From Crocinitomicaceae bacterium (GTDB taxonomy: Bacteria > Bacteroidota > Bacteroidia > Flavobacteriales_D > Crocinitomicaceae), in contig JAGNZC010000002.1 of the NCBI GenBank assembly GCA_017984635.1, positions 1 through 64,000 of the forward strand: a stretch of DNA of 64,000 nucleotides, read 5' to 3'. The notes under the pieces are model-generated. The model saw only the letters and a list, made by a program, of their open reading frames with translations, did no database searches and was not told where the DNA came from. This document shows positions 1-64,000 of this stretch, in pieces (positions within the stretch are counted from its first letter, which is position 1; each line of letters begins with the position of its first letter). The translations under genes and the position numbers were made by a program.

Positions 1-1629
1 CAATAAAATTAAATATAAAACAAATCCTAAAAAAAGTCTGATTAAAAAAACAATTCCAGAAACAGATAAACCCATTAATAATAAATCATTCTTTTTATTT
101 CCTTTTTCTATTTGTCTTTTAATATACCATCTTGAAATGAAAAAATTAAAAACAACAGCCAAAACTGCTGTTTTCGGATTTAAAATAAAAATTTCAAAAA
201 GGAAATGAATTACACTGAATAAAATTACTCCCTTTCTTACTTCTTTCCAAATCGAATCATTAATTGAAGCTTTAGTTTTTTCTTCTTCAATTTTAATATT
301 AATTAATTTTAATTTTTCACCGGAATATATTTCTTTTGGCACTCTAAACAACAGGATTAATCCAATTAAAAAGAAAGCAACTAAAGCTATAACTGATGTT
401 CTAATATCTGCAATGGATTCAATAATACCAAAAGAAAATGTTCCAATTGCCAATCCAATTTTCTCACTCACATCAAAGAACGAGAAATAAGATGTATTGT
501 CTTCTGTTTCTGGCAACATTTTAGAATACGTTGAACGAGCCAAGGCTTGAATCCCACCCATTACTAATCCTACAATCGCAGCAGCAATGTAAAACTGCCA
601 AGGTTTGTACACTACAAAATAAACAAATACACACAAGAAAATCCAGATAGAAATGGCGATAGCTAAAGCTTTGATGTTTCCAATTTTTGAAGAAATTTTA
701 GAAAATAAAAAGGACCCACCTATTCCTAAAAATTGAATAATTAAAATACTAACTATTAAATCTTTTGTTTGAATTCCAATAATTTCTTTGTTCGCAAATG
801 CAGTTGCCATTATCATCACTGTTTGTACAGCCATGTTGAACATAAAATAACTTGCTAAAAATCGTTTTAATCGTATGCGCGTTTTAATATCTTTCCAAAC
901 CAAAGCTAATTCTTTGAAACCACTTTTGATAACACCTTCTTTGTGAACTGGTTTAGCAGCAATTTTCGGTAATTTGTTAAACGTATAAAAGGCAAAGATA
1001 ATCCACCATGCACCGACCATCGGAAAGGCAAATTTTATCGGCATTAATTTTGTGAATTGTGTTAAAACCAAAATGACTATCAACAGTAATGAACTTCCTA
1101 AATAACCCATTGAGAAACCTTTCGCACTGATTGCATCATGTTCTGATGGCTCTGCAATTTCAGGCAAATAGGAGTTGTAATACACCAAACTTCCCCAATA
1201 ACCAAAACTTGCAAAAAACAACGGCAAAATTGTTAATCCTATTTTAAAAGGAGTATACTCAACTCCTCCATTGTCTGGATGAAAGAAAAACAACAATCCA
1301 CTTGAGATGGCTCCTAAAAAACAAAAGAACTGAAGAAAGCGTTTCTTTTGTCCAGATGAATCAGCTATTCCTGATAAAAGAGGCGTAACTAATGCAACTG
1401 CTAGATAAGACATCGAAACTAAGTATGCGTAGAATTCTGTGTTTTTAAATTCCATACCAAAAAATGAAATGGTATCATAAACAGTTATTCCTGTTTTGTC
1501 ATCTTTTATACTCGTTAATTTCTCATACATTATTGGAAAAATAGCCGAACTAATAATCAATGGGTAGACAGAATTTGCCCAATCGTAAAACACCCAACCT
1601 TTTATTGTTTTTTTATTTCCTTTTTCCAT
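1..1629 (-). CDS. UMF1-family MFS transporter, partial, with extra C-terminal membrane segments
   Basis: The frame opens at ATG 1629 and stays open to the window edge (543 codons), so the C-terminus is outside. Seen: YDWANS at residues 15-20, a loop GIADSSGQKKR at 87-97, and many hydrophobic stretches. YDWANS near the N-terminus is the signature of the UMF1 branch of the major facilitator superfamily (relatives of fungal Atg22); these are inner-membrane permeases whose substrate is generally unknown. The MFS part seems to end near residue 443. After a charged linker (444-463) more hydrophobic segments follow at about 464-483, 484-503 and 524-543, which is beyond the usual family length. It is the last visible gene of a five-gene operon, 17 bp after the oxidoreductase gene, so it may move a substrate or product of that pathway (inference). 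Confidence 0.85.
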   Translation of the reverse strand, partial: MEKGNKKTIKGWVFYDWANSVYPLIISSAIFPIMYEKLTSIKDDKTGITVYDTISFFGMEFKNTEFYAYLVSMSYLAVALVTPLLSGIADSSGQKKRFLQFFCFLGAISSGLLFFFHPDNGGVEYTPFKIGLTILPLFFASFGYWGSLVYYNSYLPEIAEPSEHDAISAKGFSMGYLGSSLLLIVILVLTQFTKLMPIKFAFPMVGAWWIIFAFYTFNKLPKIAAKPVHKEGVIKSGFKELALVWKDIKTRIRLKRFLASYFMFNMAVQTVMIMATAFANKEIIGIQTKDLIVSILIIQFLGIGGSFLFSKISSKIGNIKALAIAISIWIFLCVFVYFVVYKPWQFYIAAAIVGLVMGGIQALARSTYSKMLPETEDNTSYFSFFDVSEKIGLAIGTFSFGIIESIADIRTSVIALVAFFLIGLILLFRVPKEIYSGEKLKLINIKIEEEKTKASINDSIWKEVRKGVILFSVIHFLFEIFILNPKTAVLAVVFNFFISRWYIKRQIEKGNKKNDLLLMGLSVSGIVFLIRLFLGFVLYLILL

Positions 1630-1646
1630 AGTAGTGAAATTAGTTG

Positions 1647-2870
1647 TTATTCTTTCCCTTCAATATATGCTTGTAGGTACGCAAATTCTGGTGTCAATGT
1701 ACCTTCTTTTGTCGTTTCAGTAGCGCGTGCAATGATGCGATCTGGATCTTCACCTACTAAAAATGGAAAAACAAATCGCATTAATTCGTTACCAAAATCT
1801 TCAGAAGCATCCAAGGGTAATTCGCATGGAAGGTTATCAATTGCCATAACAGCAATGACATCTTCCTTAGTATAATCATCTTCTGCTTTTGTAATTGGAT
1901 TGTAACCATAAATTGGGTCTGCAACTTTACTTGGACGAATTGTACAAGCAATTGGACCAGCAATGTCACATGAAATATCTGCCACTACTTTTATACGCGC
2001 ATTTTCAGCTAATAAATCTTCATTCGTTAAAATAAAAGGTGATTTGTTGCTCCAAAAATGACAAGGAATGTACATATCAGTTAACCCAACAAAACGGTTG
2101 AAAGTAGATTGATACAGGGAAGGATTCGAATAAAAATCTGCTTTGTCAAATTCTTTACCGTCGATTCGTCCATAATAATCTTCTGCATCCAAATGTGTAA
2201 ATACAGGCTCTTCAAACGTTTCGTTTAAATATTCTGATGGTGTAACTTCTTTTATTGGCAGTAAGTTCACGATTTCTCTAGCTCCTTGTCCTACTCTTCC
2301 AAAACCAGTCAATACAACTTTATAATTCTTTGGTAAAACAACCGTTTCAACCATTGCTTGCTCCATTGCTTTTCGATCTTTACATCGATGCGCTGGTTGT
2401 AATTCATATAATCCTGACTTCAAACCAAAGGTTCTAAATGCATTGTATGCCCCTACAATTCCGGCATAACGACCAAAACCAATAATACGTTTATTTTGTT
2501 TATTTCGAATGGCTTCGTAATCTATTAATTCAATGTTCTTTTCTAGAATTGCATTTAATAAAGCTCGATTATAGGGTTGTTTTTTTAACGTATGTGAAAA
2601 AAACATGAACTTTTTATTCGGAATCAAATCTGTAATATTTACTTCTTTTACTCCGATAATTAAATCACAAGCACTTAAATCTTCGTTTAATTCCAAACCT
2701 TTTTCTGCATACACTTCGTCTTTGTATGCGCGAATTGGACTTGGCTGAACAATTATTTTAACTGTTGGATAAGTTGTTTGAATTTGAACACATTGATTAG
2801 GCGTTAATGCCACCCGATGATCAGGTGGTACTTTTCCTTCTCTAATGATTCCTATTGTAAAATTCTTCAT
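1647..2870 (-). CDS. Lysine-ketoglutarate-reductase-like NAD(P)-dependent oxidoreductase (AlaDh/PNT family)
   Basis: 407 residues with the two-lobed AlaDh/PNT layout: an N-terminal catalytic lobe (REGKVPPDHRVALTP at 10-24) and a Rossmann dinucleotide site GFGRVGQG at 189-196. The stretch FFSHTLKKQPYNRALL (90-105), followed by IELIDYEAI and GFGRYAGIVGAYN, resembles the LKR half of bifunctional LKR/saccharopine dehydrogenase more than it resembles alanine dehydrogenase, judged from remembered family sequence. The saccharopine-dehydrogenase half is absent. Family members reduce or oxidise an amino acid/keto acid pair with NAD(P)H in the cytoplasm; the substrate here cannot be read from the sequence. 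The gene begins 2 bp after the HAD phosphatase gene and is clearly co-transcribed with it. Databases often label such proteins 'alanine dehydrogenase', which should be treated cautiously. Confidence 0.8.
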   Translation of the reverse strand: MKNFTIGIIREGKVPPDHRVALTPNQCVQIQTTYPTVKIIVQPSPIRAYKDEVYAEKGLELNEDLSACDLIIGVKEVNITDLIPNKKFMFFSHTLKKQPYNRALLNAILEKNIELIDYEAIRNKQNKRIIGFGRYAGIVGAYNAFRTFGLKSGLYELQPAHRCKDRKAMEQAMVETVVLPKNYKVVLTGFGRVGQGAREIVNLLPIKEVTPSEYLNETFEEPVFTHLDAEDYYGRIDGKEFDKADFYSNPSLYQSTFNRFVGLTDMYIPCHFWSNKSPFILTNEDLLAENARIKVVADISCDIAGPIACTIRPSKVADPIYGYNPITKAEDDYTKEDVIAVMAIDNLPCELPLDASEDFGNELMRFVFPFLVGEDPDRIIARATETTKEGTLTPEFAYLQAYIEGKE

Positions 2871-2872
2871 AA

Positions 2873-3550
2873 TTAATTTAAAGGTTCTGCTAATAAATAA
2901 GTATCAATAAATTCACGTACACAACCGTTTCCGCCTTTGTTAGTCAAAACTACATCTACAGTGCTTTTCACAACGTTCATTGCATCTGCTGGTGCAGCTG
3001 AAAAACCGACCTCTTTCATCACAGGTAAGTCATTCACATCATCACCAACAATTGCTACTTGATTTAATGCTATTCCTAATGTTTCGCAATAGTTTTTTAA
3101 TATGTCTATTTTTGGATCTCTTCCAACGTAAACATGCTGAACACCTAACAATGCTGCTCGCGTTTGAATCATTTCTTTCGTATAACCAGAAGATATAATT
3201 GCCACTTGAAAATTAGCTTTTGTTAGATGCTGAATTGCCATTCCGTCTTTAGTATTAAACTTTTTGATTTGATCTCCGTTTTCAGAATAGTACATTCCAC
3301 CATCCGTCATTACGCCATCAACATCTAACACCAATAATTTTATTTTATCTAATTTTTGTTTCCAAAGTTCTGGTTTGAATAATGGCTTAAACAACAACGA
3401 CATTAAATCTATTTCATATTCTTCGCAAATTGCCTCTAAGTCGAACATTGATAATTCACTGACATTTTCAATTGAAAAATCAGATAAGAAGTCTGCAAAA
3501 TTTAACCCAAATTTGGAACAAAGTCCTTTGATATTTAGTTCTAAATGCAT
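2873..3550 (-). CDS. KdsC-like HAD phosphatase with N-terminal extension
   Basis: The C-terminal ~160 residues are a compact HAD phosphatase of the KdsC/YrbI type: motif I LDVDGVMTDGG with nucleophile D76 and acid/base D78, motif II around IISSG (118-122), motif III lysine K147, and motif IV GDDVND (169-174). Family members without a cap domain, such as Kdo-8-phosphate phosphatase, act as tetramers on sugar-acid phosphates. At 225 residues it is longer than usual (about 170-190): residues 1-65 form an additional, probably helical, acidic segment (AICEEYEIDLMSLLF) of unknown role. It is separated by 1 bp from the DAHP synthase gene upstream and 2 bp from the oxidoreductase downstream. Kdo-8-phosphate is one candidate substrate; a product of the neighbouring synthase is another. 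Confidence 0.82.
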   Translation of the reverse strand: MHLELNIKGLCSKFGLNFADFLSDFSIENVSELSMFDLEAICEEYEIDLMSLLFKPLFKPELWKQKLDKIKLLVLDVDGVMTDGGMYYSENGDQIKKFNTKDGMAIQHLTKANFQVAIISSGYTKEMIQTRAALLGVQHVYVGRDPKIDILKNYCETLGIALNQVAIVGDDVNDLPVMKEVGFSAAPADAMNVVKSTVDVVLTNKGGNGCVREFIDTYLLAEPLN

Positions 3551-3551
3551 C

Positions 3552-4550
3552 TTAAATCATCTTGTACCCAACACTTTGTGCTACCGGACGAAGTGCGTTT
3601 AATAAATCTGAAAACTCTTGGTGAGTCAATTGTTGTGAAGCATCTGATTTTGCTACTTTAGGATCTCTATGTGCTTCAATCAATAAACCATCAATTCCCA
3701 TTGCAACACAAGCTTTTGCTAACACAGGCACTCCATATGCATAACCCATTGCATGCGATGGATCTAATATAATTGGTAAATTCGTGTATTCTTGTAACCA
3801 AGCAACTCCACATAAATCCAAGGTAAAACGAGTACCTGTCTCAAACGTACGAATACCACGCTCACACAATACCACATTTTCATTTCCACCTGATAAAACA
3901 AATTCTGCAGCCTGAACGAATTCCTGTAAAGTTGTTCCAAATCCACGTTTGATTAAAACAGGTTTATTCGTTTTAGCACATGCTCTTAGGATTCCTTGAT
4001 CGTACATCGCTTTTGCTCCAACTTGAATAACATCTGAATATTCAATGATTTCATCGATATGTGTTGCATCTCTGGCTTCTGTGATAACAGATAAACCAAA
4101 TTCTTCACGCATTTTTGCTAACAATTTCAATCCATCCAATCCCATTCCTTGAAATGAATACGGACTTGTTCTTGGTTTATAGCAACCACCTCTCAAGGTT
4201 GACAAACCTAAATCTACCAACAATTTAGCAGATTCACGAATTTGTTCTTCCGATTCAACTGAACAAGGTCCACCGATTAAAACAGTATTTTTTGTTGTCC
4301 CACCAATGATTACATTTCCTATTTTGACTTCTCTTTTAGTTGGCAAATAAGATTTTGCCGCTAATTGCATATCATTTGGAAACACCCAAAACTGATCTAC
4401 TTTATCGGAGATTTGAGCTGGAACTTCTTTAACTCCAGAACCTGTGATTAACACATTTGTTCCGTTTGAAGTAATATGAAATGCTTTGATTTCAGCTGCA
4501 ATTTTTGCAGCATCTTGGTTTGATATTGTATTTTTTAAATGTAAAATCAT
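3552..4550 (-). CDS. 3-deoxy-7-phosphoheptulonate (DAHP) synthase, type I-beta
   Basis: Condenses phosphoenolpyruvate with erythrose 4-phosphate, the first step of the shikimate pathway. Seen: GPCSVES (94-100), substrate motif KPRTS (125-129), KRG (201-203), ERGIRTFE (230-237) and DPSH (263-266). The four expected metal ligands are present as C96, H266, E292 and D303, with the same spacing as the Thermotoga-type enzyme. KPRTS marks E4P use and argues against Kdo-8-P synthase. Residues 1-78 match the N-terminal ferredoxin-like regulatory domain of this subtype, so feedback control by aromatic amino acids is plausible. No chorismate mutase domain is fused, unlike many Bacteroidota DAHP synthases. 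The segment QVGAKAMYDQGIL (176-188) departs from the usual GARNMQNF motif. Its start overlaps the upstream gene by 4 bp. Confidence 0.88.
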   Translation of the reverse strand: MILHLKNTISNQDAAKIAAEIKAFHITSNGTNVLITGSGVKEVPAQISDKVDQFWVFPNDMQLAAKSYLPTKREVKIGNVIIGGTTKNTVLIGGPCSVESEEQIRESAKLLVDLGLSTLRGGCYKPRTSPYSFQGMGLDGLKLLAKMREEFGLSVITEARDATHIDEIIEYSDVIQVGAKAMYDQGILRACAKTNKPVLIKRGFGTTLQEFVQAAEFVLSGGNENVVLCERGIRTFETGTRFTLDLCGVAWLQEYTNLPIILDPSHAMGYAYGVPVLAKACVAMGIDGLLIEAHRDPKVAKSDASQQLTHQEFSDLLNALRPVAQSVGYKMI

Positions 4551-5551
4551 AATTCACCTTTAATGAGATATGCAAAGTTAACAATTCCTGCCGCTTTTCC
4601 ATTATTTTTTAACACTGGAAGGTACATGATTGGGAACATGCATTTTTTAATTTTTTGCAACAATTCAACAACTGTTGCCGTTTCTTGAATAGCAATAGGT
4701 TGCTCATTCATTAAATCTATTGCCTCTATTTTTGTTAAATCTGACAAATGTCGTAACATGGCTTTTCGAATATCTGCTGATGATACAATTCCTTTTAAAT
4801 CGCCACTTTGATTCGTAATTAAACAAAATCCCAAATTCCCTTTTTCAATGGTTTCTAGAATTAGTTGAAGTGAAATATTCTCCACTTGAACAACTGGACA
4901 CTCTTCCAACGGCATCATGAAATCTGCAACTTGATACTGAGATTCAATTTCTCGTTTTGTCAAATTCATCAAGGCATGACCAATACTTGGCGCGTTGAAT
5001 AAATAAGAACCTGAAACAGAAGAACTCACACCCATATTTCGAAGAATAAAGGATACTTCACCATTTACACCTCCATCAACATGAATTGATTTGTTCGGAT
5101 ATTTTTTACGGAACTGACGAATTTTGGAGAAATTGATTGCATCAAACACACCTCCACTTTGTCCTGGAATTGTTGCCATGATTAAAATAAAATCAAAATC
5201 AGCATATGCATCAAACACATTGATGGAAGTTGGAGTAATGACAGCTAAACCTTTTTTACCTGAAATATCTTTAGGTATCTCTAATTTTGTGGACAATTGT
5301 TCAAATTGAAACGTGATGTATTCAACTGGAGTTGCTCTTAATAACTCAAAATATTTTTCGGGTTTTTCTGTAATTATGTGTAAATCAATTGGTAAATCAC
5401 ACCATTGACGAATTTGTTGGATGTCCTCAAAAACGGCTACATCATCATTGCAATCAACGTGTAATAACTCTACTTGATGTTGCACTAAATCCTCAATCAC
5501 CTCTTTTAAAGGGCGTTTTTTATCACTGTATATTGAAGCTGAAATTTTCAT
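4547..5551 (-). CDS. Ribulose-phosphate 3-epimerase-like barrel fused to a CBS-domain pair
   Basis: Start taken at ATG 5551 (MKISASIYS), where the barrel begins; an upstream in-frame start at 5578 only adds nine unlikely residues. Residues 1-205 are a ribulose-phosphate-binding TIM barrel. The four metal/catalytic positions of Rpe are all present: H31 and D33 (LLHVD), H58 (DLHII) and D159 (HVDGG); the PGQSGGVFD loop is also kept. The canonical VMDGHFVPN loop is replaced by CNDD, so the substrate may differ from ribulose/xylulose 5-phosphate. Residues about 215-334 form two CBS repeats (GIVSSADIRKAML; AAGIVNFAYLI), modules that usually bind adenine nucleotides. It is the first gene of a five-gene operon and overlaps the DAHP synthase by 4 bp. 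An epimerase that is allosterically controlled and supplies sugar phosphate to the operon is the simplest reading (inference). Confidence 0.8.
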   Translation of the reverse strand: MKISASIYSDKKRPLKEVIEDLVQHQVELLHVDCNDDVAVFEDIQQIRQWCDLPIDLHIITEKPEKYFELLRATPVEYITFQFEQLSTKLEIPKDISGKKGLAVITPTSINVFDAYADFDFILIMATIPGQSGGVFDAINFSKIRQFRKKYPNKSIHVDGGVNGEVSFILRNMGVSSSVSGSYLFNAPSIGHALMNLTKREIESQYQVADFMMPLEECPVVQVENISLQLILETIEKGNLGFCLITNQSGDLKGIVSSADIRKAMLRHLSDLTKIEAIDLMNEQPIAIQETATVVELLQKIKKCMFPIMYLPVLKNNGKAAGIVNFAYLIKGEL

Positions 5552-5649
5552 TGTATCAAATCTAAGTAAACAAAACAACGAAACTAAATTGTTCGTTTGT
5601 TTTTCAAACGTAAAGATAAAAAAATCACATTAATTTACAGCATAAATCG

Positions 5650-5657
5650 TAAATTTG
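5650..5657 (+). promoter_or_regulatory. Bacteroidota -7 element (TAAATTTG)
   Basis: A perfect TAnnTTTG element four bases before the ATG of the alpha/beta hydrolase gene. At this distance transcription should start at or within a few bases of the ATG. No convincing -33 TTG at the expected 19-bp spacing was seen. Confidence 0.55.
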
Positions 5658-5661
5658 AAAC

Positions 5662-6492
5662 ATGAAAGCATTAAATTACCACAATCATACTTTTATCGGA
5701 GCATCTAATCGTTCCAGTTTAATCGATCTAGTTATTCCAGCAGATTTTAATGGAAAACTGATCCTCTTTATTCATGGTTTCATGGGATACAAGGATTGGG
5801 GTGCTTGGAATTTAATGCAAGATTTTTTCACCAATAAAGGATTCGGCTTTTGTAAATACAATGTGAGTCACAATGGAACCACCATAGAAAATCCAACCGA
5901 ATTCTCTGATCTAACAGCTTTTGCGAATAACAGTTACTCCAACGAATTAGCAGATTTAACGGGTGCGTTGAATTGGCTAGAAACTCAAATGGATAATTTA
6001 CCAAAAATTTATTTGGTGGGCCACTCAAGAGGTGGAGGAATCGCACTATTAGGTTCTAAAGATGACCGTGTATACAGAGTGGTCACTTTAGCCGCAATCG
6101 CATCAATTGAAAAACGTTTCCCTGAAGGCAAACAATTAAAAGTTTGGGAAACTCAAGGTACAAAATACACGGTAAATGGTCGTACAAACCAAAAAATGCC
6201 ACAGCTTTATTCACAATACGAAGATTTTATTACTCATAAAGATTTGTTAGATATTCAAAAAACATGTGAAACGTCAACCAAACGAACCTTGGTTATTCAT
6301 GGCGACGCCGACACTTCTGTCGACATTGAAGAAGGACATGAAATTGCACAATGGTTAAAAACACGCTTGTTTGAAATTGAAGAAGCTGACCATACTTTTG
6401 GTGCAAAAGAACCTTGGGATTCAACCGAATTACCTGTACACTTAGAAAAAGTTTGCGAATTAATTATTGGATTTTTGTTGATTGAAGATTAG
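5662..6492 (+). CDS. Alpha/beta hydrolase
   Basis: 276 residues of alpha/beta-hydrolase fold with no signal peptide, so cytoplasmic. Seen: oxyanion-hole motif HGFMG (38-42), nucleophile elbow GHSRGG with S122, acidic residue in HGDADTSV (213-220, D215 or D217), and catalytic histidine H244 in DHTFG. Together these give a complete Ser-Asp-His triad. Family members are esterases, peptidases or acyl hydrolases, and the substrate cannot be inferred. The gene is monocistronic: it diverges from the Rpe-CBS operon, and the next downstream gene runs in the opposite direction. It seems to have its own promoter at 5650-5657. Confidence 0.85.
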   Translation: MKALNYHNHTFIGASNRSSLIDLVIPADFNGKLILFIHGFMGYKDWGAWNLMQDFFTNKGFGFCKYNVSHNGTTIENPTEFSDLTAFANNSYSNELADLTGALNWLETQMDNLPKIYLVGHSRGGGIALLGSKDDRVYRVVTLAAIASIEKRFPEGKQLKVWETQGTKYTVNGRTNQKMPQLYSQYEDFITHKDLLDIQKTCETSTKRTLVIHGDADTSVDIEEGHEIAQWLKTRLFEIEEADHTFGAKEPWDSTELPVHLEKVCELIIGFLLIED

Positions 6493-6615
6493 TTATTTAG
6501 GCATTAGTTTCTTAATCTTAACAGAGTCACAATATCGTTACCCTCCTTCATTTTTAAAGAGTTTTGAGTTAAGATTTCAACTGACTAAAATTTAATCTTA
6601 AAATCTTGCAATGAA

Positions 6616-7005
6616 TTAGCTTAAGAAACGGTGTTTTTGGTTGGAATAATTAACACAAAAAGATCCGCTCATTTTTTTTCTATTATTTGCTACAAATCGG
6701 TATAATTGGTCGCGTTGACAAATGGGTATTAGTTTAAAAACAAACAAAAATGAAAAATACCATTTTAAAAAAGAAAGAACTTTAAAAAAACCAGAAGATT
6801 GAGAATACAACTGATACGATGTATACAAATAAAACGTAGATAAGTCTGGTTTAGCACATCCTTTTTCTTCAAAAAAACGCGTCGCAAAATCACTATCTAT
6901 AGATGAGAAATAAAGTTTTGGACTTTTTTCAAATCGAATTACCCATTGCACAACGCGATTGCACAAGCCACATTTGCCGTCGTAAAAAAGAATATCTTTT
7001 TCCAT
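6616..7005 (-). CDS. DCC-family thiol-disulfide oxidoreductase-like protein (DUF393)
   Basis: Start set at ATG 7005 (MEKDILFYDGKCGLCN), giving 129 residues. The open frame continues upstream to 7161, but that part lies inside the non-coding RNA and has no family similarity. The N-terminal DGKCGLCN (9-16), with its CxxC pair, is the defining motif of the DCC/DUF393 family, which resembles thioredoxin and is assumed to handle thiols; a biochemical role is not established. A hydrophobic stretch around WYFSFLFVFKLI (about 82-94) may be buried or membrane-associated. The gene follows the terminator of the ncRNA on the same strand, so it may depend on readthrough or a promoter in the short A/T gap. 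Confidence 0.8.
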   Translation of the reverse strand: MEKDILFYDGKCGLCNRVVQWVIRFEKSPKLYFSSIDSDFATRFFEEKGCAKPDLSTFYLYTSYQLYSQSSGFFKVLSFLKWYFSFLFVFKLIPICQRDQLYRFVANNRKKMSGSFCVNYSNQKHRFLS

Positions 7006-7015
7006 TTTTATAATT

Positions 7016-7239
7016 AAAAAGACCCATGCAGTTGGGTTCTCTGAAGCTTCAGAAAACACGTTTAGAGTTGCCGCAAAACGCTGTAATCTACTGAAAGTAA
7101 ACTTTGCCAGATTAACTGGTGTAGCCCGCCATTGTTTATACGAGACTTCTCTTAGGGTCAAAATTGTTAAGCTTCAAAATAAGCTGCATGGGCTCCGAAA
7201 CCGGATAAGGTCACTGCACGTATTCAACGTTGTACCTCT
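7016..7239 (-). ncRNA. Structured non-coding RNA, candidate 6S-type RNA
   Basis: About 224 nt with RNA-gene signals and no credible protein. A perfect -7 element (TAATTTTG, minus strand, 7251-7244) precedes it, and a T-run at 7020-7016 ends it. The two ends can pair over long range: CCCATGCAG near the 5' end is the exact complement of CTGCATGGG near the 3' end, a closing stem like that of 6S RNA. Local hairpins are visible inside (CCAGTTAATCTGG; TACTTTCAGTA; CCGGTTTCGG; palindrome CTGAAGCTTCAG). Size fits 6S RNA (about 180-220 nt). It lacks the tRNA-like ends and T-loop of tmRNA and the conserved core of RNase P RNA. Identification as 6S (the Flavobacteria-specific Rfam class) is inference and not verified. 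Confidence 0.6.
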
Positions 7240-7243
7240 TCTA

Positions 7244-7251
7244 CAAAATTA
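7244..7251 (-). promoter_or_regulatory. -7 element for the structured RNA (TAATTTTG)
   Basis: A perfect TAnnTTTG on the minus strand placed 4-6 bases before the inferred RNA 5' end near 7239. The 5' boundary of the ncRNA is based on it. No clear -33 TTG is visible, only a T-rich run at roughly the right place. Confidence 0.55.
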
Positions 7252-7371
7252 AGTAATAGTTTTGTTTGAAAAAATATATCCTGTGAAATTTTAGGAATTT
7301 GTTTAATCGTTACTAACAGAAACTGCAAAAAGAAAAAATTTAATTAAATTAGCACATTCAAAATAAAAAAA

Positions 7372-8142
7372 ATGAGTTTAATCCAAACAGCAGAAAGAGT
7401 TTCACAAAAAGATTTATCCGATAACTTTGTGTTTCAACGTTCAATTTTAGCCTATTATGAAGCAGCGAAAATTGTTTCAGGTAATGTATTAGAAATTGGA
7501 ACAGGAAGTGGTTATGGAGTAGAAATTATAGCTGCAAAAACGGATAAATTCACAACAATCGATAAATTTGAAACAACGCTGGATCCGATTGAAAATGTTG
7601 AGTTCATCAAAATGTTAATACCACCTTTAAAAGGAATTCAAGATAATTCATTTGATTTCGTTATTACATTTCAAGTGATAGAGCACATTAAAAATGACAA
7701 TTTGTTTGTTCAAGAAATTTACAGAGTATTAAAACCAAATGGTAAATTAATTGTAACTACACCTAACAAACCAATGTCAATCACTAGAAATCCTTGGCAC
7801 ATTAGAGAATACACAGTAAATGAATTAACTGAATTACTCTCAAAAAGCTTTCAAAAGGTGGAACAAAAAGGTGTTTTTGGTAACGACAAAATCATGAACT
7901 ATTACAATTTAAACAAAGCTTCTGTTCAAAAAATCACACGCTTTGACATCTTTAATTTGCAATACCGTTTACCGAGACAATTGTTACAAATACCTTATGA
8001 TTTAGCGAATCGCATGAATCGTAAAAAACTATTAAAAGAAAACACTTCGTTGGTTTCTGATATTGTAATGGAAGATTATTTCATCGATGATGCCAATGCT
8101 TCATGTTTTGATTTATTTTACATTGCTGAGAAAATAGTTTAA
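7372..8142 (+). CDS. Class I SAM-dependent methyltransferase
   Basis: 256 residues with a Methyltransf_11-type core. Motif I VLEIGTGSGYG (39-49) binds S-adenosylmethionine, VITFQVIEHI (about 97-106) is the acidic post-motif II region, and RVLKPNGKLIVTTPNK (about 119-134) is the usual strand-5 segment. No membrane segment or signal peptide. Such enzymes methylate small molecules, lipids or quinones; nothing in the sequence or neighbourhood identifies the substrate. The gene stands alone, upstream of the convergent mnmD. The C-terminal ~110 residues (RFDIFNLQYRLPRQLLQ) are not part of the common core and may form the substrate lid. Confidence 0.8.
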   Translation: MSLIQTAERVSQKDLSDNFVFQRSILAYYEAAKIVSGNVLEIGTGSGYGVEIIAAKTDKFTTIDKFETTLDPIENVEFIKMLIPPLKGIQDNSFDFVITFQVIEHIKNDNLFVQEIYRVLKPNGKLIVTTPNKPMSITRNPWHIREYTVNELTELLSKSFQKVEQKGVFGNDKIMNYYNLNKASVQKITRFDIFNLQYRLPRQLLQIPYDLANRMNRKKLLKENTSLVSDIVMEDYFIDDANASCFDLFYIAEKIV

Positions 8143-8144
8143 TT

Positions 8145-8813
8145 CTAAACACTTTTTATTGCTTTCGTCATTTCTCTTTTTCCTGGTGGACCTGGCAAAG
8201 GAACAACTATAAAACCTTGCGCTTTTAAATCGCGTTTCACTTGACCTTGCGCGCAATACGTTACTAAAAACCCTCCAGGTTTTAACAAGGAGTACATTTT
8301 CTTTAATATTGAGGGTTGCCACATGTCTGCTTGCGCTTTTGGGCCAAAAGCATCGAAAAAAACCACGTCAAATTGTTCGTTTTCAGGTATGTAACTTTCT
8401 ATTTTTTGATGTATTTTTTTGAATGAAAAATCATCAGAAATTTCATGGTTTTCACCCCAAGACAAAGTGTGTAATTGCTTGAAATCCTGCGTGTTTTCCC
8501 AATTCAAAAAAGAACAATAATCCATTTCATTTACTAACATTTCTTCAACTGGAAAAGCTTCAATTCCAACATATTGAATTTTATAACCTACTGTTTTACT
8601 TTCAATAAATGCTAAGAATGCATTTAGTCCTGTCCCAAAACCCATTTCAAAAATTCGCAGCGATTTATCAAGTGGAAATGAACGTATTCCTTGTTCAATA
8701 AAAATGTGCGTTGCTTCGTTAAACGCGCCATGATTGGAATGGTAATTTTCATCCAAATCTGGAATGTAAATTGTTTTTGAACCATCACCCGTCAATTTCA
8801 CCTCACGCTTCAT
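8145..8813 (-). CDS. mnmD: tRNA mnm5s2U34-type methyltransferase MnmD
   Basis: Start set at ATG 8813 (MKREVKLTGDGSKTIYIPDL), where similarity to the DUF752/MnmD family begins; an in-frame ATG at 8849 adds twelve residues of doubtful value. Seen: DGS and YHSNHGAFNEA in the N-terminal part, the SAM motif FEMGFGTGLNAF starting near residue 55, the acidic VFFDAFGPKAQADMWQP segment, and the C-terminal PGPPGKREMTKA, all family hallmarks. MnmD makes the final methylation of the wobble uridine side chain (nm5U to mnm5U) in certain tRNAs. In gamma-proteobacteria this domain is fused to MnmC's oxidase domain; here it stands alone, as usual in Bacteroidota and Firmicutes. It converges on the preceding methyltransferase gene with a 2-bp gap. 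Confidence 0.85.
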   Translation of the reverse strand: MKREVKLTGDGSKTIYIPDLDENYHSNHGAFNEATHIFIEQGIRSFPLDKSLRIFEMGFGTGLNAFLAFIESKTVGYKIQYVGIEAFPVEEMLVNEMDYCSFLNWENTQDFKQLHTLSWGENHEISDDFSFKKIHQKIESYIPENEQFDVVFFDAFGPKAQADMWQPSILKKMYSLLKPGGFLVTYCAQGQVKRDLKAQGFIVVPLPGPPGKREMTKAIKSV

Positions 8814-8932
8814 ATTTCGATCGTATTTGCCACAAAAATACATTTTCATTTATTAACAATTGTTGAAAACTCCTTTTTATATCTTTTTAAGAAAGAAATA
8901 AAATTCAACAACCATAATGCTGATTGAATGAC

Positions 8933-8940
8933 TATCTTTG
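8933..8940 (+). promoter_or_regulatory. -7 element of dnaB (TATCTTTG)
   Basis: A perfect TAnnTTTG ending four bases before the dnaB ATG at 8945. It lies inside the longer open frame that begins with TTG 8924, which is the main reason to reject that upstream start. Confidence 0.6.
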
Positions 8941-8944
8941 TTAC

Positions 8945-10510
8945 ATGGACACACAACCAGAAAATTCACGAAAAATAATCAACCGTACAAAAAACCCATC
9001 TGTTTTAACAGGCGATTTAGGTAAAATTCCACCGCAAGCAATTGACTTGGAACAAGCTGTTTTGGGCGCAATGATGTTGGAAAAAAATGCAGTTACCGAT
9101 TCAATTGACATTTTAAAACCGGCAAGTTTCTACGATCCTAAACATCAGTTTATTTACAATGCTATACGTGAATTATTTGGTAGTTCAAATCCAATTGACT
9201 TATTGACGGTTGTCAACAAATTAAAGCAAAATGGTGAATTAGAAGCTGCTGGTGGCGCTGCATACATTTCTCAATTAACGAGTCGTGTAGCCTCCACTGC
9301 ACATATAGAATTTCATGCTCGTGTTATTGCTGAAAAACACATTAAACGCGAATTGATTCGTATGAGTAGCGAAGTAATGCGCGATGCATACGAAGACACC
9401 AATGATGTTTTTGATGTTTTGAATAAAGCTGAAGGTGAATTATTTCAAATTGCTGAAAACAACATGGGTAAACATGTTGATTCGATGCAAAATGTTGTTC
9501 GTTTAGCCATCGAAGAAATTGAAAAAGCGGCTCAAAATTCTGACGGTATTTCTGGTGTTCCAACAGGTTTTTACGATTTAGATAAATTAACCTCAGGTTG
9601 GCAACGCTCCGATATGATTGTCATTGCTGCACGTCCCGCCATGGGGAAAACTGCCTTTGTTTTATCAATGGCACGAAACACTGCTGTTGATCACAACATG
9701 GGTGTTGCAATTTTCTCTTTAGAGATGTCATCCGTTCAATTAGTAAAACGTTTAATTGCCAGTGAAGCGCGAATAAAAGCAGAAAAATTGCGAAAAGGTG
9801 ATTTAAAAGAACATGAATTTCAACAATTGCATACACGTATTACCAAATTAGCTACAGCACCTTTGTTTATCGACGATACGCCTGGAATCAGTGTGTTTGA
9901 TTTACGTGCAAAATGCCGCCGTTTGAAAATGCAACACAATATTGAAATGGTCATCATTGATTATTTACAGTTAATGACAGCGGGTGGTACAAAAGGATCG
10001 GGTAATCGTGAGCAAGAGATTTCTACGATTTCTCGATCGATCAAAGAAATTGCCAAAGAGTTAAATGTACCTGTAATTGCTTTGTCTCAGTTGAGTCGTT
10101 CGGTTGAACAACGTGGTGGCGACAAGCGACCAGTTCTATCAGATTTACGTGAATCTGGAGCGATTGAGCAAGATGCGGATATTGTATCTTTTATTTACCG
10201 ACCAGAATACTATGGTTTGTTGCAAGATGAAGAAGGGAATTCTAACCAAGGAATTGGAGAAATCATCGTTGCGAAACATAGAAATGGTGCTTTAGACAGT
10301 GTACGATTACGATTCATTGGTGAATATGCTCGATTCGACAACATTGAAGGATACTCAGATGATGCAACACCAATTCATACATCTATTGGAGCAAATACTG
10401 AATTTGACGAAAATCCACAACCTAGTTACACGATAAAAAGTAAAATGGATTCACACCAAGATGATCTTTCTGATTTTTCATCCAATTTTGAAAACGGAAC
10501 ACCTTTTTAA
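8945..10510 (+). CDS. dnaB: Replicative DNA helicase DnaB
   Basis: 521 residues from ATG 8945 (MDTQPENSRK). The DnaB N-terminal primase-interaction domain covers about 30-130 (IPPQAIDLEQAVLGAMMLE). The RecA-like motor follows, with Walker A ARPAMGKTA around 229-237, SLEMSS, Walker B MVIIDYLQLM, and the conserved LSQLSRSVEQR, LSDLRESGAIEQDAD and KHRNG segments. Together these identify the hexameric helicase that unwinds DNA ahead of the fork. The final ~60 residues (from SDDATPIHT) are low-complexity and probably disordered. The stop codon is directly followed by the ATG of the next gene, so the secreted protein downstream is probably co-transcribed. No intein interrupts the P-loop, a common insertion point in DnaB. 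Confidence 0.97.
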   Translation: MDTQPENSRKIINRTKNPSVLTGDLGKIPPQAIDLEQAVLGAMMLEKNAVTDSIDILKPASFYDPKHQFIYNAIRELFGSSNPIDLLTVVNKLKQNGELEAAGGAAYISQLTSRVASTAHIEFHARVIAEKHIKRELIRMSSEVMRDAYEDTNDVFDVLNKAEGELFQIAENNMGKHVDSMQNVVRLAIEEIEKAAQNSDGISGVPTGFYDLDKLTSGWQRSDMIVIAARPAMGKTAFVLSMARNTAVDHNMGVAIFSLEMSSVQLVKRLIASEARIKAEKLRKGDLKEHEFQQLHTRITKLATAPLFIDDTPGISVFDLRAKCRRLKMQHNIEMVIIDYLQLMTAGGTKGSGNREQEISTISRSIKEIAKELNVPVIALSQLSRSVEQRGGDKRPVLSDLRESGAIEQDADIVSFIYRPEYYGLLQDEEGNSNQGIGEIIVAKHRNGALDSVRLRFIGEYARFDNIEGYSDDATPIHTSIGANTEFDENPQPSYTIKSKMDSHQDDLSDFSSNFENGTPF

Positions 10511-11776
10511 ATGAAAAAGTTTATTGTTTTATTTTTTTCAGTCTTTCTCCTTTTTTCAGCTAAGGGATCTCAAATCCTTGTGCCAATGGATGAAGGTCAA
10601 ACTAACCATTTAAAAGCATATGGTTTAGCTTATTGGGCGTTGGAAAAAACAGTAACAATAGAATGGTTATTAAATTATCGTGGCGGTTCCTTTTTATTTC
10701 CAAATATTAGATCATTAGAAGAAGAGTTAGTATTGCGTAATATCAAGTATGAAATTCTAGCAGACGGACAAGTCAATCAAATCAAACGAGAAATTGGCAA
10801 TCCAGAAACCAATATGGAAATTGTACAATTGGAAAAAGCACCAAAAATTGCAGTTTATACGCCGCCTGGAAAACAACCATGGGATGATGCTGTTACAATG
10901 GTTTTAGAATACGCTGAAATTCCCTACGATAAAATTTACGATTCTGCCATTGTAATGGGCGTTTTACCAAAATACGATTGGCTACACTTGCACCATGAGG
11001 ATTTCACAGGACAATACGGAAAATTCTATGCGGCATATAAAAATTATCCGTGGTATCAAGAACAAGTAAAATTGGCCGAAGCAGAAGCAAAAATGCTGGG
11101 ATATGCAAAAGTTTCTCAATTGAAATTAGCCGTTGCTCAAAACCTTAAAAACTTTGTACTGGGTGGCGGATTTTTATTCACTATGTGCAGTGGAACAGAT
11201 AGTTTTGACATTGCGTTAGCTGCTGCGAAAACAGATATTTGTGAAGCAATGTACGACCACGATGGCGCAGATGGAAGGTGCCAAGAAAAATTGGATTACA
11301 CACAAACCTTTGCTTTCGAAGATTTTCAATTAGTGCGCGATCCAATGCAATATGAATATTCTGATATCGATGGAACAGATTTACATCGATTAAATAGAGT
11401 AACAGAAAACACCGACAAATTCACGCTGTTCGATTTTTCAGCAAAATGGGATGTTGTTCCTACTATGTTAACGCAATGTCACACGAATGTAATTGATGGT
11501 TTCATGGGGCAAACAACTGACTTTAAAAAAGAGCTCATCAAACCAAATGTATTGATTTTAGGTGAAAACAAAGCATTAAACACAGCGCGTTACCTACACG
11601 GAGAAATGGGTCAAGGTACGTGGACTTTTTACGGCGGACATGATCCTGAAGATTATGAGCACAAAGTTGGCGACCCTCCTACTGATTTGAATCTACACCC
11701 CAACTCTCCTGGTTACCGTTTAATCTTAAACAATATTTTGTTTCCAGCAGCCAAGAAGAAAAAGCGCAAGACGTAA
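10511..11776 (+). CDS. Secreted conserved protein, usually labelled 'asparagine synthetase B' in Bacteroidota
   Basis: 421 residues with an N-terminal signal peptide (MKKFIVLFFSVFLLFSAKGS; cleavage about 20), so exported. The mature part begins QILVPMDEGQTNHLKAYGLAYW and contains the motifs LLNYRGGSF, LEKAPKIAVYTPPGKQPWDDAV, YDWLHLHHEDFTGQYGKF and GGGFLFTMCSGTDSFD. From memory these are hallmarks of a Bacteroidota family carrying the database name 'asparagine synthetase B'. I see neither an N-terminal glutamine-amidotransferase cysteine nor an ATP-pyrophosphatase motif SGGxDS, so the name is not supported by the sequence. The tail is strongly basic (KKKKRKT). There is no gap between this gene and dnaB. 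Function unknown; the HLHHEDF and CSGTDSFD motifs might be catalytic (inference). Confidence 0.7.
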   Translation: MKKFIVLFFSVFLLFSAKGSQILVPMDEGQTNHLKAYGLAYWALEKTVTIEWLLNYRGGSFLFPNIRSLEEELVLRNIKYEILADGQVNQIKREIGNPETNMEIVQLEKAPKIAVYTPPGKQPWDDAVTMVLEYAEIPYDKIYDSAIVMGVLPKYDWLHLHHEDFTGQYGKFYAAYKNYPWYQEQVKLAEAEAKMLGYAKVSQLKLAVAQNLKNFVLGGGFLFTMCSGTDSFDIALAAAKTDICEAMYDHDGADGRCQEKLDYTQTFAFEDFQLVRDPMQYEYSDIDGTDLHRLNRVTENTDKFTLFDFSAKWDVVPTMLTQCHTNVIDGFMGQTTDFKKELIKPNVLILGENKALNTARYLHGEMGQGTWTFYGGHDPEDYEHKVGDPPTDLNLHPNSPGYRLILNNILFPAAKKKKRKT

Positions 11777-11819
11777 GTAGAAATTTCCAAAAAGGGATTG
11801 TAGTATCAAAACTCGCAGT

Positions 11820-12070
11820 ATTTTTTGCCACGAAGGCACGAATGGACACGAAGAAATTAGTGTGAATTTGTGGATTAGTTCAGTTTTTTTTTGCCACGAA
11901 GGTGCGAATGGATACGAATAAATTAGTCTAAATCCGTGTGTTTGTGGCTGTTTTTATTTTCCACGAAAGCACGAGTATTTTTAGTTCAAGGCTACTTCCC
12001 GCAAAAGGGATTGCACGAAAATCCTTTGAAAAAGATTGCAGTAAAAGCCCGACCCGCAGGGATTTGCCCA
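11820..12070. repeat. Degenerate intergenic repeats (GCCACGAA... and CCCGACCCGCAGGG types)
   Basis: The 359-bp gap between the secreted protein and gyrB has no convincing gene. Two tandem-like copies begin at 11827 and 11892 with GCCACGAAGG(C/T)(A/G)CGAATGG. The second ends at about 11948 with GTGTTTGTGGC, so the unit has inverted GCCAC...GTGGC ends. A third partial copy (CCACGAAAGCACGAG) begins at about 11961. Around 12007-12070 lies a different motif (AAGGGATTGC, then CCCGACCCGCAGGGATTTGCC). Such elements are typically scattered through flavobacterial intergenic regions; that the type recurs elsewhere in this genome cannot be shown here. Short open frames across this region are judged accidental. 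Confidence 0.6.
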
Positions 12071-12088
12071 AAATATTATCATACAAAA

Positions 12089-12130
12089 AAGAGGCTGCTC
12101 GAAACGAACAACCTCTTACTTATTTTTGAC
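12089..12130. terminator. Hairpin terminator between convergent genes
   Basis: AAGAGG (from 12089) pairs with CCTCTT (12112-12117) around an inner TCG-AAA-CGA. It is flanked by an A-run on the left (12085-12090) and a T-run at 12123-12127, so it could end both the dnaB transcript and, on the minus strand, gyrB. Confidence 0.65.
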
Positions 12131-12135
12131 TAAAA

Positions 12136-14118
<1,983 letters not shown>

Positions 14119-14224
14119 TCAAGTGCGAAAATAGCGAAATTATGGCAGTAAAAAGAAGAAAAAAAGGCAAAATATCGCTAACTTATTAACAAAATATTAA
14201 CGACAAATAAAGCTAGAATTTAGT

Positions 14225-14761
14225 TTACTTTTTTGAACGAATCCACGCTAAAATTTCTGGATCATTTGGTAATGTTCTTGGTCCAATTACTTTTTCTAAC
14301 TGACCATTTTCTCCAATTAAATATTTTTGAAAATTCCATTGAACTTTATTCTCTTCTAATCCATTCAAATTCTTCTCTGTTAAGAAATGATACAATGGAT
14401 GCATGTCTTTTCCTTTCACCGAAATTTTTTCCATCATGGGAAAGGTAACACCATAATTTTTTTGACAAAAAGAAGCGATTTCTTCATTTGTTCCTGGTTC
14501 TTGTCCCATAAAATTATTCGCAGGAAAACCAACAATCACAAAATTACTATCTTTGAATTGTTTGTACAATGCCTCTAAATCTTCATATTGTGGTGTTAAT
14601 CCACATTTTGATGCTGTATTGACAATCATTACCTTTTTTCCTTTTAAAGAAGCTAAATCAAAGTCTGCCCCTTCCAAGGTTTTAACTTTGTAAGAATAAA
14701 TTGTTTGTGCCATAAGAACGTTACTTAAAAAAATAAATGCAATAATTAAACCCTTTTTCAT
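14225..14761 (-). CDS. Glutathione peroxidase-family protein with signal peptide
   Basis: Start set at ATG 14761 (MKKGLIIAFIFLSNVLMAQ), which gives a clean signal peptide; the open frame extends 11 codons further without one. Mature residues carry the thioredoxin-fold peroxidase core: NTASKCG with peroxidatic cysteine C53 (Cys, not selenocysteine), then GFPANNFMGQEPG and VQWNFQKYLI, which supply the Gln and Trp of the active site. The motif FPCNQF of many family members reads FPANNF here, so that resolving/second cysteine is absent. Family members reduce peroxides with thioredoxin or glutathione. Export to the periplasm is inferred from the signal peptide and is somewhat unusual. It follows the divergent OmpA-like gene. 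Confidence 0.85.
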   Translation of the reverse strand: MKKGLIIAFIFLSNVLMAQTIYSYKVKTLEGADFDLASLKGKKVMIVNTASKCGLTPQYEDLEALYKQFKDSNFVIVGFPANNFMGQEPGTNEEIASFCQKNYGVTFPMMEKISVKGKDMHPLYHFLTEKNLNGLEENKVQWNFQKYLIGENGQLEKVIGPRTLPNDPEILAWIRSKK

Positions 14762-14862
14762 ACTTATAAATTGTGTATATTTAAACTTAAACAATTGAAT
14801 ACGAATTTAGTTCTTTTTTATTCAAAATGGAACTTTATTCCTTGAATTACGAATACGTAACT

Positions 14863-15732
14863 ATGGTTTTGAAAAAACATATTTTTTGCTTTTTAAGTTG
14901 CTTGTTTTCGGGTTTGATATTGAGTCAAGTTGATTTATCTGGAAATTGGCAAGGAATCATTCAATTGGATGGTCAAGCCATAGAAAAAAGCATGCTTCTG
15001 TATGCCAATTTCAATCAAAAAGGAACAGCATTAGATGGCAAAATGAGAGATGAGATTGTTGGAAAAGATCTTTATGCTGTTAAACGCTTAAAAGGAACAG
15101 TTTTAAAAAATGATATCACCTTCAATCAAACCATCATTGAAAAACAAAAACAAAACGCACAAACAAATTGGTGTTTAATTTCCGGAACATTAAGTTACAA
15201 CGAAAGTACAGGCTATTTAACTGGAACGTTTAAAAGCTCTGATTGCAAACGTTATACTGGTAAAATTATACTCTATAAATCCACTGCTGAATTTTCAGCC
15301 ACAACACAATCACCTCTTTCGCATGCATGGCATAAATTATTTATCAACGATTACAAAAAAGGATTCAACGCACCTGAAATTCGAGCTATTGAACGAAAAA
15401 ATTTCAAATTCATTCCTATTTATTTTGAATCAGACAAAGCTATATTAGATACTAGTTTTGTTGCTTTTTTAGTTAAAATGATTCGAGTTGTGGATGGACA
15501 TTCTGATCTTCGAATAAAAGTAACGGGTCACACAGATGCTGACGGAAGTGATGCATATAATCTTGAACTTTCAAAAAGACGCGCTGAAACTTTGATTGAT
15601 TTTTTCATACAACATGGACTTTCTAAAGATAAGATAGTGATTGATTTTAAAGGAGAATCTTTACCCGTTGATAACAATTCAACATCCGAAGGAAAACAGC
15701 GAAATAGAAGAGTAGATTTTTCATTTATTTAA
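14863..15732 (+). CDS. OmpA-family exported protein
   Basis: Start set at ATG 14863 (MVLKKHIFCFLSCLFSGLILSQ), which puts the signal peptide at the N-terminus; an ATG at 14827 adds twelve residues. Residues about 20-130 form a beta-rich region (VDLSGNWQGIIQLDGQ) of a lipocalin-like or DUF-type sandwich. The C-terminal ~105 residues are an OmpA/MotB peptidoglycan-binding domain: IPIYFESDKAILDTS, VTGHTDADGSDAYNLELSKRRAETLIDFF and GKQRNRRVDFSF, including the conserved NxxLSxxRA-like and RR.D segments. It is likely outer-membrane- or periplasm-anchored through peptidoglycan. It lies 75 bp upstream of the VTC-like gene, which has its own promoter, so a functional link is uncertain. Confidence 0.8.
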   Translation: MVLKKHIFCFLSCLFSGLILSQVDLSGNWQGIIQLDGQAIEKSMLLYANFNQKGTALDGKMRDEIVGKDLYAVKRLKGTVLKNDITFNQTIIEKQKQNAQTNWCLISGTLSYNESTGYLTGTFKSSDCKRYTGKIILYKSTAEFSATTQSPLSHAWHKLFINDYKKGFNAPEIRAIERKNFKFIPIYFESDKAILDTSFVAFLVKMIRVVDGHSDLRIKVTGHTDADGSDAYNLELSKRRAETLIDFFIQHGLSKDKIVIDFKGESLPVDNNSTSEGKQRNRRVDFSFI

Positions 15733-15794
15733 TTTTTATTCAAATGGTTTTGGAAGTTTTAACGTCTAAAAGTTGTAATTCTAAAACAAAAAAT

Positions 15795-15802
15795 TAACTT
15801 TG
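15795..15802 (+). promoter_or_regulatory. -7 element (TAACTTTG) before the VTC-domain gene
   Basis: A perfect TAnnTTTG five bases before ATG 15808. It suggests the VTC/DUF4956 pair is transcribed with almost no 5' leader. Confidence 0.5.
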
Positions 15803-15807
15803 GGTAA

Positions 15808-16569
15808 ATGTTAAGTGAAAAAATCAATACTATTATTCAACAATTTGAACCTATTTCATTGCTCGAAATGGACCGTGTTAAGTTGATGAACCGTGTTGAT
15901 ACTAAGTTTGCATTTTCGATTAAAGAATTTATTGATTTCTTACCAGAACTTATTGCTTCTTATAAAGTTTTAGAGATCAATGGCAATCGAATTCCTTCTT
16001 ACGAAAGTTTATATTATGACAACGATCATTTAGGCTTTTTTGAAGACCATCACAATGGGAGAATGAATCGTTTTAAAGTTCGCTACCGTAAATACATTGA
16101 GTCTGACTTAATATTTTTGGAAGTAAAACACAAATTCAAGGGAAGAACTGACAAAAGCAGAATTCAAGTTGCTGAAATTCCCTATGAACTAGTAAATGAA
16201 CATGCACAATTTGTCAAAAACTTAACTGAAAAAGAAGATGTTTTAACACCTGTTTTATGGAACTCATTTCACCGAATCACCTTGGTAAATAAAATTGAAA
16301 ACGAACGATTGACCTTAGATTTTGATTTGAAATTCAATTGGGAAGATAGGGCTCAATATTATAACAATATGATTATTGCTGAATTAAAACAAGAAAAATT
16401 CAACAGAAATTCTGCTTTTTTCAGTTTAATGAAAAAGAAAATCATTCGTCCTTATCGATTGAGCAAATATTGCATTGGTTCGATTGATTTATACGGGCAC
16501 AAAAAAATTAAATACAACAGATTTAAAAAAAAATTAATACAACTTAAAAAAATTAACAATGATGCTTGA
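15808..16569 (+). CDS. VTC-domain (polyphosphate polymerase-like) protein
   Basis: 253 residues resembling the catalytic VTC domain of the triphosphate-tunnel superfamily. It opens with EPISLLEMDRVKLMNRVDTKF and has basic/acidic strands (RFKVRYRKY, IFLEVKHKFKGRTDKSR, LTLDFDLKF, IIAELKQEKF) and the terminal RPYRLSKYCIG. In yeast Vtc4 this domain makes polyphosphate from ATP; bacterial homologues are often paired with DUF4956 membrane proteins. That pairing is seen here, as the next gene overlaps by 11 bp. The C-terminus is very basic (KKIKYNRFKKKLIQLKK). No membrane segment, so the enzyme presumably acts at the cytoplasmic face with its partner. Polyphosphate synthesis here is inferred from the family. 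Confidence 0.82.
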   Translation: MLSEKINTIIQQFEPISLLEMDRVKLMNRVDTKFAFSIKEFIDFLPELIASYKVLEINGNRIPSYESLYYDNDHLGFFEDHHNGRMNRFKVRYRKYIESDLIFLEVKHKFKGRTDKSRIQVAEIPYELVNEHAQFVKNLTEKEDVLTPVLWNSFHRITLVNKIENERLTLDFDLKFNWEDRAQYYNNMIIAELKQEKFNRNSAFFSLMKKKIIRPYRLSKYCIGSIDLYGHKKIKYNRFKKKLIQLKKINNDA

Positions 16570-17227
16570 TACTATTTTACCATTAGCAAAAGTAATTGAA
16601 GAAACTGGTTTTAAACTTTTCAGCAATGACGCATATATTTTACTTGTTCGTTTAGCAGTTAATAGTTTTATTTTAACGCTTTTAATTCGTTATTTGTATT
16701 ATCCTAAAACTAAACGTAAGGATTATTTATTTACGTATTATTTAATTGGTACAATTACATTCTTTTTATGTTTTGGTCTTAAAAAATTAGATATCGATAC
16801 TGGAATGGGACTTGGTTTATTTGCGATTTTCGGAATCATACGTTACCGAACTGATGCGATTGAAATCAAAGAAATGACCTATTTGTTTTTAATTATTGGA
16901 ATCAGCGTTGTAAATTCATTGGCTTCAAATCAAATCAGTATAACAGAAATTGCAATCATTAATTTATCTGTTCTTGCATTAACATTCATTTTAGAACGCT
17001 TATGGCTAGTGAAGCACGAAACACGTAAAACAATTATTTACGAACGCATTGAATTAATTACACCTGAAAAAGAAGCTGAAATGAAAGCGGATATTATCAA
17101 GAGAACTGGTATTCAAATCAATCGTTTTGAAATTGGTAAAATTGACTTTTTAACAGATACAGCGCAAGTTCGTATTTTCTACTACGAAGATAACGACCAA
17201 GCGTTTTCAGATTATTCTTCGAATTAA
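16559..17227 (+). CDS. DUF4956 membrane protein
   Basis: 222 residues: about four to five hydrophobic helices in residues 20-155 (YILLVRLAVNSFILTLLI; YYLIGTITFFLCFGL; GLGLFAIFGIIRYRTDAIE; LFLIIGISVVNSLAS; IAIINLSVLALTFIL), followed by a soluble C-terminal domain of about 65 residues (KTIIYERIELITPEKEAEM). The FGIIRYRTDAIEIKEMTYLF segment is the family signature. It overlaps the VTC-domain gene, matching the widespread VTC-DUF4956 pair; the membrane protein may act as channel or anchor for polyphosphate synthesis (inference). A double ATG is present and the first, at 16559, is chosen. Confidence 0.82.
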   Translation: MMLDTILPLAKVIEETGFKLFSNDAYILLVRLAVNSFILTLLIRYLYYPKTKRKDYLFTYYLIGTITFFLCFGLKKLDIDTGMGLGLFAIFGIIRYRTDAIEIKEMTYLFLIIGISVVNSLASNQISITEIAIINLSVLALTFILERLWLVKHETRKTIIYERIELITPEKEAEMKADIIKRTGIQINRFEIGKIDFLTDTAQVRIFYYEDNDQAFSDYSSN

Positions 17228-17229
17228 TT

Positions 17230-18138
17230 TTACTTTTTAAACTGTATCGGTTGACCAATTAATTTTGCGTAAACAGCTGTGAATTTAGCGCCGTAAAAAA
17301 TGATTTGCGAACTATAATACACCCATGCAAGAATGATGAAAAACGTTCCTGCGATTCCACCATTTGCAGCAAAGAAATAATTAAATAGGTAATATTTGAT
17401 TAACAATTGACCCAAATACAACAATGTTCCTGTCAACAATGCGCCTCTAAATGCTAGACGCCATTTGACAACTCCATCGTGAACATACTTGAATACCAAG
17501 GTGAAAATTACGACATTTCCAAAAATTGCAAAGCCATGTTGAAAAACGCTAACGATTGTTGTACTGATAATTCCATCGCCTGAAAAGAAAGAACTGCTAA
17601 TATTCAATACTACTGTTTGCGCAAAATATAAAACGATAATCACAACTGTCATGGCACCAATAAATAAAACGGAAGCCAAACGAACGACAATATTTTGAAC
17701 AATTTTCTTTTTCTTGGTATCGTATTTTACGACAATATCAAAAAACTCATTGATGCTTTGACGAAGCCCAATTACAAAAGCTGAACTAGCCACTAATAAT
17801 GTGATGATACTTACCAGTTCCAGAACAAAATTTCCTTTTTCAAAATTCATTTTATTCAAGAAATCCATAATTCCAGAAATGTCTGAAATTCCAATTTTTT
17901 CTGTTAGCACATTTTTAATGATGTCTAACATGGTTTTTTGTCCAATGATTTGACCAAAGAATGTAATACTTAAATACAACAATGGAACCATCGCGAAAAG
18001 CGAGTAATACGCAAGTGCGGCACCGTGAAACAAACCATTTTCTTCAACAAATTCTATCGTTGTTTGCTTAAATAAAGCAGGGACTTTCGACCATTGAATG
18101 GATTTAAACGGATTTAACGATGATGATTTTTTGGTCAT
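17230..18138 (-). CDS. YihY/BrkB-family inner-membrane protein
   Basis: 302 residues with six predicted membrane helices and the family signature GLFHGAALAYYSLFAMVPLLYL near residue 35. The closing pattern GTFFIILAWVYYSSQIIFYGAKFTAVYA is also typical. It was once annotated as ribonuclease BN by mistake; the true function of the family is unknown, with transport or envelope integrity proposed. The first 35 bp overlap the 3' end of the ABC ATPase gene, so the two are translationally linked. The cluster (acidic protein, ABC ATPase, YihY) runs on the minus strand and converges with the DUF4956 gene across only 2 bp. Confidence 0.85.
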   Translation of the reverse strand: MTKKSSSLNPFKSIQWSKVPALFKQTTIEFVEENGLFHGAALAYYSLFAMVPLLYLSITFFGQIIGQKTMLDIIKNVLTEKIGISDISGIMDFLNKMNFEKGNFVLELVSIITLLVASSAFVIGLRQSINEFFDIVVKYDTKKKKIVQNIVVRLASVLFIGAMTVVIIVLYFAQTVVLNISSSFFSGDGIISTTIVSVFQHGFAIFGNVVIFTLVFKYVHDGVVKWRLAFRGALLTGTLLYLGQLLIKYYLFNYFFAANGGIAGTFFIILAWVYYSSQIIFYGAKFTAVYAKLIGQPIQFKK

Positions 18139-19027
18139 GGTCCATTGCTTTTAAACTGTATAATAGGATGTTTTCTTTGTTTTCTGTGGTGAAGTAATTT
18201 TGATATACAACTCCCGTAAACAAAGATGTTTGATACTTCAATTGAAGAGTACCTTCTGGATGAATTTCATATTCATCTGGTCGGAATAATATGCGTTTTC
18301 CATTCAATAACACTTTATTGATCGGGCCAAATAACTTAGCTTCGTCCAATGTTTTTGGCTTGTAGTAAAAATCTTTTGGACTTGCTTTGCGAACAAACTT
18401 TCCATTTTTCATAAAATAAATAACAGAACACAAGCTTAAAATTTCAGCACCATCATGTGATACAAGCATAAAACTCGTTTTTCGAATTGCTTGTAGTTTC
18501 AATAAATAGTGAATTAATTTTGCACGTAATTTACCGTCTAAATGAACAAATGGCTCGTCCAATAAAATGATTTTCGGTTCACACGCTAATGCACGTGCAA
18601 TCGCTAAACGTTGCTGTTCTCCACCCGATAAAGTTGTCGCTTTTTGTTTTCTTAAAGTAGTCAACTCCATTAAATGCAACAATTCTTCCACCAATTGATC
18701 GCGCTGTTTTAACGGTAAATACAAGATTTGTTCCCGAATGTTTTCCTCAACAGTATGATAGGTATCTAGATGAAAATCTTGGTTGACTAATTGAATTTCT
18801 GGGTGACCTGGAACTAACTTAGTAGCAGGACCAATTACCTTTTCACCTTCAAATGTTACTTTGCCAGCTGTTGGTTCTAAAAATCCAGCAATAATTTTTA
18901 ACAAAGACGTTTTTCCAGCACCGCTCTTCCCTACTATTCCAATGATTTCTCCCGCTTTCAAGTCTAATGAAATGGATGAAAGAACGCTTCGTTCAAAAGC
19001 TAATTGTATATTCTCAACGATTAACAT
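18104..19027 (-). CDS. ABC transporter ATP-binding protein without an obvious permease
   Basis: 307 residues with a complete ATPase core: Walker A GKSGAGKTS (33-41), Q-loop QLVNQDFHLDTY, signature LSGGEQQRLAIARALA, Walker B IILLDEPFVHLDG, and the switch histidine in LVSHDGAEIL. The ~80-residue C-terminal extension (RILFRPDEYEIHPEGTLQLKYQTSLFTGVVYQNYF) looks like a TOBE-type regulatory domain, as in importer ATPases of the PotA/FbpC type. No permease or binding protein is nearby; the membrane partner could be encoded elsewhere or, speculatively, be the overlapping YihY protein. Its ATG overlaps the stop of the upstream acidic protein (TAATG). Confidence 0.85.
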   Translation of the reverse strand: MLIVENIQLAFERSVLSSISLDLKAGEIIGIVGKSGAGKTSLLKIIAGFLEPTAGKVTFEGEKVIGPATKLVPGHPEIQLVNQDFHLDTYHTVEENIREQILYLPLKQRDQLVEELLHLMELTTLRKQKATTLSGGEQQRLAIARALACEPKIILLDEPFVHLDGKLRAKLIHYLLKLQAIRKTSFMLVSHDGAEILSLCSVIYFMKNGKFVRKASPKDFYYKPKTLDEAKLFGPINKVLLNGKRILFRPDEYEIHPEGTLQLKYQTSLFTGVVYQNYFTTENKENILLYSLKAMDHDQKIIIVKSV

Positions 19028-19455
19028 TAAAAAATCAATGCTTTTGGAAATTCTTTGGATGCAATATAAATACCTGGGATCGGATTTGACATTGGTTCGT
19101 AATCTTTCAAAAACAAACGAATAACAAAACGTGTTTCCTCTTTTATTAATTCATGTTCTTCAACAATACTTTTAGATGCTCCAATAAAAGTTGAAGGCGC
19201 ATCTGATGATTTTATTTCGAACAAAAACATGTTTTCAACATCGTGTGAAAAAGCTGATCCATCTGGCATCTCTCCTTGTAAAGGAAAAGATACATTCTCA
19301 TGTGTTTCAACAGATTCTACAGAAGATGTTACAGAAAACTCATCTTCCCATTCGTATTTAAGATTATTTTCTGATTCTTCCCCATTGTGATGCGCTTCAG
19401 CATGTTCTGCTGAAAAATGCTCGTTTAATAGGTAAACATGAATTTTACATTCCAT
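19027..19455 (-). CDS. Uncharacterised acidic protein
   Basis: 142 residues with no recognised domain, signal peptide or membrane helix. It is rich in Glu/Asp/His (AEHAEAHHNGEESENN; YEWEDEFSVTSSVESVETHENVSF) and ends with a beta-strand-like segment (KEETRFVIRLFLKDY ... GIYIASKEFPKALIF). The stop codon overlaps the ATG of the ABC ATPase gene (TAATG), so it is the first gene of that operon and real translation is likely. A stretch of His and acidic residues could bind metal (inference only). I do not recognise it. Confidence 0.6.
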   Translation of the reverse strand: MECKIHVYLLNEHFSAEHAEAHHNGEESENNLKYEWEDEFSVTSSVESVETHENVSFPLQGEMPDGSAFSHDVENMFLFEIKSSDAPSTFIGASKSIVEEHELIKEETRFVIRLFLKDYEPMSNPIPGIYIASKEFPKALIF

Positions 19456-19495
19456 ACATTGAATTTTAATGTAAAATTACGTGTTTTATTCAATT

Positions 19496-19761
19496 AACCT
19501 GAGTTCGAATATTAAAACAAAGTCAAAATAAATTAAATGGCTTGGTTACAAGGCTGATTTTATAAGGGATAACGAGTTATCAAGTTAAAATCTAACGAAG
19601 GAAACAAGTTGTTTAATTTATTCAAAATAAGTTTTTTCTCCTCTAAACAGCAATCTACTTCCCTTTTTTGCTTCGAAATATCTCGATTTTACGATTTGAA
19701 AAATGTTGTATCTCACTATTTATATGTGTTTTGACAAAGTTTGAATAATCGAACTCAGGTT
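19496..19761. mobile_element. MITE-like element with ~34-bp imperfect terminal inverted repeats
   Basis: AACCTGAGTTCGA at 19496-19508 recurs as its exact reverse complement at 19749-19761. Read inward, the similarity continues for about 20 more bases (TATTaAAACaaaGTCAAAA against TATTcAAACttTGTCAAAA). The 266 bp between hold no protein frame, only AT-rich sequence. This is the form of a miniature inverted-repeat element or a decayed insertion-sequence remnant. A target-site duplication is not clear: the flanks are TTCAATT on the left and ATAAGC on the right. The rest of the 427-bp gap (19456-19882) holds only the promoter for the next gene. Confidence 0.55.
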
Positions 19762-19849
19762 ATAAGCTAATTCCTTCATTAAAAACATTCAAACAATCAT
19801 TCGTTGATGACATCGAATAGAATATTCAAAAGGAATCAAATTGATTTGC

Positions 19850-19857
19850 TATTTTTG
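19850..19857 (+). promoter_or_regulatory. -7 element (TATTTTTG) before the RlmI-like gene
   Basis: A perfect TAnnTTTG about 25 bases before the TTG start at 19883. It supports a start near 19883, because no ATG lies between the element and the conserved N-terminus. Confidence 0.5.
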
Positions 19858-19882
19858 CATTCAAATCTAAAAACGAATTTCA

Positions 19883-21052
19883 TTGAAAACTGTTCAAATT
19901 CACCGCAATAAAATAGACGCAATTTTAAGAAAACATCCTTGGATTTTCTCTGGAGCAATTACATCTAACACAGACACATTTAGTGATGGTGAGATTGTAA
20001 CAGTCGTTGATTCTAAAAATAATTTCTTGGCGCGCGGTCATTTTCAACATGCTACTATTGCTGTTCGTGTTTTAAGCTTTGAAGATCTTGAATTGGATCA
20101 AGCTTTTTTCAATGATAAAATTGCAAAAGCGGTTCAACTTAGAATGAACTTGAATTTAATCACAAAAGAAAATACGATTTGTCGTTTAATACATGGTGAA
20201 GGCGATTCATTACCTGGATTGATTGTTGATTTTTACAATGGTGTTGCTGTTGTTCAATGCCACAGTATTGGAATGTATAATTCAATTGTATTTATAACTG
20301 AAGCATTAAAAAATGCGTTTGGAAAACAATTAAAAGCCATTTATTCTAAGTCATCGGATACTTTACCTGCTAGAACAGACGTAGTAGATGGATATGTTTT
20401 TGGGAAATTTACGACACCACATCAAGCTTTGGAGCATGGTGTAAAAATCAATATTGATTGGATCAATGGTCAAAAAACAGGATTTTTCATCGACCAACGC
20501 GAAAACCGCTATTTATTAGGAAAATATGCTAACGGTAAAAAAGTTCTAAATACATTTTGCTATTCAGGCGGCTTTAGTTTATTGGCTTTAAAAAACAATG
20601 CTTCATTGGTACATTCCTTGGATAGTTCTAAAAAAGCAATTGCTTTGACAGATGAAAATGTTGATTTAAATCAATTCAATGATCGACATGCTTCAATCGT
20701 GGCTGATGCGATGGAATACATGAAAGATTTACCTGAAGATTACGATATTATCGTTCTCGATCCACCAGCATTTGCGAAACACCGCGACAAACGTCACAAA
20801 GCAATCCAGGGTTACAAACGATTAAATGCACATGCTATTCGTCAAATCAAACCAGGAGGATTAATTTTTACTTTTTCTTGTTCGCAAGTGGTTGACAAAA
20901 ATATGTTTACGAATACAATTATTGCTGCCGCAATTGAATCCGGAAGAAATGTGCGTATAATCGAACAACTTCACCAACCAGCGGATCATCCAATCAATGC
21001 TTTTCATCCTGAGGGAGAATATTTGAAAGGACTTGTAATTCAAGTTGATTAA
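19883..21052 (+). CDS. RlmI-like 23S rRNA (cytosine-C5)-methyltransferase
   Basis: 389 residues starting at TTG 19883 (MKTVQIHRNKIDAILRKHPWIFSGAI); no ATG precedes the conserved N-terminus. A PUA RNA-binding domain covers about 1-75 (HPWIFSGAI, ARGHF). The middle carries GEGDSLPGLIVD (105-116) and TGFFIDQREN (199-208). The SAM-binding core has NTFCYSGGFSLLAL (223-236), and the catalytic DPPAFAK motif lies at 293-299. This is the RlmI/RlmK-L family, which methylates 23S rRNA cytosine; the exact target base is not certain from sequence. The stop codon overlaps the ATG of the MATE transporter (TAATG), and fmt follows in the same operon. Confidence 0.85.
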   Translation: MKTVQIHRNKIDAILRKHPWIFSGAITSNTDTFSDGEIVTVVDSKNNFLARGHFQHATIAVRVLSFEDLELDQAFFNDKIAKAVQLRMNLNLITKENTICRLIHGEGDSLPGLIVDFYNGVAVVQCHSIGMYNSIVFITEALKNAFGKQLKAIYSKSSDTLPARTDVVDGYVFGKFTTPHQALEHGVKINIDWINGQKTGFFIDQRENRYLLGKYANGKKVLNTFCYSGGFSLLALKNNASLVHSLDSSKKAIALTDENVDLNQFNDRHASIVADAMEYMKDLPEDYDIIVLDPPAFAKHRDKRHKAIQGYKRLNAHAIRQIKPGGLIFTFSCSQVVDKNMFTNTIIAAAIESGRNVRIIEQLHQPADHPINAFHPEGEYLKGLVIQVD

Positions 21053-22386
21053 TGTTAAACCTAAATTACAAAACAATCCTTAAAGTTGCGTTGCCTTTGA
21101 TGGCTTCGAGTTTCATTCAATCGATTGTTTTATTAACTGATGCTGCATTTATTAGTCGCTACGACAAAACATCGCTTTCATTTGATGCCGTTGGTAACGG
21201 AGGTTTAATCTACATTACCATGTTTATGGCTTTAGTTGGTTTGAGTGATGGTTCTCAAATTATCATTGCGAGACGAATTGGACAAAACAACACCAATGCC
21301 ATTGGGCGAATATTTGGAACTTCCATTATCGCTCATTTATGTTTGGCTATAGTCTTATTTTTAATTATTCAATTGGTGATGCCCGACTTGTTGATGAGTT
21401 ACTCCAAACACAAAGATTTAGGTCGTTTACAAATTGATTTCATTTCCATTCGAAGTTATGCTTTGTTTTTTGCCTTGTTTACCCTTTCGATTCAAGCCTT
21501 CTTTCTTGCCAATGGAAAAACATGGGTTGTTTTAATCGCTGCATTGATTAATGCTTCCTCAAATATTGTATTAGATTACGTTCTTATCTTTGGGAAACTA
21601 GGTATACCTGAAATGGGATTAAAAGGCGCCGCTTGGGCCAATACCATTAGTGATGGACTCGCAATGACCTTTTTAGTGATTTTCATTGTTTTCTCTGCTG
21701 AACGAAAATCTATGCAATTGTTCAAACATTTTTCATTCAATTTCAAGTCATTTTTAGAATTGTTTAAAGTAGGAAGTCCGTTGATGTTACAAAGTTTTAT
21801 TGCCTTAGCCACTTGGACTGTTTTCTTTACTTGGATTGAACAAGTTGGGAAATTCGAATTAACCGTTTCACAAAACATCCGTTCCATTTACTTTCTTGCA
21901 TTTGTTCCCATTTTTGGTTTTTCAGCAACGACCAAAACCTATATCTCACAATACATAGGACGTAAAGAATTTCATTCCCTGAAAAAAATTCAACAACGCA
22001 TTCAATTGTTAACTATCTTGTTTTTATTTTTCTTCTTCCATGGTGCTCTATTTTATCCAGAAGTTTTAATAAAAATGGTCAATCCTAATGAACTCTATAC
22101 TGAAAAAAGTGCCGAAATATTACGTTTTGTAGCGATCTCCATTTTTCTTTATGGAACAGTTAGCGTCTATTTTCAAACCATTAATGGAAGTGGGAACACT
22201 TTTGCCTCTTTTATTATAGAAGTAATATGCGTGGGCGTTTACATGTTTTCTGCGTTTTTATTAATAAAAGTATTTCACCTCGATATTTTTTGGATTTGGT
22301 CAGTGGAATACATTTACTTTGGTATGTTAGGTTTACTTTCAATTAGTTACCTTTATTTCTTTAATTGGCAGAAAAAAATTGTATAA
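21052..22386 (+). CDS. MATE-family efflux transporter
   Basis: 444 residues with about twelve hydrophobic segments arranged as two similar halves. The N-terminal half opens with LKVALPLMASSFIQSIVLLTDAAFISRYD, the usual MATE beginning, and the second half repeats the theme (FKVGSPLMLQSFIALATWTVFFTWIE). MATE proteins export cationic drugs or metabolites using Na+ or H+ gradients across the inner membrane. The gene is translationally coupled at both ends: its ATG overlaps the RlmI-like stop, and its stop overlaps the fmt start (TAATG). The operon of rRNA methyltransferase, exporter and fmt has no obvious common theme. Confidence 0.85.
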   Translation: MLNLNYKTILKVALPLMASSFIQSIVLLTDAAFISRYDKTSLSFDAVGNGGLIYITMFMALVGLSDGSQIIIARRIGQNNTNAIGRIFGTSIIAHLCLAIVLFLIIQLVMPDLLMSYSKHKDLGRLQIDFISIRSYALFFALFTLSIQAFFLANGKTWVVLIAALINASSNIVLDYVLIFGKLGIPEMGLKGAAWANTISDGLAMTFLVIFIVFSAERKSMQLFKHFSFNFKSFLELFKVGSPLMLQSFIALATWTVFFTWIEQVGKFELTVSQNIRSIYFLAFVPIFGFSATTKTYISQYIGRKEFHSLKKIQQRIQLLTILFLFFFFHGALFYPEVLIKMVNPNELYTEKSAEILRFVAISIFLYGTVSVYFQTINGSGNTFASFIIEVICVGVYMFSAFLLIKVFHLDIFWIWSVEYIYFGMLGLLSISYLYFFNWQKKIV

Positions 22387-23342
22387 TGATTTCAAAAGAG
22401 TTTAAAATTGTTTTTATGGGTACGCCCGATTTTGCTGTTCATATATTAGCAAAGTTAGTGAACGAATCGTGCAATATTGTTGGTGTTATCACTGCTCCGG
22501 ACAAGCCAGCAGGAAGAGGACAACACATTCAAAAAAGTGCAGTTAAGCAATTTGCAGAAACGAAGGAATTAAACATCTTACAACCGACTAATTTAAAGGA
22601 TGAAAATTTCATTGCAGAATTACAAGCCTTACACGCCGATTTATTTGTTGTTGTAGCATTTAGAATGTTACCTGAGGTTGTTTGGGCAATGCCTCCAAAA
22701 GGAACAATTAATTTACATGCATCTTTATTACCAAATTACAGAGGAGCAGCACCTATCAATTGGGCTATTATAAACGGTGAAAATGAAACGGGCGTTACAA
22801 CATTCTTTATTGAAAAAGAAATTGATACGGGAAAAGTAATTGAACGCGCATCTGTTGTAATTGGAGAAAATGAAACTGTTGGAGAATTACACGATCGTTT
22901 GATGGAGTTAGGAGCAGAAGTGAGTTATTCTACCGTACTTAAAATTGCACTGAATCAAGCAGAAGCAATTGATCAATTAACCTTAACTACTGATGAATTA
23001 AAAATTGCACCTAAATTATTTAAAGAAAATAGTGTGATTGATTGGGGACAACCGATTGCCATTCTGCATGATTTCATTAGAGGACTTTCACCCTATCCTG
23101 CTGCCTGGTGTAAATTAAGACATACTTCAAAAGATGACGTAAAAACGTTTAAAATTCTCTTAACTGAAAAAACGAATATTCCTGCCGTTGGAAAGCAATT
23201 AAAACGTGATGCTTCCGGAATATTAATTCCTTGTAAAGATTTCTACATTCGAGTAACTGAATTACAAATGGAAGGGAAACGAAAAATGAATTTCAAAGAA
23301 TTTCTTGCAGGTAACCCATGTGAAGAATGGGAAGTTCTTTAA
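22386..23342 (+). CDS. fmt: Methionyl-tRNA formyltransferase
   Basis: 318 residues from ATG 22386 (MISKEFKIVFMGTPDFA), overlapping the MATE stop; a longer frame from TTG 22365 is rejected because this ATG fits both family start and coupling. The formyl-transferase N-terminal domain has GTPDFA, TAPDKPAGRG, HASLLPNYRGAAPINWAI (the catalytic Asn/His region) and EKEIDTGKVIE. The C-terminal OB-like tRNA-binding domain runs from about 210 (RGLSPYPAAW). It formylates initiator Met-tRNA with 10-formyl-tetrahydrofolate. A strong hairpin follows (23387-23433). Confidence 0.95.
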   Translation: MISKEFKIVFMGTPDFAVHILAKLVNESCNIVGVITAPDKPAGRGQHIQKSAVKQFAETKELNILQPTNLKDENFIAELQALHADLFVVVAFRMLPEVVWAMPPKGTINLHASLLPNYRGAAPINWAIINGENETGVTTFFIEKEIDTGKVIERASVVIGENETVGELHDRLMELGAEVSYSTVLKIALNQAEAIDQLTLTTDELKIAPKLFKENSVIDWGQPIAILHDFIRGLSPYPAAWCKLRHTSKDDVKTFKILLTEKTNIPAVGKQLKRDASGILIPCKDFYIRVTELQMEGKRKMNFKEFLAGNPCEEWEVL

Positions 23343-23386
23343 TCCTTGACACGCTACAAGTCAATAAAATGACCAAAAAACCCTTA

Positions 23387-23433
23387 AAAAATGGGGTTTT
23401 CAGCCATTGTTATTAACAAATGACCCCATTTTT
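23387..23433 (+). terminator. Long hairpin terminator after fmt
   Basis: AAAAATGGGG (23387-23396) pairs perfectly with CCCCATTTTT (23424-23433). The loop contains a second, imperfect stem (CATTGTT with AACAAATG). The ending T-run is part of the stem's right arm. Confidence 0.7.
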
Positions 23434-23464
23434 CAACAAAAACACACTTTTTTTGGCTTAAACG

Positions 23465-23495
23465 CTTGCATGACAAGTATATTCAGATATATTTG
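23465..23495 (+). promoter_or_regulatory. Promoter of the HU gene (-33 TTG, 19-bp spacer, TATATTTG)
   Basis: CTTG at 23465-23468 is followed after 19 bp by a perfect -7 element TATATTTG (23488-23495). This is the clearest complete Bacteroidota-type promoter in the window. Transcription should start around 23500, leaving a leader of about 33 nt before ATG 23535. Confidence 0.7.
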
Positions 23496-23534
23496 CTACG
23501 ATAATTTATTTGAAAATTTTTAAAACTCAAAACT

Positions 23535-23807
23535 ATGAACAAAGCAGAATTAATTGATGCGATCGCAGCTGAGGCTGGATTAACAAAAGCAGATGCAAAA
23601 AAAGCATTAGACGGATTTGTAAGTGCTACAGCTGGAGCATTGAAAAAAGGAGATAGAATCTCTTTAGTTGGATTTGGATCTTTCTCAGTTTCTAACAGAG
23701 CTGCTAGAACAGGACGTAACCCACAAACTGGAAAAGAAATCAAAATCGCTGCTAAAAACGTTGTACGTTTCAAAGCTGGTGCTGAACTTTCTGGAAAAGT
23801 TAACTAA
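23535..23807 (+). CDS. hup: HU-family DNA-binding protein
   Basis: 90 residues matching HU end to end: MNKAELIDAIAAEAGLTKADAKKALDG at the start, GDRISLVGFGSFSVSNRAARTGRNPQTGKEI through the DNA-binding beta arm, and NVVRFKAGAELSGKVN at the end. HU bends and compacts DNA as a dimer in the nucleoid. The family length (about 90) fits exactly, and the RNPQTG motif at the arm tip carries the intercalating proline. The gene is monocistronic with its own strong promoter and terminator. The codons look highly adapted (few rare codons), as expected for an abundant protein. Confidence 0.95.
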   Translation: MNKAELIDAIAAEAGLTKADAKKALDGFVSATAGALKKGDRISLVGFGSFSVSNRAARTGRNPQTGKEIKIAAKNVVRFKAGAELSGKVN

Positions 23808-23832
23808 TTCTTTTTTCTTAAAAGAAACAGAA

Positions 23833-23862
23833 AAGGAGAATCAATTGATTCTCCTTTTTTTA
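23833..23862 (+). terminator. Rho-independent terminator of the HU gene
   Basis: AAGGAGAATCAATTGATTCTCCTT is a near-perfect palindrome followed by a run of seven T. It faces the end of the sigma-factor gene (23884), so it may serve that gene in reverse as well. Confidence 0.85.
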
Positions 23863-23883
23863 TGTCAATCATTTTGATTGTAT

Positions 23884-24480
23884 TTACAATTCAATGCAAA
23901 TATTATTCTTCTCAACCATTTTTCTGATATTCATTAACGCATAGCGCATTCTTCCCAATGCAGTATTGATGCTAATATCTTCTAATTCTGCAATTTCTTT
24001 AAACGACATATCTTGAAAAATACGCATTTGAATAATACTTCTTTGAGAAGCAGGTAAATATTCAATTAATTGCACCATTTGATTTTCAATTTCATCGGTC
24101 ATCATTTTTTCTTGCACGTTTTTATCCGTTTGAGACAACGTATTGAAAATAGAATAATCATCTTTTAAAGAGGAAGACTCAGAAATCATTTTTACACGAC
24201 TCATTTTTCTGAAATGATCAATTACAAGATTGTGCGCAATTCGCATTGCCCAAGGTAAAAACTTCCCTTCCTCGTTATATTCTTGCAAGCGAAACTTATT
24301 AATAATTTTTACAAAAGTTTCTTGAAAAATATCATGTGCCAAATCTTGACAACGTACTTTCATGTAAACAAAACGATAAATTTTGTCTTTATGACGCATT
24401 AATAATGTTTCAAATGCTTTTTCGGTTCCAGAGATGTACAATGTAATTAACTCACGGTCATCCATACGCTTCAATTCCAT
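23884..24480 (-). CDS. ECF-type RNA polymerase sigma factor
   Basis: 198 residues with sigma region 2 (AFETLLMRHKDKIYRFVYMKVRCQ, DIFQETFVKI, FLPWAMRIAHNLVIDHFRK) and sigma region 4 (LPASQRSIIQMRIFQDMSFKEIAELEDISINTALGRMRYAL), joined by a variable linker. The lack of regions 1.1 and 3 makes it an extracytoplasmic-function sigma factor. No anti-sigma factor or membrane regulator is next to it, unlike many ECF genes, so its activation is unclear. The neighbours are hup and uvrA on the opposite strand. A 207-bp AT-rich gap (24481-24687) separates it from uvrA and carries the uvrA promoter. Confidence 0.92.
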   Translation of the reverse strand: MELKRMDDRELITLYISGTEKAFETLLMRHKDKIYRFVYMKVRCQDLAHDIFQETFVKIINKFRLQEYNEEGKFLPWAMRIAHNLVIDHFRKMSRVKMISESSSLKDDYSIFNTLSQTDKNVQEKMMTDEIENQMVQLIEYLPASQRSIIQMRIFQDMSFKEIAELEDISINTALGRMRYALMNIRKMVEKNNICIEL

Positions 24481-24662
24481 AACGTTTATTTTTTGTTAAA
24501 ATCAGAATTTAATAAGCGTAAAAATGTTTTATAGGCGTTTTTATTTTTTGAGTTATGAGTACTAAATTACTCTTTTTTTTGAAACTCCTATCAATTACAA
24601 GAAAATTTTGTATTTTTTTTTAATATTCATTTTTTTAAACAAGATTTCATCGAAGTTGTTTT

Positions 24663-24670
24663 TATCTTTG
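24663..24670 (+). promoter_or_regulatory. -7 element of uvrA (TATCTTTG)
   Basis: A perfect TAnnTTTG 17 bases before ATG 24688, consistent with a short leader of about 10 nt. Confidence 0.55.
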
Positions 24671-24687
24671 AACTTTCTAACTAAATA

Positions 24688-27471
24688 ATGGCAAAACAAC
24701 AATTTATTGAAATCAAAGGTGCACGTGTTCACAATCTTAAGAACATGGATGTCAACATTCCGCATGGTAAAATGACTGTCATCACGGGGCTTTCAGGATC
24801 AGGGAAATCATCTTTGGCTTTTGACACGCTTTTCGCTGAAGGACAACGTCGCTACATTGAAAGTTTGTCCTCATATGCGCGTCAGTTTTTAGGAAAATTA
24901 AATAAACCTGAAACGGATTATATCAAAGGAATTTCTCCTGCGATTGCCATTGAACAAAAAGTGATTTCTAGCAATCCGCGTTCAACGGTTGGAACAACTA
25001 CAGAAATTTACGATTACTTAAAAATATTTTTTGCTCGAGTAGGACGAACATTTTCACCTATTTCAGGCGCTGAAGTAAAAAAAGACACTGTTAGTGATGT
25101 CATAAATGTATTGCGGGATTTTAAAGAGGGTACGCGTGCATTAATTTGTTGTCCAATACTTGGTTTTGAAAAATACGGTTCTCACAAACAATTAGAACTG
25201 TTGAAACAACAAGGCTTTACAAGAATTTTAATAAAAGATGAACTTTTTTTAATTGAAGACAGTTTAAAAAATATTCCTGCAACATGCGATCAAGCATTGC
25301 TTGTAATCGATCGAATTGCAACAAACATGACCGAAGAAAATGAAGCGCGTTATGCCGATTCGATTCATTTAGCATTTGTAGAAGGAAATGGTGCTTGTTT
25401 CATCTATAATAATGAAACTAAAAAAATGCATTCATTTTCAAATCGTTTTGAATTGGATGGTCAAGAATTTCAAGAACCAAGTGAACATTTTTTTACGTTT
25501 AATAATCCTTACGGAGCATGCAAAACTTGTGAAGGATTTGGTCAGGTAATTGGAATCGATCCAAACTTAGTCATCCCCAATAAAAATCTGAGTGTTTTTG
25601 AAGGAGCCATTGCACCCTGGAAAGGCGACACAATGGGAGAGTATTTAAATGAATTGATTTATTCAGCCAAAAAATATGATTTCCCGATTCACCGACCAAT
25701 TGCAGATTTAACCGAAAAAGAATTCCAATTATTGTGGAATGGAAATAAAGATTTCACAGGAATTCGTCCCTTTTTTAAATTCGTAGAAAGTCAAACCTAT
25801 AAAATTCAGTACCGCGTTATGTTATCGCGCTACCGTGGTAAAACTGCTTGTCCTGATTGCCATGGAACACGTCTGCGAAAAGATGCCAATAATGTTAAAA
25901 TTGATAACCATTCAATTACAGACATCGTATTAATGCCAATAGATGAAAGTTTAAAATTTTTCAAAAATTTACATTTAAATGCTTACGATCAACAAGTTTC
26001 AAAACGCATCATTCCTGAAATCACCAATCGATTGCAATTTTTACAAAATGTTGGCTTAGGTTATTTAACGTTGAATCGCCCATCCAATTCACTTTCTGGA
26101 GGAGAATCGCAACGCATTAATTTAGCTACATCATTGGGAAGTACCCTAGTTGGTTCGATGTATATTTTAGATGAGCCATCCATTGGATTACATCCGAAAG
26201 ATACGCAACGCTTGATTCGAGTGTTACACGACTTACGCGATGCTGGAAACACAGTAATTGTAGTTGAACACGAAGAAGAAATGATGAAAGCTGCCGATGA
26301 AATTTTAGACATTGGTCCTATGGCAGGTTCTTATGGTGGAGAAATTGTTTTTCAAGGAAATCATGCCGCATTAATAAATGCAAAAAACAGTTTGACGGCA
26401 GATTATTTAACGCGTAAAAAGCAAATACCAATTCCAAGCAAGAGAAGAAAGACAATCAATAAAATCACATTAACTGGAGCACGACAATACAATTTAAAAA
26501 ACATCACTGTTTCAATACCTTTACATAATTTGGTTTGTGTAACAGGTGTTAGTGGATCTGGAAAATCAACCTTGATTCGTGAATTGGTTTATCCTGCCAT
26601 ACGCAAACATTTAGGCGTTTTTGGTGATGCTATAGGCGATTTCGGTGAACTTTCAGGTGATTTAAAACTGATTAAACACATTGAATTCATAGATCAAAAC
26701 CCGATAGGCAAATCATCTCGAAGCAATCCGATTACTTATGTAAAAGCCTTTGATGACATACGAGAATTGTTTTCAAAACAAGCATTGGCAAAAATGCGCG
26801 GTTATAAACCTGGATTTTTCTCATTCAATGTAGAAGGTGGACGCTGCGAAATGTGTGAAGGAGAAGGCGAAATCACCGTCGGAATGCAGTTCATGGCAGA
26901 TGTGCATTTACCGTGTGAAACTTGTGAAGGTAGACGCTACAAGCAAGAAACATTAGAAGTTACTTACCGAGGAATTTCTATTGCTGATTTACTCGAAATG
27001 GACATTCAAGATGCATTAGATTTCTTCAAAGAAGGAACAGATAAATTAGAAGCCAAAATTGTCGATAAAATGCAACCTTTGATTGATGTTGGTTTGGGCT
27101 ATTTAAAAGTGGGGCAATCTTCCAGTACTTTAAGTGGTGGTGAAGCGCAACGTATCAAATTAGCCTCGTTTTTATCAAAAGGAATCAATGCGCCTTCTAC
27201 CCTCTTTATTTTTGATGAACCAACCACAGGATTACATTTTCACGACATTGATAAATTAGTCATCGCCTTTCATTCATTGATTGATGCAGGACATTCCATT
27301 GTTGTAATTGAACACAATACAGAAGTGATTAAATGCGCGGATTGGGTGATCGATTTAGGTCCTGAAGGTGGTAAAAATGGTGGAAATATTTTATTTGAAG
27401 GTACTCCAGACGATTTAATAAAATTAGACGGAAACGATACCGGCATATTTTTAAAAAAAGCATTTAATTAA
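24688..27471 (+). CDS. uvrA: Excinuclease ABC subunit A
   Basis: 927 residues with the double ABC-ATPase layout of UvrA: Walker [10 protein letters not shown] near the N-terminus and GVSGSGKST in the second half, signature motifs [16 protein letters not shown] and [16 protein letters not shown], and Walker B boxes ending LDEPSIGLH and FDEPTTGLH. Two zinc-finger cysteine clusters are visible (CKTCEGFG with [17 protein letters not shown] with CETCEGRRY). UvrA scans DNA for bulky lesions and loads UvrB in nucleotide excision repair. Length and order are normal. The downstream GH38 gene begins 7 bp after the stop and may be co-transcribed, but a functional link is not apparent. Confidence 0.97.
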
Positions 27472-27478
27472 TACGCAT

Positions 27479-30181
27479 ATGACAAAACTGATTGTATTCA
27501 TTTATTGTTTACTTCCAATTCTACTGTTCTCACAAAATGAACTTGGTTTCAAAGCAAAAATTCAAGGCGATGAAATAAATTACTATTCTCCATTGCGCCA
27601 ATTTGCACCAACAGCTTTGTTAACGAGAGCAAATGGTAATTCAGCGTTTTCGTTTGAAGCAGAAACAGCCAATACTTCTGAAAAATTTGTTACATATGAA
27701 TTTTTAATCGGTCATTCAACTGGAACAAGCAGTGGCGAACGCAAATTTGACATCACATTAAATGGTCAGTTTTTATTTACATTTACAACAAAAGCAAAAC
27801 AAACAGGGAATTTTGAAAACCAAGGAAAATTTGGTTCAGATGGAACTTTTTCGTTTAAATGTATTGAATATGATCTAAACAAAGATGCATTTGGATACTT
27901 AAAAATAAGTATTCCTCACCAACTTATAGCTGAAAAAGCTTCATTCGAATTCAAAGGTCAAGCTCAAAATAGCCGCGATTGGTTCATGCTATTTATGGTT
28001 AAAAAAGAATTTAAAATCAACATTGAATCAACCAATTTAATCACGCGAAAAGAAGGGAAAAGAACAGTCAATTTCACGGCTTACAACCCTACAAATAAAG
28101 CTCAAAAAATTAATTTCACATCGAAATATTTCAATTTTTCAACGGAATTAAAACCTGGTTACAACCAATTTGGCAAAGCTTTGTATCCTGAAAACACACT
28201 TGGATTTGACACAGTTAAACTATCAATTAAAAATTCAATTAAAGATATTCAAGTAGTTCAAATTAAATCAATTGGAAATTTTGAATTTAACATTATTCAT
28301 CATTCTCACAACGATATTGGATATTCACATTTACAATCCGAAGTTGCAAAAATTCAAACTGAAAATATTCGCAAAGCCATTCGTTGGATTAATAAAAGTA
28401 AAAGCAACAATGCGAAAGCAATTTGGCACATTGAATCGTTGTGGGCCGTTGAGAATTTTCTACGCGAAGCCAAGCCCAATGAAGAACTTCAATTTGTATC
28501 CGCTGTGAAAAAAGGTAACATTGTTTTATCTGCCAATTACGCCAATATTTTGTCAGGACTTTCACAAAAAGAAGAATTGAATTGGTTAGTTGAATATGCT
28601 AAATTCTTAGAGAAAAAATATGGTTTCACCATCAATTGTGCTATGATAACTGACATCCCTGGATTGAGTTACAACGGATTTGCAACCTATGAAAAAAATT
28701 CAATTCCGTATTTATCATTAGGGCCAAATTATGTTGAAACATACGAAGACAAAGGCGATCGTGTTGGCGGAGTGATCAAACAATCTGGCGATCAAATTTA
28801 TTATTGGCGTGACCGAAATAATCCAACCAATAAAGTACTTGTTTGGACAGCTGGAAAAGGATATTCCTACTTCCACAATGTGCAAGAAAAAGAAAAACAA
28901 GTAAAATGGGAACAAAAAATCTCAACATACATCAATGAATTAGTAGATAAAAAATACACTTTTGATAAAGTTCAATTGCGATATACACTTCACGCAGACA
29001 ATGGACCTGTTGATGAAGATTTGTGCAATTTTGTTGATGCTTGGAATAAAAAATACAGTTACCCAACATTAGTAATCAATTCAATTCCAGCTTTATACAA
29101 AAGTATTGAGCAGAAATACAGCGATGGCTTAGCCGTGCTTTCTGGAGAATTGACACCTTACTGGGAAGACGGTGCCTACTCTTCTGCTGTTGAGGAAATG
29201 CAGAATCGTCAGTTGTCGTTGCAAACCATTGCACTGGAAAAATTTGTTCGTTCCAATGCATTATTCGTTTATGACAGCGTTCAATTTTACACGTTACACA
29301 AAAACATTTTACTATTCCATGAGCACACTTGGGGATCATGGTGCAGCATCTCTGATCCAGAAATTGCATTTACAACTGAACAATGGCGCATTAAAAGAAG
29401 TTTTTTAGACAGCGCGCAAGTTATTTACAACGCTTTAGCAAAGCAATACAATTATAGTTATACTCCTATTTCAAATACGCAGGCAAATTTCAAAAAAATT
29501 GACGATTTCAAGATAAATCAACTTACAGGAAGCTTCCTTTCATTACTTATAAATGGCAAAGAAATTTTAAATCCAACGAGTAAATCTATGTTGTTTGACT
29601 TCATCTATTCTGAAGGAATCAATCCGAGTCAAAACAAAACGCCTAAAAATGTAAAAGTTGTCAACGAATTATCAAACGATAGCATCAAATCAACAGCAAT
29701 TACATTTGAACTACCAACGCTTTCTGATGTATTGATAACCTACACTTTGAACAAACGCACAAATAAACTAAAAGCCGCTGTTCACTTTAATAAATCAGCT
29801 ACATACTCCAAAGAAAGTTTACATATTGCCTTGCCATTTAACTTACCAAAAGCAATTATGGGATATGGTGATGCAGACAATTTATTGCAATATACCGTTG
29901 AACAGTTACCAGGATCCAACAAAGATTTCATCTGTGTTAGTGAGCAAGTTGTGATTCAAAATTCAGCCATTCGAGTGAACATTTCAGCGCCTAAATTAGC
30001 TCTCTATGAAGTTGGTTCTATCACCAATGAAAACCTCGAGAATGGACAAAAAGTTTGGAAAAAAACAAACAAAAATTTCACCAATCTATACTTGTATGTT
30101 TTCAATAACTATTGGCATACCAACTACAAAGCAAGCCAAAGTGGAGTATTTGATTTTGAGGTGGAGTTGAGTTTTGAGTAA
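27479..30181 (+). CDS. Secreted GH38-family alpha-mannosidase-like glycoside hydrolase
   Basis: 900 residues with an N-terminal signal peptide (MTKLIVFIYCLLPILLFSQ). Residues about 20-260 are a beta-sandwich-like region with no clear match. The GH38 catalytic barrel begins at IIHHSHNDIGYSH (about 272-284), the zinc-binding His/Asp motif. The segment MITDIPGLSYNG, with candidate nucleophile D391, and LLFHEHTWGS, with another metal-ligand His, follow. The C-terminal ~250 residues are beta-rich. GH38 enzymes hydrolyse alpha-mannosides; action on host, algal or other external glycans is inferred from export. No T9SS sorting domain is seen at the C-terminus. It lies 7 bp after uvrA. Confidence 0.8.
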   Translation: MTKLIVFIYCLLPILLFSQNELGFKAKIQGDEINYYSPLRQFAPTALLTRANGNSAFSFEAETANTSEKFVTYEFLIGHSTGTSSGERKFDITLNGQFLFTFTTKAKQTGNFENQGKFGSDGTFSFKCIEYDLNKDAFGYLKISIPHQLIAEKASFEFKGQAQNSRDWFMLFMVKKEFKINIESTNLITRKEGKRTVNFTAYNPTNKAQKINFTSKYFNFSTELKPGYNQFGKALYPENTLGFDTVKLSIKNSIKDIQVVQIKSIGNFEFNIIHHSHNDIGYSHLQSEVAKIQTENIRKAIRWINKSKSNNAKAIWHIESLWAVENFLREAKPNEELQFVSAVKKGNIVLSANYANILSGLSQKEELNWLVEYAKFLEKKYGFTINCAMITDIPGLSYNGFATYEKNSIPYLSLGPNYVETYEDKGDRVGGVIKQSGDQIYYWRDRNNPTNKVLVWTAGKGYSYFHNVQEKEKQVKWEQKISTYINELVDKKYTFDKVQLRYTLHADNGPVDEDLCNFVDAWNKKYSYPTLVINSIPALYKSIEQKYSDGLAVLSGELTPYWEDGAYSSAVEEMQNRQLSLQTIALEKFVRSNALFVYDSVQFYTLHKNILLFHEHTWGSWCSISDPEIAFTTEQWRIKRSFLDSAQVIYNALAKQYNYSYTPISNTQANFKKIDDFKINQLTGSFLSLLINGKEILNPTSKSMLFDFIYSEGINPSQNKTPKNVKVVNELSNDSIKSTAITFELPTLSDVLITYTLNKRTNKLKAAVHFNKSATYSKESLHIALPFNLPKAIMGYGDADNLLQYTVEQLPGSNKDFICVSEQVVIQNSAIRVNISAPKLALYEVGSITNENLENGQKVWKKTNKNFTNLYLYVFNNYWHTNYKASQSGVFDFEVELSFE

Positions 30182-30188
30182 AAATTAT

Positions 30189-31577
30189 TTACAACAAGGC
30201 TTTCTTCACATTTAACTCGCCTTCACTTCTAGCAATTACTGCAGAAGCCAAGCAATTTCCAAGCACATTGATAGAGGTGCGTCCCATGTCCATTAGGGCA
30301 TCAACGGCTAAGATGACACTTGCACTTTCAGGGTTCAATCCTTCGATGTCGCCAACTGTACCTGCAAGAATAACAAATGAAGCGCCTCGAACTCCAGCAA
30401 CACCTTTGGAAGTTAGCATTAGTGTAAAACAAATCCCGATCTGTTCACCAATGGTTAAATGTATTCCGGCCATTTGCGCCACAAAAACCGTTGCCATGGA
30501 TAAATACAAGGTTGTACCATCTAAGTTAAAACTGTAACCCGTTGGCAAAACAAACCCAACAATTTTCTTTGGAACACCAAACGTTTCCATGTTTTCCATT
30601 GCTTTTGGTAAGGCCGCTTCACTACTTGCTGTTGCAAATGCAAGGGTTACAGGTTCTGTAACTGCTTTCAAAAATTTCAACAATGGAACACGTGCAATCA
30701 GCGCAATTGGAACTAAAACGACTAATACAAATACAATCAAGGCAACGTATAAAGTTCCCACAAGTTTCATCAGGTTAAAAAGAATGTCAACTCCAGACTT
30801 GGCGACCGTACTTGCTAACGCTCCAAATACTGCAAGCGGTGCAACATACATAATGATATCGGTGAACTTAAACATGACTTCCGATAAACTTTCACTGAAG
30901 TTTAACATCGTTGCTTTGTGCTTTTCGTTTTTCACCATTCCTAAACCGATGGCAAAAATCACCGAAAAAATAACCACTTGCAATACTTGATTCTCCGCTA
31001 TTGATTTCGCGATATTTTCTGGAAAAATCTCTACAAAATGATCTTTGTGTTCTGCTTTTTGCGCTAATAATTCAATGGATTTTTCTTTGTCTTGCGCACG
31101 TGCTTCCACCTTTACACCAACACCAGCTTGCGTAACATTGATGGCTAACAAACCAATAAACAGTGCGATAGTTGTGACAATTTCGAAGTATAAAATACTT
31201 TTTAAGCCGATACGACCTACTTGTTTTAAGTTACTATGTCCAGCAATACCAACAACCAATGTTCCGAATATCAAGGGCGCAACCAAGGATTTAATCAAAC
31301 GCAAAAAGATCTTGCCAAAGCGTTCCATTTCTAATGCAAATGCTGGAAAATCCATCCCCACTTCTACCCCAATAATCATAGAAGAAAAAATCCAAAGTGA
31401 AAGTTTTTTACGCTTGAAAGAAATCAAACACAAAAAAGCCATCAATCCATAACGTACCAATCTAAAACCAATTGGATCCATATTAGGAACCATACTTTCT
31501 ACAAAAAACAGTAGTGCAATGTTTAAAAAAGTAACCACATACCAAAAAGTGGTAAACAAAGATTTCGTAATTTTCAT
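30189..31577 (-). CDS. Dicarboxylate/amino acid:cation symporter (DAACS family)
   Basis: 462 residues with the glutamate/dicarboxylate carrier fold: about eight hydrophobic helices, MERFGKIFLRLIKSLVAPLIFGTLVVGIAGHSN in the first part, the serine-rich loop TLAFATASSEAALPKAMENME, then VLPTGYSFNLDGTTLYLSMATVFVAQ (the NMDGT-like substrate/Na+ motif, here NLDGT), and finally ILAVDALMDMGRTSINVLGNCLAS with the Asp/Arg that bind the substrate amino or carboxyl groups. It imports C4-dicarboxylates, glutamate or aspartate with H+ or Na+. The N-terminus carries two additional hydrophobic stretches (residues about 8-26 and 35-65). It converges with the GH38 gene across 7 bp. Confidence 0.9.
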   Translation of the reverse strand: MKITKSLFTTFWYVVTFLNIALLFFVESMVPNMDPIGFRLVRYGLMAFLCLISFKRKKLSLWIFSSMIIGVEVGMDFPAFALEMERFGKIFLRLIKSLVAPLIFGTLVVGIAGHSNLKQVGRIGLKSILYFEIVTTIALFIGLLAINVTQAGVGVKVEARAQDKEKSIELLAQKAEHKDHFVEIFPENIAKSIAENQVLQVVIFSVIFAIGLGMVKNEKHKATMLNFSESLSEVMFKFTDIIMYVAPLAVFGALASTVAKSGVDILFNLMKLVGTLYVALIVFVLVVLVPIALIARVPLLKFLKAVTEPVTLAFATASSEAALPKAMENMETFGVPKKIVGFVLPTGYSFNLDGTTLYLSMATVFVAQMAGIHLTIGEQIGICFTLMLTSKGVAGVRGASFVILAGTVGDIEGLNPESASVILAVDALMDMGRTSINVLGNCLASAVIARSEGELNVKKALL

Positions 31578-31846
31578 TTTGTGAAGATAGAAAAATTAAA
31601 GAATCTATCGAAAGTTGATGAATTAATTTTTAAAAATGGAAGCACTAAATACTATCTAACTATTTCGATTACAAAGTTTTAAAACAATTTATAGAAATTT
31701 CATTCTGAAACAATTGTTTTTTTAATCAAAAGCATTGTTATTACAAACAATTTGCTTAATATTGTACCATCAAAGAAACAAATTCTGTTTTTTACACAAT
31801 CCAAACACAAACACCAAATCACTATTTTTCTCACATAACGTATTTT

Positions 31847-33604
31847 ATGGATAAAAAAGAATTAGAAAGTAAAAAACTTTCTGAATTGAAAGAAATTGCC
31901 AAAACATTGGGGATTGACAAAGCCGAAACATTAAAAAAAGCAGATTTAGTTGCAGCTATTGCTGGTGATACGCCAAAAGCAGTTGAAGCAGCTACTCAAA
32001 CACCTGATAATGAAGGTGAAAAACGTAAACGTACGCGAACAATAAAAACTGAAGTTGTTCAAGAACCTGCTAATTTATTTCAACAAGCACCTGAAAAAGT
32101 TGCTGAAGTAGAAGTGAAAGCAGAGGAAACGCCAATCGTTTCTGAACAAAAAGAACAAAAATCATTTGTTAAGCCAAATAAACCGAATCCTCGTCCAAAC
32201 AATCCGAATCAGCAACGACCAGGAAGAAATTTGTTAGACGAAATTCGCAAACCAGCTGAAACACCTTCAACTACTGAAGGGGAAACAGCAGCTACTTCTC
32301 AAGAAGCAACACCTGCACCTCAGAGAAGAGAGCCAATGGCAAAAAATCCGAATCAACACCGTAACCCGAACCAGAATCCAAATCAAAACACGAATCAGAA
32401 TCCAAACCAGAATCCGAATCAACAAAATCGTCGCCCACAACACGAACAAAAAGTTCCTGAAGTAAAATTAGACGATGCGTATGATTTAGTTGGAATTGTT
32501 TCAGCTGAAGGTGTTTTAGAAGTAATTCAAGAAGGATTTGGATTTTTACGTTCTTCCGATTACAATTACTTACCATCACCAGATGATATTTATGTGTCTC
32601 AAAGTCAAATCAAATTATTTGGTTTAAAAACGGGAGATACTGTTAAAGGAACAATTCGTCCACCACGAGAAGGTGAAAAATTCTTCCCATTGGTTAAAGT
32701 TGAATCAATCAATGGTCGTCATCCTTCTTATATTCGTGACCGTGTACCTTTCCAATATTTAACACCTTTATTTCCTGACGAGAAATTCAAATTAACAGGT
32801 CACGCTCAAGAAACACTTTCAACGCGTGTAATGGATTTGTTTGCTCCAATTGGAAAAGGACAACGTGGAATGATTGTAGCGCAACCAAAAACTGGTAAAA
32901 CAATGTTATTAAAAGACGTTGCGAATGCCATTGCAGCGAATCACCCTGAAACATATTTGATCGTTTTATTAATCGATGAACGTCCTGAAGAGGTTACTGA
33001 CATGGCTCGTTCGGTTAAAGCAGAAGTAATTGCTTCTACGTTTGACGAACCAGCTGATCGACATGTAAAAGTGGCGAACATGGTATTGGAAAAGGCAAAA
33101 CGAATGGTAGAATGTGGTCACGATGTATGTATCTTATTAGATTCAATAACACGTTTAGCTCGTGCATACAATACCGTTTCACCAGCATCTGGAAAAGTAC
33201 TTTCTGGAGGTGTTGACGCGAATGCTTTACACAAACCAAAACGTTTCTTTGGTTCTGCTCGTAAAATTGAAAACGGAGGTTCGTTATCCATTTTAGCAAC
33301 AGCATTAACAGATACAGGTTCAAAAATGGACGAAGTTATCTTCGAAGAATTTAAAGGAACGGGTAACATGGAATTGCAATTGGATCGTAAAATTGCAAAC
33401 CGCAGAATTTACCCTGCAATTGATATTACTGCTTCAGGAACACGTCGTGAGGATTTATTGGTCAACAAAGATGTATTACAACGTGTTTGGTTGATGCGTA
33501 AGTTCATAGCAGACATGAATCCTGTAGAAGCAATGGAATTCTTAAAAAGTCACATGGCAAATACCTTATCAAACGAGGAATTCCTTGTTTCGATGAATAG
33601 TTAA
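31847..33604 (+). CDS. rho: Transcription termination factor Rho with long disordered insert
   Basis: 585 residues, longer than the ~420 of E. coli Rho. Residues 1-45 form the helical Rho N-terminal domain ([30 protein letters not shown]). Residues about 50-205 are low-complexity, rich in Glu/Pro and then Asn/Pro/Gln, including imperfect NPNQ repeats around 165-190. The RNA-binding cold-shock-like domain follows ([21 protein letters not shown]), then the hexameric ATPase with Walker [10 protein letters not shown] (about 345-353), [14 protein letters not shown] and [12 protein letters not shown]. It unwinds nascent RNA to end transcription. Bacteroidota Rho proteins commonly carry such an insert. 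A strong terminator follows. Confidence 0.95.
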
Positions 33605-33613
33605 ATAATAGTC

Positions 33614-33650
33614 AATCCCGATTTAGATAAACTGAATCGGGATTTTTTTT
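33614..33650 (+). terminator. Rho-independent terminator after rho
   Basis: AATCCCGATT (33614-33623) pairs with AATCGGGATT (33635-33644) and is followed by a run of T to 33650. Confidence 0.85.
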
Positions 33651-33663
33651 AAAATACATCATT

Positions 33664-34218
33664 ATGCGTATCACGGTTAAAACTGGAATTATAAGTGCCC
33701 TTAGTTGGATAGGAATTAAAATGGGGATTTATTATACTGGATTGTTTGAACGTACGATTATTCCTGCTGTTTTACTAAACATTCTAGGATTATTGGCGTG
33801 TATTTCAATTGGATTGTACCTTCAAAAAAGACGCGATACGGAAGAAACAAACACCATGATTGATTTAAAAAACGCTATGAGCGCAGGCGTTCCTTATGTT
33901 TTGATGGTGAGTATTTTTATTTATTTCTTTTATGCTAAAATCAATCCTGAATATTACCAACATCAGATAGCAGAAAATGAAATCGCGATTGAAAAAATGG
34001 TCAATGACCCAATTGCTTTAGAAAAATTCAAATCGCAACAAGCCGATGCGGAAGTAATGACAAAAGAGCAAATTGAAAAAAAATTAAAACAAAGTAACAA
34101 ACAAGGCGCTTCTGCAGGTTTCACTGCAACACTCTCAACCTTAGCCTTGTTGATTCTTGCTACTTTATACAGTTTATTAGTTACCATTATCTACAGAAGA
34201 ATCGTATTTCGTTCTTAA
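33664..34218 (+). CDS. DUF4199-type membrane protein
   Basis: 184 residues with about four hydrophobic segments: one near residues 9-30, a second at 34-53 (IIPAVLLNILGLLACISIGLYL), a third near 75-92 (VPYVLMVSIFIYFFY) and one near the C-terminus (AGFTATLSTLALLILATLYSLLVTII). Between the third and fourth lies a ~55-residue charged loop (ENEIAIEKMVNDPIALEKF ... MTKEQIEKKLKQ). This layout fits the DUF4199 family of Bacteroidota, function unknown. It lies just downstream of the rho terminator, so an independent promoter or leaky readthrough is required. The hydrophobic helix pattern is clear; the family name is less certain. Confidence 0.65.
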   Translation: MRITVKTGIISALSWIGIKMGIYYTGLFERTIIPAVLLNILGLLACISIGLYLQKRRDTEETNTMIDLKNAMSAGVPYVLMVSIFIYFFYAKINPEYYQHQIAENEIAIEKMVNDPIALEKFKSQQADAEVMTKEQIEKKLKQSNKQGASAGFTATLSTLALLILATLYSLLVTIIYRRIVFRS

Positions 34219-34275
34219 TAATAACTTAATATTCAATAATTTTTGTACATTTAAATTCTATTTAACAGAATTTAA

Positions 34276-35418
34276 ATGAAAAAACTACTATTCTTTACAC
34301 TATCATTCCTTTGTTTTAGTGCTTTTTCACAATATTGTTCAACTGCTGGACCAACATCTACTGCAGATTCAAATGTAAAAAAAGTTCGTCTTTTAGGATT
34401 AGGTGATTCGATTAGTTACAATTATACCTGTCCAGGAATCATTGGTCTTCAGAATCTTACTAATTTATCAACCACAGTCAATGCAGGTTCTACTTATAAC
34501 TTACAAGTTCAATATGGAACTTGTGGAGGGAATTATTTAGGGTATGGACAAGTTTGGATAGATTTTGATCACAGTGAATCATTTGATCCTTGGGAATCAG
34601 TTGGCACATGGAATGGTACACCGCCCGTTCCACTTACGAATCACAGTTTTAGTATTCCAGTGAATGCACAAAATGGCCCAACACGAATGCGGGTCATTCA
34701 ACGCGAAGGTGCTAACCAAACATTTCCATTGGATCCATGCGCTAGTTTCACTTGGGGTTCTGCGATGGATTTTAACCTTAATATTCAAAATGGAGTAGAT
34801 TGTTCAGGTTATCCAGGTGATGAAATGGCAGATGCAATTCCTGTTACAAACTTGCCATATGTTGACAATCGCAATACATCCTTTTGCTATTCCAATCAAA
34901 ATTATGTCTATAATTCTCCAGACATTTATTATGCAATGAATCCAAATCCGATGATGCATTCTATTACAGCTTCTTTGTGTGGCTCATCTTTTGATACATT
35001 TTTAAGTGTAATTGATGCTATGGGAAATGTAATCGCATACAACGATGATGATCCAGGATGCGGAAATCAATCTCAAATCACTTTTAACACTTCTACAGTT
35101 GGATTGTGTTATCTGGTAGTGGAAGGTTGGGGACAAGCAGCAGGAGATTATACTTTGACAATAAATGCGAGCTACCTAGGTTTAGAAGATGAACTAATGG
35201 AACATGTTAAAATCTATCCGAATCCGGCAAAATCGAATTTAACAATCGAAGGCTTAGAAGGAGAATTGACAATTTATGCCATTAATGGTGAAAAAGTAAT
35301 GGAAAGAAGTCTAACAGGGAAAAGCACAATAGATATTTCTGAATTATCTTCAGGCTTTTATACGCTTTCATTTGTTTCAAATTCGATTCAATTTACTAAG
35401 AAATTAACCATCGAATGA
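34276..35418 (+). CDS. Secreted GEVED-domain protein with T9SS sorting tail
   Basis: 380 residues: signal peptide (MKKLLFFTLSFLCFSAFSQ), then a GEVED-like domain (GYGQVWIDFDHSESFDPWESVGTW, residues about 92-115), a second beta-rich region resembling a PPC domain (SFDTFLSVIDAMGNVIAYNDDDPGCGNQSQ), and a C-terminal type A sorting domain from about 308 (KIYPNPAKSNLTIEG ... LSSGFYTLSF). The protein should be exported by Sec and then passed by the type IX system to the cell surface or medium. GEVED and PPC modules are often adhesive or accessory. Its stop overlaps the ATG of the next gene (ATGA), starting a chain of coupled surface-protein genes. Confidence 0.85.
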   Translation: MKKLLFFTLSFLCFSAFSQYCSTAGPTSTADSNVKKVRLLGLGDSISYNYTCPGIIGLQNLTNLSTTVNAGSTYNLQVQYGTCGGNYLGYGQVWIDFDHSESFDPWESVGTWNGTPPVPLTNHSFSIPVNAQNGPTRMRVIQREGANQTFPLDPCASFTWGSAMDFNLNIQNGVDCSGYPGDEMADAIPVTNLPYVDNRNTSFCYSNQNYVYNSPDIYYAMNPNPMMHSITASLCGSSFDTFLSVIDAMGNVIAYNDDDPGCGNQSQITFNTSTVGLCYLVVEGWGQAAGDYTLTINASYLGLEDELMEHVKIYPNPAKSNLTIEGLEGELTIYAINGEKVMERSLTGKSTIDISELSSGFYTLSFVSNSIQFTKKLTIE

Positions 35419-36560
35419 AACAAGTAATCTTTCTATATATTCTAATTTTAGCTCTCAATTCAAGTGCATCAAGCTGGGTTCAAAAAGCAGATTTTGGAGG
35501 AATTGGTCGACACAGAGCAGCTGGTTTATCGATTGCAAATAAAGGTTATCTTGGATTAGGACATATGAATGGTTCTGGTGTTGATATTTCCTATAAAGAT
35601 TGGTGGGAATACGATCCTGCTTCTAATAGTTGGACTCAAAAAGCAGATTTCCCAACAAAAACACACGGCGCACTTACATTTACAATAGGAAATATTGGGT
35701 ATATCGGAGGTGGTTCTGGTTTAAACGGGGAATTTTATGGTTATAATCCTCAAACAAATACCTGGTCACCAACTGCTATCTGTCCAATATATCCAACAGA
35801 TGTTCAAGGATTTTCAGCAAACAATAAAGGTTATGCATATAATGCAACAACGCTCGTTGAATACAATCCAATTACTGATTCATGGGCTACAAAAGCAGCA
35901 CCTCCTATCCCATTCAATACGTGGTGTTCTGCTTTCTCCAATGGCTCGAGTGGCTTCATTAAATCAGGGAATAAATTGTATGAATACAAATCAGCTTTGA
36001 ATACCTGGTTAATTAGAGCTCAATTCCCCGGATTAATGACAAATGGAAGTTGTGCTTTTTCAATAAATGGAAAAGGTTATTATACCTGTGGTTATGTTGG
36101 AGGGCTTTCAAATGTAACGGATGAAGTTTGGGAATTCAACCCCGCAACAAATAGTTGGACACAATTTGATGAATTCATTGGATCAACGAGACGTTTTACC
36201 GTTGCTTTTTCAATTTTCAATAAAGGATATGTTGGTACAGGAACGAATGGAGTAAATTTCAATGACTTTTGGGAATTCGATCCTGCTTTCAATTATTTAG
36301 ACATCGAAAACATCAATAAATCATTAGAAGCTTGTAAATTGTTTCCTAATCCTGTTCAAGCAGAATTAAATTTTACTCAGCTACCTATTCATTTAATAGA
36401 AAAAGCAGATGTAATTGTAGTTGACGCAGTTGGAAGAACTGTTTTTGCTTCAAAATTAAACCACAAAATAAATTGTAGCGAAATCATTCCGGGATGTTAC
36501 AATTTACAGATTCGCTATTCCAATCAAATTGTCAAACAAGAAAAATTCATCAAACTATGA
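35415..36560 (+). CDS. Kelch-repeat T9SS cargo protein (first of three)
   Basis: 381 residues: signal peptide (MKQVIFLYILILALNSSAS), about six kelch-like blades of the pattern GYxGxG...WEYDPxxNSWTQKADFP, and a C-terminal sorting domain from about 305 (CKLFPNPVQAELNFTQ ... GCYNLQI). Kelch blades form beta-propellers that bind proteins or glycans; none of the copies shows catalytic residues. Blade sequences are close to those of the next two genes, so the three arose by duplication. It overlaps both neighbours by 4 bp (ATGA junctions at 35415 and 36557), implying translational coupling. The terminal PNP motif is the T9SS hallmark. Confidence 0.85.
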   Translation: MKQVIFLYILILALNSSASSWVQKADFGGIGRHRAAGLSIANKGYLGLGHMNGSGVDISYKDWWEYDPASNSWTQKADFPTKTHGALTFTIGNIGYIGGGSGLNGEFYGYNPQTNTWSPTAICPIYPTDVQGFSANNKGYAYNATTLVEYNPITDSWATKAAPPIPFNTWCSAFSNGSSGFIKSGNKLYEYKSALNTWLIRAQFPGLMTNGSCAFSINGKGYYTCGYVGGLSNVTDEVWEFNPATNSWTQFDEFIGSTRRFTVAFSIFNKGYVGTGTNGVNFNDFWEFDPAFNYLDIENINKSLEACKLFPNPVQAELNFTQLPIHLIEKADVIVVDAVGRTVFASKLNHKINCSEIIPGCYNLQIRYSNQIVKQEKFIKL

Positions 36561-37777
36561 GGTTAATATTCCTAATACTGTTGATTTCTCCGATACTTTG
36601 TTTTGGTCAACTTGAAAATTCTTGGACAAAAAAACAAGTCTTTGGCGGAGGAAAACGAGAAAGAGCGGTAGCCTTTTCTATTGGAAACTATGGCTATATT
36701 GGAACAGGAGTTAACACTTCAGATACAGTTCTAAATGATTTTTGGAAATACAATCCAATAAACGACACATGGACTCAAGTTGCCAATTTACCAGGTGTAG
36801 CTAGAAGAGATGCTGTTGGTTTTGCAATAGAGAACTATGGATATTGCGGAATGGGAATTGATCATGATGAAGCTTTTAACGGTGCAAAATTACATGACTT
36901 TTATCAATACAATCCAACATTAAATAGTTGGGCTCCAAAAGCAGATTTTCCGGGTGTTGATACTGCTGGCGTTTATTTTGCAACAGCATTTACTATTCAA
37001 AACAAAGGATATATTTGTGGTGGAAAAAAAGGTCCTAACTCCTATTCTAATGAATTATGGGAATACAAACCCTCTGTTGATACTTGGACGCAGCGTGCTA
37101 ATTTCCCAGGAGGTGTACGTTTTCAAATGAGTAGTTTTTCCATTGGAAACTTTGGAATTGTAGGTTGGGGCGGCGATCAAAATAACTACAGAAAAGATGT
37201 TTGGAAATACAACAGTGGAAATAATGTTTGGACAGCCTTAGGAAATTTCCCAGGTAGTGAACGCGTTGGTGCTTGCTCTTTTGTGTTGAATGAAATTGGC
37301 TATATCTGCTTAGGAAACAATGGTGGTTTACTAACCGATCTTTGGGGATATGATTTTTCAAATGACACATGGCATGTAGCGGCAACGTATACAGGAAATC
37401 CTAGAAAAAATGCCGTTTCATTTGTTGTAAATGGAAAGGCATATGTTGGAACAGGGAAAACCTATTCCGGTAAAAATAGAGAAATGTATGAATATTCACC
37501 TGGTCAATATTTAGGTTTGGATGAAACTAAAACTGTACAAGTAAATCTATTTCCAAATCCAACATCGGAAAATATTACTATTCAACTTTCAAAAGAACTC
37601 GCTTCTAGTAAACTTTCAATTCATAATAGCATTGGTCAATTGGTCCTAAAACAAACGATTAACAATGAATCATTTATTCAGTTAAATCTTCATCAATTGC
37701 AAGCAGGCTTTTACACTGTCAACATTCACGATGCCAATAATCAACTTATTTATACCAACGAACTAATTCGATTATAA
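36557..37777 (+). CDS. Kelch-repeat T9SS cargo protein (second of three)
   Basis: 406 residues from ATG 36557 (MRLIFLILLISPILCFGQ), which supplies the signal peptide and overlaps the upstream stop as ATGA; the longer frame from 36494 would lose it. Six blades of kelch type follow (GYIGTGVN...DFWKYNPINDTWTQVANLPG and similar) and a C-terminal sorting domain (NLFPNPTSENITIQL ... LQAGFYTVNI). The C-terminal motif FPNP plus GFYTV marks T9SS export. The next gene starts immediately after its stop with no gap. Function unknown; surface adhesion or glycan binding by the propeller is plausible (inference). Confidence 0.85.
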   Translation: MRLIFLILLISPILCFGQLENSWTKKQVFGGGKRERAVAFSIGNYGYIGTGVNTSDTVLNDFWKYNPINDTWTQVANLPGVARRDAVGFAIENYGYCGMGIDHDEAFNGAKLHDFYQYNPTLNSWAPKADFPGVDTAGVYFATAFTIQNKGYICGGKKGPNSYSNELWEYKPSVDTWTQRANFPGGVRFQMSSFSIGNFGIVGWGGDQNNYRKDVWKYNSGNNVWTALGNFPGSERVGACSFVLNEIGYICLGNNGGLLTDLWGYDFSNDTWHVAATYTGNPRKNAVSFVVNGKAYVGTGKTYSGKNREMYEYSPGQYLGLDETKTVQVNLFPNPTSENITIQLSKELASSKLSIHNSIGQLVLKQTINNESFIQLNLHQLQAGFYTVNIHDANNQLIYTNELIRL

Positions 37778-38980
37778 ATGAAATTTTATAGCTTTCTTTT
37801 TGCTTTCTTTTGTTTTCAGCTCTTGTTTTCTCAAGACTATTGGGAACCTATTCCAACATTTATTTCAACTCCACGTTCAAACGCAGCTTCTTTTTCAATC
37901 GCAACAAAAGGATTTATTATCGGTGGTTTAGATCAAGTTGATTTTAAACGAAAATCTTATTCTTACTCTCCACAATCTGAATTATGGCAAGAAGAAACAG
38001 CATTGGGTAATAGTAATGGTGCGGGATTAAACCGCGGAGGTGCCAGTGGGTTTTCTATCAATAATAAAGGCTATGTATGTTTAGGTCAAGGTCAAACAAA
38101 CGCGTTTTTCAATGATTTATGGGAATTTGATCCTGTTACAAATGCTTGGTCACAAAAAGCGAATTTTATTGGCAGTGCGCGACGTGAAGCTGTTTCTTTT
38201 GTGATCGATTCGATTGCTTACATTGCAACCGGTGAAGACATTACAGGTGTTCAATCTGATGTTTATACCTACAATCCATTGACAAATAGTTGGGCGCAAA
38301 AAAATGATTTTACAGGTGGAGCAAGAAAAGCTGCAGTTGGATTCACAATCGGTAACCATGCATTTATTGGAACAGGTGAAAGTAATGTGTTAAAAAATGA
38401 TTTTTGGATGTATTTTCCTGCAACTGATTCTTGGATTCAAAAATCAAGTTTTCCCGGAACACCAAGATCAGGAGCAGTTGCTTGGGGTTCCTTTCCTCAA
38501 GGTTTTATAGCATGTGGAGAAGACAATACTTTTTCCTACAAAAATGATGTTTGGGAATACAATTATTTTGGAAATACTTGGTTCCAAAGAAGTACCCTTC
38601 CAGGAAGCGGAAGAAAACATGCCATGGTTTTCACTATAAATGAAATTGCATTTGTAGGCGGTGGTTTCAATGGGACTTTTCTAGGTGATTTCTTTCAGTA
38701 TAACGGAATTTTAGGATTAGCAAATCAAGAAGAAATTACACTTCAAGTCTATCCAGTTCCATCGAGCGATTTATTACATTTTAATTTACAAAAAGCGATA
38801 GAAAATGGGAGCCTAAAACTCTATGATATCACTGGGAAAGAAGTTTACAGTCAGCATTTGACAAACGAACAAATCGTCTCCCTTTCTTTTGCTAATCATT
38901 CACTTGAAAAAGGAATTTATTGCTACAAAATTAGTTCAAATCAACACCAAATAGCATGCGGAAAAGTTCAGTATTTATAA
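37778..38980 (+). CDS. Kelch-repeat T9SS cargo protein (third of three)
   Basis: 400 residues with signal peptide (MKFYSFLFAFFCFQLLFSQ), about six kelch blades (GYVCLGQGQTNAFFNDLWEFDP; NAFVG-type strands; WIQKSSFPGTPRS), and a sorting domain (LQVYPVPSSDLLHFNLQ ... LEKGIYCYKI). The terminal motif is YPVP rather than PNP, a mild deviation from its two paralogues. The ATG directly follows the previous stop (37775-37777), and its 3' end overlaps the DUF4907 lipoprotein gene by 25 bp, so the whole cluster looks like one operon. Same unknown binding role as the other two propellers. Confidence 0.85.
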   Translation: MKFYSFLFAFFCFQLLFSQDYWEPIPTFISTPRSNAASFSIATKGFIIGGLDQVDFKRKSYSYSPQSELWQEETALGNSNGAGLNRGGASGFSINNKGYVCLGQGQTNAFFNDLWEFDPVTNAWSQKANFIGSARREAVSFVIDSIAYIATGEDITGVQSDVYTYNPLTNSWAQKNDFTGGARKAAVGFTIGNHAFIGTGESNVLKNDFWMYFPATDSWIQKSSFPGTPRSGAVAWGSFPQGFIACGEDNTFSYKNDVWEYNYFGNTWFQRSTLPGSGRKHAMVFTINEIAFVGGGFNGTFLGDFFQYNGILGLANQEEITLQVYPVPSSDLLHFNLQKAIENGSLKLYDITGKEVYSQHLTNEQIVSLSFANHSLEKGIYCYKISSNQHQIACGKVQYL

Positions 38981-39309
38981 TTTCGATTAGTTTATTTATT
39001 TGCCTTACAGCATGTGAAACAAGTGAAAAACAAGATGAAATAACAATTACAACTTCAAAAAAATCAAAACAAGAACCGTATCGCTTTGAGATTATATCCC
39101 TTCAAAATGGTTTTGGATATCAACTGTTTGAAAACAATAAATTAATCATTGATCAACAAACAATTCCTGCTGTTCAAGGGAACCAAGCATTTGAGAACTA
39201 TGAATCTGCAAAAAAATGTGCAGCGTTTTGTTTGGATAAAATTAAAAAAGGAATTTTTCCTCCAACAATAACAGTAGAAGAATTAAATCAACTTGGAATC
39301 AAATTGTAG
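38956..39309 (+). CDS. DUF4907-type lipoprotein
   Basis: 117 residues with a lipoprotein signal: a hydrophobic stretch (VFIISISLFICLTAC) ending in a lipobox cysteine at residue 19 (LTAC). The mature part has the DUF4907 pattern: YRFEIISLQNGFGYQLFENNKLIIDQQTIPAVQGNQAFENYESAKKCAAF. Residue order and size match that family, which is common in Bacteroidota and, as I recall it, occurs next to kelch/T9SS proteins. It overlaps the third kelch gene by 25 bp and converges with mpl by 11 bp. Function unknown; a lipid-anchored partner of the surface proteins is inference. Confidence 0.75.
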   Translation: MRKSSVFIISISLFICLTACETSEKQDEITITTSKKSKQEPYRFEIISLQNGFGYQLFENNKLIIDQQTIPAVQGNQAFENYESAKKCAAFCLDKIKKGIFPPTITVEELNQLGIKL

Positions 39310-40660
39310 TTGAAAGTTCAACGCCTAATTGATCGTAATCAATTCCATCAAAATTACCGGATGACATCATCAGCAACACAGCATTGTACCAGTCTTGTGA
39401 ACGAATAAAATCGAACACTTCAGTTGTTTCAGTCAGTACGATTACATTTCCACCAAAAGCATCTTTCACTTGTTCAGCTGTAATTGGTTCTAATTTTTTA
39501 TGTTTTACAACTTCGTGACTAAAATAAACAACAGCAACATCCGCATGATCCATTGCATCTTTATAGTGTGGTAAAAATTCTTTCTTTAACGATGAAAATG
39601 TATGTAATTCCATGCAAGCGATCACTCTTCTTTTATGATACTGCTCTTTCACCGCTTTTGTTGTAGCTTTCAACTTGGATGGCGAATGTGCAAAATCTTT
39701 GTAAAAAGTGAAACCATCCTTTTCAGTAACAAGCTGTAATCGTTTACCTGCTCCTGTAAATGTTTGTACTGCTTTAAAAAAAGCAGCTGGAGCAATTCCG
39801 ATTGCTTCTCCTAAACGCATCGCTCCCATTAAATTTTGCAGATTATGCGCACCAAATATTTTCAATGCATAGTCATTACCTTCAAAATGCAAAAGTGTTC
39901 CAGCATCTGTAACTTCATAAGATGGAGTTGCATAGGGAACTGTATTTATTTTAAAAGAAAATTGTTGACCCAATTTTGCTACTTCTTCGTCTTCTGTATT
40001 GTAAATAAACGTTCCATTTGGCTCAATCAAATCACAAAATTGTTCAAATTGATGAACGTAATTTTCAAAAGTTGGAAAAACATTGATATGATCCCACGCA
40101 ATACCACTTAGTATTGCAATATTTGGACGATATAAATGAAATTTTGGTCTTCTATCAATTGGGGAACTCAAATATTCATCTCCTTCTAAAATCATGATGG
40201 GTGCATCTTCGGTTAATTTCACCATACAATCATACCCTTCTAACTGAGCTCCAACCATGTAATCAGCAGAAATCCCCAAAGCATTAATAACATGTAATAG
40301 CATGGAAGTAATGGTTGTTTTTCCATGACTACCACCAATTACAACACGTATTTTGTTTTTACTTTGTTCGTATAAATATTCAGGATAAGAATAAATGGGA
40401 ATATTTAATTCTTTTGCTTTTAGCAATTCAGGATTATCTTCTCTCGCATGCATTCCTAAAATAACGGCATCTAATCCAGCATGAATTAAATGTGTATTCC
40501 ACCCAATTGATTGAGGTAAAATCCCTTGTTTTTCTAAACGAGTGCGAGAAGGTTCAAAAATCTCATCATCCGATCCAGTTACATCAATTCCTTTTCTACT
40601 CAATGCAATCGCTAAATTATGCATTGCACTACCTCCAACTGCTATAAAATGTACCTTCAT
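39299..40660 (-). CDS. mpl: Peptidoglycan-recycling ligase Mpl (UDP-MurNAc:tripeptide ligase)
   Basis: 453 residues of the Mur-ligase family. Rossmann-like N-terminal domain (MKVHFIAVGGSAMHNLAIALSRKG), ATP-binding P-loop VIGGSHGKTT (107-116), central EGDEYLSSPIDRRPKFHLYRP and GIAWDHINVFPT, and the C-terminal domain ending MMSSGNFDGID. EGDEY and the SSGNFDGI ending fit Mpl, which reattaches recycled murein tripeptide (L-Ala-gamma-D-Glu-meso-Dap) to UDP-MurNAc, rather than MurC, although the two are close. It starts only 6 bp after the end of the giant repeat protein gene, so they are probably co-transcribed. It overlaps the end of the DUF4907 gene by 11 bp tail to tail. Confidence 0.88.
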   Translation of the reverse strand: MKVHFIAVGGSAMHNLAIALSRKGIDVTGSDDEIFEPSRTRLEKQGILPQSIGWNTHLIHAGLDAVILGMHAREDNPELLKAKELNIPIYSYPEYLYEQSKNKIRVVIGGSHGKTTITSMLLHVINALGISADYMVGAQLEGYDCMVKLTEDAPIMILEGDEYLSSPIDRRPKFHLYRPNIAILSGIAWDHINVFPTFENYVHQFEQFCDLIEPNGTFIYNTEDEEVAKLGQQFSFKINTVPYATPSYEVTDAGTLLHFEGNDYALKIFGAHNLQNLMGAMRLGEAIGIAPAAFFKAVQTFTGAGKRLQLVTEKDGFTFYKDFAHSPSKLKATTKAVKEQYHKRRVIACMELHTFSSLKKEFLPHYKDAMDHADVAVVYFSHEVVKHKKLEPITAEQVKDAFGGNVIVLTETTEVFDFIRSQDWYNAVLLMMSSGNFDGIDYDQLGVELSTTI

Positions 40661-40666
40661 TTCAGT

Positions 40667-43600
40667 TTAATTTTTTTTATGTTTAGTTAATTTAGGATCT
40701 TGCGTTTCTTTTTGCCAAGTACTGTCCGTAATTGACACATTATCTTTCGTAAAGGTTGTTGCGTGGACAGTTTGAGTTCTAACATAAACCACACCTCTAC
40801 CAGCTATAACTACTACCCTACGTGTGATAAAAGCTTTCATCAATCCTTTTTCATCTTTTTGAACAAAAGATTCTTCTGTTACGCCTTCTTCGTAAGTTTC
40901 ACCTAGCTTATTTGGTGAAATTATTTTTACAGTTTTTGCTTGTTCAGCTTGATTAATCGTTTGCTGATTTGCAATGTGTTTATCATTACTTTTAAGATTT
41001 TTGTCCGATGCTGCAGCCAATTCATTATTACTCAGTTCTTTTAATTTCTCAGTATTGAAAGCTTGTTTTGTCGCTTTAACCGCTTCATCTTGTTTCTGCT
41101 TAGTAAATTGATCAACTATTTGTCCATTCACAACTGCTGTAGCATCTAATTTCTCTTGTGATTTAGCATTTCTTTCATCGGATAATGAATTTTGTTGATC
41201 TTTGATTTCTTTGTAAAAATCTGAAATTCTTCCTTCTTTTATCACTTGTTTTTTCTGTTGCTCTTCTCTGTTTTTCGATACGAGTTGTGTTGCGTCGTAT
41301 GCTGCCTCATTTTTTAACGTTTGACCTTGCGACTTTTCAGCATCAATCTCTTTTTGATTCGATTGAAGTGTTTGGTAACGTTCATCTGTTTCCTTTTTCA
41401 ACTGTTCATCTTTCACATTTAAAAAATCTGTAGTTGAATTTTGAATAACACGCATGGTATTGTCAACCTTCCTTTTCGAACTAACTTGATCTGTTTTATA
41501 AAGATCGTTCTCAACTATAAATCCTTGAATAGTTTTATCATCATCAATGTTTTCGTTTGCGTCAGATTTAGCAGACTCTGAAATTTTCAATGCTTCTTGA
41601 TTGATAGTTGCTTTCAAAGAATAAAGAGTCTCTTCTTTTGAAATCATCTGTTCGAGAGAAAGTTCTTGACTTTCAACTTGTAATAAATTGATTTTTTCTC
41701 TCAACTTGATTTGATCGTTGGAAATGTAAACGAGTGCTTCTGTATTATCAAGGTTTTGTTCTGTTTCAACTTTTTGTAATAAACTTAAACGAGCATCAAT
41801 TTCTGAAGTAAGTTCAGAATTATATTGATTTTTATCTTGATTCAGTTTTTCAATTGTCTTACTAGTTACATAATGCTCAGAATCTTTAATGGATGCTTGT
41901 TCATTTTTAACTTTGGAAGCAGCATAAACTCCATCCATAATTGAACTAGTGCTTCTGTATCGTCGTTGTTCTTCTGCTTTTTGAAGTGCCGCAAACCCAT
42001 CTAAAATTGATCCATCAAACACTTCACCCAATGGCTTCAATTCACCCGCAGCCAATGGTGGATTCAAAATCTCATCAATTTCTTTTAATTTCCCTTTTAC
42101 AACAGAATTATTAGGCTGAATTTGTAATAACTTTTCAAATTTTGATTTGGCTTCGATGTAACTTTTACTATCAAATAATTCATTCGCTTCTTTGAGAAGT
42201 TTAGTAAACTCTTGTTGCGCATTTTTTTGTTTTAAAATGGCAATATTCTCTTCTATCAATTGAATTTGTTTATTCACATAATCATTGGATGGATCTTTTT
42301 GCTGAACAACAAGATAGGCTTCTTTTGCTGCTTCAAATTTTTGAGATTGAAATAATTTATCCGCTTTTTCTAATTGTACCTTAGCTGCTTGTTGCGCTAT
42401 TACAGCTTGTTGTTTTGCCGCAACTTCATTATCTAAAATTTGCTGAATTTCTTTAATTTTATTTAAAATGGTTTGTTCGTTATTTTTTAATTTTAATGCT
42501 TCATTGTAAGAATTGATTGCTTCTTTGTAGTTTTTTACATTTTTTTGCTCATCTCCTTTAGCGACAAATGATAAATACATTTTATTTTTCTCCGCTACTT
42601 GCGATTCTTTATTCAATGATAATTTTAATTCATCAATTCTTTTTTGAGGCATTTTCTCGTTTGACTTAATAACTTTTGCTTCTTCAAATAATGAAATGGC
42701 AGTTTTGTAATCTTGATCGATTACTTTTTTCTCTGCTTCATTCATTTTTTGAGTATAAGCTTCAACTTGTTTTATTCGATCCTCAATTAATAGAAGCAAT
42801 TGCTTCACACGAATATCTTCTTCAGGGTTGATAAATGGACGCGTCAAAATCTCTTTCGCTTTTTTATATTCTTCTTTATCAACATGACCTTGAGCAGCCA
42901 CAATAGTTTTCTCTAATAGATTTTTAGCTTGTGTTGAACTATTTAATTGTTCCAATCGTTGTGCCTCAGCAATTTTATCAATTGCTTCTTTTGAATTTTC
43001 TTTGATTTTCAGCGCATTTTTGTACTCATCAATAGCTTCTAAGTATTTTTTTTGTTGAATCAATGCATCGCCTGATTTTATTAAAGCAGTGTACTTTTCT
43101 GAAATAGCTATGGACGCAGCATTCTTTTTACCTTCTAACTCTTTAATTTTATCTAGCGCTTCTTTGCCTGTCGGTTTCTTTGATAGTGCTTCTTTGTATT
43201 TTGCGATAGCACCATCAACATCATTTGCTGTTTCTTTTGACTCGGCTTCTGATAGTAATGTTTTGTATTCTGAATCCAGTTTAGCTTGACCTTCTAATGC
43301 TTTTAACTTTGTTTCTATTTCCGCAAGTTTAGTGTCGATTGCAGGATCCGATTTGATGGTTTTTGCAGCTATCAATTTAGTTTTAGCATCTTCCCACTTC
43401 TGTTCTGTAGCTAATATTAATCCTTCCGTTTTCAACGCTAAGAATTCAACTTCCTTCGCTTTTTCTGCTTGTAATGCCACATTTACAGTTTCTAATTTCG
43501 AAACAAGTGCAGGATCATTTTTCAATTTCAATGCTTGCTCGTATTTCGCTTTCGCATCGTTGTTTTTCTTCGCATCAAAAGCTACATCTCCTTCTCCAAC

Positions 43601-46096
43601 TAATTTTACAAACAAGGCTTCATTTTGAGCGGCTGTTGCCAAAGCAGCTTTCTTCGCTTCTAACTCTTTTATTTTATCTAGCGCTTCTTTGCCTGTCGGT
43701 TTCTTTGATAATGCTTCTTTGTATTTTGCGATAGCACCATCAACATCATTTGCTGTTTCTTTTGACTCGGCTTCTGATAGTAATGTTTTGTATTCTGAAT
43801 CCAGTTTAGCTTGACCTTCTAATGCTTTTAACTTTGTTTCTATTTCCGCAAGTTTAGTGTCGATTGCAGGATCCGATTTGATGGTTTTTGCAGCTATCAA
43901 TTTAGTTTTAGCATCTTCCCACTTCTGTTCTGTAGCTAATATTAATCCTTCCGTTTTCAACGCTAAGAATTCAACTTCCTTCGCTTTTTCTGCTTGTAAT
44001 GCCACATTTACAGTTTCTAATTTCGAAACAAGTGCAGGATCATTTTTCAATTTCAATGCTTGCTCGTATTTCGCTTTCGCATCGTTGTTTTTCTTCGCAT
44101 CAAAAGCTACATCTCCTTCTCCAACTAATTTTGCAAACAAGGCTTCATTTTGAGCGGCTGTTGCCAAAGCAGCTTTCTTCGCTTCTAACTCTTTGATTTT
44201 ATCTAGCGCTTCTTTGCCTGTCGGTTTCTTTGATAGTGCTTCTTTGTATTTAGCGATAGCACCATCAACATCATTTGCTGTTTCTTTTGACTCGGCTTCT
44301 GATAGTAATGCCAAATAATCTGCTTCCAGCTTAGCTAGATTAGCTAATCCTTTCAGTTTTGTTTCAATTTCTGTTAATTTAACATCAATGGCTGGATCTG
44401 CTTTAATTTCTTTTGCTGCTGTCAATTTCACTTTAGCTTCTTCCCATTTCTGTTCTGTAGCTAATTTTAATCCTTCTGTTTTCAATGCTAAAAATTCAGC
44501 TTCTTTCGCTTTTTTATCAGCAAAATCTTTTAATTGTTTATCGATTGCGTCAATTTTTTGCTGAACCAAAGGGTCCGATTTCAACTTCAGTGCTTCACTG
44601 TATTTGTCTTTTGCTTCTTGTAATTTTTGCAATTTAGCCAAAGCATCTCCATCAGCAATTAATTTAGAAATTTGAGCATTCAAGGCTGCATTTTTGGTTT
44701 CTTCTTCAATTTTAGCAGAAATTTCAATCAACTTAGCTTTAGCAATTGCATTTTCTGGATCCAATCCTATTACTTGCGTGAATTTCTGTTTGGAATCAAC
44801 CCATTTGTTCAATTTGAAAAAATCATCCCCTTCTTTTAACCATTTTTGAATGTTCGCGATTTTTTCTTGTGCATCTGAAATTTCTTTTAATTTGACATCG
44901 CAATCTTTCACTTGTTCTGCAGAATAAGTTGCACCAGACTCAATTTTTAAAGACTCAACGTATTTTGTTTTTGCTTCTGCCCATTTTTCTTCTTTGAACA
45001 ATGCATCCCCTTCATTTACTAAATCATCAAATAATTTTTTCTTTTCTTGAGCACCCAATAAATCAGCTAATTTCTTTTCAATATCGGCTAACCGAGTCTT
45101 TGGATGTTGTTCATTTGGCTTCAATTTTGATGCTATCGTATATTTATCTTTTGCTGTTTTATAACTTTTTTGGTTGTAAAACATATCAGCACTTGCAAGA
45201 GCATCTTTGTATTTTTGCTCATTTTCAGCATCCGTTAACAAACCTTTCAATGTTTTTATTTGATCTAAAACACCTTGATCATCTTTTATATCTAATGCTT
45301 CATTGTATTTATCAATCGCTAATTGGTATTTTTTCTGATCTGAAAGTGCTTTAGCTGCAACAATCAAATTCATATATTGTTGATTTCCTTGATCTAAAAT
45401 TGCACTCTCCTTTTGAGATTTAGCCAATAATGCAGACAATTCAACAATTTTATCACTCGGTAATTTTTCAGTTGGACGAAGCGAAAGTGCTTCTTCGTAT
45501 TTTGTGATTGCTTGTTGGTATTTTTGTTCTTTTTCAAAACTTTGTGCCGCAACAATTAACGATTGATATTTTGCCGCGTCAGTTTGTTTTGGTCCAGCAT
45601 CCTTTAAAGCTGTTTCAATTTTCTTACGCATGTTTTCGCGAACACCTTCGTTCACTTCAACTGCCATCTTTTTATCATTCCATGTCAATTTGCCTACTGG
45701 CTCTGTTTTCAAAAATGAAACATTGTATTTTGGATCCTCATTAATCAAACTTGAACTCAAATCTTTAACAGGCTGGTATTCCGATCCTGCAGGAACATCT
45801 TCTTCGTTTAATTTTGTAAAATCAAATTCTATTCGCTTCTCAACCATTCCGGTTTTAGAAAAAACAACATAAAAGTTTGATGTAATTGAAACACCACCTC
45901 TCAAAGTGTACAAACCAGCATTATCTGTTTGAACTGTGGCAATTTTTTTTCCATTTTGAACAATTGCTACTTCTGCTTTTGCTTCAGGTTTAACCGTAAA
46001 ATGATTGGTTATTGTACCTTTGAACAAAAAATTCATTGTTTGTGCTGGTAAAAGCGTACAAACTAAACTGAATATTAAGAGGAATATATACTTCAT
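40667..46096 (-). CDS. Giant exported TPR-like repeat protein
   Basis: 1809 residues with signal peptide (MKYIFLLIFSLVCTLLPAQ). Residues about 20-95 form a carboxypeptidase-regulatory-like beta domain (EVAIVQNGKKIATVQTDNAGLYTLRGG). Residues about 170-1365 are degenerate TPR-type helical repeats of 35-60 residues (pattern: FEKEQKYQQAITKYEEALSL...; GDALFKEEKWAEAKTKYVESL). The C-terminal ~440 residues are charged and coiled-coil-like, ending in a beta-rich tail (FITRRVVVIAGRGVVYVRTQTV). A tandem duplication makes part of the repeat region nearly identical over 525 bp. No T9SS sorting motif is seen. Export to the periplasm or outer membrane, and a scaffold role, are inferred. mpl follows 6 bp downstream, hinting at an envelope function. 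Confidence 0.8.
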   Translation of the reverse strand: MKYIFLLIFSLVCTLLPAQTMNFLFKGTITNHFTVKPEAKAEVAIVQNGKKIATVQTDNAGLYTLRGGVSITSNFYVVFSKTGMVEKRIEFDFTKLNEEDVPAGSEYQPVKDLSSSLINEDPKYNVSFLKTEPVGKLTWNDKKMAVEVNEGVRENMRKKIETALKDAGPKQTDAAKYQSLIVAAQSFEKEQKYQQAITKYEEALSLRPTEKLPSDKIVELSALLAKSQKESAILDQGNQQYMNLIVAAKALSDQKKYQLAIDKYNEALDIKDDQGVLDQIKTLKGLLTDAENEQKYKDALASADMFYNQKSYKTAKDKYTIASKLKPNEQHPKTRLADIEKKLADLLGAQEKKKLFDDLVNEGDALFKEEKWAEAKTKYVESLKIESGATYSAEQVKDCDVKLKEISDAQEKIANIQKWLKEGDDFFKLNKWVDSKQKFTQVIGLDPENAIAKAKLIEISAKIEEETKNAALNAQISKLIADGDALAKLQKLQEAKDKYSEALKLKSDPLVQQKIDAIDKQLKDFADKKAKEAEFLALKTEGLKLATEQKWEEAKVKLTAAKEIKADPAIDVKLTEIETKLKGLANLAKLEADYLALLSEAESKETANDVDGAIAKYKEALSKKPTGKEALDKIKELEAKKAALATAAQNEALFAKLVGEGDVAFDAKKNNDAKAKYEQALKLKNDPALVSKLETVNVALQAEKAKEVEFLALKTEGLILATEQKWEDAKTKLIAAKTIKSDPAIDTKLAEIETKLKALEGQAKLDSEYKTLLSEAESKETANDVDGAIAKYKEALSKKPTGKEALDKIKELEAKKAALATAAQNEALFVKLVGEGDVAFDAKKNNDAKAKYEQALKLKNDPALVSKLETVNVALQAEKAKEVEFLALKTEGLILATEQKWEDAKTKLIAAKTIKSDPAIDTKLAEIETKLKALEGQAKLDSEYKTLLSEAESKETANDVDGAIAKYKEALSKKPTGKEALDKIKELEGKKNAASIAISEKYTALIKSGDALIQQKKYLEAIDEYKNALKIKENSKEAIDKIAEAQRLEQLNSSTQAKNLLEKTIVAAQGHVDKEEYKKAKEILTRPFINPEEDIRVKQLLLLIEDRIKQVEAYTQKMNEAEKKVIDQDYKTAISLFEEAKVIKSNEKMPQKRIDELKLSLNKESQVAEKNKMYLSFVAKGDEQKNVKNYKEAINSYNEALKLKNNEQTILNKIKEIQQILDNEVAAKQQAVIAQQAAKVQLEKADKLFQSQKFEAAKEAYLVVQQKDPSNDYVNKQIQLIEENIAILKQKNAQQEFTKLLKEANELFDSKSYIEAKSKFEKLLQIQPNNSVVKGKLKEIDEILNPPLAAGELKPLGEVFDGSILDGFAALQKAEEQRRYRSTSSIMDGVYAASKVKNEQASIKDSEHYVTSKTIEKLNQDKNQYNSELTSEIDARLSLLQKVETEQNLDNTEALVYISNDQIKLREKINLLQVESQELSLEQMISKEETLYSLKATINQEALKISESAKSDANENIDDDKTIQGFIVENDLYKTDQVSSKRKVDNTMRVIQNSTTDFLNVKDEQLKKETDERYQTLQSNQKEIDAEKSQGQTLKNEAAYDATQLVSKNREEQQKKQVIKEGRISDFYKEIKDQQNSLSDERNAKSQEKLDATAVVNGQIVDQFTKQKQDEAVKATKQAFNTEKLKELSNNELAAASDKNLKSNDKHIANQQTINQAEQAKTVKIISPNKLGETYEEGVTEESFVQKDEKGLMKAFITRRVVVIAGRGVVYVRTQTVHATTFTKDNVSITDSTWQKETQDPKLTKHKKN
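43132..44310 (-). repeat. 525-bp near-identical tandem duplication within the giant gene
   Basis: Unit A 43132-43656 and unit B 43657-44181 differ at only a handful of positions (for example gatagtgc against gataatgc). A third copy begins at 44182 and loses identity near 44310. The period of 525 bp equals 175 codons, so the frame is kept and the protein gains two TPR-like repeat pairs per copy. Near-identity signals a recent duplication or gene conversion; copy number may vary between strains and may be collapsed in short-read assemblies. Confidence 0.9.
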
Positions 46097-46243
46097 AATC
46101 TCTACTAAAAACGAAAAGAAACTTTTGTGTTACAATTCGTTATATTGATTTTTAAACAAGATACAAATATGTAGAAAAATGTTGATATAAGCTAGCTTAA
46201 AAGTATGATTGATATAAATATTAATGGTTTTTTTAAAACTATT

Positions 46244-46251
46244 TATTTTTG
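46244..46251 (+). promoter_or_regulatory. -7 element (TATTTTTG) before the FAD oxidoreductase gene
   Basis: A perfect TAnnTTTG ten bases before ATG 46262, giving a leader of a few nucleotides at most. Confidence 0.5.
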
Positions 46252-46261
46252 AATTTATAAA

Positions 46262-47404
46262 ATGGAAAATTTAAACATTGAATCTTTTAGTTTTTGGGAA
46301 CGAAAATCCTACTTTGAAAACATTGATTTTTTAATTGTTGGCGCTGGAATCGTAGGCTATACAACAGCCATAGAATTGAAAAAAAAACATAAAAAGGCTA
46401 CTATTCTAATAGTCGAGCGAGGAGTTTTACCTTCTGGAGCAAGTACTAAAAACGCTGGATTTGCCTGCTTCGGAAGTCCATCTGAATTGATTGCTGATTT
46501 AAAAAATCAATCACCAACGGAAGTTTTTGAAACGGTTCATAACCGTTGGGAAGGATTGATTCGTTTGAAAGAATTAGTAGGTCCCGAAAACATGGATTAT
46601 CACCAACTTGGTTCATGGGATTTATTGAGAAACTCGGAAAAAGAAAAAGCGCTTGAAATAGGTTCGCAACTTTCATTTTTAAACGATGAATTAGAAAACA
46701 TTACAGGAGAAAAAAAAACCTACTCTATTGACAATAATTGTTCCGAAAAATTTGGCTTTCAACAACTTGAAACTAGTTTTCACAATCGTTTAGAAGGTCA
46801 GATTGACACCAGTAAATTAATTCAGAAATTACATGCTTTGGCAACCGAAGCAGGTGTGCTCTGTCTATTCGGAACGACAATTCATGGATTTCAATTAAAC
46901 CTATATAATGTTGGTATTCAATCTTCTTTAGGCTATTTCAAAACAAGTAACTTGATTGTATGCACAAATGGATTTGCTCAAACCTTTTTTCCTCATTTGG
47001 ATGTAAATCCTGCCCGTGCTCAAGTTTTGGTAACTGCCCCTATTAGAGATTTGAAAATTAAAGGAACTTTTCATTTTGACGATGGTTATTATTACTTTAG
47101 AAATTTTGAAGATCGTATTTTAATTGGTGGTGGACGAAATCTTGATATTAAAGGAGAAACAACGACTTCACTTAAAACTACACAACCAATTATTGAAGCC
47201 ATAAAAAAAGAATTGGCCGCATTCATTCTTCCAAATCAAACTATTGATATTGCATATGAATGGGCTGGTATTATGGGTGTTGGAAATTCGAAAAAACCAA
47301 TCATAGAATTAATCGATCCTAAAATTGCTGTCGGAGTTCGCATGGGCGGAATGGGGGTTGCTATCGGCGCATCTGTTGGAAAAAAATTAGCGGATTTATT
47401 TTAA
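46262..47404 (+). CDS. FAD-dependent amine/amino-acid oxidoreductase (DAO family)
   Basis: 380 residues of D-amino-acid-oxidase-like fold. FLIVGAGIVGYTTAIEL (24-40) is the dinucleotide-binding GxGxxG, followed by the Glu/Arg region ILIVERGVLPSGASTKNAGFACFGSPSEL, which places the STKNAGFACFG loop over the FAD. DGYYYFRNFEDRILIGGGRN and the C-terminal WAGIMGVGNSKKPIIELI and VGVRMGGMGVAIGASVGKKL are typical of ThiO/glycine-oxidase relatives. It should oxidise a primary or secondary amine with O2 or another acceptor; the substrate is unknown. There is no signal peptide. The gene is followed 96 bp later by gcvT, which has its own promoter. Confidence 0.85.
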   Translation: MENLNIESFSFWERKSYFENIDFLIVGAGIVGYTTAIELKKKHKKATILIVERGVLPSGASTKNAGFACFGSPSELIADLKNQSPTEVFETVHNRWEGLIRLKELVGPENMDYHQLGSWDLLRNSEKEKALEIGSQLSFLNDELENITGEKKTYSIDNNCSEKFGFQQLETSFHNRLEGQIDTSKLIQKLHALATEAGVLCLFGTTIHGFQLNLYNVGIQSSLGYFKTSNLIVCTNGFAQTFFPHLDVNPARAQVLVTAPIRDLKIKGTFHFDDGYYYFRNFEDRILIGGGRNLDIKGETTTSLKTTQPIIEAIKKELAAFILPNQTIDIAYEWAGIMGVGNSKKPIIELIDPKIAVGVRMGGMGVAIGASVGKKLADLF

Positions 47405-47434
47405 ATGAATCCAATAAATTAGACAATAAAACCT

Positions 47435-47442
47435 TACTTTTG
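47435..47442 (+). promoter_or_regulatory. -7 element of gcvT (TACTTTTG)
   Basis: A perfect TAnnTTTG 58 bases before ATG 47501, the longest leader of the promoters seen here. The leader shows no glycine-riboswitch core that I can recognise. Confidence 0.45.
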
Positions 47443-47500
47443 AAGCGAAAATTTGAATGAATTTTCTTCAAACTTGATTTAAATACAAAAAAATAAACAA

Positions 47501-48583
47501 ATGAAAAATACTGCTTTAGTTAACAAACACATTGCTTTAGGTGCGAAAATGGTTCCTTTTGCTGGTTACAATATGCCTGTTCAATACGAAGGTGTAAATG
47601 CGGAACATGAAACAGTTCGATCTGCTGTTGGGGTGTTTGATGTATCTCACATGGGTGAATTTTTGTTAACTGGAGAAAATGCATTAGCGTTGATTCAAAA
47701 AGTGACAACAAATGATGCTTCGACATTGACAATCGGGCGAGCTCAATATTCTTGTCTACCTAACGGAAAAGGTGGTATTGTGGATGATTTAATTATCTAC
47801 AGAATGAAAGAAGAGCAATATTTACTGGTTGTAAATGCTTCAAATATTGAAAAAGATTGGAATTGGATTGCTTCGCACAATGATTTAGGTGTTGAAATGA
47901 AAAATTTATCGGATGATTATTCGTTACTTGCGATTCAAGGACCCAAAGCTGTTGAGGCAATGCAAACGTTAACATCTATCGATTTGAGTGCAATCAATTA
48001 TTACCATTTTGAAGTGGCAGATTTTGCAGGAATTGAGCATGTAATCATTTCAGCAACAGGTTACACTGGTTCGGGAGGTTTTGAAATTTATTGTAAAAAT
48101 TCAGAAGTTGAACAAGTTTGGGACCGTGTATTTGAAGCGGGAGCTGCATTTGGAATCAAACCAATCGGATTAGCTGCGCGCGATACATTGCGTTTAGAAA
48201 TGGGATTCTGCTTATATGGAAATGATATTGATGATACAACATCGCCAATTGAAGCAGGTTTAGGATGGATTACAAAATTCACGAAAGACTTTACAGACTC
48301 ATCTCTTTTAAAAGCACAAAAAGAAAATGGTGTCAGCCGCAAGTTAATTGCTTTTGAAATGGTTGACAGAGGAATTCCTCGACACGATTATCGAATTTTA
48401 GATTTAGAAGGAAATGAAATCGGTAAAGTAACTTCTGGAACAATGTCGCCTTCTATGAAAGTTGCCATTGGTTTAGGTTATGTAGAAACTTCTTTTGCAA
48501 ACTTAGAAACAGAAATTGCAATTGAAATACGTGATAAAGGAGTAAAAGCAAAAATTGTTAAACTACCTTTTTATAAAAAGTAA
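47501..48583 (+). CDS. gcvT: Glycine cleavage system T protein (aminomethyltransferase)
   Basis: 360 residues, full GcvT length. Seen: [16 protein letters not shown] (14-29), [20 protein letters not shown] with the catalytic Asp (95/96), the folate-binding loops, [30 protein letters not shown] and the C-terminal [16 protein letters not shown]. It transfers the methylene of glycine to tetrahydrofolate, releasing ammonia, in complex with GcvP, GcvH and the lipoamide dehydrogenase. gcvP and gcvH are not in the window. The gene is monocistronic, with its own promoter and a hairpin terminator directly after it. Confidence 0.95.
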
Positions 48584-48595
48584 AATTCTTTAAAC

Positions 48596-48632
48596 AAAAA
48601 AAAATCCGTAATTGACTTACGGATTTTTTTTT
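48596..48632. terminator. Bidirectional hairpin terminator (gcvT / thioredoxin)
   Basis: AATCCGTAA (48603-48611) pairs with TTACGGATT (48617-48625). An A-run on the left (48596-48604) and a T-run on the right (to 48632) allow termination of gcvT from the left and of the minus-strand thioredoxin gene from the right. Confidence 0.85.
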
Positions 48633-48645
48633 GTTACAATCGTTT

Positions 48646-49059
48646 CTATAAAGAATTGGCTAATGCAATGAGTTTTTCAGCTGATTGAAAACCAACAACT
48701 TGTTTTATCAATTTTCCTGTTTCATCAATAACTAATAATGTTGGATACGCTCTTACTTTATACATTGCCGAAACATCGTATCCATCAGGATCTTTTTCAC
48801 AATCAATTTTCAAATTAATAAATTTCTCGTTAAATAATTTCCCAACGGCTGGGTCTTTGAAAGAAGTTGCCGCCATTTGCTTGCAAGGTCCACACCAACT
48901 CGCATACGCATCAATAAAAATATATTTTTTTGCAGTCAATGCTTTTGCTTTTGCTGTTGCTAATGTGATTGATTGAAAATCAATTCCTACGGAAGTTTCA
49001 CTGCTTTTAAATGCAAGGACAATAAAACTCACCACTAAAATTCCTACTAACTTTTTCAT
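48646..49059 (-). CDS. Exported thioredoxin-family protein
   Basis: 137 residues with a signal peptide or anchor (MKKLVGILVVSFIVLAFKSS) and a thioredoxin fold. The redox motif WCGPC is at about 55-59 in AYASWCGPCKQMAATSFKD, and the cis-proline comes in YKVRAYPTLLVID. The mature protein should act in the periplasm on disulfides or as a reductant. The insert after CxxC (SFKDPAVGKLFNEKFINLKIDCEKDPDGY) is typical of the thioredoxin_7/DUF255-like branch. It is monocistronic, sharing a bidirectional terminator with gcvT and divergent from menE. Confidence 0.88.
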   Translation of the reverse strand: MKKLVGILVVSFIVLAFKSSETSVGIDFQSITLATAKAKALTAKKYIFIDAYASWCGPCKQMAATSFKDPAVGKLFNEKFINLKIDCEKDPDGYDVSAMYKVRAYPTLLVIDETGKLIKQVVGFQSAEKLIALANSL

Positions 49060-49146
49060 ATTTCATTATTTAAAGGTTGAATCTAATCAAAATAACGTTA
49101 GAAAGAAAATATTGTTACTTTTTTTACAGATTTGAAAATCATATCT

Positions 49147-49154
49147 TAACTTTG
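49147..49154 (+). promoter_or_regulatory. -7 element (TAACTTTG) before the menE-like gene
   Basis: A perfect TAnnTTTG 20 bases before ATG 49175. Confidence 0.5.
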
Positions 49155-49174
49155 AAAGAAATACTTCGAACTCA

Positions 49175-50197
49175 ATGTCATTCAATTTTCAGTTTATAAA
49201 CGCTACTGAAACAACGCAACAAAACGTTCATTCTTTTTTGAATGAATGGAACAATGAACAAGATTTTATCGAGGTTACTACTTCTGGGTCTACAGGCACA
49301 CCCAAAAAAATTCAGCTAAAAAAAACGCAATGTATCGTTTCAGCGAAAAACACACTTTCTTTTTTAAATATCAATGAAAATGATACAGCTTTACTCTGTT
49401 TATCGGTTTCAACGATTGCTGGTAAAATGATGCTAATTCGCTCCATTGTTGGTAAATTAAACCTGATCATTACAGAACCTGTATCCAATCCATTACTTGG
49501 AATAGCTGAAAAAATAGATTTTGCAGCCATGGTTCCGCTTCAAGTGGAGAAAATTGTATCAACATCTTCCTCACAATTATTCTCTATTAAACAGCTAATC
49601 ATTGGTGGAGCGCCAATTTCAAGCAAATTAATAGATCGCCTGCAACAAATTAAATATACTGCATTTCAAACTTTTGGAATGACCGAAACTATATCACACG
49701 TTGCGCTTCGTAAGATTGGAAAACAAACAGAAGAATTTTACACAGCATTACCAACCGTTCATTTTGAAGAAAACAACCAGCAATTAATCATTCATTATAC
49801 AGGCGTGTTATCAGAAGCTTTGTTGACCAATGATCAAGTAGAACTTTATTCTCCTTCTACATTTAAATGGCTTGGAAGAACTGATTTTATTATTAATTCT
49901 GGAGGAGTGAAAATCAATCCTGAAACAATTGAATCGGGCCTCTCAAAAATAATCACTGTTCCATTTTTCATTGCGGGAATTCCAGATGACATTCTCGGTA
50001 CTAAAGTGATTATAATAGTAGAATCTGAAGAAAAAATCAACTTAAATAAAGAAGCATTAAAAAAAGTAATCGGATCTTTTTCCGTTCCAAAAAACATTTA
50101 TTATTGTAAGCAATTTGAACGAACATTCAGTGGTAAAATCAATAGGATAGCTACGATCAACCAATTATCTTCGATGAAGAATGAAAAAATTCTTTGA
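49175..50197 (+). CDS. menE: MenE-like AMP-forming acyl-CoA ligase (probable O-succinylbenzoate-CoA ligase)
   Basis: 340 residues, short for the ANL superfamily (typically 450-550), as is usual for Bacteroidota MenE. Seen: the phosphate-binding loop TTSGSTGTPKKI (35-46), FGMTETISHVALR (the A5 motif), WLGRTDFIINSGGVKINPETIE (A7/A8), and a C-terminal subdomain ending RTFSGKINRIA with the catalytic lysine (A10). MenE activates o-succinylbenzoate to its CoA thioester in menaquinone synthesis. The other men genes are not in the window, so the assignment rests on length and motif context. The downstream DnaJ-like gene overlaps by 17 bp. Confidence 0.78.
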   Translation: MSFNFQFINATETTQQNVHSFLNEWNNEQDFIEVTTSGSTGTPKKIQLKKTQCIVSAKNTLSFLNINENDTALLCLSVSTIAGKMMLIRSIVGKLNLIITEPVSNPLLGIAEKIDFAAMVPLQVEKIVSTSSSQLFSIKQLIIGGAPISSKLIDRLQQIKYTAFQTFGMTETISHVALRKIGKQTEEFYTALPTVHFEENNQQLIIHYTGVLSEALLTNDQVELYSPSTFKWLGRTDFIINSGGVKINPETIESGLSKIITVPFFIAGIPDDILGTKVIIIVESEEKINLNKEALKKVIGSFSVPKNIYYCKQFERTFSGKINRIATINQLSSMKNEKIL

Positions 50198-51008
50198 TAC
50201 ATTAGGTTTGCCTATGGATGCAGACCAACAAGCGATAAAAAAACAATACCGCAAGTTAGCGATGCGTCTACATCCTGATAAAAATCCTTCGCCTGAAGCA
50301 AAATCTCTTTTTATAAAAATCACAGAAGCATACAATTTCCTGATTAGTCAAAATTCAAATCAACCAGGTATTATAGCTGACCGTAAAAAAGAAAAAACGA
50401 GAGAAGAACGAATCAAAGAAGCACAAATTCGTTTTTACAACCAACAACAAAAAGAAAAAGAAGAAAACGAACGTTATTTTCAAGGTTTATTCAAAGGCAA
50501 GAAATGGCGCATTATTAAAACTTTAGCCTACCCTAGTTGTATCATTTCATTACTTTTAATCCTTGATTTTTTCTTACCAACACATTTTGAAACAACACAA
50601 ATAGAAAGTGTTTACAGCGATTCTTCTTCTAAAAACAAAAGTATATCGCGATCGCTTGTTACTATTGATAAGCAAAGTTTTCATATTGAAAATTCTTTTT
50701 TAAGTGTTGGTAATTCTTCTGAATTAATTACAATAGAAAAAACAGGCTTGTTCCATTTACCCAAATTTATTTACATTCAATATGAAAACTCAATTTCAAA
50801 ATATGGATTGATTTTTAATTTCTATTGGGGCTTAATCCCTACAAGTTGTGTTTTATTTGTTCCGATTCTTGTTTACTATTTCAGAAGAAAAACGGTCTAC
50901 TACACGATTTTTTATTATATAGCGCTATACATTTCGCCTGTACTTTTTTGCTTATTTCTATTTTCAGATGACCATTGGGCCCATTTATTGACCCTTGGGT
51001 ATTTGTGA
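50181..51008 (+). CDS. DnaJ-domain membrane protein
   Basis: 275 residues with an N-terminal J domain (KKFFDTLGLPMDADQQAIKKQYRKLAMRLHPDKNPSPEA), with HPD at 31-33, that should stimulate an Hsp70 partner. A highly charged, coiled-coil-like segment follows (KKEKTREERIKEAQIRFYNQQQKEKEEN, about 68-96). The remainder has hydrophobic helices at about 118-135 (LAYPSCIISLLLILDFF), 215-235 (YWGLIPTSCVLFVPILVYYF) and 245-262, with an extracytoplasmic-looking segment between. No zinc-finger or C-terminal DnaJ domain is present. It starts inside the menE-like gene (17-bp overlap) and stops directly against smpB, running in convergence. Function beyond chaperone recruitment unknown. Confidence 0.8.
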   Translation: MKKFFDTLGLPMDADQQAIKKQYRKLAMRLHPDKNPSPEAKSLFIKITEAYNFLISQNSNQPGIIADRKKEKTREERIKEAQIRFYNQQQKEKEENERYFQGLFKGKKWRIIKTLAYPSCIISLLLILDFFLPTHFETTQIESVYSDSSSKNKSISRSLVTIDKQSFHIENSFLSVGNSSELITIEKTGLFHLPKFIYIQYENSISKYGLIFNFYWGLIPTSCVLFVPILVYYFRRKTVYYTIFYYIALYISPVLFCLFLFSDDHWAHLLTLGYL

Positions 51009-51461
51009 TTATTTTTTCATCGCACGATCCATGTCGCGTTTATCATCTTTTTCCTTCAAATCTTGACGCTTATCATGCAATTTTTTCCCTTGTGCACAAG
51101 CTATTTCTAACTTAATCCATCCTTTGTCCGATAAAAACATACGCAAAGGAATCAATGTGTTTCCTTTCACTTGTAAAAATTTTTCAATCTTTAGGATTTC
51201 CTTTTTATTCAACAAAAGTTTACGATCGCCTCTCGGTTTATGGTTGTAAAACGATCCATTTTCATACGCGGTAATGTGCATGTTTCGAATCCAAACTTCA
51301 CCATTGCTAAAAACACAATATGCTTCTAAAATACTTGCTTTCCCATTTCTAATACTTTTAATTTCTGTACCTGTTAACTGCATACCAGCTACAAATTCAT
51401 CCATTAAATGGTATTCAAAACGCGCGCGTTTATTTCGGATATTTACTTCGTTTTTAGACAT
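51009..51461 (-). CDS. smpB: SsrA-binding protein SmpB
   Basis: 150 residues from ATG 51461 (MSKNEVNIRNKRARFEYHLM); an upstream frame to 51521 adds twenty residues without support and contains the promoter. Seen: the SmpB signature NKRARFEYHLMDEFVAGMQLTGTEIKSIRNGKASILEAY, RNMHITAYENGSFYNHKPRGDRKLLLNKKEI, and the basic C-terminal tail GKKLHDKRQDLKEKDDKRDMDRAMKK. SmpB binds tmRNA and brings it to stalled ribosomes for trans-translation. The tmRNA gene is not next to it in this window. Its stop codon directly abuts the stop of the DnaJ-like gene, with no terminator hairpin between. Confidence 0.95.
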   Translation of the reverse strand: MSKNEVNIRNKRARFEYHLMDEFVAGMQLTGTEIKSIRNGKASILEAYCVFSNGEVWIRNMHITAYENGSFYNHKPRGDRKLLLNKKEILKIEKFLQVKGNTLIPLRMFLSDKGWIKLEIACAQGKKLHDKRQDLKEKDDKRDMDRAMKK

Positions 51462-51478
51462 TGATTGTTTTCGAATAA

Positions 51479-51486
51479 CAAAAATA
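51479..51486 (-). promoter_or_regulatory. -7 element of smpB (TATTTTTG, minus strand)
   Basis: A perfect TAnnTTTG on the minus strand about 17 bases before ATG 51461. It lies within the longer open frame and supports the shorter SmpB start. Confidence 0.55.
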
Positions 51487-51587
51487 GTTAAAATCTTCGT
51501 CTTATAGGCATATTTATTCAAGTTTCAATGTTAAAAACATCCCAAAATAGCACGTTTAAAAAACAATATTTATTGTACTTTTAACCA

Positions 51588-52193
51588 ATGAAAATTCCTT
51601 CGAAATACATAGAAAATGCTGTAGAACAATTATCTTCTTTACCTGGAATAGGAAAAAGGACGGCGTTGCGCCTTGTTTTGCAATTATTGAATCGAAGTGA
51701 AGAAGAAATTGAACTCTTCGCACATTCATTTACAGAGATGAAAGCACACACAAAAAAATGTGACTCTTGTGGAAATGTTTCAGACACTGAAATTTGTTCT
51801 ATCTGTTCAAATCCGAGTCGTGATCATGCAACCATTTGTGTTGTAGAGGATATTCGCGATATATTAGCAATCGAATCAACTGAATCATACAAAGGAATCT
51901 ACCATGTATTAGGCGGGATTATCTCCCCAATGGATGGCGTAGGTCCAAATGATTTAAACATTTCTACGCTTATTTCAAAAGTAGAAAACGAAGAAATAAA
52001 TGAAATTATTTTTGCATTGAGTCCAACAATGGAGGGCGATACCACTAATTTTTACCTGTATAAAAAATTAAAAGATCAGGAATTGATTATTACAACTTTA
52101 TCGCGCGGTGTTTCCGTTGGCACAGAATTACAGTATGCGGATGAAATCACCTTGAGTCGTTCGCTTTTACAACGTCAATTATTTCAACAATAA
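51588..52193 (+). CDS. recR: Recombination mediator protein RecR
   Basis: 201 residues, normal length. Helix-hairpin-helix (VEQLSSLPGIGKRTALRLVLQL), a four-cysteine zinc finger (CDSCGNVSDTEICSIC), a Toprim domain (ICVVEDIRDILAIE) and the C-terminal Walker-B-like LSRGVSVGTELQYADEITLSRSLLQR. RecR works with RecO and RecF to load RecA onto gapped DNA; neither partner is in the window. It begins 4 bp before mscL in the same direction, so the two are probably co-transcribed. Confidence 0.95.
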   Translation: MKIPSKYIENAVEQLSSLPGIGKRTALRLVLQLLNRSEEEIELFAHSFTEMKAHTKKCDSCGNVSDTEICSICSNPSRDHATICVVEDIRDILAIESTESYKGIYHVLGGIISPMDGVGPNDLNISTLISKVENEEINEIIFALSPTMEGDTTNFYLYKKLKDQELIITTLSRGVSVGTELQYADEITLSRSLLQRQLFQQ

Positions 52194-52197
52194 AATT

Positions 52198-52581
52198 ATG
52201 CTAAAAGAATTTAAAACTTTTATCATGCGCGGCAATGTTGTTGACCTCGCAGTAGCTGTAATCATTGGTGCAGCATTCAATTCGATCGTTACTTCATTAA
52301 TCAATGATGTAATTACACCATTATTATTAAAACCAACAATGCGTGCATTCCACGTTCAAACGTTGGAAAAATTAGCCTGGAAAGGTGTTTATTTCGGGAA
52401 ATTCATTTCTTCAATTATCAATTTCTTGGTGACATCGTTTGTCGTTTTTCTAATGATTAAAACAATCAATCGATTGAAACTGAAAAAAGAAGACGAAGAA
52501 AAAGCGGAGAATCCACCAAAAGATGAAATTCTACTTTTAACTGAAATTAGAGATCTTTTAAAGAAAAATAATCAACTGTAA
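52198..52581 (+). CDS. mscL: Large-conductance mechanosensitive channel MscL
   Basis: 127 residues, typical MscL size. Amphipathic N-terminus (MLKEFKTFIMRGNVVDLAVAVIIGAAFNSIVTSLINDVITPLLL), with the RGNVVDLAVAVIIGAAF pore-helix signature, a periplasmic loop (KPTMRAFHVQTLEKLAWKGVYFGKF), and the second transmembrane helix (FISSIINFLVTSFVVFLMIKTINRL). The C-terminal cytoplasmic helix is highly charged. The channel opens under membrane tension to release osmolytes during hypo-osmotic shock. It follows recR and converges with the NAD-binding protein gene, overlapping by 10 bp. Confidence 0.93.
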   Translation: MLKEFKTFIMRGNVVDLAVAVIIGAAFNSIVTSLINDVITPLLLKPTMRAFHVQTLEKLAWKGVYFGKFISSIINFLVTSFVVFLMIKTINRLKLKKEDEEKAENPPKDEILLLTEIRDLLKKNNQL

Positions 52582-53216
52582 GTTTGGATTTCTTTCGAGT
52601 TTACTTCGTGATTACCTGACGGAAAATCAAAAACTACAGAACGCATGCATTTGGCTACTTTTTCAATTTTAACAGGGCGGTAATTTTCTATTAAGTTTGT
52701 TTTACCGAGTAAATTCCCAATTATAATACCAACCTTCTCCCCTGTTCTTTTCTCTTTTCGATTTCCATCGAGCATAGAAGGTTTTAATAAAATCAATTTA
52801 TCAAATTGCATGGCACGTGCACGCTGATCCAATTGTGCTTTCATACGTGGATAAAAAAAGATGGATTTTTCTGAAACACCCATTGATGAAACCAATACAC
52901 AATTTTTTACACCTGCATCTTTCGCTAGTTGCATAACATGAGTGGGGATTTCCACATCAATTTGAAATTGTTTTTCTTTTGAACCAGCAATTGCTAAGGT
53001 TGTACCGAATGCAATGAACAATGTATCTACCTGATCTTCAAACGGAAAACGATCCAAGTTATCAAAATCTACGGTGTAATTTAGAATTTTTGCATCTTTA
53101 AAATCAAGTGATTTACGACTCAATAAATACATCTTTTCAAAGCGTTGATCCTCAACTAATTGTCGAACCAATTCGCTCCCAACTAATCCTGATGCTCCTA
53201 AAACAATTGCTTTCAT
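52572..53216 (-). CDS. NAD(P)-binding Rossmann protein (HTATIP2/TIP30-like)
   Basis: 214 residues from ATG 53216 (MKAIVLGASGLVGSELVRQLVED); the longer frame to 53291 adds a tail without family character. GASGLVGSELVRQL (residues 7-20) is the short-chain/NmrA-type dinucleotide site; VDTLFIAFGTTLAIAGSKEKQFQIDVE and NCVLVSSMGVSEKSIFFYPRMKAQLDQ follow the extended-SDR pattern, with a YxxxK-like YPRMK. Closest in shape to the HTATIP2/oxidoreductase subfamily. Substrate unknown; a role in NAD(P)-dependent sugar or quinone chemistry is possible. It converges with mscL (10-bp overlap) and diverges from the RRM gene. Confidence 0.8.
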   Translation of the reverse strand: MKAIVLGASGLVGSELVRQLVEDQRFEKMYLLSRKSLDFKDAKILNYTVDFDNLDRFPFEDQVDTLFIAFGTTLAIAGSKEKQFQIDVEIPTHVMQLAKDAGVKNCVLVSSMGVSEKSIFFYPRMKAQLDQRARAMQFDKLILLKPSMLDGNRKEKRTGEKVGIIIGNLLGKTNLIENYRPVKIEKVAKCMRSVVFDFPSGNHEVNSKEIQTYS

Positions 53217-53270
53217 TCTTTTTTTCGATAAAATTAGTCGAGAAAGTGATACTACAATAAAAAATAATTC

Positions 53271-53278
53271 TATTTTTG
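53271..53278 (+). promoter_or_regulatory. -7 element (TATTTTTG) before the RRM gene
   Basis: A perfect TAnnTTTG 49 bases before ATG 53328, giving a longer leader than most genes here. Confidence 0.45.
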
Positions 53279-53327
53279 AATCATTATTCATTATTAAAAA
53301 AGATTTTATCTAAGCTATTTCATTTTT

Positions 53328-53984
53328 ATGACTAGTATTTTTGTCGCTAAATTAGATTTTGGCATTACAAGCGAGCAAGTTAAGCAAGCTTTTGAAGATT
53401 ACGGAACAGTATTAAAAGCTACCGTAGCAACTGATAGAGAAACAGGTAAATCAAGAGGATTTGCATTTGTGGAAATGGCGGATAAAGAAGAAGCCTTGAA
53501 TGCAATCGCAGGATTGGATGGTTCTTTAATGAATGGTCGACCAATTGCAGTAAAAGAAGCAGAAGCAAGACCTGACACACGTCCACCAAGAGATGCGAAT
53601 TCACCTCGACCAGATTTCAATCGTTCAAGAGAAAATTCACCTAGACCAACAGGAGGATACCAACGACCAGACACACGATCTGATTATAAAGGCTTGGATA
53701 ATGAACCGCGTGAATTCACTCCACCAATTATCGACCCTACAAGTATTGAAATTCAAAAAAAGAAAGTAGAAAAAAAATCAAAAGATTTTGGTGATACAGA
53801 TAACCGATCTAAGAAACCAAAAATGGATGCCTACAAAAAAAGTGGGAAAATAAATCGCTTTTTTGATGACGAAGACGACGATGAAGAAATCGATCTTTTT
53901 GGATTAAAAGGAAAAGAAGACGACGATTGGCAAAGTGACGACGATTGGGAAGATGATGAATTCGAAGATGAAGACGAAGATTAA
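53328..53984 (+). CDS. RNA-binding protein with one RRM and an acidic tail
   Basis: 218 residues. The RRM is residues 1-80: RNP2 SIFVAKLDF (3-11) and RNP1 KSRGFAFVEM (42-51) with the aromatic RNA-contact residues. After it comes a basic/Pro/Arg-rich linker (RPDTRPPRDANSPRPDFNRSREN), a Lys-rich section (KKKVEKKSKDFGDTD), and a very acidic C-terminus (FFDDEDDDEEIDLFG ... DDWEDDEFEDEDED). Single-RRM proteins of this glycine/RNP type occur in Bacteroidota and cyanobacteria, sometimes as cold- or stress-induced RNA chaperones. The long acidic tail is not part of the core family. A tight terminator follows. Confidence 0.88.
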   Translation: MTSIFVAKLDFGITSEQVKQAFEDYGTVLKATVATDRETGKSRGFAFVEMADKEEALNAIAGLDGSLMNGRPIAVKEAEARPDTRPPRDANSPRPDFNRSRENSPRPTGGYQRPDTRSDYKGLDNEPREFTPPIIDPTSIEIQKKKVEKKSKDFGDTDNRSKKPKMDAYKKSGKINRFFDDEDDDEEIDLFGLKGKEDDDWQSDDDWEDDEFEDEDED

Positions 53985-53993
53985 ATAAAATAG

Positions 53994-54018
53994 AACCTCA
54001 CAATTTGTGAGGTTTTTT
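53994..54018 (+). terminator. Rho-independent terminator after the RRM gene
   Basis: AACCTCACAA pairs with TTGTGAGGTT (53994-54014) and is followed by a T-run to 54018. Confidence 0.85.
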
Positions 54019-54034
54019 GTTCAGTAATTGTACC

Positions 54035-54042
54035 TAAATTTG
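54035..54042 (+). promoter_or_regulatory. -7 element (TAAATTTG) before the CNNM/CorC gene
   Basis: A perfect TAnnTTTG exactly four bases before ATG 54047, the same unusual spacing as at 5650-5657 and 8933-8940. Confidence 0.55.
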
Positions 54043-54046
54043 ATCC

Positions 54047-55333
54047 ATGGAAATTTTTATCATTTTTATTTTAACCTTATTAAATGCGTTTTTTGCACTT
54101 TCAGAAATTTCATTGGTTTCTGTTAAAAGAAGTCGAATAGAGCATTTAGCTGAACAAGGTCACCTTCGCGCGAAAACAATTTTAAAATTACTCGATAAAC
54201 CTGAAAATTTTCTTTCCTCTGTTCAAGTTGGAATTACGTTGATTGGTATAATTGCCGGTGCATATGGAGGCGCAACCTTAACCGATGATTTAGAACATTT
54301 TTTAGTTCAGTTCCCAATACTAGGTCAATCTACACACATCATTTCTTTGTTTTTAGTTATAGGAAGCATCACCTATTTCACCATTGTTATTGGTGAACTC
54401 GTTCCAAAAACAATCGCGATGAATAATGCAGAAAAAATTGCATTGGTATGTGCTCCAATTATTAATTACTTTACGATCACAACCTATCCTTTCGTGAAAT
54501 TATTGTCCTTTTCAACGAAAATTATTTTAAAAATAACTGGAATCAAAGAAAATGACAACGATCACATCAGTGAAGAAGAATTAAAGTTTATGCTATTCAA
54601 CGCTGGGAAACACGGTGTTTTAGAAACAGAAGAAAGTCAGGTACATCAAAATTTATTTTACTTTGCGGATCAAACAGCAAAATCGTTGATGACTCACAAT
54701 TCTGAAGTAGAATGGATCAATAGTAATGATCCAATTGATGCTGTTTTACAACAAATATTAAAAAGTAATTACTCAAAATTTTTAGTGTGTGATGGGCAAT
54801 TAAATCAAGTGAAAGGTGTAATTACAACCAAAGATTTTTTAGAAAATCACCAAAAAGATGGTTTTACAATAGCATCGATTTTAGAGCCAACAATCTACAT
54901 TATTCAAAATTCTCCAGCATTCAAAATATTAAACTTATTCAAAAGTAAAAAGCAATACATTGCTGCTGTGATTGATGAATATGGCGGAGTTGTTGGAATA
55001 TTAACCTTACATGATTTAATCGAGGCGATTGTAGGCGATTTGCCAGAAGAAGATGAAGTAGATGATTTAAGTATTTTTCAACGTACAGATGGAAGTTATT
55101 TAATTGATGGTAAAACCTTGATTTTTGAATTGAATCAATTTTTTCAAAAAGAAATCATTGAAGATAATATTGCTTTGTACACGACTATTGCGGGATTTTT
55201 CTTAAATGAACTCAAACGTATTCCTCAAATTGGCGACACGATTCAACACGATAATTTTACACTGGAAATCATTGATTTAGATGGTTTACGAATTGATAAA
55301 ATTAGCATGAAAACTAGTACTACTGAAGAATAA
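54047..55333 (+). CDS. CNNM/CorC-family membrane protein (hemolysin-related)
   Basis: 428 residues. The DUF21 transmembrane module covers about 1-175 (MEIFIIFILTLLNAFFALSEISLVSVKRSRIEHLAEQG; VQVGITLIGIIAGAYGGATLTDDLE; VIGSITYFTIVIGELVPKTIA), containing the conserved SxVK.SR and ELVPK motifs. A CBS pair follows (FLVCDGQLNQVKGVITTKDFLE; KQYIAAVIDEYGGVVGILTLHDLIEAIVGDLPEEDE) and then a CorC/HlyC C-terminal domain. Family members act in Mg2+ or Co2+ efflux/homeostasis (CNNM/CorC, YtfL) at the inner membrane; the 'hemolysin' name is historical. It is monocistronic: it has its own near-leaderless promoter and is followed by the SRP RNA. Confidence 0.88.
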   Translation: MEIFIIFILTLLNAFFALSEISLVSVKRSRIEHLAEQGHLRAKTILKLLDKPENFLSSVQVGITLIGIIAGAYGGATLTDDLEHFLVQFPILGQSTHIISLFLVIGSITYFTIVIGELVPKTIAMNNAEKIALVCAPIINYFTITTYPFVKLLSFSTKIILKITGIKENDNDHISEEELKFMLFNAGKHGVLETEESQVHQNLFYFADQTAKSLMTHNSEVEWINSNDPIDAVLQQILKSNYSKFLVCDGQLNQVKGVITTKDFLENHQKDGFTIASILEPTIYIIQNSPAFKILNLFKSKKQYIAAVIDEYGGVVGILTLHDLIEAIVGDLPEEDEVDDLSIFQRTDGSYLIDGKTLIFELNQFFQKEIIEDNIALYTTIAGFFLNELKRIPQIGDTIQHDNFTLEIIDLDGLRIDKISMKTSTTEE

Positions 55334-55392
55334 CTAGTAAATTATCACAACATTTTTTTTACGATTCAATGCTACAATCCAAGAATTGTAAC

Positions 55393-55400
55393 TATCTTTG
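55393..55400 (+). promoter_or_regulatory. -7 element of the SRP RNA (TATCTTTG)
   Basis: A perfect TAnnTTTG immediately before the RNA, whose closing stem begins at 55404. It fixes both strand and 5' end. Confidence 0.65.
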
Positions 55401-55401
55401 T

Positions 55402-55503
55402 GCGGGGTAAGTCTTGTACGACCAGCTCCCTCTTAATCCTCCAGGACGGGAACGTAGCAAAGGTATGAGGTTGTAGCGGTGCGATGCGAGTAGCTTACCC
55501 CAC
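55402..55503 (+). ncRNA. ffs: Signal recognition particle RNA, small bacterial type (4.5S-like)
   Basis: A ~100-nt hairpin RNA. GGGGTAAG (55404-55411) pairs perfectly with CTTACCCC (55494-55501) at the base. The apical part contains CCAGGACGGGAACGTAGCA (55441-55459), which aligns base for base with the E. coli 4.5S core (AGGTCCGGAAGGAAGCA) at the conserved GGAA-type tetraloop and asymmetric loop that Ffh binds. A perfect -7 element precedes it, and a T-run (55504-55510) ends it. With Ffh and FtsY it targets nascent membrane proteins. The lack of an Alu domain is normal for this short type. ffh is not in the window. Confidence 0.9.
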
Positions 55504-55511
55504 TTTTTTTC

Positions 55512-57416
55512 CTACATTCTTTCTGGAACAGCAACACCTAACAAACGCATTGCTAAGCGAATCACTTTCGCAACATTCACGCTCAAAAGTAAACGCATCT
55601 CTTTTTTAGCAGCATCCTCTTCGATTAAAATTGGAATTGCTTGGTAAAAATGATTGTATGTTTTAACTAATTCATACGTATAATTAGCAATTACTGCTGG
55701 TGATAATTCGCGAGCTGCTTCATCTACAGTTGTTGGGAAATCATTTAATAGTTTTATGATTTCAACTTCTTCAGGCAATAAATCAACAGCTTTAATTGTT
55801 ATTGCTGAAGTATCAATTCCCGATTTTGCAACTAATGATTTTATACGAGCATGTGTATACTGAATAAAAGGTCCTGTATTACCATTTAACTCGATTGATT
55901 CTTCAGGGTTAAACAGCATTCGTTTTTTAGGATCAACTTTCAATAAATAATATTTCAATCCACCCATTCCGATGGTTTTAAACAAAGAAGTACGTTCATC
56001 TTCAGACATACCGTCTAAATGTCCACGCTCTTTTGTCATTTCAGTTGCACTATCAACAACCTCTTGCATTAAATCATCCGCATCAACAACAGTTCCCTCT
56101 CGTGATTTCATTTTTCCAGAAGGCAAATCGACCATTCCATAAGAAAGATGTGCGCATTTTTTCGCCCAAGAATACCCCATTTTTTCCAAAATCAAAAAGA
56201 GTACTTTGAAATGATAATCTTGTTCATTTCCAACGGTATAAATAATGCTACTTAAATCAGAGAAATCATTAAAACGGTCAACAGCTGTTCCAATATCTTG
56301 TGTCATATAAACGGCTGTTCCGTCGGAACGCAATACTAATTTTTCATCTAGACCGTCTGCTGTCAAATCGATCCAAACTGAACCATCCTCTTTTTTAAAA
56401 AACACTCCTTTTTGAAGTCCTTCTATAACAATATCTTTTCCTAATAAATAGGTTTCTGATTCATAATACAATTGATCAAAATCAACACCCATTGCTTTAT
56501 ATGTCACATCAAAGCCTTTATAGACCCAATTATTCATCGTTGTCCACAATAAATACGTTTGAGGATCTTTTGCTTCCCATCTCACCAACATTTCTTTCGA
56601 TTCACGCAACAATGTTGTTTGATTTTTTGCTAAATCTTTGATTTTATCCTCTAATCCTTTTACAGCTTTTTCATCTTTTCCTTCTTTGGCGGCAGCTAAA
56701 CGCTGAAACTCTTCAATGATTTCTGTCTGAAAATTATCAAACTTTCCAGCATTCCATTCTTCAATGATTTGTTTGGCTTCTGCATTGAAATGTTTATCAA
56801 ATTCAACGTAGTACTTCCCTACTAATTTATCTCCTTTTAGCCCCGTATTTTCAGGAGTTTCTCGCTCACCTTTTTCATTTAGTGGAGAAAATTTCTCCCA
56901 CGCCAACATACTTTTGCAAATATGGATTCCACGGTCATTGATTACTTGCGTTTTCACAACTTTATGACCATTTGCTTTTAACAATTCTGCGACAGAATAG
57001 CCAAGGAAATTATTACGTAAGTGACCTAAATGCAAAGGTTTATTTGTATTCGGCGAAGAATACTCAACCATGATTGTTGGTTTTGAATTTTCTTTTTCGT
57101 AACCAAAAGTTGGGTGAGCATTCATTTTATTTAATTGATCCAACCAATAGTCAGAAGCGATTGTTAAGTTTAAAAAACCACTTACCACTTCAAATTTATC
57201 AATCGAAGAAATATGATCTACAATAAATTGGCCTATTTTAGAACCTGCTTCAATTGGACTGCATTTCAACATTTTTACAAATGGAAAAATCACCAAAGTC
57301 AAATCACCCGCAACATCCTTTCTCGTTTTTTGAAATTGAATCATTGAAGTTTCTATTTCTTGCCCAAAAAGTTCTGTTGAATGTTCTAAAATTAAACGTT
57401 TAATAGTTTGTTCCAT
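55512..57416 (-). CDS. argS: Arginyl-tRNA synthetase
   Basis: 634 residues, class I synthetase. The N-terminal additional domain (about 1-110) is followed by the catalytic domain: the HIGH-type motif SSPNTNKPLHLGHLRNNFLG and the KMSKS-like motif GKMKSREGTVVDADDL. The C-terminal ~120 residues are the DALR anticodon-binding domain (GPFIQYTHARIKSLV; SPAVIANYTYELVKTYNHFYQAIPIL; LAMRLLGVAVPERM). It charges tRNA-Arg. The arginase gene lies 19 bp upstream in the same direction, so production of arginyl-tRNA and breakdown of arginine appear to share one transcript, an odd pairing. It converges on the SRP RNA with ~9 bp between. Confidence 0.96.
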   Translation of the reverse strand: MEQTIKRLILEHSTELFGQEIETSMIQFQKTRKDVAGDLTLVIFPFVKMLKCSPIEAGSKIGQFIVDHISSIDKFEVVSGFLNLTIASDYWLDQLNKMNAHPTFGYEKENSKPTIMVEYSSPNTNKPLHLGHLRNNFLGYSVAELLKANGHKVVKTQVINDRGIHICKSMLAWEKFSPLNEKGERETPENTGLKGDKLVGKYYVEFDKHFNAEAKQIIEEWNAGKFDNFQTEIIEEFQRLAAAKEGKDEKAVKGLEDKIKDLAKNQTTLLRESKEMLVRWEAKDPQTYLLWTTMNNWVYKGFDVTYKAMGVDFDQLYYESETYLLGKDIVIEGLQKGVFFKKEDGSVWIDLTADGLDEKLVLRSDGTAVYMTQDIGTAVDRFNDFSDLSSIIYTVGNEQDYHFKVLFLILEKMGYSWAKKCAHLSYGMVDLPSGKMKSREGTVVDADDLMQEVVDSATEMTKERGHLDGMSEDERTSLFKTIGMGGLKYYLLKVDPKKRMLFNPEESIELNGNTGPFIQYTHARIKSLVAKSGIDTSAITIKAVDLLPEEVEIIKLLNDFPTTVDEAARELSPAVIANYTYELVKTYNHFYQAIPILIEEDAAKKEMRLLLSVNVAKVIRLAMRLLGVAVPERM

Positions 57417-57435
57417 CGTATTGATTATCTGTAAA

Positions 57436-58392
57436 TTAATTGGTTAAATTGGAAGTAACAATTGATTCCAAAATTGAAAAGCTGATTTCTGCCATTCTGT
57501 TCATTTTATCATCTAAGCAAGGATTGATTTCTACAAATTCCATGCAGACCAATTTTGAAGAAGCACAAAATGTATTTAAAATATCTTTCGCTTGATTAGG
57601 GTGTAAACCATTTGCTACAGGTGTACCTGTTCCGAAAGAAGTATGAATCGGATCCATAGAATCAACATCAAAAGAAACATAAATGATATCACAATCTTTT
57701 AAATCTTCAAGTGCTTTTTGAGCAATTTGAATAGCCCCTTCTTTTTCCACTTCGGCAACCGTATAATTTTTTATTTGAAGACGCTCAATTAATGCATCCT
57801 CTTGCGCTTCCGTATCCCTAACTGCGATAAAAATTAAATCTTCATGTTGAATTTTAACCCCTTCAAAACCAGTGTTTTTCAAACGATTCCATGCGTCAAT
57901 AGTAGCTACTGGCACATCATTAATTTGACAAGCTAAGTTATCTTCATTTAAAACTGTCGCAAGTGGCATTCCATGCATGTTTCCTGAAGGTGTCGTAAAT
58001 GGTGTGTGTAAATCACCATGCGCATCCACCCAAATAACGCCCAAACGTTTTGATGGATATGCTTTTTTGATGCCTGCAATCGTTCCACCTGCAGAACCAT
58101 GGTCACCAGAAAGTAAAAACGGAAATTGTTGTTTTGCTAATTTTTCAGAAACAATCGATGAAACATCTGAGTATACTTGAATCAAACCACCTACTCTTTT
58201 AGCAAAAGCATGTTCAACAGGTTGATCCAATAAGTAATTATAATTCGGTAATTCTTCAACGTTAAAATCATTAAAAAATCGATTATTTACAGCACGTGCA
58301 GCGACAAAAAGTGCTTCAGGACCTAAAGATGCTCCGCGCGTTCCAGCTGTTAATTCAGATTTATTAATTATAAAATGAATATCTTTTTTCAT
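57436..58392 (-). CDS. rocF: Arginase (arginase/agmatinase family)
   Basis: 318 residues of the ureohydrolase fold. All manganese-ligand motifs are present: LSGDHGSAGGT (His of GDHG), WVDAHGDLHTP (Asp/His/Asp) and YVSFDVDSMDP (two Asp). The arginase-type pattern AVRDTEAQEDAL and the C-terminal CMEFVEINPCLD also fit. Arginase hydrolyses L-arginine to ornithine and urea; agmatinase and formimidoylglutamase have related motifs, so the substrate is probable rather than certain. It is the first gene of an operon with argS and has a perfect -7 element 16 bases upstream. No other urea-cycle or arginine-uptake genes are adjacent. Confidence 0.88.
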   Translation of the reverse strand: MKKDIHFIINKSELTAGTRGASLGPEALFVAARAVNNRFFNDFNVEELPNYNYLLDQPVEHAFAKRVGGLIQVYSDVSSIVSEKLAKQQFPFLLSGDHGSAGGTIAGIKKAYPSKRLGVIWVDAHGDLHTPFTTPSGNMHGMPLATVLNEDNLACQINDVPVATIDAWNRLKNTGFEGVKIQHEDLIFIAVRDTEAQEDALIERLQIKNYTVAEVEKEGAIQIAQKALEDLKDCDIIYVSFDVDSMDPIHTSFGTGTPVANGLHPNQAKDILNTFCASSKLVCMEFVEINPCLDDKMNRMAEISFSILESIVTSNLTN

Positions 58393-58408
58393 AGACTAAT
58401 TTGTAGCA

Positions 58409-58416
58409 CAAAAATA
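58409..58416 (-). promoter_or_regulatory. -7 element of the arginase-argS operon (TATTTTTG, minus strand)
   Basis: A perfect TAnnTTTG on the minus strand 16 bases before the arginase ATG at 58392. Confidence 0.55.
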
Positions 58417-58528
58417 GCATATTTATACTGAATAAAAAGTCAAAACTAAAAAGCACGTCGATTTTTGAGACATTTAAGAAAATAATCGTTAATTGATAAA
58501 ATTGGTTTAATTTTGAAAAAAAACACTG

Positions 58529-59182
58529 ATGCGTATTTTTACATTGATACTACTTTTTATTTCCTCAACATGTTTAGCGCAAAAACAAGTTCCATTTGTT
58601 GGGAAATTAACCTATGAAGTTACTAGTTGTGATACTTTGTTGAAAGACAAAATTCAAGCAAGTAAAATGATTATTTATTCTAATGATACGTTAATACGAA
58701 TTGAAAATAATTCATCTGTTGTTGGAAACCAAACATTGATTAAGCACTTACAGCTCAATAAGTCCTATTTACTAATCAATAGTCCAATTGGGAAGATTGC
58801 ACTACAATCGAATCAGCTTTCACAACAAAATGATAGTATTAATTATCAATTTTCTTTCAAGCGAGGATCAAAAAAAATTGCAGGGTTAAAATGTAATAAG
58901 ATTTTCGTTCTACATAAAAAAACGAATCAACGATACACATTTTATTACTCAAAAAAAATAAATAGCAAATACCTAAATACGTTTTCATCTTTACCAGGAA
59001 TACCAACACTGTATTACCTTTCAACGCCTGAAGGTGTTTTTAAATACGAACTAAAAGAGCTAGTTTATGAAACACCTTCGAAAGATTTATTTGGTATCCC
59101 TTCAGATTATAAAAAGATGAGTTTTGATGAATTTATAACAGCAATTGAATCCTTGCAAAACAAGGAAACAACCCCTAAATAA
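58529..59182 (+). CDS. Exported GLPGLI-like protein of unknown function
   Basis: 217 residues with signal peptide (MRIFTLILLFISSTCLAQ). The body is beta-rich (GKLTYEVTSCDTLLKDKIQ; KIAGLKCNKIFVLHKKTNQRYTFYYSKK) and ends LPGIPTLYYLSTPEGVFKYELKELVYE, which resembles the GLPGLI-family signature of small secreted Bacteroidota proteins. Function of that family is unknown; members are periplasmic or surface-exposed. No sorting domain or lipobox is present. It lies 101 bp upstream of ftsK but has its own start region, so it may be monocistronic. The family assignment is tentative. Confidence 0.6.
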   Translation: MRIFTLILLFISSTCLAQKQVPFVGKLTYEVTSCDTLLKDKIQASKMIIYSNDTLIRIENNSSVVGNQTLIKHLQLNKSYLLINSPIGKIALQSNQLSQQNDSINYQFSFKRGSKKIAGLKCNKIFVLHKKTNQRYTFYYSKKINSKYLNTFSSLPGIPTLYYLSTPEGVFKYELKELVYETPSKDLFGIPSDYKKMSFDEFITAIESLQNKETTPK

Positions 59183-59283
59183 ATTCACTTTTCACTAACT
59201 AACATTTAGCTGTTTATAGTTCGTTTTCTTTGCTAAATCTTTGGGCATTTTCTTTCTTATCTTCGTAGGATAGAATCTAAAAA

Positions 59284-61860
59284 ATGGCAGACAACGAATT
59301 CATACCAAAAGGCAATAAACCGGAAGAAAAAACGGTTAAAGCATCAAGTTCAAGCGCAAAAAAAGAGAAAAACTCAAAACGTGTAGAACTAAAAAATCCT
59401 GTTGCTGGTTTAACCAATCGCTTTGATAAAAAGAAAGTAAAAACCATTACAGGTAGTATTTTTATACTTACAGCATTTTATTTGTTTTTGGCATGCTTGT
59501 CTTATTTATTTACATGGACCGTTGACCAAGATCGTGTTTTAGACAAAAATCTACTCGAATTTTTAACGGAAGGTGATACTGTTCAAGTATCAAATTGGTT
59601 AGGGAAATTTGGGGCTTGGACCTCACATTTATTGTTTTACCGTTGGTTTGGTATTTCATCCTTTGGAATTCCATTCTTGTTATTCTTATTAGGTGTACGA
59701 ATTGCATTTGATAAAACATTTTTACCGCTTGCTAAAACGTTCAAACGCGTATTTGTATTAATGATTTGGAGTTCAATTCTTTTAGGCTATTTTTCATACG
59801 CAGTCAATTATGCAGGTGGTTCTTTTGGGTTTTATATCAACGAATGGTTGGGATTAACATTAGGACGTTTTGGTTCAATGGCTTTTATATTAGTATTGGG
59901 TTATCTTGTAATCGTAAGTTTATTTAATCCAAATTTCAGTTCACTTTTTGACCGATTGATGGGTGAAAAAGAAGTTGAAATGTCTGACGAATATGAATCT
60001 ATTCATGATAAAGCTGGAATTATTCATGATATACATGCCATCAACACAATCCAAGATAACGAGATTCAAAAAGAAGAAATTTCTGAAACGATCCATTTTG
60101 AAGAAGAGAATGAACTAGAAGAAGATGATGATAATAATTTTGATGCTTCAGAATTAATTATTTCTGTAAAAGATCCTGAACCAACGAATAATGCATTAGA
60201 ATTGGAAAATGAAGTGGCCGATTTTGAAATTGAAATTCCACAAGAAACTCCTTTCACTCCTATTCCAGACACAGGGTTTTCTGTAGAAATTCCAGAAGCA
60301 GAAGCTGCATTAAGTGATGACGACTTAAATACCTTAAGAAAAGAATACGGTGATTACGATCCAAAACTTGATTTAGCTAGTTATGTATTGCCATCAATTG
60401 ATTTGTTGAAAGAATATGGTTCATCTACGATCTCTGTCAATAAAGAAGAATTGGAACGCAACAAAAACAAAATTGTTGAAACACTTTCTCATTATAAAAT
60501 TGAAATTGCAAAAATCAAAGCAACAGTAGGTCCGACAGTTACATTGTATGAAATCGTTCCTGCACCAGGTGTTCGAATTTCTAAAATCAAAAACTTAGAA
60601 GATGACATCGCTTTAAGTTTAAGTGCTTTAGGTATTCGTATTATTGCGCCAATTCCTGGAAAAGGAACCATTGGTATTGAAGTTCCTAATTCAAATCCTG
60701 AAATGGTAAGCATGCGTTCATTGATCGCTTCTGAAAAATTCCAAAATCTAGATGCTGAATTACCAATCGTAATGGGAAAAACGATTACCAATGAAACATT
60801 TACGTTTGATTTAACGAAAATGCCCCATTTATTAGTCGCTGGTTCAACTGGTCAAGGTAAATCAGTTGGGTTAAATGCTATATTGATTTCGATTTTATAC
60901 AAAAAACATCCTTCTCAGGTGAAATTTGTTTTGGTCGATCCAAAGAAAGTAGAGTTAACGCTTTACAACAAAATTGAACGCCATTTTTTAGCAAAACTTC
61001 CTGGAGAAGAAGATGCGATTATCACAGATGTTTCTAAAGTAGTCAACACGCTAAATTCATTGTGCATTGAAATGGATGACCGCTATGAATTATTAAAAGA
61101 TGCGGGCGTTCGAACCATCAAAGAATACAATGCGAAATTTATTTCTCGAAAACTTAATCCTGAAAAAGGTCATCGTTACTTACCCTATATTGTTGTATTG
61201 ATTGATGAGTTTGCCGACTTAATCATGACTGCTGGCAAAGAAGTGGAACATCCGATTGCTCGTATTGCTCAGTTAGCACGTGCGATTGGAATTCATTTAA
61301 TTGTTGCAACGCAACGTCCATCTGTTAATGTAATTACAGGTATGATTAAAGCTAACTTCCCTGCCCGAATTGCATTTAGAGTATTATCAAAAATTGATTC
61401 TCGAACAATTTTAGATGCATCAGGTGCTGATCAATTAATTGGTCGAGGTGATATGTTAATTTCAACTGGTTCTGACATGATTCGTTTGCAATGTGGTTTT
61501 GTTGACACGCCAGAAGTGGAAGATATCTGTGCCTTCATTGGAAGTCAACGCGCCTATCCAGAAGCATTATTATTACCAGAATATGTTGGTGAAGGTGGAG
61601 ATGGAAGCAGCGATATCGACATGAATGAAATTGATCCAATGTTTGCGGATGCTGCAAGAATTGTAGTTATGAATCAACAAGGTTCAGCAAGTTTATTACA
61701 ACGTAAATTAAAACTTGGCTACAACCGCGCAGGAAGAATTGTTGATCAATTGGAAGGAATGGGAATTATCGGTTCGTTTCAAGGAAGCAAAGCACGTGAA
61801 GTTTTGTATGGTGATATTGAATCTTTGGATGAGTTTTTACGCATGAAAGGAATAATTTAA
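59284..61860 (+). CDS. ftsK: DNA translocase FtsK
   Basis: 858 residues. N-terminal membrane region with four hydrophobic helices between about 55 and 220 (TGSIFILTAFYLFLACLSYLFTW; FGIPFLLFLLGVRIAF; VFVLMIWSSILLGYFS; GSMAFILVLGYLVIVSLF). An acidic linker follows (about 228-360). The motor has alpha and beta domains, Walker A AGSTGQGKSVGLNA (about 519-532), FVLVDPKKVELTLY, Walker B VLIDEFADLIM and RPSVNVITGMIKANFPARIAFRV. The C-terminal gamma domain, which reads KOPS-like DNA signals and contacts XerD, is ASLLQRKLKLGYNRAGRIVDQLEGMGI. It pumps chromosome dimers apart at the division septum. It is followed by an M14 peptidase. Confidence 0.95.
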   Translation: MADNEFIPKGNKPEEKTVKASSSSAKKEKNSKRVELKNPVAGLTNRFDKKKVKTITGSIFILTAFYLFLACLSYLFTWTVDQDRVLDKNLLEFLTEGDTVQVSNWLGKFGAWTSHLLFYRWFGISSFGIPFLLFLLGVRIAFDKTFLPLAKTFKRVFVLMIWSSILLGYFSYAVNYAGGSFGFYINEWLGLTLGRFGSMAFILVLGYLVIVSLFNPNFSSLFDRLMGEKEVEMSDEYESIHDKAGIIHDIHAINTIQDNEIQKEEISETIHFEEENELEEDDDNNFDASELIISVKDPEPTNNALELENEVADFEIEIPQETPFTPIPDTGFSVEIPEAEAALSDDDLNTLRKEYGDYDPKLDLASYVLPSIDLLKEYGSSTISVNKEELERNKNKIVETLSHYKIEIAKIKATVGPTVTLYEIVPAPGVRISKIKNLEDDIALSLSALGIRIIAPIPGKGTIGIEVPNSNPEMVSMRSLIASEKFQNLDAELPIVMGKTITNETFTFDLTKMPHLLVAGSTGQGKSVGLNAILISILYKKHPSQVKFVLVDPKKVELTLYNKIERHFLAKLPGEEDAIITDVSKVVNTLNSLCIEMDDRYELLKDAGVRTIKEYNAKFISRKLNPEKGHRYLPYIVVLIDEFADLIMTAGKEVEHPIARIAQLARAIGIHLIVATQRPSVNVITGMIKANFPARIAFRVLSKIDSRTILDASGADQLIGRGDMLISTGSDMIRLQCGFVDTPEVEDICAFIGSQRAYPEALLLPEYVGEGGDGSSDIDMNEIDPMFADAARIVVMNQQGSASLLQRKLKLGYNRAGRIVDQLEGMGIIGSFQGSKAREVLYGDIESLDEFLRMKGII

Positions 61861-61908
61861 CCGCAATAAAGTTTCGTTTATTTTTAAGGTGTTTTTCTAA
61901 AATCTAAT

Positions 61909-61916
61909 TAGATTTG
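61909..61916 (+). promoter_or_regulatory. -7 element (TAGATTTG) before the M14 peptidase gene
   Basis: A perfect TAnnTTTG 22 bases before ATG 61939, so the peptidase does not rely on ftsK readthrough. Confidence 0.5.
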
Positions 61917-61938
61917 TGTAAACCAAAAATTACACAAC

Positions 61939-64000
61939 ATGAAATTCATTGCTTGGTCATTTCTATTCATAGCAGTTACTACTGTTAGTTTTTCTCAAAA
62001 AGTTCAAAGTCCTAAAGAGTATTTTGGGTATGAATTAGGAACTTATTTCACACGTCATCACCAAGTTGTTGATTATTTCAGACAGTTAGAAAAAAACGCA
62101 CCTTCTTCAATTTCCGTTCAACAGTATGGCTCAACAAATGAGAAAAGAGATTTAATTGTTGCGTATATTTCTACACCCGAAAATTTAAAAAACTTAGAAC
62201 AATTAAAACAAAATCACAGTAATCTGGCCAATGAATCTGTAGCATTTGTTTGGTTAAGCTACAATGTACACGGAAACGAAAGCGCAGGAACTGAAGCAGC
62301 CATGCAAACGGCTTTCGAGCTCATCACACAGCGTCAAGATTGGTTAAAATCAACTGTTGTGATTTTGGATCCATGTATCAATCCTGATGGAAGAGATCGA
62401 TATGTGAATTGGTACAATCAACAACACAACAAAGTATTAAACAGTGATCGTGTAACCAATGAACACAATGAACCTTGGCCTTCTGGTCGCCCAAATCATT
62501 ATTTATTTGATTTAAATAGAGATTGGGCTTGGTTAACACAAGTAGAATCAAAAAAACGCATTGCATTGTACAATCAATGGTTGCCTCATGTTCATGTTGA
62601 TTTTCATGAACAAGGCATGAACGCTCCTTATTATTTTGCACCAGCTGCAGAACCTTATCACGAAGTAATTACAGATTTCCAACGCAAGTTTCAAACAGAA
62701 ATCGGTAAAAACAATGCAAAATATTTTGATCGAAACGGATGGTTTTATTTTACAAAAGAAATATTTGACCTTTTGTACCCAAGTTACGGTGATACCTACC
62801 CTACTTACAGCGGAGCAGTTGGAATGACATACGAACAAGGAGGAAGCGGTCGAGGAGGAATTGGTGTAATGAATAACGACGGAAAATTAATCACTTTAAA
62901 AGATCGCGTTTTACACCACCATACAGCTGGTCTTTCAACTATTGAACATGCTGCATTGAATGCTTCAAGATTGATAGAAGAATTTCAACAATTTTCAAAA
63001 AATAAAAATTACAAATACAAAAGTTACATCGTTGGAGGTAAAAAAGGAAACATCGATGCATTAAAGCAATTATTAGATGCACATAAAATTGCTTACAGCT
63101 TTGGGAATGATGCAACTGTTTCAGGTTTTGATTATTCTACACTCAAAACAGGTTCAATGAAAGCAACGAACCAACATTTAATTATCAATACCAATCAATT
63201 AAAAGGAACGTTAGTCAATGTTTTGTTTGAACCAAAAACAAAATTGTCGGATTCTTTAACGTATGACATAACTGCTTGGTCTTTGCCTTATGCGTATGGA
63301 TTATATGCAATTGGATCTGAAAAACTAGTGGTTGGAACGAATCAAAATACTCCAACAATTAAAAACAAAAAAGAAACCGATTTATATGCATATATCGCAA
63401 CTTGGAATGGATTACAAGATGCTCGTTTTTTAAGTGCTTTAATTCAAAAAGGCATAAAAGTGAGAACGGCAGAAAACCCATTTACGTTGAATGGTATAAA
63501 TTACAACCGAGGAACATTATTAATCACAAAAGAAGACAATGGAACTGGCTTCGAAGATCAAATTGTTACCATCGCCAATGAATTTCAAGTTCAATTAACA
63601 CCAACTACGACTGGTTTAGTTGAAAAAGGCAATGATTTTGGTTCTTCTTCTGTTAAATTAATCAAGAAACAAAGTGTTGCACTATTGTCAGACGAAAACG
63701 CATCTTCACTGAATGTAGGTGAAGTTTGGCACTTTTTTGAAGAACAATTAAATTATCCAATTTCGTTAATATCTTCAAATAGTATCGATAAAACAATGCT
63801 GGCACGATTTACAACATTAATTGTTCCGGAAGGCTATTTCAATTATTTTACCAATGAAGAAAATTTAAACACCATTAAAGAATGGATAGGAAATGGTGGA
63901 AAGTTAATCGCAATTGGCTATGCAGTAGATCACTTTACAACTAAAAATGGTTTTGCATTGAAACCAAAAAATGAAGCAACAGCAACAGAAGATAAAAAAG
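61939..64000 (+). CDS. Secreted M14-family zinc carboxypeptidase-like protein, partial
   Basis: The frame begins at ATG 61939 and is still open at the window edge (687 codons visible). Signal peptide MKFIAWSFLFIAVTTVSFSQ. The M14 zinc-peptidase domain starts near residue 30: YNVHGNESAGTEA supplies zinc-ligand His and Glu, DPCINPDGRDRY and FDLNRDWAWL are the NPDG/DxNRxW substrate motifs, VHVDFHEQG supplies the third ligand His, and VGMTYEQGGSGRGG carries the catalytic glutamate. After about residue 340 the protein continues as a long beta-rich extension (KGNIDALKQLLDAHKIAYSF ... LLSDENASSLNVGEVWHFFEEQLNYPISLI), common in Bacteroidota M14 proteins. Peptide substrates, possibly of cell wall or environment, are inferred. 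Confidence 0.85.
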   Translation, partial: MKFIAWSFLFIAVTTVSFSQKVQSPKEYFGYELGTYFTRHHQVVDYFRQLEKNAPSSISVQQYGSTNEKRDLIVAYISTPENLKNLEQLKQNHSNLANESVAFVWLSYNVHGNESAGTEAAMQTAFELITQRQDWLKSTVVILDPCINPDGRDRYVNWYNQQHNKVLNSDRVTNEHNEPWPSGRPNHYLFDLNRDWAWLTQVESKKRIALYNQWLPHVHVDFHEQGMNAPYYFAPAAEPYHEVITDFQRKFQTEIGKNNAKYFDRNGWFYFTKEIFDLLYPSYGDTYPTYSGAVGMTYEQGGSGRGGIGVMNNDGKLITLKDRVLHHHTAGLSTIEHAALNASRLIEEFQQFSKNKNYKYKSYIVGGKKGNIDALKQLLDAHKIAYSFGNDATVSGFDYSTLKTGSMKATNQHLIINTNQLKGTLVNVLFEPKTKLSDSLTYDITAWSLPYAYGLYAIGSEKLVVGTNQNTPTIKNKKETDLYAYIATWNGLQDARFLSALIQKGIKVRTAENPFTLNGINYNRGTLLITKEDNGTGFEDQIVTIANEFQVQLTPTTTGLVEKGNDFGSSSVKLIKKQSVALLSDENASSLNVGEVWHFFEEQLNYPISLISSNSIDKTMLARFTTLIVPEGYFNYFTNEENLNTIKEWIGNGGKLIAIGYAVDHFTTKNGFALKPKNEATATEDKK

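Follow-up and report, generated by a model that had tools for sequence, protein, structure and literature searches.

Does the minus strand of the window (the whole 64,000-nt stretch of DNA that was analysed) carry a 6S RNA gene at 7016-7239? 6S RNA is thought to hold RNA polymerase back when growth slows. A preliminary description of this locus had proposed a probable 6S RNA, and that reading is supported here by a match to Rfam family RF01693, by homology to 6S-Flavo RNA, by helices flanking a bubble and by the zapA neighbourhood of relatives; we consider it very probable that the genome's 6S RNA is encoded at this locus. Taken by itself, the window RNA gene is real and unremarkable: it codes for a divergent 6S RNA that scores under Rfam's cut-off. 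The wider points suggested by the sequence comparisons, namely an apparent single family, its linkage to zapA and a boxA-like site, are the interesting part.

Layout of the locus and its Rfam match

The predicted RNA starts near 7239, downstream of a TAnnTTTG -7 promoter element, and ends in a T-run. Its closing stem pairs CCCATGCAG with CTGCATGGG exactly (7192-7184 with 7031-7023); including one G-U pair, the stem has 10 pairs (P1, 7193-7184 with 7031-7022). From 7196 to 7016, with its ends joined by P1, the RNA measures 181 nt, or ~224 nt with the predicted leader. The RNA thus has two marks by which we recognise the class, a length of ~180-200 nt and a closing stem, here covarying, that joins its ends. 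The perfect -7 element, the exact long-range stem and the T-run end had all been named in the preliminary description and are present. The features of the locus are as follows.

7016-7239, minus strand: predicted 6S RNA transcript, ~224 nt; -7 element and T-run used to infer the 5' and 3' ends, respectively
7244-7251, minus strand: TAnnTTTG -7 promoter element, TAATTTTG; perfect motif
7208-7237, minus strand: leader hairpin A, AGGT/ACCT plus inner helix; found in the window's family, 7/7 predicted pairs compensatory in 22 sequences
7194-7205, minus strand: leader hairpin B, TCCG/CGGA; 3/4 pairs with compensatory changes
7184-7193, minus strand: closing stem P1, 5' arm; covariation in 48 sequences and RNAalifold
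7022-7031, minus strand: closing stem P1, 3' arm, separated from the T-run by one base; same basis as the 5' arm
7169-7175, minus strand: helix P2, 5' arm; covariation and swapped-arm test
7043-7049, minus strand: helix P2, 3' arm; covariation and swapped-arm test
7153-7168, minus strand: central bubble, 5' strand, 16 nt; interval separating P2 from P2b
7050-7063, minus strand: central bubble, 3' strand, 14 nt, AAACGTGTTTTCTG; interval separating P2b from P2
7149-7152, minus strand: helix P2b, 5' arm, AGAG; swapped-arm test
7064-7067, minus strand: helix P2b, 3' arm, CTCT; swapped-arm test
7134-7137, minus strand: helix P3, 5' arm; covariation; weakest helix, in another register in the window sequence
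7076-7079, minus strand: helix P3, 3' arm; covariation
7121-7131, minus strand: apical helix P4, 5' side, TGGCGGGCTAC; covariation, inside the RF01693 core
7082-7091, minus strand: apical helix P4, 3' side, GTAGATTACA; covariation and RF01693 match
7037-7056, minus strand: local 3' hairpin TTTTCTGAAGCTTCAGAGAA, P2 competitor and proposed release hairpin; folding
7016-7020, minus strand: terminator T-run; sequence
6616-7005, minus strand: DCC1-like thiol-disulfide oxidoreductase gene, PF04134 E 2.2e-17; neighbour outside the RNA
7372-8142, divergent from the RNA: methyltransferase gene, the other neighbour; frame and domain search

The DCC gene does lie on the strand of the RNA, as first described, and its ATG at 7005 follows the T-run by ~10 nt. 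The warning that a longer open frame could mislead an annotator here also proved apt: a listed 181-aa frame (7161-6616) begins at TTG and extends the DCC gene through the RNA, and the Pfam DCC domain fits the 129-aa frame that starts at ATG 7005. Given the TTG start and the overlap with the RNA, the N-terminal part of the 181-aa frame is most likely spurious. No sigma-70-type promoter was found in 6900-7400, and no tRNA or tmRNA in the window. Elsewhere in the window, a Bacteroidales small SRP RNA (RF04183) lies at 55398-55504 on the plus strand, with 104.3 bits against a cut-off of 55.2.

An Rfam scan of 6800-7500 returned one strong match, to RF01693 (Bacteroidales-1) at 7194-7016 (48.7 bits, E 7.3e-7). 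The remaining three matches up to E 10 had E 0.064 or worse, and tmRNA, RNase P, 6S-Flavo and RF00013 gave no match at E <= 10. Rfam's own description of RF01693 reads '6S-Bacteroidales RNA suggested'. The alignment is full length, covering model positions 1-179 with the conserved core and the apical helix, and in the window's genome this locus alone stands out, the next-best RF01693 place having E 0.33. The locus does not reach the RF01693 gathering cut-off of 60 bits; the window RNA is thus homologous to RF01693 and no formal member by the Rfam threshold. At E <= 0.001, RF01693 matched 52 of the 119 genomes searched (the window's own and relatives), with Bacteroides ihuae as the control having an above-cut-off match. 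Since only one of these 52 passes the cut-off, the analysis places a 6S gene in a group that the cut-off misses nearly wholly.

Covariation, the rod and a candidate release switch

Folding energies alone are modest evidence: the z-score is -2.5 for 226 nt and -2.8 for 181 nt, with 2 of 200 shuffles equally good in each case. Base-pair covariation in related genomes, whose lack was to have counted against the initial reading, was found in 48 sequences. These form alignment A1, made from sequence alone from 48 of the 52 RF01693 loci (G037, G031, L049 and L052 were left out; the core-motif search did not place L049 and L052, and both are included in a second alignment, A2). A script seeking the best complementary stretch could draw the closing stem at the same place in 48/48 relatives. 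On A1, P1 is paired in 98.1% of cells (n=48), and 8 of its 10 pairs show double changes. P2 reaches 91.3% (double changes in 5/7 pairs), P3 66.4% (7/7), and the two parts of P4 100% and 99.5%. When the partners were slid by 1-3 columns, pairing on A1 fell from 89.3% to 29.6-44.3%.

Unaided, RNAalifold predicted P1 and P4 on A1, and did not predict P2 or P3 there. P2 had been picked by eye on the A1 sequences, so we compared each sequence's own arms with swapped arms. Own arms of P2 scored a mean of 19.8 against 15.5 for swapped arms, and those of P2b 11.3 against 9.9, a level reached in 0 of 10,000 permutations in either case, though such permutations do not remove ancestry shared within clades. 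For P2b, no single column register was valid across the alignment. In A2, a model-fitted alignment that leans towards the structure, 97.9% of P1 cells and 94.0% of P2 cells are paired, with double changes in all pairs of both. Both the closing stem and the second helix are thereby new relative to the Rfam structure line, where they are left unpaired.

The covarying helices form a rod, in which the closing stem and P2 lead to the bubble (16 nt on one strand, 14 nt on the other) and P2b, P3 and P4 lie beyond it, in that order. A rod of closing stem, bubble and terminal arm is the known layout of 6S RNA. On the question, raised in the preliminary description, of a large central bubble in the fold, covariation speaks for it by placing P2 and P2b on the two sides of the 16/14-nt bubble, whereas the unconstrained energy minimum of the window RNA has none. 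That minimum (-51.3 kcal/mol, against -44.6 for the conserved rod) keeps the closing stem and is without P2b, P3 and P4. Unconstrained pair probabilities are 0.91 for P1, 0.40 for P2, 0.58 for a local 3' hairpin, and <=0.01 for P2b, P3 and P4.

The 3' arm of P2 belongs to a quasi-palindrome and could alternatively close this hairpin (7056-7037). Constrained folds gave -44.6 kcal/mol for the P2 form and -42.9 for the hairpin form. The 1.7 kcal/mol difference would leave the two states close enough for a switch driven by product RNA. Folded alone, the 3' strand of the window RNA reaches -9.8 kcal/mol (z -2.5). A z below -1 was found for 48 of 92 loci, among them 21 of 29 from the window's family, 1 of 8 above the RF01693 cut-off and some Chitinophagales-type loci; these z-scores are rough, as they use mononucleotide shuffles and score any fold of the strand. 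Covariation of the 3' hairpin on A1 was not above that of shuffles, its score being reached in 101 of 500, and 70.3% of its A1 cells are paired (25/500 shuffles as high). The missing covariation on A1 and the lineage-limited z-scores point to a lineage feature, not a family rule, and a release device, if real, would be equally lineage-specific. We also considered the bubble sequence UAAACGUG as a mimic of the TAnnTTTG element and rejected it as too weak, with only 4 of 6 fixed letters agreeing.

A mechanism can be proposed on this basis. The rod would mimic an open promoter; its bubble would then capture the housekeeping RNA polymerase holoenzyme and, while growth slows, keep it away from real promoters. 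Once nucleotides are back, polymerase would use the 5' bubble strand as template for a short product RNA and advance into P2. This would set free the P2 3' arm, which might then close its own hairpin and release the polymerase. The competition between P2 and the 3' hairpin is thus a testable switch. In Bacteroides thetaiotaomicron, the available portion of PMC7366714 (Ryan et al. 2020) describes a 6S RNA by RNA-seq together with evidence for two classes of product RNA; its main text, as far as available, gives no Rfam family name for this RNA. Equating the B. thetaiotaomicron 6S RNA with RF01693 rests on Rfam's wording and the above-cut-off match in Bacteroides ihuae. According to the available part of PMC9723704, on the transcriptome of F. 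psychrophilum, 6S RNA was one of four known RNAs detected.

Family extent, zapA linkage and modes of expression

A covariance model built from the 48 A1 loci (R1) matched 94 of the 119 genomes, the window's own included, and these 94 contain both genomes that had previously shown only weak 6S-Flavo matches. Two places were found in two genomes, G020 and G084. The second place in G084 is weak (E 0.007). The two copies in G020, in a fragmented assembly that is 75% complete, are both strong (C77 4198-4382 and C84 3120-3295) and could reflect a duplication or a mixed bin.

RF01685 (6S-Flavo), searched at E <= 0.001, matched 11 of 295 genomes of the class, two of them above its cut-off. R1, which has no RF01685 loci in its training set, matched 11/11 of these loci at full length (E 8e-15 to 1e-6, filters off), and its matches span the closing stem that the 108-position Rfam model omits. 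On this evidence RF01685 and RF01693 look like one family. In G279, RF01693 itself matches (E 9.6e-5) the locus that scores 96.8 bits with RF01685, above the latter's cut-off; it also matches the RF01685 places in G138 and G405, and at L037 both families match one place weakly (E 0.051 and 0.32). The cmscan tables give neither family a clan, so two Rfam entries without a shared clan would be united. We found no statement of a single family in the 6S-Flavo and Bacteroidales-1 literature, including the available part of PMC2864571, and claim no priority.

A joint model (R2) was built from alignment A2, for which 93 loci were given, chosen from more than 200, and 92 kept; L095 was missed at default filters and recovered with filters off. 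From A2, 10 A1 loci, mostly near duplicates, were omitted, and the RF01685 loci form part of its training set. On the window, which is also a training sequence, R2 gave 140.6 bits at 7196-7019. It matched 103 of the 295 class genomes, among them all 11 RF01685 and 17 RF01693 class genomes, so that one shared model finds a single place in each matched genome. In the phylum sample, 48 of 296 genomes matched, two of these outside the class. R2 was not found in 192/295 class and 248/296 phylum genomes, absences that are soft, since searches over 40 genomes use stricter filters. Four near-complete genomes of one genus of the window's family (G046, G063, G356 and G381, genus g22) had no R2 match under strict filters and may have lost the RNA or carry a strongly diverged form of it.

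The gene neighbourhood was examined at 40 R2 places, out of 103 found in the class, and at the 6S-Flavo loci. Pfam identified ZapA in 32 of 44 upstream frames, nearly all 44 coming from other orders and one from the window's family. The frames derive from 50 loci, 39 of the class (duplicate L234 removed) and 11 of 6S-Flavo; five loci had no same-strand frame of at least 50 codons ending near the RNA, and L095 was left out. In a second, order-level and named set of 46 frames (of 49; L103, L152 and L162 left out), ribosomal protein L20 was commonest, with 7, and ZapA was absent from the 25 commonest families, outside which a single ZapA could be hidden. By eye, an L20 gene stands upstream of the 6S RNA in the Bacteroidales-type loci L101, L102, L122, L145, L147, L173 and L178. 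A similar protein with an end near YGSLTTFN.LF..K(E/D)(D/E) stands upstream in L025, L031, L032, L040, L050, L238 and L264, also by eye.

In E. coli K-12 the gene order is zapA, ssrS, fau, and the available text of PMC7641849 describes zapA-ssrS in beta- and gammaproteobacteria. The window genome's zapA is on another contig and does not adjoin the 6S gene; a search beside it for a 6S remnant found none, the best score being 14.9 bits (E 0.056, filters off). A zapA or boxA arrangement with 6S in Bacteroidota was not found stated in the literature, including the available part of PMC7641849, and again we claim no priority.

The TAnnTTTG element and the T-run at the window recur in relatives. In the counting applied to the A2 loci, the window's element begins 58 nt upstream, and 13 of the 29 A2 loci of its family have an exact one at 58-64 nt; among the others, 2 have it elsewhere and 14 not at all, some showing near versions by eye. 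All 8 loci above the RF01693 cut-off carry it 22-36 nt upstream, and only 4 among 92 loci have it further than 66 nt away. The leader hairpins of the window's family covary in 10 of 11 pairs across 22 chosen sequences, a count taken on the alignment from which the leader structure was predicted.

Upstream signals were then tallied over 130 loci (duplicates L234, L152 and L162 removed, L095 added). TAnnTTTG lies within 70 nt upstream in 51 of them, and in 0 of the 29 that a zapA motif recognises (against 32 by Pfam). A different motif, GTTC[TA]TT, resembles a boxA antitermination site. Over the same 70 nt it occurs in 22 of these 29 loci; of the remainder, 18 of the 50 that lack TAnnTTTG and 3 of the 51 that carry it have the motif. 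As a control, regions 70-700 nt upstream gave 33 occurrences in 80,866 nt. In 18 of the 22 zapA-linked loci the motif begins 0-8 nt past the zapA stop codon, by our reading of the loci. The 40 loci with the boxA-like site and without TAnnTTTG have it 15-66 nt upstream (L089-L093, L096 and 34 among L028-L272). Eleven genomes had a 16S match, and in 10 of them the 16S rRNA leader carries a motif of this kind with up to two mismatches; the eleventh, G279, offers only ~120 nt of leader.

This split between TAnnTTTG and the boxA-like site suggests two modes of expression, by read-through from zapA or from an own promoter, with 39 of 130 loci showing neither. The window appears to have the own-promoter mode. 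We lean slightly towards a common, perhaps ancestral, operon of the class sampled that runs from zapA through the boxA-like site to 6S, reflecting a very old zapA-6S link that E. coli would share, and from which Bacteroidales and the window's lineage freed 6S by a TAnnTTTG promoter and lost the boxA-like site. In the operon, the boxA-like site, which often lies no more than 8 bases from the zapA stop, would spare polymerase Rho-dependent termination on its way through the untranslated RNA, and through such read-through 6S output would follow a cell-division gene. In the window's lineage the gene stands apart from zapA with a predicted promoter of its own and a ~45-nt leader containing two hairpins; this leader might be removed by processing, or it might serve as a mark of the 5' end. 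The zapA, boxA-like site and 6S RNA arrangement is a testable operon model; if true, 6S supply would be tied to cell division across two phyla.

Other readings and known systems

Could the RNA be a conserved structured small RNA with another role, a base-pairing regulator or a protein-sequestering RNA that merely resembles 6S? Of the alternatives this one survives best, and we regard it as improbable. It gains from a lowest-energy fold that is not the rod, and from an assignment drawn from sequence and architecture, R2 giving no match on E. coli ssrS. It has to explain away the homology to 6S-Flavo, the zapA neighbourhood, the covariation-supported rod with its bubble and the product-RNA evidence in the available part of PMC7366714. 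RF00013, moreover, matched 0 of 99 genomes, the window's own included, so there is no classical 6S competitor at that sensitivity. Far less credible is a role in cis for the DCC gene, as its 5' leader or a regulatory element, an idea invited by a same-strand RNA that stops just ahead of the DCC start codon: a DCC-like frame lies downstream in 2 of 48 loci (strict pattern, window included; a third, L014, is alike by eye), and the RNA persists beside many other genes with its own T-run at the end. Least probable is a chance inverted repeat without RNA product, since, although a 9-base stem is weak evidence in 224 bases and the z-scores, roughly -2.5 to -2.8, are modest, the RNA's recurrence and covariation across 48 sequences, the independent RF01693 match (E 7e-7) and the R1 match to the window at 7196-7019 (160.4 bits, E 2.3e-36, as a training sequence) make it very unlikely.

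If the window RNA is a 6S RNA, as we think very probable, its resemblance to the classical RNA of E. coli (ssrS) lies in a similar size, closing stem, bubble and terminal arm, and in zapA, which stands upstream in E. coli and likewise in many Bacteroidota loci. A sequence-structure match between the two is undetectable in either direction with RF00013 and R2, which leaves architecture and neighbourhood as the basis of the link to classical 6S. 6S-Flavo (RF01685) is homologous to the window RNA through R1, although its Rfam model holds 108 inner positions only. Nine of the 10 6S-Flavo loci examined follow zapA, unlike the window's gene, and 11/11 are without TAnnTTTG within 70 nt, whereas the window has its own. 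Closest is RF01693, which shares with the window RNA the CAATGGCGGGC ... GATTACA core, the 3' boundary and the full-length match. The closing stem and P2, unpaired in its Rfam structure line, covary here, and the longer 5' leader and the strong 3' hairpin are features of the window.
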